Part shown: positions 1 to 17,328 of the stretch, piece by piece
How positions within the stretch are numbered: position 1 is the first letter of the stretch
How the letters are laid out: each line of letters opens with the position of its first letter
NCBI GenBank assembly: GCA_001800515.1
Contig: MGVN01000010.1
Coordinates: forward strand, 2,681 to 20,008
Length of the DNA stretch: 17,328 bases
Source of the DNA: Elusimicrobia bacterium RIFOXYB2_FULL_49_7
Lineage (GTDB): Bacteria; Fibrobacterota; OXYB2-FULL-49-7
Reading direction: 5' to 3'
The notes under the pieces: model-generated
The model's input: the letters and a program-made list of their open reading frames with translations, nothing else
Told to the model about the DNA's origin: nothing
Databases searched by the model: none
Translations under genes and position numbers: made by a program

Positions 1-567
1 CTTGGCTTTGGAGTCGGTGAGACGTGCCGCAGCGGTAGCGATGGCAGTACCAATAGCGGTCCCATCTTCGCCCACGGTATTGAAATCAACGCTTTTCAGG
101 TAATCCAGCAGCATGCCGTAATCCGTGGTAAGAGGACAGAGGGTAAATGCATTTGCGGCAAAGACCACTAATCCAATTTGATCGTGCTTGCGTTTTTTTA
201 CAAAATCCGATAGCACCTGTTTGCTGATTTCAAGCCGGTTTCTGGGTTTGAAATCTTCGGCACGCATGGATCCCGAGGCGTCCAGCAGAAGCATGATGTC
301 CACGCCTTTGATCGTGACGTCGTCGAAGGAACGCCCCCATTGAGGCCGGGCCAGCCCGATAATCATCAATGAAACCACCAGAATACGGAAAAAAGCGGGA
401 AAATGCCGGAATTGGATGCGCCAGGACCCTTCGATCCCCTTGAGGAGCGAGAGGTCGGAGTAACGCAGTGCTCCTTGGCGGCCTTTTTCCTTACGGAAAT
501 GCCAGTAGACCATGCCCGGTACAATACACAGGAGGAGAAGCCAAAACGGGTATTTGAATGCAAACAT
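1..567 (-). CDS. batA: BatA-like von Willebrand factor A (VWA) membrane protein, N-terminal part
   Basis: The reading frame is open from ATG at 567 to the window edge (189 codons, no stop), so the C-terminus lies outside. Residues about 6-20 are a first hydrophobic segment, followed by a basic loop with the RYSDLSLLKG motif typical of Bat proteins. A second membrane segment (about 59-73) ends in LARPQWG. The VWA domain then starts at about 88 with the MIDAS signature DASGSM (D96, S98, S100), and later CPLTTDY and EDGTAIGTAIATA follow the BatA pattern. In the Bat family such proteins are inner-membrane anchored with the VWA domain outside the cytoplasm; their biochemical role is poorly defined (aerotolerance or stress in Bacteroides and Leptospira). 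An AGAAGG-type ribosome site lies about 10 nt upstream. A sigma-70-like promoter and a palindrome precede it. BatA is favoured over BatB from the DGTAIG stretch, with moderate certainty. Confidence 0.88.
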   Translation of the reverse strand, partial: MFAFKYPFWLLLLCIVPGMVYWHFRKEKGRQGALRYSDLSLLKGIEGSWRIQFRHFPAFFRILVVSLMIIGLARPQWGRSFDDVTIKGVDIMLLLDASGSMRAEDFKPRNRLEISKQVLSDFVKKRKHDQIGLVVFAANAFTLCPLTTDYGMLLDYLKSVDFNTVGEDGTAIGTAIATAAARLTDSKAK

Positions 568-619
568 CGGGTTTTACCTTCTTGATTAGCCTTACCCGTA
601 CCTATCCAAATTAGGCTAA

Positions 620-648
620 AAAATATTGAATTTACGAGTAAATATCAA
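620..648 (-). promoter_or_regulatory. Candidate sigma-70-type promoter of the bat gene
   Basis: Read on the minus strand, TTGATA (648-643) and TATTTT (625-620) are separated by exactly 17 nt. This places the start of transcription near 613, about 46 nt before the bat ATG. It is a hexamer match only and the sequence is AT-rich, so chance is possible. Confidence 0.4.
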
Positions 649-650
649 TA
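624..650. promoter_or_regulatory. Imperfect palindrome overlapping the bat promoter (operator-like)
   Basis: Left arm TATTGA-ATTTAC (624-635) mirrors right arm GTAAAT-A-TCAATA (638-650) around a 2-nt centre, with one extra base in the right arm. It covers the spacer of the candidate promoter, a usual position for a repressor site. No regulator is identified. Confidence 0.3.
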
Positions 651-721
651 GAGAACCTAAAAATCCGACAGAAGACTTGACATTGTGCAATTTTACGTCA
701 TTTTCATATATGCACCCATTG

Positions 722-775
722 GGAAAGAGATACGTTCTTCGAGTATATCTTTCCGGCTTACTGACTCTTAGCCGG
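722..775. other. Two overlapping inverted repeats between GH130 and bat
   Basis: Hairpin 1: GGAAAGAGATAC (722-733) pairs with GTATATCTTTCC (743-754) at 11 of 12 positions around a 9-nt loop. Hairpin 2: CCGGCT (753-758) pairs with AGCCGG (770-775). They share bases 753-754. No clear T-run follows in either direction, so neither is a textbook intrinsic terminator. They lie just after the 3' end of the GH130 gene and may terminate or stabilise its transcript. The rest of 568-793 holds the bat leader and nothing else I can recognise. Confidence 0.4.
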
Positions 776-793
776 TTAGGCAGGGTGACGTTA

Positions 794-1768
794 TTATTTT
801 CTTAAGAGTTTAAGTAAGTCGTCAAGGTCAACCGTTGCCAAACATTCACAAGTATCTGCTGCGCCATAGTATATTTTAACTTCCCCATTATCTTCCAAAA
901 TCATTCCTCCCGGGAATATCACATTTTTGCGAAACCCCGTCTGAGTTTCATACTGGGTCTCAGGCATCATCAAAGGTTCTTTATAAAGACTCTTTATTTT
1001 GTATGGATTAGTGAGATCCAGTAACATGAGTCCCATGGAATAACGCTTTCGCCACCCGGTCTCCCAACCATTTTTGCCGCGCTTATGATCAATATCCACG
1101 ACATGAAAGACAGTCAACCATCCGTCTTTCGTTTTGATGGGGGGGGCGCCCGGTCCAAGCTTGTCATTTGCCCATGAAACATCTTCAACCCCGAGCAATA
1201 ATGCGGAATTTCCCCAAAATAGGCAATCAGGAGAATTTGAAATCCATATATCGAACCGGTCCATTCCTCCACGGCTGTAAACAGGAAAGGGCCTCTCAAG
1301 TCGCATAAACAGGCCATTTAATTTTTCCGGAAAAAGAACCATATTTCTGTTGTCCGGAACCGTCATGGAAAGGACTTCAAATTTCTCAAAATCATCCGTT
1401 ACGGCAATGCCTCCCCTTATTCCATGAAAGGTATCTATTGCAAAACAAATGTAACACCGACCGTTAATGACCGTTAATCGCGGATCGTAAACACGTGTTA
1501 TTTCTTTGGAGATAAGATGGTTGAGAATGTTTTTTTCTTTATCGATATTCCATTTTATGCCATCATCGCTTATGGCAAGACCGAGACGTGTTCCGAAGGT
1601 TTTTCCTTCTTTGAATGTATCTTCAGTCAGCCCATAATCGCATCTGAATACCATGACATATTTGCCTTTGAATTTTGTAACCCCCGCGTTAAATGCAAGC
1701 GAGCATTCGTAGGGCACCGCCTGTGGGGATAAAACAGGATTGTCACTATAACGTTTTACGATATCCAT
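794..1768 (-). CDS. GH130 family beta-mannoside phosphorylase/hydrolase
   Basis: A 324-residue cytoplasmic-type protein without signal peptide, of normal family length. It shows the GH130 landmarks in order: NPVLSP (10-15), FNAGVTKFKGKYVMVFR (26-42), VYDPRLT with the presumed general acid D95, GGIAVTDDFEKFE, NRNMVLFPEK, PPIKTKDGWL, a long MLLDLTNPYKIKS blade, and the terminal KIYYGAADTCECLATVDLDD. GH130 enzymes mostly phosphorolyse or hydrolyse beta-1,2- or beta-1,4-mannosides, for example mannosyl-glucose to mannose-1-phosphate; sequence alone does not fix the substrate or tell phosphorylase from hydrolase. ATG 1768 is the natural start, although no Shine-Dalgarno is visible. The gene is divergent from the alkaline phosphatase, with 196 nt between. 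A weak -24/-12 match lies about 110 nt upstream. Confidence 0.9.
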   Translation of the reverse strand: MDIVKRYSDNPVLSPQAVPYECSLAFNAGVTKFKGKYVMVFRCDYGLTEDTFKEGKTFGTRLGLAISDDGIKWNIDKEKNILNHLISKEITRVYDPRLTVINGRCYICFAIDTFHGIRGGIAVTDDFEKFEVLSMTVPDNRNMVLFPEKLNGLFMRLERPFPVYSRGGMDRFDIWISNSPDCLFWGNSALLLGVEDVSWANDKLGPGAPPIKTKDGWLTVFHVVDIDHKRGKNGWETGWRKRYSMGLMLLDLTNPYKIKSLYKEPLMMPETQYETQTGFRKNVIFPGGMILEDNGEVKIYYGAADTCECLATVDLDDLLKLLRK

Positions 1769-1831
1769 TCAAATAAAATATCCGTTAGCAACGCCGGATG
1801 TAAATAAAATTCCGGGTTGAATAATATTTCC

Positions 1832-1849
1832 TATAAATAGTAGTTTATA
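1832..1849. promoter_or_regulatory. AT-rich perfect palindrome in a divergent intergenic region
   Basis: TATAAA (1832-1837) and TTTATA (1844-1849) are perfect inverted repeats around TAGTAG. The site lies between the divergent GH130 and alkaline phosphatase genes, where an operator could serve both. Low information content. Confidence 0.25.
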
Positions 1850-1877
1850 TCTAACGAATAGGGAAGAGAGGGTGATT

Positions 1878-1893
1878 TGCGATTTTTTTACCG
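1878..1893 (-). promoter_or_regulatory. Weak sigma-54 (-24/-12) promoter match before GH130
   Basis: On the minus strand CGG (1893-1891), exactly 10 nt, then GC (1880-1879) followed by A. The GG-N10-GC spacing is right, but the -24 half beyond GG does not match consensus and the leader would be about 100 nt. Such a minimal match is expected by chance in an interval this size. Listed only because two better matches occur in the window. Confidence 0.2.
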
Positions 1894-1964
1894 GATGAGT
1901 GAATACGGATGAGCCGAACATTCGCCGCAGAATCTTAAACTGATGACATAAAGGAGGAGCTATC

Positions 1965-3668
1965 ATGTGTTGGTTCAATCTGAGAACGATTTTATTAGCC
2001 GGTGTCTTTGCGATTTTATCCACGGTTGCATCGGGCGAAGCCGTCAGTGCTTCGGATCGGCTTACCTCGACTTTTAAAAACGTCATTCTCATGATTCCGG
2101 ACGGATGCGGAATTGCTCACTTCACCTTGGCTCGTTGGTATAAGGGAACTCCGTTGGCCTGTGATGCATTGAACGTTGCGTTGGTACGTACCTACTGTTC
2201 CAATAGTTATATCACGGATTCGGCCCCGGCTGCGACGGCGTATGCAACCGGGTACAAAAGTGAAAACAACTACATCAGTGTGCTGCCGGCCGTCTATGCC
2301 ATGCCGGGCATTACTTTGCCGGCCGGGAAGGAGAACATGCCGGTGGCCACCGTGCTGGAAGGTGCCCGTCTAAGCGGCCGTGCCACAGGCGTTGTTGCCA
2401 CCAGCATGACCTCCCATGCCACGCCGGCCGCCTTTACCTCTCACTGGTATGCACGCAGTAACGAGGCCATTCTCATGGAGCAGCAGGTATATCAGGGAGT
2501 GGACGTGTTATTAGGTGGCGGACGCAAACAGGTGATGACGCCTGTTGATTCTGGTGTACGACCGGACAATGAAAATCTGCTGGATACCTTGAAGGCACGC
2601 GGTTATTCCATTCTGACGACGCGGGAGGAATTGGCTGCATTGCCGTCCCATACGGGTAAGGTATGGGGGCAGTTTAATCTGGATGCCTTGAGCCGGGATT
2701 TTGATCGTTCTCTTCCCGTGTATCAGCATCAACCTTCGCTCGCTGACATGACTCAAAAGGCGATTACCCTGCTGTCGAACAGCAAAGCCGGACAGTCCAA
2801 GGGCTTTTTCCTGATGGTGGAGGGCAGCCAAGTGGATTGGGCCTCCCATGCCAATGAACCGGTCGGTGTTCTATCGGAATACCTCGCTTTTGACAGTGCC
2901 GTGGCGGTTGCTAAAAACTTTACGGAAACCAACGGCAAGACCCTGTTGCTGGTATTGTCGGATCATGATAATGGCGGCCTTTCCTTGGGGGGAAGCAGAA
3001 CAAACAGCACTTATTCGATCCGTCCCCTGGACAGTCTTTTGACGGCACCGCTTCGCAAGGCTACGCTGACAGGTGCCGGCATCAAGCTCCTGTTGGGCGA
3101 CGATCGTAGCAGCAATGCCATCATTCATGCACTCGGCACTTATTTCGGCATCACCGATCTGACCCCTGATGAAATCTCCACCGTTACCGCAGCCTCTGCC
3201 GGCAGAATGGAACATGTGCTGGGTACTCTGATGAGCAAGCGTACCGATATATCCTGGACCACCACCGGACATACCGGAAACGACGTACCGCTTTATTATT
3301 TGGGTACGAATGATCAGTTGAAAATCCTTCAAAATACCGATGTGGCTCGAATTTGCGCCAAAGCCATGAAAGTCGACTTGGATAAAGTGACCGACTCCCT
3401 TTTCCGCCGTGCGGATAAGTTGTTCGGCAACGCCACGTCGATGACGGTTGACACCGTCGGTTTCAACAATGCGAGCGGCTCGCTGACTGTTGTAATGAAC
3501 GGCAAAACCGCGATATTCCCTTTCAATAAGAATGAACTCATCGTGGATGGAAACAAACACCTGATGAACGGTCTGACGGTTTATTCCTTTCAAAATAATA
3601 CCGTTTATGTACCTGCTCAGGCACTGTCCATTTTAAAGGGCATCAGCGGCCGCCTCAAGAAAAAATAG
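1965..3668 (+). CDS. Exported PhoA-family alkaline phosphatase with C-terminal extension
   Basis: 567 residues. A signal peptide (about 1-24, hydrophobic core LLAGVFAILSTVASG) predicts export. The PhoA-type metal and catalytic residues are all present: D46 in MIPDG, nucleophile S86 in TDSAPAATAYATG, H151/T153 in SHATPAAF, E286 in MVEG, D291 and H295 in DWASHAN, D333-H334 in SDHDNGG, and H436 in GHTGNDVP. It should release phosphate from monoesters outside the cytoplasm using two zinc ions and one magnesium. Residues about 495-560 form an extra beta-rich domain (NGKTAIFPFN, NTVYVPAQAL) resembling the copper-amine-oxidase-N/stalk type seen on cell-surface enzymes; its role here is unknown. AAGGAGG (1951-1957) lies 7 nt before the ATG. 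I see no convincing Pho box. The gene converges on activator 1. Confidence 0.95.
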   Translation: MCWFNLRTILLAGVFAILSTVASGEAVSASDRLTSTFKNVILMIPDGCGIAHFTLARWYKGTPLACDALNVALVRTYCSNSYITDSAPAATAYATGYKSENNYISVLPAVYAMPGITLPAGKENMPVATVLEGARLSGRATGVVATSMTSHATPAAFTSHWYARSNEAILMEQQVYQGVDVLLGGGRKQVMTPVDSGVRPDNENLLDTLKARGYSILTTREELAALPSHTGKVWGQFNLDALSRDFDRSLPVYQHQPSLADMTQKAITLLSNSKAGQSKGFFLMVEGSQVDWASHANEPVGVLSEYLAFDSAVAVAKNFTETNGKTLLLVLSDHDNGGLSLGGSRTNSTYSIRPLDSLLTAPLRKATLTGAGIKLLLGDDRSSNAIIHALGTYFGITDLTPDEISTVTAASAGRMEHVLGTLMSKRTDISWTTTGHTGNDVPLYYLGTNDQLKILQNTDVARICAKAMKVDLDKVTDSLFRRADKLFGNATSMTVDTVGFNNASGSLTVVMNGKTAIFPFNKNELIVDGNKHLMNGLTVYSFQNNTVYVPAQALSILKGISGRLKKK

Positions 3669-3703
3669 GCCTTTTCCGTTGTCCACGAGATTGCCCGTCA
3701 TTC

Positions 3704-3726
3704 GACGCAACCGGAGCGTCTTGTTT
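3704..3726 (+). terminator. Candidate intrinsic terminator after the alkaline phosphatase
   Basis: GACGC (3704-3708) pairs with GCGTC (3716-3720) around a 7-nt loop and is followed by TTGTTT. It lies 36 nt after the phosphatase stop. The stem is short, so strength is uncertain. Confidence 0.45.
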
Positions 3727-3773
3727 GAAAAATCACGCCCCCACTTTTCTTCCTGATATCCGGTTATGCCGGG

Positions 3774-6194
3774 TTAGAACAATTCCTCTTTTGAAATGCT
3801 AAACAGTTTGATTTTTCGAAAAAAAGTGGCTCTTGAAATCTTCGCCTCTTTCGCTGCTTTGTCAACGAAGCCCCCGTTTTTTCGCAAGAGATAAATAATA
3901 TGCGTACGCGTTAGGGCGCGAGGATTGCCAAAGGGGATCAAGTCAGGCACTATCGTATAAGAACGGTTTATTTTCATCCGGGAAAGGACGATGTTTTCAT
4001 TCCCGATCATTTTTTTATCGCAAAACAAGACCGCGTTTTGTACGACATTTTCCAATTCTCTAACATTACCCGGCCAATCGTAGGTCATGAGCTTTTGAAA
4101 ACTGTCCGGTGAAAAACCCCGGATGGAGCGCTTAAATTTATTGTTATAAATTTTCAGGAAATACGTGCATAAAGACGGGATATCCTCCTTGCGTTCGGAA
4201 AGGGCGGGCAACCGGAAGTTAACCGTATTCATCCGGTAAAAGAGATCCGCCCGAAACCGGCCCTTATCCACCAGTTCTTGCAGGGGAATATTGGTTGCGA
4301 CGATAATCCGCGTTTCCACTTTAATCTTTTTATTGCTGCCAATGTGTTCGAGCGTAAAATCCTGCAGAAAATGCAGCAGCTTTGTCTGGGCATTCATGGA
4401 AAGATTGCCGACCTCGTCTAAAAACACGGTCCCCTTATTTGCCTCTTCGAACTTTCCTCTGCGTGCCTGTACCGCGCCGGTAAAAGCACCTCTTTCGAAT
4501 CCAAAGAGTTCGCTTTCCAAAAGCGTTTCCGGCAATGCGGAGCAATCCACTTTGATAAAAGGCCCTCCGCAAAAAGGGCTGTTGATGTGAATATAATAGG
4601 CCAGGACTTCTTTTCCAGTTCCCGTTTTTCCATCAATCAGAATGGTGACCGGAGAAGCGGCAGCGACCTTTGCCTTTTCTTTGATTCGTAAAATATCCGG
4701 ACTCAGTCCAATCATCTCACGGTGTTCTTCTTTTATTTGCGCAGCGATGGCCTTAAATTTGTCGCGCTCGCGAAATGCCTTTTCCCGCTCCTCGGTCAGG
4801 GACTTTATGCTTTGCGTAAAATGCGAAACGTCATAGAAGACAAAGGTGTAATGGAATATGCCATCCACACGGGTGATGCGGGAATCGAGAAGCTGATTAA
4901 ATCGAACAACCCTTTCTCCGTTTTGGACGAGACATTCATTGGAGGGCTGCGGAGCAATGCGTTTTTTAGGCAAGGTAAATACCGTCACGCTTTCCAAAAG
5001 AAAACGAATCGGATTCTTTTGGGCATCGTTGTAAAGATACAGCCTGCCCGAGGGATTCTCAATACGGTCGAAATCCATATACCCAAGAAGCAATTTTCCA
5101 TTCAAAAAACAAGCCAATCGTTCACCGCGCAGAACCACGTCCATAACATAACGGCCGGGATGAATGACCTGCCTTAATTTTACATTTAGAACCGCTTCCC
5201 CTTCTTTTTTTAGAAGAAATTCTTTTTCTTCAGGAAGATAATTGAAGCAATATCCTTGGTAATCCGGGAACAAGGGACCCGTGCAGTCGTTTCCGGATAA
5301 GATGACACCGGGCAGATCATGGGTCGATGTTGAAAAAACGATCTTAATTTTAACGTCATGAGATGCCGTATTCAACGGAAAAACAAACGGCAGGAGTCCC
5401 CGATTTGTTGGACAAGCATTCCAATTCCAACCGTGCGCATCTTTTGTGATAAAATCGGGTTCCAGATATTTTTCGAATTCTTTTTCGGTCGTTTTGGAGA
5501 AATCAATTTGATAGGTTGTCTCCCAGTCTTCCTCTTTAACGACAAGATAGTCCTCTTCTTTCCCTTTTATCCGCTCAATGGGATTGGGCGATAGAATTGT
5601 TTCGATGGATTGCGACAATAAATGATCGGGCTGTTGTTCTTTGTTTGAAAAAAGATTGGCAAAACTCTTATTAAATCCTTGTATTATTCCCTGCTTATCC
5701 AGAAAAACCAAGGGGCTGTATTTATAATAAACGGTCCGCCGGACAAAGTCGTTGAATTTAATGATAGCCACCAGTCCCAGGGAGTCTACGTTCCAGAAGA
5801 ATATTCTGGAATAGTGAAGATTGGAATGGAAATCAAACAGTTTTTCGAATTCCTCATAGACGTTTTTGGACGGATACGATCGACGTGAATCCAGCAACCG
5901 TTCGGCTGATAAATAATCTTTATTTTGTCCGATTTTTAGGGCGATATCTGAAAGAGAGCGATTCGCTGGAAGATGATATAAATCGTGGATATTTCTCTTT
6001 AATATGGAATTAAAATCAAAATTGTATAATTCGTAATACTGATAAATGATTGCCTCAACAGAACCATTTTCAGCGATCTTTAATAGGGCGCCTAAATAAG
6101 TTAAATTGCTTCTTAAAAAAGGTATTAAGGAGGAACATATCTTGGTGCTAAGAAAAGCGTTGTAATTTCCCAACAGGGTTCCTTTTTTTGCCAT
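3774..6194 (-). CDS. Sigma-54-dependent transcriptional activator 1 with lectin-like insert
   Basis: 806 residues from ATG 6194 (a TTG immediately before it would add one residue; AAGGG 7 nt upstream favours the ATG). No signal peptide or membrane helix, so cytoplasmic. Residues about 1-155 are an unrecognised region shared with activator 2. About 158-200 looks like the first half of a PAS domain (PLVFLDKQGIIQGFNKSFANLF). About 280-409 is a beta-rich concanavalin/LamG-like segment (GVILSGND, LFPDYQGYCFNY, FLLKKEGEA, LACFLNGKLLLGYMDFD). About 420-460 resembles the second PAS half ending FVFYDVSHF. A coiled coil (about 460-495) leads to the AAA+ domain: Walker A GKTGTGKE (522-529), GAFTGA sigma-54 loop (569-574), Walker B VFLDE (590-594), DWPGNVREL. 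A Fis-type HTH ends the protein (about 762-796). It should remodel sigma-54 polymerase at nearby -24/-12 promoters; targets and ligand are unproven. Confidence 0.95.
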   Translation of the reverse strand: MAKKGTLLGNYNAFLSTKICSSLIPFLRSNLTYLGALLKIAENGSVEAIIYQYYELYNFDFNSILKRNIHDLYHLPANRSLSDIALKIGQNKDYLSAERLLDSRRSYPSKNVYEEFEKLFDFHSNLHYSRIFFWNVDSLGLVAIIKFNDFVRRTVYYKYSPLVFLDKQGIIQGFNKSFANLFSNKEQQPDHLLSQSIETILSPNPIERIKGKEEDYLVVKEEDWETTYQIDFSKTTEKEFEKYLEPDFITKDAHGWNWNACPTNRGLLPFVFPLNTASHDVKIKIVFSTSTHDLPGVILSGNDCTGPLFPDYQGYCFNYLPEEKEFLLKKEGEAVLNVKLRQVIHPGRYVMDVVLRGERLACFLNGKLLLGYMDFDRIENPSGRLYLYNDAQKNPIRFLLESVTVFTLPKKRIAPQPSNECLVQNGERVVRFNQLLDSRITRVDGIFHYTFVFYDVSHFTQSIKSLTEEREKAFRERDKFKAIAAQIKEEHREMIGLSPDILRIKEKAKVAAASPVTILIDGKTGTGKEVLAYYIHINSPFCGGPFIKVDCSALPETLLESELFGFERGAFTGAVQARRGKFEEANKGTVFLDEVGNLSMNAQTKLLHFLQDFTLEHIGSNKKIKVETRIIVATNIPLQELVDKGRFRADLFYRMNTVNFRLPALSERKEDIPSLCTYFLKIYNNKFKRSIRGFSPDSFQKLMTYDWPGNVRELENVVQNAVLFCDKKMIGNENIVLSRMKINRSYTIVPDLIPFGNPRALTRTHIIYLLRKNGGFVDKAAKEAKISRATFFRKIKLFSISKEELF

Positions 6195-6273
6195 CAAATA
6201 GCCCTTTATTTTTGACGCTGTAATTTAAGATATAATATTGAAATAATAAAATGCGACTAAACCAAAGGACGCG

Positions 6274-6333
6274 GCAAATCAAAAAATGCCGGTTATCCCG
6301 GATTTGCAATCAAATAAGAAATTTCTCTTATTT
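6274..6333 (-). terminator. Stem-loops at the end of the propeller operon
   Basis: AAATAAGA (6312-6319) and TCTTATTT (6326-6333) form an 8-bp A/T stem overlapping the stop codon of the upstream secreted protein. Beyond it GATTTGC (6307-6301) pairs with GCAAATC (6280-6274), enclosing a CCGG/CCGG mini-stem. Neither is followed by a long U-run on the minus strand. Together they are the best candidates for ending the operon before activator 1. Confidence 0.35.
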
Positions 6334-9207
6334 CAAATAAATCAGCCTGTCCGTCATTACCCGGTTTTCCGTTCTTAAAACAGCATAATAGACCCCGGAA
6401 GTAATTTCACGGGTCGGCACCCAGACAATTCGATAGCTTCCGGCCTTCTGTTCTCCTTTGGCCAATTCCTTCACCAGCCGCCCCTGTATTGTATATATCT
6501 TCAAAGAGAGAGGGCTTTGAGAAGTAAGCCTATATTGGAATGTTGCCTTTTGTGCAAAAGGATTTGGCTGACCGGTCAAGATACTTGCAGTCGCTAAGAC
6601 CGCTTTATTTTCGGATAGAACAGGATCGCCAAAAACGGTGGTACTTTGATTCCCTTGGCCGTCATCCACTACCAGTGTTGCGCTTTTTACATTCTGGCAG
6701 ACAATGCGATCACCTTCGGCATGAACCGTTTCGCCGTTATCTGCGGTTATCTCCCAAAAATAGCGCAAGTAATCGTTTTCTGCATCTGTTGTCCCGCTGG
6801 CATCCAGTCGGAAAGTCCCGCCTGTTGAATCCGCGGTCAGCGAAATCTCAGGTGCCTGATTATGCGTGGTCGTCTTTATCGCGTCCCGGGGATCGGTATA
6901 ATTGTAAAATTCCAGAGCATCGTTATCGCCATCGTTGTCCGTATCTGCATTCTTGGGGTTTGTACCCAGTAAAACAACTTCCTGGCCGTCCCACAAACCA
7001 TCGCCATCGCTGTCCGGATTATCCGGGTCGGTTTCGGCAACGGTTTCCGAGCCGTTTTCCAGTCCGTCATAATCCGGATCCAATGCAACTTCTTCGGAAT
7101 CTATGGGGATGCGCAAGAATTTCCAGCCTTCTTTACCGTTCGCGGTATCTTCGTAAACAAGGGGCACGTGAGAAGGGGGAGAAACCGGCGGAAGTTTAAA
7201 AGCCAGATTTTGGCCATGGATGAGTTCGACTGCATCAGAAAAGCGGTCCTGGTTAATGAAATACTTTTTATAATTCAGGGATCCTTTTGTCTTATTTTTC
7301 CAGATAAACCACAATCGTTCACCGCACAACGTCATCTGTGTGTTCGTGATGGTGTCTGATGAAGTTGCGAGCACATTCTTGGACAGGGTGACGCCGTTCT
7401 TAAAGATATAAAGTGTAATACTGCCAGAACCCGCGGTATTTCCGGAACATAAAAACAGGGTACTGTCTTTATAATTTACAGCAGAAAGTCGTTGGCCATC
7501 CCAGCCGACATTGGCAAATTTGGCAAAGGGGGTCCATTGCGTTCCATCTCCCAACGAATAATACAATATCCCGCTGGTTTTAATGATGCACATGACCTGG
7601 TTTCGATAGGGCGCCACACAGACCGGATTGCCCAGATAGCAAATCACGGACTCTTCCTGTCCATTGTTCCAGATGCCGGATCGTTGTCCTAAAGTATATT
7701 GCCAGCGCATCCCTCCGTCATCCGAATAACTGGCATAAATACTGGTGGATTGAATGGGATTAAAATGATTGCTGGTATAAATTGCCCATATTCTGCCGGA
7801 AGGTAATACGGTTGCTTTTAAGCTTCCTCCGCACATGCGTGGAATATCCGATACGACGATACTGGGAGGACGTTGTGGAGGTGCTTGCCGAAATGTATTA
7901 TCAGGATAAACGACCCATTTGTCATTTTGTGCCATGATTTTATAAAAGTGATGAAAAGTGGTGGCAACCCCATCCCCGGGGGTGTAATCTGCGCACCAGC
8001 CCTGGGTAATGAAATAGCCCACTCCGCGCAAATAATTATCACCAAATCCCCAAGCCTGTACGGTCCCTCGCATGGTGCTTCCAAACGGAATAGGGTATTC
8101 TCCGGCTACGGAATCAGATCGCCAGGTTCTTCCTTCATCCACAGAACCAATCCATGCTCTGTCACTGTGATCCCCTCCTGGCGCCGTATTGGGTTCCGGA
8201 GGTGAAGACCAGTATTCATACCCCTTCAAACGTTCAATCATGCCGTATTTAAGATTATCAAAAGGAGCAATGCCCTGCACATAAGCCTCATTCCGATAGG
8301 CTGACGCCGCTTCTTCCACGATGATTGCAGGTTCGGTCTGAGTCAGAGGACCGGTGACCCTGTTCATGATCACCGGTGTTGGCGGGGGCTCTACCGGAGG
8401 TTTATAAATAGAAGTCGAAAGCCAAGGTCCCAATGGGCTGGGATCAATGAGCGGCGGAAAAACAGGTGACACATCTTTGGTGACAAGACGAATATTGTCA
8501 ATATAGATTTCGGTGACACCTTTGACGTCTCTAACCGCAATCTTAAAATCCTTTATATCACTTAAGTCCAGTCTTGACACCCAATCCATATCCTTTATCG
8601 GAACACAAACAGTATAAAATTGACTAGGCTCCACCTCGTAAAAACGAGGAGATGAAGGTCTGTATTTTCCATGAAGACTAACCTTCAGCATGATTTTTGC
8701 CGTCGTTGTTTTAACATCAAAATAGACATAGTCGTAGCCGGACCAATCTTGCAAATCTGTCGGCAGTTTATCAATCACATGAAACAATGCGAATATCGTG
8801 CTAAACCGATCCGTTCCCCAATCCAATGGCCCCAGCCATTCACCTCCATTGGCCCGTGTGGAATCAAAAATCTTTTCTCCGCTGATTGCCGCCCAAGATT
8901 GATAACGGTAAGCCTGTCTTCTGAATATTTTGTTGGTCGGTACCGTGGAGGCGAAAATTTCATGACAAAGCGTCCATGCTCCTTGCGTTGCGACCGTTGG
9001 ATCATGCCGGATAAGGATTCCATTACTATAGGGGATGGTATAGACGATTTCATTCGAGTCTCCCTTGCCGGCATTGATGCTCAGCGGCCAGGTCGTCATT
9101 TCTTCCTGTTCAAAACCACAGAATAGTTTTTCTGCGGAAAAGACGGAAGTCAGGATGCTGAGAATAGCCAGGAGTGCCATTCTGATGCGATTGTTGTAAA
9201 AATGCAT
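6328..9207 (-). CDS. Secreted Asp-box beta-propeller protein with TSP3-type calcium repeats, PKD-like domain and T9SS-style sorting domain
   Basis: 959 residues from ATG 9207. A TTG at 9219 is in frame but falls inside the GGAGGT ribosome site (9212-9217), so ATG is the start. A signal peptide (1-24) is followed by a carbohydrate-binding-module-like jelly roll (about 28-245, ending VTEIYIDNIRLV). A proline-rich linker (about 249-280) precedes a beta-propeller region (about 285-705) with Asp boxes SVDEGRTW (355-362) and SDDGGMRW (495-502). Thrombospondin-3-like DxDxDG repeats (709-773) should bind calcium. A PKD/cadherin-like domain (about 782-857) and a type A sorting domain (about 878-959: GQPNPF, LKIYTIQGRLV, SGVYYAVL) follow. 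The catalytic FRIP arginine motif of true sialidases is not evident, so glycan binding or a lyase-like role is as likely as hydrolysis. It starts 15 nt after the stop of the next gene, hence one operon. Confidence 0.88.
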   Translation of the reverse strand: MHFYNNRIRMALLAILSILTSVFSAEKLFCGFEQEEMTTWPLSINAGKGDSNEIVYTIPYSNGILIRHDPTVATQGAWTLCHEIFASTVPTNKIFRRQAYRYQSWAAISGEKIFDSTRANGGEWLGPLDWGTDRFSTIFALFHVIDKLPTDLQDWSGYDYVYFDVKTTTAKIMLKVSLHGKYRPSSPRFYEVEPSQFYTVCVPIKDMDWVSRLDLSDIKDFKIAVRDVKGVTEIYIDNIRLVTKDVSPVFPPLIDPSPLGPWLSTSIYKPPVEPPPTPVIMNRVTGPLTQTEPAIIVEEAASAYRNEAYVQGIAPFDNLKYGMIERLKGYEYWSSPPEPNTAPGGDHSDRAWIGSVDEGRTWRSDSVAGEYPIPFGSTMRGTVQAWGFGDNYLRGVGYFITQGWCADYTPGDGVATTFHHFYKIMAQNDKWVVYPDNTFRQAPPQRPPSIVVSDIPRMCGGSLKATVLPSGRIWAIYTSNHFNPIQSTSIYASYSDDGGMRWQYTLGQRSGIWNNGQEESVICYLGNPVCVAPYRNQVMCIIKTSGILYYSLGDGTQWTPFAKFANVGWDGQRLSAVNYKDSTLFLCSGNTAGSGSITLYIFKNGVTLSKNVLATSSDTITNTQMTLCGERLWFIWKNKTKGSLNYKKYFINQDRFSDAVELIHGQNLAFKLPPVSPPSHVPLVYEDTANGKEGWKFLRIPIDSEEVALDPDYDGLENGSETVAETDPDNPDSDGDGLWDGQEVVLLGTNPKNADTDNDGDNDALEFYNYTDPRDAIKTTTHNQAPEISLTADSTGGTFRLDASGTTDAENDYLRYFWEITADNGETVHAEGDRIVCQNVKSATLVVDDGQGNQSTTVFGDPVLSENKAVLATASILTGQPNPFAQKATFQYRLTSQSPLSLKIYTIQGRLVKELAKGEQKAGSYRIVWVPTREITSGVYYAVLRTENRVMTDRLIYLK

Positions 9208-9222
9208 CTTTACCTCCAATAC

Positions 9223-11451
9223 TTATTTTGCCAAAGAAATTCTTTTTGTCAATACTTTGTTGCCGCAACTAAGTTTGACAAAATAGACACCGGAAGGATG
9301 ATTTTTAGTATTCCATACGACGGTGGTCGTATTGGCTAAAGCCCGTCCATCCCTATTTGCTATCTCAGATGTAAAGTCCTTAACCGGCTTTCCGGTAATG
9401 TCGTACACTCGTAATTGGATGGCGGCTTTTTTATTGGCGCGCCATATTCCTCTATCGACCGCAATGGTAACAGAGGAATGAAACGGTGAAGGAAAGGTTT
9501 GGAGGGCTAATGGTGAAGGAAGCGCTTTTGTCCGGGCTGCAATACCGACAATACTTTCAGGCAGGGGCAGGCGATAGGAGCGAATATTATTTTCCCCCGA
9601 ATAGCTCCAATTGAGCGGAACAAAATTGACAGGCGAGGTTCTTGGTATGGCAAGTGTCTTAATACTGCCTGTATCCGTGACCGCCAATTGCGGTTCACTC
9701 CAGGTGCTTTCCTGCAAATAACGATAATAAATGGAATGTTTGTCTGTGGAAACCCAAAAAACAAGAAGGGTACTGTCTCCGCAACAGGTTAATTGGCCTG
9801 TCTGGCCTGAAAGCGATGTTGTCCAGGAGGCACCATCCCAAACCAGGATGGCGCTTGGGTCGCCGATCACGGCAAAAATCCGTCCATCCAGCGTGCCGAG
9901 CGCGGAAACAAGCGTTTTCCCTTGGGGCAGATGTTCGGGGGCACTCCAGGCGGAAGCGGTGTCAAAACGATCCCACGGAATCTTATCCGTACTATTCTGT
10001 TGGAGAAATGAAGCATACTGGTCGTCAAAGGTCTGCTGGCGAAAGGTCGAAAAGTACACATAATCCTTGATTTGGGATTTATACCATATGCATCCAACAT
10101 CATTCTGTCCCATAGAAACAAGCATGGGGATGTGGGTGCCGCTGCCCTCTACGGAAAAACTGCCATTACTGCCGCCATGCTGCCAAGTATGCCCGCCATC
10201 ATCGGAAAAGCGGGCAACGATATGTGTTCGGCCAAAGCGGTTATAATGTTCCCAGGTGGCCCAAATGCGGCCGTTGGGTAGCCGAATGACATCAAATCTT
10301 TCCGGGCAATGACGCACATCCTGATCGATGATTACCGGACTTTCGGCTGTCCAGGAAGTGCCGTTAAAGGCGATTCTACGGAAATAGACATCCGAAGGAC
10401 TACCGCCTCCGGCGCAGAGCGTTTGGTAAAGCCCAAGGACTTCGGTGGGGGAACAGTAGAAACCATGCCGATTTGGCGTATTATTGCCGCTGGCAATGAG
10501 TGTATAACTGGTTCCTGCAATAAGACCGCTCCAGGTGCTTCCGCCATTATTGCTAACCCGAATACTCATGGGAGGCGTAGTAGAGACATTGACCAAATAT
10601 TCATTATCAAATGCTGCACAACCGCGATCCTGCTTGTGCATGGTATTGCTCCAACCACCATCCCCATTGCCGATAATGGTATTAACCGGCTCTTCCGAAG
10701 GAATCGCCGAAATATCCGGTGTGGTGGATAATGCGGCTAATGCTTCGGGACGGGTTGTATTATTGTTGTTGCCGGGCGGATCGGGTAACATTACCCAAGC
10801 AGTGGTATCTTGGATAATGGAAAATTGAGAAGCAGCCCCTTCCGGTGCCAGACGGAAATTATCAATATAAAGCTTAGTATTATTGCCAAGTCGAGTGGTT
10901 AAGATGTAGAAAGAGGCAACATGGCTGCGATCCAGGAGTTTGAGACTTTCAGCGGCCATCAAATCGTATTCCAGGGTGACCCATTCTCCGGCAGGTACCA
11001 GATAGGTTCTATTCATGCTTTGCGGATGAGGGGTCAAATTATCTTCCACTTGAACAATAATCGTTGCGGATGCCAAAGTGGATTTAATGTCTATCCAGAA
11101 TTTCCGATAACCGGACCAGTTGCTGCCCATTGTCCGGACATGCCATCCGGAAGTGCGAATGAGCTTGTAGCGATAAATATTTGCCCAACTTAGACTACCG
11201 CTCTTTAGGTCTGAAGCAGCCCAACCGGAAGAAAAATCATTCCATTTTGAATTTAAACCTTCGCTTTTCTCATCGGTTGTAATGGCAAAGGAGACAGGGT
11301 AGCCCGATGGTGCCGCCCAAATTGTAGAATCGACGCCATCGCTCAATTCCCATCCAAAGAGACGAAAGACCCCCTCTTCTGCAGCCATTGACATAGAAAC
11401 AAATAAACTCAACGCTAATGCAGATACCAAAACAAAGAAATAATGACGCAT
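9223..11451 (-). CDS. Secreted Asp-box beta-propeller protein with T9SS-style sorting domain
   Basis: 742 residues, first gene of a two-gene operon. A signal peptide (1-23) ends in MSMAAEE. A carbohydrate-binding-like jelly roll occupies about 28-202 (FGWELSDG, SGYRKFWIDIKS, KLYIDNFRLA). A flexible Asn/Thr/Pro stretch (about 222-255) leads to a beta-propeller with Asp boxes SNNGGSTW (300-307) and SDDGGHTW (416-423) and blade motifs such as LPNGRIWATW. The last 95 residues form a type A sorting domain (LQTFPSPFHSSVTIAV, LRVYDITGKPVK, HPSGVYFVKL) that in FCB bacteria routes proteins through the Por/T9 system to the cell surface. It has the same plan as its operon partner but lacks the calcium repeats and PKD domain. 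AAGGAG (11457-11462) lies 5 nt before the ATG, and a -24/-12 promoter is immediately upstream. Enzyme activity cannot be called. Confidence 0.88.
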   Translation of the reverse strand: MRHYFFVLVSALALSLFVSMSMAAEEGVFRLFGWELSDGVDSTIWAAPSGYPVSFAITTDEKSEGLNSKWNDFSSGWAASDLKSGSLSWANIYRYKLIRTSGWHVRTMGSNWSGYRKFWIDIKSTLASATIIVQVEDNLTPHPQSMNRTYLVPAGEWVTLEYDLMAAESLKLLDRSHVASFYILTTRLGNNTKLYIDNFRLAPEGAASQFSIIQDTTAWVMLPDPPGNNNNTTRPEALAALSTTPDISAIPSEEPVNTIIGNGDGGWSNTMHKQDRGCAAFDNEYLVNVSTTPPMSIRVSNNGGSTWSGLIAGTSYTLIASGNNTPNRHGFYCSPTEVLGLYQTLCAGGGSPSDVYFRRIAFNGTSWTAESPVIIDQDVRHCPERFDVIRLPNGRIWATWEHYNRFGRTHIVARFSDDGGHTWQHGGSNGSFSVEGSGTHIPMLVSMGQNDVGCIWYKSQIKDYVYFSTFRQQTFDDQYASFLQQNSTDKIPWDRFDTASAWSAPEHLPQGKTLVSALGTLDGRIFAVIGDPSAILVWDGASWTTSLSGQTGQLTCCGDSTLLVFWVSTDKHSIYYRYLQESTWSEPQLAVTDTGSIKTLAIPRTSPVNFVPLNWSYSGENNIRSYRLPLPESIVGIAARTKALPSPLALQTFPSPFHSSVTIAVDRGIWRANKKAAIQLRVYDITGKPVKDFTSEIANRDGRALANTTTVVWNTKNHPSGVYFVKLSCGNKVLTKRISLAK

Positions 11452-11488
11452 AAAAACTCCTTATGTTTAATAATTTATATAAATATAT

Positions 11489-11504
11489 TGCGAATCTTGT
11501 ACCA
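11489..11504 (-). promoter_or_regulatory. Sigma-54 (-24/-12) promoter of the beta-propeller operon
   Basis: Minus-strand TGGTAC-N5-TCGCA (11504-11489) matches the consensus TGGCAC-N5-TTGCA at 9 of 11 positions, with GG (11503-11502) and GC (11491-11490) exactly 10 nt apart. Transcription would begin near 11478, giving a leader of about 27 nt that just accommodates the ribosome site. It is the best -24/-12 match I found, and it is placed next to an activator gene. Confidence 0.65.
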
Positions 11505-11597
11505 TATTTTACTGAATGCTATTATTTATGCAAAGCAATGTTATATAAAGAGATATGGTTTAAGCGTAAAAATAGAAAGATATATTAATGGTTGTGT

Positions 11598-11625
11598 GAG
11601 TCAAGAAATGATACTCAAATGACTC
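11598..11625. promoter_or_regulatory. Inverted repeats, possible activator-binding site (UAS)
   Basis: GAGTCA (11598-11603) and TGACTC (11620-11625) are perfect inverted repeats. Inside them TGAGT (11597-11601) also mirrors ACTCA (11613-11617). The centre is about 108 nt upstream of the -24 element of the propeller operon, a typical distance for an enhancer-binding regulator site, and directly before the activator 2 gene, allowing autoregulation. Placement supports the idea; no binding evidence exists. Confidence 0.35.
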
Positions 11626-11682
11626 TTGTGTGCCGCTTATGTTGCAATTAAGAATAGTGAGAGATTATATTATTTAAATCGT

Positions 11683-14082
11683 ATGGAAGCCAGAAACTTT
11701 TTATTATCAAAGAAAATACAAATCCACTTTATGGATCTTATTTCAAGATTTATAAATTTTGTAGGCTTGGTCGTGAAAATCGAAGAAGATGGGGAAATTT
11801 GCGAGATCCCTTTTCATGAGCAACTTTTTAGTTTCAATTTTAATCATCTGCTAAAGAAAAATATCCGGGATTTATATATCTTGCCTACCGAAAAATCGTT
11901 AACAAAACTGGCAATGACACTTATTCAACAGGAAGACACTTTTATAAATGAAGCTTACTTTGACCCAAAGTTTTGTTATCCGTCAAGAAATTTATATGAA
12001 GACCTCGATACTTTTTTTGAATTTTACTCGGACATCCCTTTTTCCCGCCTTTATTTATGGCATATGGATGGCTATGGTATATTAGGGGTTATCGAATTCA
12101 ATGAATTCTTTCGACGAAGCGTGTATTATAAGCCTTATCCCCTGATTATTTTGGATCAACAGAGTAAAATCAAGGGTTTTAATGAGAAGTTTTTGAATCT
12201 TTTTCCCACAAGGCCTCAGTTCCCACAGACACTACTTTCCCAGAATATTGAAACTTTTATACGACCCAACCCTTTAGACATCATTCGGGGACATGGGCTT
12301 GATTCTACGGTAGAACAACATGAGAAGGGAATTGATGTCTTTACGATTGATTTTTCACGGGCAACTTCGGAAGAAATTTCTGTGAATTTGATAATGACCG
12401 ATCTTTCAACGTTTGCCGGAGGTTGGCGCTGGACGCCTCAAGAAAAACAACAAGGCTTATTGTCATTTGTTAAGCCGCTGAATTTTAATGAGTTAGATTG
12501 TCGGATATCTATACAACTCAAGGAGAGTGAAGGCACATTTCCTTCCATGATTTTGGGAGGAAGCCAATGGGATAAAAAATTATTTCCGGATTATAAAGGA
12601 TATTTGGTAGGTTTTGATTCGGCTGAACAACAGTATATTGTTAAGAAAGAAGGGGAACGTGTACATGTGGTTGCCGGTGCTTTTCCAGCTGACAAGAAAA
12701 AACATCATATCGAAATAGTGAAAAGATACGATCACCTTTTATTATGGGTGGACAATACGCTGATGATCCGCTATCGGGATCCGGATTTTAAAGAGAATCC
12801 GGAGGTTTTTTTATATCTTTATTCCGATACTGCAGGCAAGGGGATAATAACCCTCGATTCTCTGCAATTGACCGTCTTTCCTCGTAAACGACGTCTGGAA
12901 TTGCCGATAAATCGGTGTGTCATGCACCAAAATGGAGTGGATACGACCGTTGAGTTTACGCAACTTGCGGACAGCAGAATCGCTCGAATTTACAGCCGTT
13001 TTTATTATGTGTTTGTCTTGCATGATGTGTCGTCTTTTACACAGAGCATTAAATCGTTGAAAGATGAAAGAGAAAAGGCGTTTTTGGAACGGAATAAATT
13101 CAAGGCATTAGCCATGCAGGGGAATATTGAACAGGCGGAAATGGTTGGCGAAAGCCTGAAATTGACCGGCATTAAGGAGAATGCTAAGATTGCTGCGGCT
13201 TCTTCGGTTACCGTACTGATCGAGGGAAAAACAGGCACCGGAAAAGAGGTGCTGGCGCATTTTATTCACAAGCATAGTCTTAACTCCCAAGGTCCTTTTG
13301 TAAAAGTAGACTGTTCCTCATTACCAGGATCTTTGCTTGAGAGCGAGCTATTTGGCTTTGAAAAAGGAGCCTTTACCGGTGCAGACCATTCGCGAAAAGG
13401 CAAACTGGAGGAAGCGGAAGGCGGCACGCTCTTTTTGGATGAAATCGGGAACTTGTCGGCCAATGCACAGATAAAATTGCTCAATTTTTTGCAGGATTTT
13501 ACACTGGAGCACATCGGTAGCAATAAAAAAGTAATGGTACATACGCGGATTATTGCTGCCACCAATGAAACTTTGTCAGAACTTGTAAAACAGGGAAAAT
13601 TTCGTGCTGATCTAATGTATCGACTGAATATCGTCAATTTCCAATTACCCATGTTGCAGGAACGCAAAGAAGATATTCCTTATTTATGCACCCATTTTCT
13701 GCAAATTTTCAATAGACAATTTAACCGCTCCATCAAAGGATTTACTGCGGAAAGCTTTCAGAAGCTAATTGAATACGACTGGCCGGGCAATATTCGAGAG
13801 CTGGGAAATGTGATACAACGTGCGGTTTTATATTGCGAGAAGAAAATGATCGATAAAGGGCATCTTAGCTTTATGTCTGAGAGAGCATTACCGACTCATG
13901 AACCATTGACACTCATCATTCCTAAGGGAAATTCCAGATTACTGAAACGCGAGCATATTGTCTTATTATTGAAAAAAAACAATGGTGTTGCCAAATACGC
14001 AGCCAGCGAAGCGGGTATTTCTCGAGCAACGCTATTTCGGAAGATTAAGAAATATAAAATTACCAAGGCGGAATGTTTTTAG
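11683..14082 (+). CDS. Sigma-54-dependent transcriptional activator 2 with lectin-like insert
   Basis: 799 residues if started at ATG 11683; an in-frame TTG at 11626 would add 19 residues, but these have no counterpart aligning well in the paralogue. Neither has a visible ribosome site. It is collinear with activator 1 over the whole length: shared N-terminal region (about 1-150), PAS-like first half (YPLIILDQQSKIKGFNEKF, about 152-172), concanavalin-like segment (about 271-401; LFPDYKGYLVGF, LLLWVDNTLMIRYRDPDF), second PAS half (about 410-452, ending YVFVLHDVSSF), coiled coil, AAA+ domain with GKTGTGKE (515-522), GAFTGA (562-567), LFLDE (583-587) and DWPGNIREL, then a Fis-type HTH (about 756-791). 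It is divergent from the propeller operon and upstream of the beta-helix gene, both of which have -24/-12 sites. It is more AT-rich than activator 1. It is expected to activate one or both neighbours. Confidence 0.94.
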   Translation: MEARNFLLSKKIQIHFMDLISRFINFVGLVVKIEEDGEICEIPFHEQLFSFNFNHLLKKNIRDLYILPTEKSLTKLAMTLIQQEDTFINEAYFDPKFCYPSRNLYEDLDTFFEFYSDIPFSRLYLWHMDGYGILGVIEFNEFFRRSVYYKPYPLIILDQQSKIKGFNEKFLNLFPTRPQFPQTLLSQNIETFIRPNPLDIIRGHGLDSTVEQHEKGIDVFTIDFSRATSEEISVNLIMTDLSTFAGGWRWTPQEKQQGLLSFVKPLNFNELDCRISIQLKESEGTFPSMILGGSQWDKKLFPDYKGYLVGFDSAEQQYIVKKEGERVHVVAGAFPADKKKHHIEIVKRYDHLLLWVDNTLMIRYRDPDFKENPEVFLYLYSDTAGKGIITLDSLQLTVFPRKRRLELPINRCVMHQNGVDTTVEFTQLADSRIARIYSRFYYVFVLHDVSSFTQSIKSLKDEREKAFLERNKFKALAMQGNIEQAEMVGESLKLTGIKENAKIAAASSVTVLIEGKTGTGKEVLAHFIHKHSLNSQGPFVKVDCSSLPGSLLESELFGFEKGAFTGADHSRKGKLEEAEGGTLFLDEIGNLSANAQIKLLNFLQDFTLEHIGSNKKVMVHTRIIAATNETLSELVKQGKFRADLMYRLNIVNFQLPMLQERKEDIPYLCTHFLQIFNRQFNRSIKGFTAESFQKLIEYDWPGNIRELGNVIQRAVLYCEKKMIDKGHLSFMSERALPTHEPLTLIIPKGNSRLLKREHIVLLLKKNNGVAKYAASEAGISRATLFRKIKKYKITKAECF

Positions 14083-14102
14083 TCTGAACCGTAACAAATT
14101 GG

Positions 14103-14126
14103 AATTCTCAATACTGCTCCAGAATT
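14103..14126. other. Inverted repeat between activator 2 and the beta-helix gene
   Basis: AATTCT (14103-14108) and AGAATT (14121-14126), 12-nt loop, followed by GTTT. It lies about 20 nt after the activator 2 stop, so it could be a weak terminator. It also sits about 125 nt upstream of a -24/-12 candidate, where an activator site would be. The sequence does not decide. Elsewhere in 14083-14285 I see only the promoter and leader of the next gene. Confidence 0.25.
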
Positions 14127-14237
14127 GTTTCGGAATAGTTCGTGAGGTAAGAATTGAAACATTGTATTTGGATTGCCAGATGTTTGTAATATGATGATTA
14201 GTAATGCGTTAGGACATGGCGGTTGGGTAATAATAGA

Positions 14238-14253
14238 AGGTTTGATTTTTGCT
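14238..14253 (+). promoter_or_regulatory. Candidate sigma-54 (-24/-12) promoter of the beta-helix gene
   Basis: AGG (14238-14240), exactly 10 nt, then GCT (14251-14253). The -12 half (TTTTTGCT) is a full match to the TTGCW consensus; the -24 half matches only at GG. The predicted start near 14263 leaves a leader of about 23 nt with GGAGG (14277-14281), the same geometry as the propeller operon promoter. Confidence 0.5.
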
Positions 14254-14285
14254 TATTATAAATCATAATAAAAATTGGAGGCAAG

Positions 14286-15893
14286 ATGCTTTTTATCAGT
14301 AAATTTAAAATTATAATTATTTATATCTTATTTATGTTTGCCACACAAATAAATGCGGCAACGAATGTATATTATTCGGTGGGTCAAAATACCACCGATC
14401 ATTCGAGCGGGGGAGATGTTAATATTGTTTCTGGTATAGCGACTTTTACCATACCCCAAACTGCTACCAGCCTTGGCGTTGGTGATAGGCTGACGGCAGG
14501 CGGGAATATTTATTACATTGCTGCAAAAATTTCCACGAGTCAATGGTATGTCGTTACCCAACTTGGTTTACTGCCAAATGACTTATCTTCAACAGCGGTT
14601 ACCTCAATTGCCCATGAATATATTCATTTACAAGATGCTCTTTTAGGAGCGACCGACTCAGTTCATGTCAATAGCAAGAATTTAGTGTCGGCGAATGTTA
14701 TTCTTAACATTCCTTGTTATGATGACTCTGGACCAGATACAATGCACGTTAGCCTTAATACGGCTAGTTGTACTACAGGGACAAATAATTATATCAATAT
14801 CTATACCCCATATGACACTTTAACGGAAGTTAATAAAAGGCAGAGGCATAATGGTATTGCAACATCTGGCTATACATTGATGGGTGTTGTTAGTTATCAA
14901 TATATAATGGTTATTAATCTGAAAAATCCAAATGCATTTGTTAGAATAATAGGCTTAATAATAACCTCTGATAAAACTCGTGGGGTTAATACAGCACTTT
15001 GGACAGCATGTAATGCGGAAATAGCCTATAATATTGTACATGATATAAACCCAATATATGGCTCAACGTGTAAGGGAATAGACGTAGGTAGTCATTATCC
15101 CAGTAATCCCGCACCAATCGTTCATAATAATATTTGCTATAATATTCCACACAGCGGTATCCAAGTCGGTACTTTTGCACTATACGCTAAAGTTTATAAT
15201 AACACAACCGTAAATAATGGTCGATATGGTATAACTGTAACAATAGACATCCCTATGGGGTATTTGAAAAATAATTTATCATGTAATAATGGAACAGGAG
15301 ATTTCACGCCGGTTGAATTGAACGGAAGTTATAAAACTTTTGATTATAATGCTTCTTCTGATAGCACCGCAAACAAGTTTATTGGCACAGGAAACAGGAT
15401 AAATCAAACATTTACTTTTGTAGATTATGATGGCGAAGATTTTCGTCTTGCTCCTACCGACACAGGGGCAAGAGATTGTGGAATGTCCGATCCAGGAGCA
15501 GGGGCGTTTTTCGATGATATAGAGGGTCAAACTCGTCCTTCTGGTTCTGCCTGGGATATTGGAGCCGATGAATATTTGGACACCACAATAGTAAACGTTG
15601 AGGGGCATAAAAAAAAGCCGGTAAAAATATTCTCATTGCAGAATTATCCAAATCCTGCTAATCATTCAACCACGGTACGCTTCACTCTTAAAACTGTGCA
15701 GCATGTGTCGATTCGTCTTTTCAGCTTGAACGGTAGACTGGTTGAAACCTTTGCCGATGGTCCTTTTGGTTTCAGTAATGTTCAGAATGAAGTTGTTTGT
15801 CGATTTAGTCATAATACGCCCGCAGGTATTTATTATTTGAGAATGGAGTCCGGCAAATGTGCAGAAGTGAAAAAGATTGTGGTGATAAGATGA
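14286..15893 (+). CDS. Secreted parallel beta-helix protein with T9SS-style sorting domain
   Basis: 535 residues. A signal peptide (1-25) has a long hydrophobic core (IIIIYILFMFA) and ends in INAAT. The body (about 100-430) has the Asn-rich, short-repeat look of a right-handed beta-helix (pectate-lyase-like) fold: IAYNIVHDI, VHNNICYNI, AKVYNNTTVNNGRYGI, YLKNNLSCNN. It closes with the DFRLAPTDTGARDCG and GSAWDIGADEY motifs common at the end of secreted beta-helix proteins. Residues about 448-535 are a type A sorting domain (LQNYPNPANHSTTVRF, IRLFSLNGRLVE, PAGIYYLRM). No catalytic residues can be assigned; a polysaccharide lyase or binding protein is possible. GGAGG lies 4 nt before the ATG. 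The passenger-coding part is very AT-rich (28-32% GC in two 60-nt lines counted) while the sorting domain is about 45%, suggesting a mosaic gene. Confidence 0.85.
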   Translation: MLFISKFKIIIIYILFMFATQINAATNVYYSVGQNTTDHSSGGDVNIVSGIATFTIPQTATSLGVGDRLTAGGNIYYIAAKISTSQWYVVTQLGLLPNDLSSTAVTSIAHEYIHLQDALLGATDSVHVNSKNLVSANVILNIPCYDDSGPDTMHVSLNTASCTTGTNNYINIYTPYDTLTEVNKRQRHNGIATSGYTLMGVVSYQYIMVINLKNPNAFVRIIGLIITSDKTRGVNTALWTACNAEIAYNIVHDINPIYGSTCKGIDVGSHYPSNPAPIVHNNICYNIPHSGIQVGTFALYAKVYNNTTVNNGRYGITVTIDIPMGYLKNNLSCNNGTGDFTPVELNGSYKTFDYNASSDSTANKFIGTGNRINQTFTFVDYDGEDFRLAPTDTGARDCGMSDPGAGAFFDDIEGQTRPSGSAWDIGADEYLDTTIVNVEGHKKKPVKIFSLQNYPNPANHSTTVRFTLKTVQHVSIRLFSLNGRLVETFADGPFGFSNVQNEVVCRFSHNTPAGIYYLRMESGKCAEVKKIVVIR

Positions 15894-15904
15894 GTGTTCG
15901 GACT

Positions 15905-15926
15905 ATGCTCTTTGAGACGAGAGTAT
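15905..15926 (+). other. Short hairpin after the beta-helix gene
   Basis: ATGCTCT (15905-15911) pairs with AGAGTAT (15920-15926), including one G-U, around an 8-nt loop. It lies between the stop codon and the domain V-like element and may be part of the same intron remnant. No T-run follows, so it is not a typical terminator. Confidence 0.3.
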
Positions 15927-15932
15927 TAAGGA

Positions 15933-15969
15933 AAGCCGTATAAGGGAAAACCAGCCTCATGTACGGCTT
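15933..15969 (+). ncRNA. Group II intron domain V-like remnant
   Basis: AAGCCGTAT (15933-15941) pairs with GTACGGCTT (15961-15969) over 9 bp including the terminal U-G, preserving the AGC catalytic triad (15934-15936) and the two-base AT bulge (15959-15960) of domain V. It is followed by GATGAGGG as in many bacterial introns. The upper stem is degenerate: 17 nt instead of the usual 14, with a GAAA-containing loop that no longer closes cleanly. No reverse transcriptase/maturase ORF or clear domain VI is nearby. It lies 40 nt after the beta-helix stop. Most likely a decayed 3' end of a group II intron. Confidence 0.55.
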
Positions 15970-16028
15970 GATGAGGGTTTGCGGAAAAACATAACTTTGT
16001 AAGCCGTTGATTTTGTTGTGGGATAAAA

Positions 16029-16103
16029 TGGGCGATGAGGGGTTCGAACCCCCGACCCCCTGCTTGTAAGGCAGGTGCTCTAAACCAACTGAGCTAATCG
16101 CCC
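16029..16103 (-). tRNA. tRNA-Val (anticodon TAC)
   Basis: On the minus strand a full cloverleaf: acceptor GGGCGAT/ATCGCCC with discriminator A, D arm GCTC/GAGC, anticodon stem CCTGC/GCAGG with loop CTTACAA (anticodon TAC, valine codon GTA), and T arm GGGGG-TTCGAAC-CCCTC with one G-U. CCA is not encoded. Its 3' end faces the AT-rich accessory stretch, a position where integrative elements often insert. Confidence 0.96.
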
Positions 16104-16134
16104 TTGAAGTCGATTCGAAGAAAAAAGGTTATGG

Positions 16135-16341
16135 CTAAGCTTTTTCTTTTTTCTTGCCCTTGAACATAATGGCCACTGGAATCAGAATACAGTAGCCCAA
16201 CACCAGGAGGATGGGTGCTATGGTCAGGGATAACGGATTATCTTCCGGTCCGCGGCTGAGGCATAGGTAGCCCACAATCAAGGAAATCAGACCCAGGGCC
16301 AGCACCACGAAATTTTTGGTTGAGAATAATTTGTCTTTAAT
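16135..16341 (-). CDS. Small two-helix membrane protein with apparent ATT start
   Basis: 68 residues if read from ATT 16341. The protein begins (I/M)KDKLFSTKNF, then has TM helix 1 (about 11-29), a conserved-looking loop SRGPEDNPLSLTIAP, TM helix 2 (about 42-60), and a lysine-rich cytoplasmic tail KGKKKEKA. I recall similar short proteins in FCB bacteria (DUF3098-like in layout), but the family is not certain. A strong AAGGAG site (16349-16354) ends 7 nt before the ATT. No in-frame ATG, GTG or TTG occurs before the first membrane helix; the frame merely runs open upstream into the lipoprotein gene. The gene begins 28 nt after the lipoprotein stop, so the two are probably cotranscribed. Function unknown. 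Confidence 0.75.
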   Translation of the reverse strand: MKDKLFSTKNFVVLALGLISLIVGYLCLSRGPEDNPLSLTIAPILLVLGYCILIPVAIMFKGKKKEKA

Positions 16342-16369
16342 CGGTCGCTCCTTTTTTCTAAAATAGCAA

Positions 16370-16681
16370 TTACTTCCGCTTTGAATCCAGATTTTTCAGT
16401 TCTTCCAATACCAAGCGTTGAACATCCTCCCATCTCTCGGGATTCTTTTCCATCTTCTTTTGAAAGACGGCCACCCCTTCTGGTGTAAGTCCACTTTCAC
16501 TGTAAAGGCCGACCAGAAGACGTTGAAGAGTGTCCGGGGAATGCTCATATTGCTTTTGAATGAGACGGGAGCGGGCATAAAAACGGGCGAATTCCTTTTC
16601 GGACGGGACGTTCTTATCTGCGCATCCGCACAGGAAAACGGCGGATATGAACGCTATGAATATCGGTTTAAGCATCCGCAT
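16370..16681 (-). CDS. Small lipoprotein, unknown function
   Basis: 103 residues. The N-terminus MRMLKPIFIAFISAVFLCGC is a lipoprotein signal with lipobox LCGC, the acylated cysteine being residue 20. The mature part (about 83 residues) is charged and helical (SEKEFARFYARSRLIQKQY, QKKMEKNPERWEDVQRLV). It is reminiscent of short FCB lipoproteins such as the DUF4296 type, but I cannot assign a family. No aspartate follows the cysteine directly (Cys-Ala-Asp), so outer-membrane sorting is possible. No Shine-Dalgarno is obvious; a second in-frame ATG lies two codons on. It leads the two-gene unit with the membrane mini-protein and is divergent from the acyltransferase (57 nt between). Confidence 0.8.
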   Translation of the reverse strand: MRMLKPIFIAFISAVFLCGCADKNVPSEKEFARFYARSRLIQKQYEHSPDTLQRLLVGLYSESGLTPEGVAVFQKKMEKNPERWEDVQRLVLEELKNLDSKRK

Positions 16682-16738
16682 AAAGGAAAAATAATATATA
16701 AAGCATCTGTCTGTAACATGTATATTTTGTGTTTCAAC

Positions 16739-17328
16739 ATGCTAAGACCACTTCTATTAATTCTGATTCCAACGATATTGCGGGTCTATGTGTTCCTGCT
16801 CATTAAAACCAGCCGGCTTTCCGTGGTGTTTGAAGGGCCTTCTTCATCCTTTCCGACAGACCGTGAAGGCTATGGTCCGGGCCGGATTTACGCTTTTTGG
16901 CACACCCATCTTCTTATGGCCAGCCGCTCGTTCATGGGCAAAGGGGCTTATGGAGTTATCAGTCGTAGCCGTGACGGAGAGTATCTGGTCCGGCTTTTAT
17001 CCGCTTGGGGATACCGGTTTATTCGGGGTTCTTCATCGCGAGGATGGATGGCTCTGTATCGTGATTCCATTGCTTTGTTGAATCAGGGCAAGGTCATTGG
17101 TATTACACCGGACGGTCCGCGCGGTCCTTTTCAAAAGGTCCAACCCGGTGTAATTGCCATGGCTGCGCAGACCGGAGCGGATATTGTGACCGTTGGGGTC
17201 GGTTATTCTTCACGCAAGCGGCTGAACAGTTGGGACCGTTTCAATATCCCATTACCCTTCTCACGCATTGTGGTATTGGTGGGAGAGGGCTATACATTGC
17301 TCAAAGGACTTAATGAGCAGGCCGTGAA
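16739..17328 (+). CDS. DUF374-family acyltransferase (LpxJ/lysophospholipid acyltransferase-like), N-terminal part
   Basis: The frame is open from ATG 16739 to the window edge (196 complete codons). The N-terminus is a hydrophobic helix (LLLILIPTILRVYVFLL). DUF374 landmarks follow: IYAFWHTHLLM (catalytic-type His), VISRSRDGE, IRGSSSRGW, VIGITPDGPRGPFQKVQPGVIAMAAQTGADIVTVGVGY. Members of this family include LpxJ, a lipid A late acyltransferase of epsilonproteobacteria; many others are annotated only as lysophospholipid acyltransferase-like. The likely role is acylation of a lipid A or phospholipid precursor at the inner face of the inner membrane. An in-frame ATG at 16718 would add seven residues (MYILCFN); neither start has a ribosome site. 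The C-terminus is outside the window. Confidence 0.9.
   Translation, partial: MLRPLLLILIPTILRVYVFLLIKTSRLSVVFEGPSSSFPTDREGYGPGRIYAFWHTHLLMASRSFMGKGAYGVISRSRDGEYLVRLLSAWGYRFIRGSSSRGWMALYRDSIALLNQGKVIGITPDGPRGPFQKVQPGVIAMAAQTGADIVTVGVGYSSRKRLNSWDRFNIPLPFSRIVVLVGEGYTLLKGLNEQAV

Follow-up and report, generated by a model that had tools for sequence, protein, structure and literature searches.

The window, the whole 17,328-nucleotide stretch of DNA analysed here, encodes two paralogous sigma-54 activators, act1 and act2, whose sensors, going by a predicted model, apparently consist of a PAS-like domain and, after it, a PAS domain with its sheet interrupted by an L-type lectin-like domain. The activators are interleaved with three secreted proteins carrying T9SS tails, and activators with the same sensor recur among T9SS-tail genes in a Fibrobacteres MAG (MAG-297). 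On the reading we favor, act1 and act2 are soluble, one-component, probably carbohydrate-responsive activators that, judged by gene placement, would locally control secreted surface proteins.

Activators and secreted proteins of the window

On the reverse strand, sec2 (9223..11451), sec1 (6328..9207, starting 15 nt after sec2) and act1 (3774..6194) form a run that act1 closes. On the forward strand, act2 (11683..14082) is divergent from sec2, and sec3 occupies 14286..15893. The ATG used for act1 lies 3 nt inside the longest ORF, which opens with TTG at 6197; the act2 start corresponds to the first residue of the database protein P0001 (799 aa), the longest ORF beginning at 11626. A hydrophobic N-terminal stretch is present in each secreted protein, and all three pass the 23-bit cut-off of the T9SS-tail model TIGR04183 (sec1 31.1, sec2 29.8, and sec3 38.0 bits). 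A TSP3 repeat was found in sec1, and sec1 and sec2 both match the BNR propeller weakly. In PDB sequence searches (E<=1), none of the three secreted proteins had an informative relative, and a tRNA was the only Rfam family in the window at gathering score.

The activators share 49% identity over 797 columns and match PF00158 (Sigma54_activat AAA+) at 203.5 bits for act1 and 208.2 bits for act2 (cut-off 20.2), in agreement with the initial annotation, which had described two sigma-54 paralogues interleaved with three sorting-domain proteins. Both contain Walker A and the GAFTGA loop, which reads GSFTGA in two of the five MAG activators. The Fis-type HTH (PF02954, cut-off 22) scores 22.5 bits in act2, just over the cut-off, and 12.9 bits in act1, below it. 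The AAA+ domain, GAFTGA, and, going by act2, a putative Fis-type end are features of NtrC/NifA-type activators, from which act1 and act2 differ in the predicted sensor, where an L-type lectin-like domain would be inserted into a PAS domain. No receiver domain (E<=0.1), kinase domain, or membrane segment was detected in either protein. Neither activator reached a curated equivalog cut-off among the best 25 families listed, out of 28 in one case and 31 in the other.

SusR/HTCS and ECF systems control polysaccharide genes; HTCS and SusR regulators have membrane-anchored sensors, and HTCS proteins also a kinase domain. The window resembles these systems in that a regulator adjoins polysaccharide-related surface-protein genes. 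However, act1 and act2 are of the sigma-54 type and soluble, and an assignment to HTCS/SusR was ruled out given that they lack both membrane segment and kinase domain. Assignment to PrsR, the PEP-CTERM regulator, was likewise ruled out, as the TIGR02915 scores (276.4 and 286.5 bits) fall below the cut-off of 502.6 and a receiver domain is missing.

A predicted PAS domain with a lectin-like insert

In act2 the first half of the putative second PAS domain, PAS-B, corresponds to residues 161–226 (12106..12303, forward strand), the lectin-like domain to residues 228–422 (12307..12891), and the second PAS-B half to residues 423–470 (12892..13035), ahead of the coiled coil; the model places strands at 430–467 and a helix at 469–498. 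By alignment to act2, the lectin-like domain of act1 lies approximately at 4965..5546 on the reverse strand. The coiled coil is predicted to link the sensor to the AAA+ ring, with a Fis-type DNA-binding end. The putative N-terminal PAS-like domain (PAS-A) would cover residues 30–165.

The lectin part of act2 is modeled as a jelly-roll of the L-type lectin/ConA-like fold, which supports the glycan-binding-like sensor fold proposed earlier. Sequence identity to known lectin-fold structures (1oq1, ERGIC-53, legume lectins, GH16) is 6–14%, and here the fold would lie inside a cytoplasmic regulator. Searched alone against PDB sequences, the lectin part gave a single match, a CBM66 levanase at E 0.83.

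PAS-type stretches flank the lectin part on both sides. Joined PAS-B halves were built for nine members, of which eight entered alignment A6 and five were scanned against Pfam, with the first halves of three as control. The best match to a curated PAS model was to PAS_9 (23.1 bits, under the cut-off of 27). In three of the five members the PAS match reaches the end of the profile; it halts midway in one and is absent in act2. For L022:5732, joining brought no gain with PF00989, which scored 18.4 bits with the half and 17.7 bits after joining. HMM searches of the five MAG activators gave no significant match for the second PAS half (0 of 5) or for the N-terminal PAS-like domain (best E 0.057).

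Promoter-like sites

The initial annotation had placed −24/−12 matches before both secreted-protein units, with leaders of about 23–27 nt, and none with correct spacing before the activator genes. Both matches exist. The sec2 site (11489..11504, reverse strand; TGGTACAAGATTCGCA) has its GC 38 nt from the start codon, giving a leader of ~27 nt if transcription starts 12 nt past the GC; the possible sec3 site (14238..14253, forward strand; AGGTTTGATTTTTGCT) lies 33 nt from the start codon, with a leader of ~22 nt on the same basis. The chance of a GG-N10-GC 25–60 nt from the start is 0.001 in the sec2 spacer and 0.044 in the sec3 spacer. With a −24/−12 weight matrix, the sec2 site scores 12.9 bits (0/300 shuffles) and the sec3 site 6.2 bits (p 0.137). 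From these scores the sec2 site alone appears convincing as a promoter, and the sec3 site is marginal. The second part of the claim held, the spacers of act1 and act2 containing no GG-N10-GC. Matrix scores as high as these also occur inside coding DNA, and across the whole window the plain consensus with up to three mismatches is no commoner than chance (41 found, 43.3 expected).

A scan for GG-N10-GC at 25–65 nt, suggested with the initial annotation, found the motif before 3 of 12 T9SS genes (two of these three being the sec2 and sec3 sites that prompted the test) and before none of the 7 activators or the 9 other genes. In the MAG loci, nine genes have a T9SS tail or a borderline one, and the canonical site precedes only one of them, an ORF whose start is doubtful and which lacks a signal peptide. 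The looser GG-N10-G[CA] precedes 5 of 12 cargo genes (0/500 shuffles), but was picked after the sites had been seen and is not counted as evidence. As enhancer candidates, the spacers share no dyad and no 9-nt word, save one AT-rich word in two spacers.

Family distribution, neighborhoods, and models of control

The sensor is rare, with five matches in searches of 5.8 billion proteins, act2 itself among them; repeated searches returned the identical five. As act1 and the MAG-297 activators were also missed there, absence from the protein searches means little. The sensor was found again in five activators at three loci of MAG-297, and the AAA+ domains alone group these with the window activators in a tree (100/99). 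The AAA+ scan that revealed MAG-297 used two short patterns, and the family may therefore be wider than seen. Within the searches made, the lectin-PAS activators appear only in Fibrobacterota-like DNA. Sensor pattern scans of viral and GTDB contigs gave no relative, and no plasmid match was found for the act2 sensor or sec2. Run without a positive control, the sensor alignment matched none of 40 genomes of the L020 phylum (Sumerlaeota), 82 of the L037 phylum, or 8 assorted genomes. Across 395 genomes from the phylum to which L047, a Crocinitomicaceae MAG, belongs (Bacteroidota), it gave two matches, both limited to part of the PAS stretch of histidine kinase-like proteins. P0004, which looks chimeric, was kept out of all alignments; P0003, lacking its N-terminus, was omitted from A1 and A3 and included in A4; L005:9528, cut by a contig end, was omitted from A6 and the tree; and an ORF was obtained for seven of eight outgroup loci. 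No description of the family was found in the literature searched, the scope of which left out preprints and most subscription journals.

At all four loci (the window and three in the MAG), T9SS-tail genes adjoin the activators or sit within two genes. The co-occurrence expected in relatives was thus seen at three more loci, all from one MAG, and the sample is small. The immediate non-activator neighbors carry a T9SS tail in 7 of 9 cases. Of the 7 activators, 4 form a divergent pair with a T9SS-tail gene. In the MAG, the activator paralogues have differing recognition helices and each stands at its own cluster.

In the mechanism we propose, the ligand of the lectin-like domain would be a sugar taken up by the cell, probably an oligosaccharide freed at its surface. 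The signal would pass through the PAS halves and coiled coil, the AAA+ ring would remodel sigma-54 polymerase, and the genes nearby, which are often divergent and encode surface proteins exported by T9SS, would be turned on. Divergent from sec2, act2 may act as a standing sensor, and act1, which closes the sec2-sec1-act1 run, may amplify or refine the response by feedback. The proposal that a lectin-like sensor reads imported sugar and its activator switches on neighboring T9SS-cargo genes has, in our estimate, an even chance of being correct. The local sigma-54 circuit of the initial annotation gains from the same-sensor activators found among T9SS-tail genes elsewhere, and is weakened by the marginal sec3 site, the missing common enhancer, and the scarcity of sites in the MAG.

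The activators might control the adjacent secreted genes in response to a signal other than a sugar. In that case the PAS domains would detect a metabolite or the redox state, and the role of the lectin-like fold would lie in protein binding or dimerization. The PAS-type stretches on either side of the lectin part are consistent with this, likeness of fold proves no function, identity to lectins is 6–14%, and no transporter was recognized among the window genes. However, of the eight columns that are invariant in the sensor alignment, four sit within the lectin part, which is also the least conserved domain between act1 and act2 (33% identical, compared with 67% for AAA+), as would befit a part that changes ligand, and polysaccharide-related genes occur among the neighbors; we consider a non-sugar signal rather unlikely. 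Chance placement, in a genome rich in T9SS genes and sigma-54 activators whose real targets lie elsewhere, would fit the canonical site missing from eight of nine MAG cargo genes, the lack of an enhancer, and the AraC-type regulator included in locus L012. Against it stand the good sec2 promoter inside a divergent spacer and the neighbor and divergence counts. Were genes independent, such counts would be unlikely even with T9SS genes making up 30%, although neighboring genes are not independent; this explanation too seems unlikely.

Like PrsR, the putative regulator of PEP-CTERM proteins, the activators might serve a general surface-protein or biofilm regulon rather than the clusters they adjoin. 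Proteobacterial PEP-CTERM genes have in common a −24/−12 motif with a profile that agrees with that of the activator PrsR (PMC1569441), and pepA requires RpoN1 (PMC9850573). Like the PEP-CTERM/EpsH system with PrsK-PrsR and a sigma-54 box (PMC1569441), the window would tie a sigma-54 activator to surface proteins with C-terminal sorting domains. However, PrsR is a response regulator paired with a kinase, whereas act1 and act2 have no receiver domain and the window no kinase. The window also has T9SS tails rather than PEP-CTERM, and a lectin-like sensor. Given also the low PrsR-model scores and the several MAG paralogues with differing recognition helices at separate clusters, control of a general regulon is improbable. 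If the proposed local control is true, it would join PEP-CTERM/PrsR as the second example of sigma-54 control linked to C-terminal sorting-domain proteins, and the sensors known in sigma-54 activators would come to include a lectin fold that seems to sit within a PAS domain.

Fibrobacter is a cellulose degrader. The genome paper of Fibrobacter succinogenes calls the transcriptional control of its cellulase genes an unanswered question, and notes recognizable regulators by just a few cellulase clusters, including one sigma54-like regulator (PMC3079729). Within the same phylum, that regulator similarly lies close to a gene for polysaccharide degradation; in contrast to act1 and act2, it is described as two-component (PMC3079729). 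It is tempting to speculate that Fibrobacterota have their own control of polysaccharide utilization, with expanded soluble sigma-54 activators, a PAS sensor with a lectin domain, one imported glycan per paralogue, an often divergent T9SS cluster for each, and a second paralogue nearby or in the operon providing feedback; this generalization is tentative, and we hold it to be somewhat doubtful. If true, the recurring activator-cargo module would give direct entry to the question of control in Fibrobacterota, with regulator, promoter, and targets named. It suggests, though it does not yet prove, how Fibrobacter relatives could switch on polysaccharide-handling machinery. At locus L005, an activator faces a flagellin gene rather than a T9SS gene, and a further putative AraC-type regulator is present.

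Gene order and products in the window

At its left edge the window holds the end of a BatA/VWA-type gene. A GH130-type phosphorylase-like gene (794-1768, minus strand) and an alkaline phosphatase gene (1965-3668, plus) lie directly left of the activator and secreted-protein cluster, which runs act1 (3774-6194, minus), sec1 (6328-9207, minus), sec2 (9223-11451, minus), act2 (11683-14082, plus), sec3 (14286-15893, plus). A tRNA gene (16029-16103, minus) lies just right of sec3, followed by a DUF374-type gene that runs past the right end. Given the gaps between sec2 and sec1 (15 nt) and between sec1 and act1 (133 nt, containing no terminator-like site), a single sec2-sec1-act1 transcript is plausible.

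The initial annotation was right in its basic observation of sigma-54 activators, secreted proteins with T9SS tails and promoter matches. Sec1, sec2 and sec3 each have an N-terminal hydrophobic stretch and a C-terminal T9SS tail scoring over the TIGR04183 cut-off; none of the three has an enzyme domain at cut-off. At 23% identity across 584 columns, sec1 and sec2 are distant paralogues, and both match BNR propellers weakly.

The activators act1 and act2 are 49% identical over nearly their full length. Identity is lowest in the lectin-like part (33%) and the N-terminal PAS-like part (PAS-A, 34%), and highest in the AAA+ domain (67%). As their recognition helices are nearly the same (SRATFFRKIK and SRATLFRKIK), the two may use a common enhancer and respond to different signals.

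An unusual activator family

Searches of 5.8 billion proteins matched five, act2 itself among them; one relative, P0003, comes from a Fibrobacterota MAG. Together with the MAG-297 proteins described below, P0003 is the basis for regarding the window as Fibrobacterota-like. The metagenomic P0004 is probably an assembly chimera, judging from its sequence: its start resembles P0002, while its end differs from P0002 and has a stretch in common with P0005. Scanning GTDB contigs for a 55-residue stretch of the AAA+ domain yielded 50 loci, in which a sensor HMM identified the architecture in five ORFs, all from Fibrobacteres MAG-297 (L012:8288, L022:3185, L022:5732, L005:7106 and L005:9528, the last cut). 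The recognition helices vary among these paralogues, consistent with separate targets.

Single-part HMMs built from close relatives of the window activators matched the MAG-297 proteins unevenly: the lectin part in four of five, the first half of the second PAS domain (PAS-B) in three (one at E 0.028), the second half in none, and the N-terminal part weakly (E 0.057 and 0.098). Because of this part-by-part result, the claim of a lectin-like domain inserted into PAS-B is weaker for the MAG-297 relatives. In a tree of AAA+ domains alone, and thus independent of the sensor, the eight sensor-bearing rows form one group (100/99), and the seven outgroups fall outside it. The architecture is more unusual than initially reported, and no description of the family was found in the literature searched. 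In structural comparison, the sensor's top match is 1oq1, YesU of the Bacillus rhamnogalacturonan cluster.

Neighborhoods at four loci

Co-occurrence of such activators with sorting-domain genes recurs at three MAG-297 loci (L005, L012 and L022), all of one other genome. L012 has four genes whose tails score over cut-off, L022 has three and L005 has one, with a second L005 gene just under (22.1 bits). Neighbors at these loci include PcRGLX-type proteins and NHL and Kelch propellers; a GH130-like protein among the neighbors scores under its cut-off. Three PcRGLX-type proteins carry T9SS tails (L012:5178-8138, minus; L012:13616-16408, minus; L022:8212-11475, plus), and their coincidence with the YesU match is perhaps fortuitous.

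Across the window and the MAG-297 loci, T9SS tails occur in seven of nine immediate non-activator neighbors, the other two being the window's alkaline phosphatase and an L005 flagellin. Four of seven activators (act2 with sec2, the L012 activator and both L022 activators) form divergent pairs with a T9SS gene. The respective probabilities are 3e-6 and 2e-4 at an assumed T9SS share of 10%, and 0.004 and 0.012 at 30%; they depend on that share and treat genes as independent, though T9SS genes cluster. Three of the four loci have two activators, interleaved in the window, convergent at L022 and tandem at L005.

Beside the L012 T9SS genes lies an AraC-type regulator of 720 residues (L012:16534-18696, minus). 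It has an extended N-terminal part and, close to the HTH, a hydrophobic segment, and may be a rival candidate for control of this locus. The L005 flagellin (L005:5500-7086, minus; PF00669 and PF00700) faces activator L005:7106 and contains a zinc-peptidase-like HEMTH stretch in its middle part; it resembles flagellinolysin.

Promoters and a candidate local circuit

The −24/−12 sites previously proposed before sec2 and sec3 are both present, the former good and the latter marginal. The sec2 site scores 12.9 bits, matched by 0 of 300 shuffles (matrix weights not fitted); the chance of a site at that distance is 0.001 in this spacer, whose G+C content is 25%. The sec3 site has a matrix p of 0.137 (unfitted weights) and a chance of 0.044. 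One promoter is convincing and one possible. Neither activator gene has GG-N10-GC in its spacer.

With GG-N10-GC required 25-65 nt from the start, sites precede 3 of 12 T9SS genes at the four loci (0.45 expected, P 0.008), two of the three having prompted the test; none precedes the seven activators (0.27 expected) or nine other genes (0.35 expected). Sec2 and sec3 account for two, and only one site lies beyond the window, before L012:2479, an ORF without a signal peptide.

The proposal of a local sigma-54 circuit has real but limited support at the sequence level: recurrence in one other genome and one good promoter speak for it, but the sec3 promoter is marginal. Such a circuit would be soluble and one-component. 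An imported sugar would be sensed by the lectin-like domain inside PAS-B, and the signal would pass through a coiled coil to the AAA+ ring, which at the cargo promoter would act on sigma-54 polymerase. As the last gene of its operon, act1 would provide feedback.

The closest precedent found in print is PEP-CTERM/PrsR (PMC1569441, PMC9850573), which likewise combines sigma-54 control with sorted surface proteins. In contrast to PrsR, act1 and act2 lack a receiver domain and fail the PrsR model. In the Fibrobacter genome paper, cellulase regulation is left open and one sigma54-like regulator is named near a GH9 gene (PMC3079729); the authors of a proteome study propose that F. succinogenes enzymes carry T9SS-type tails (PMC6851124).
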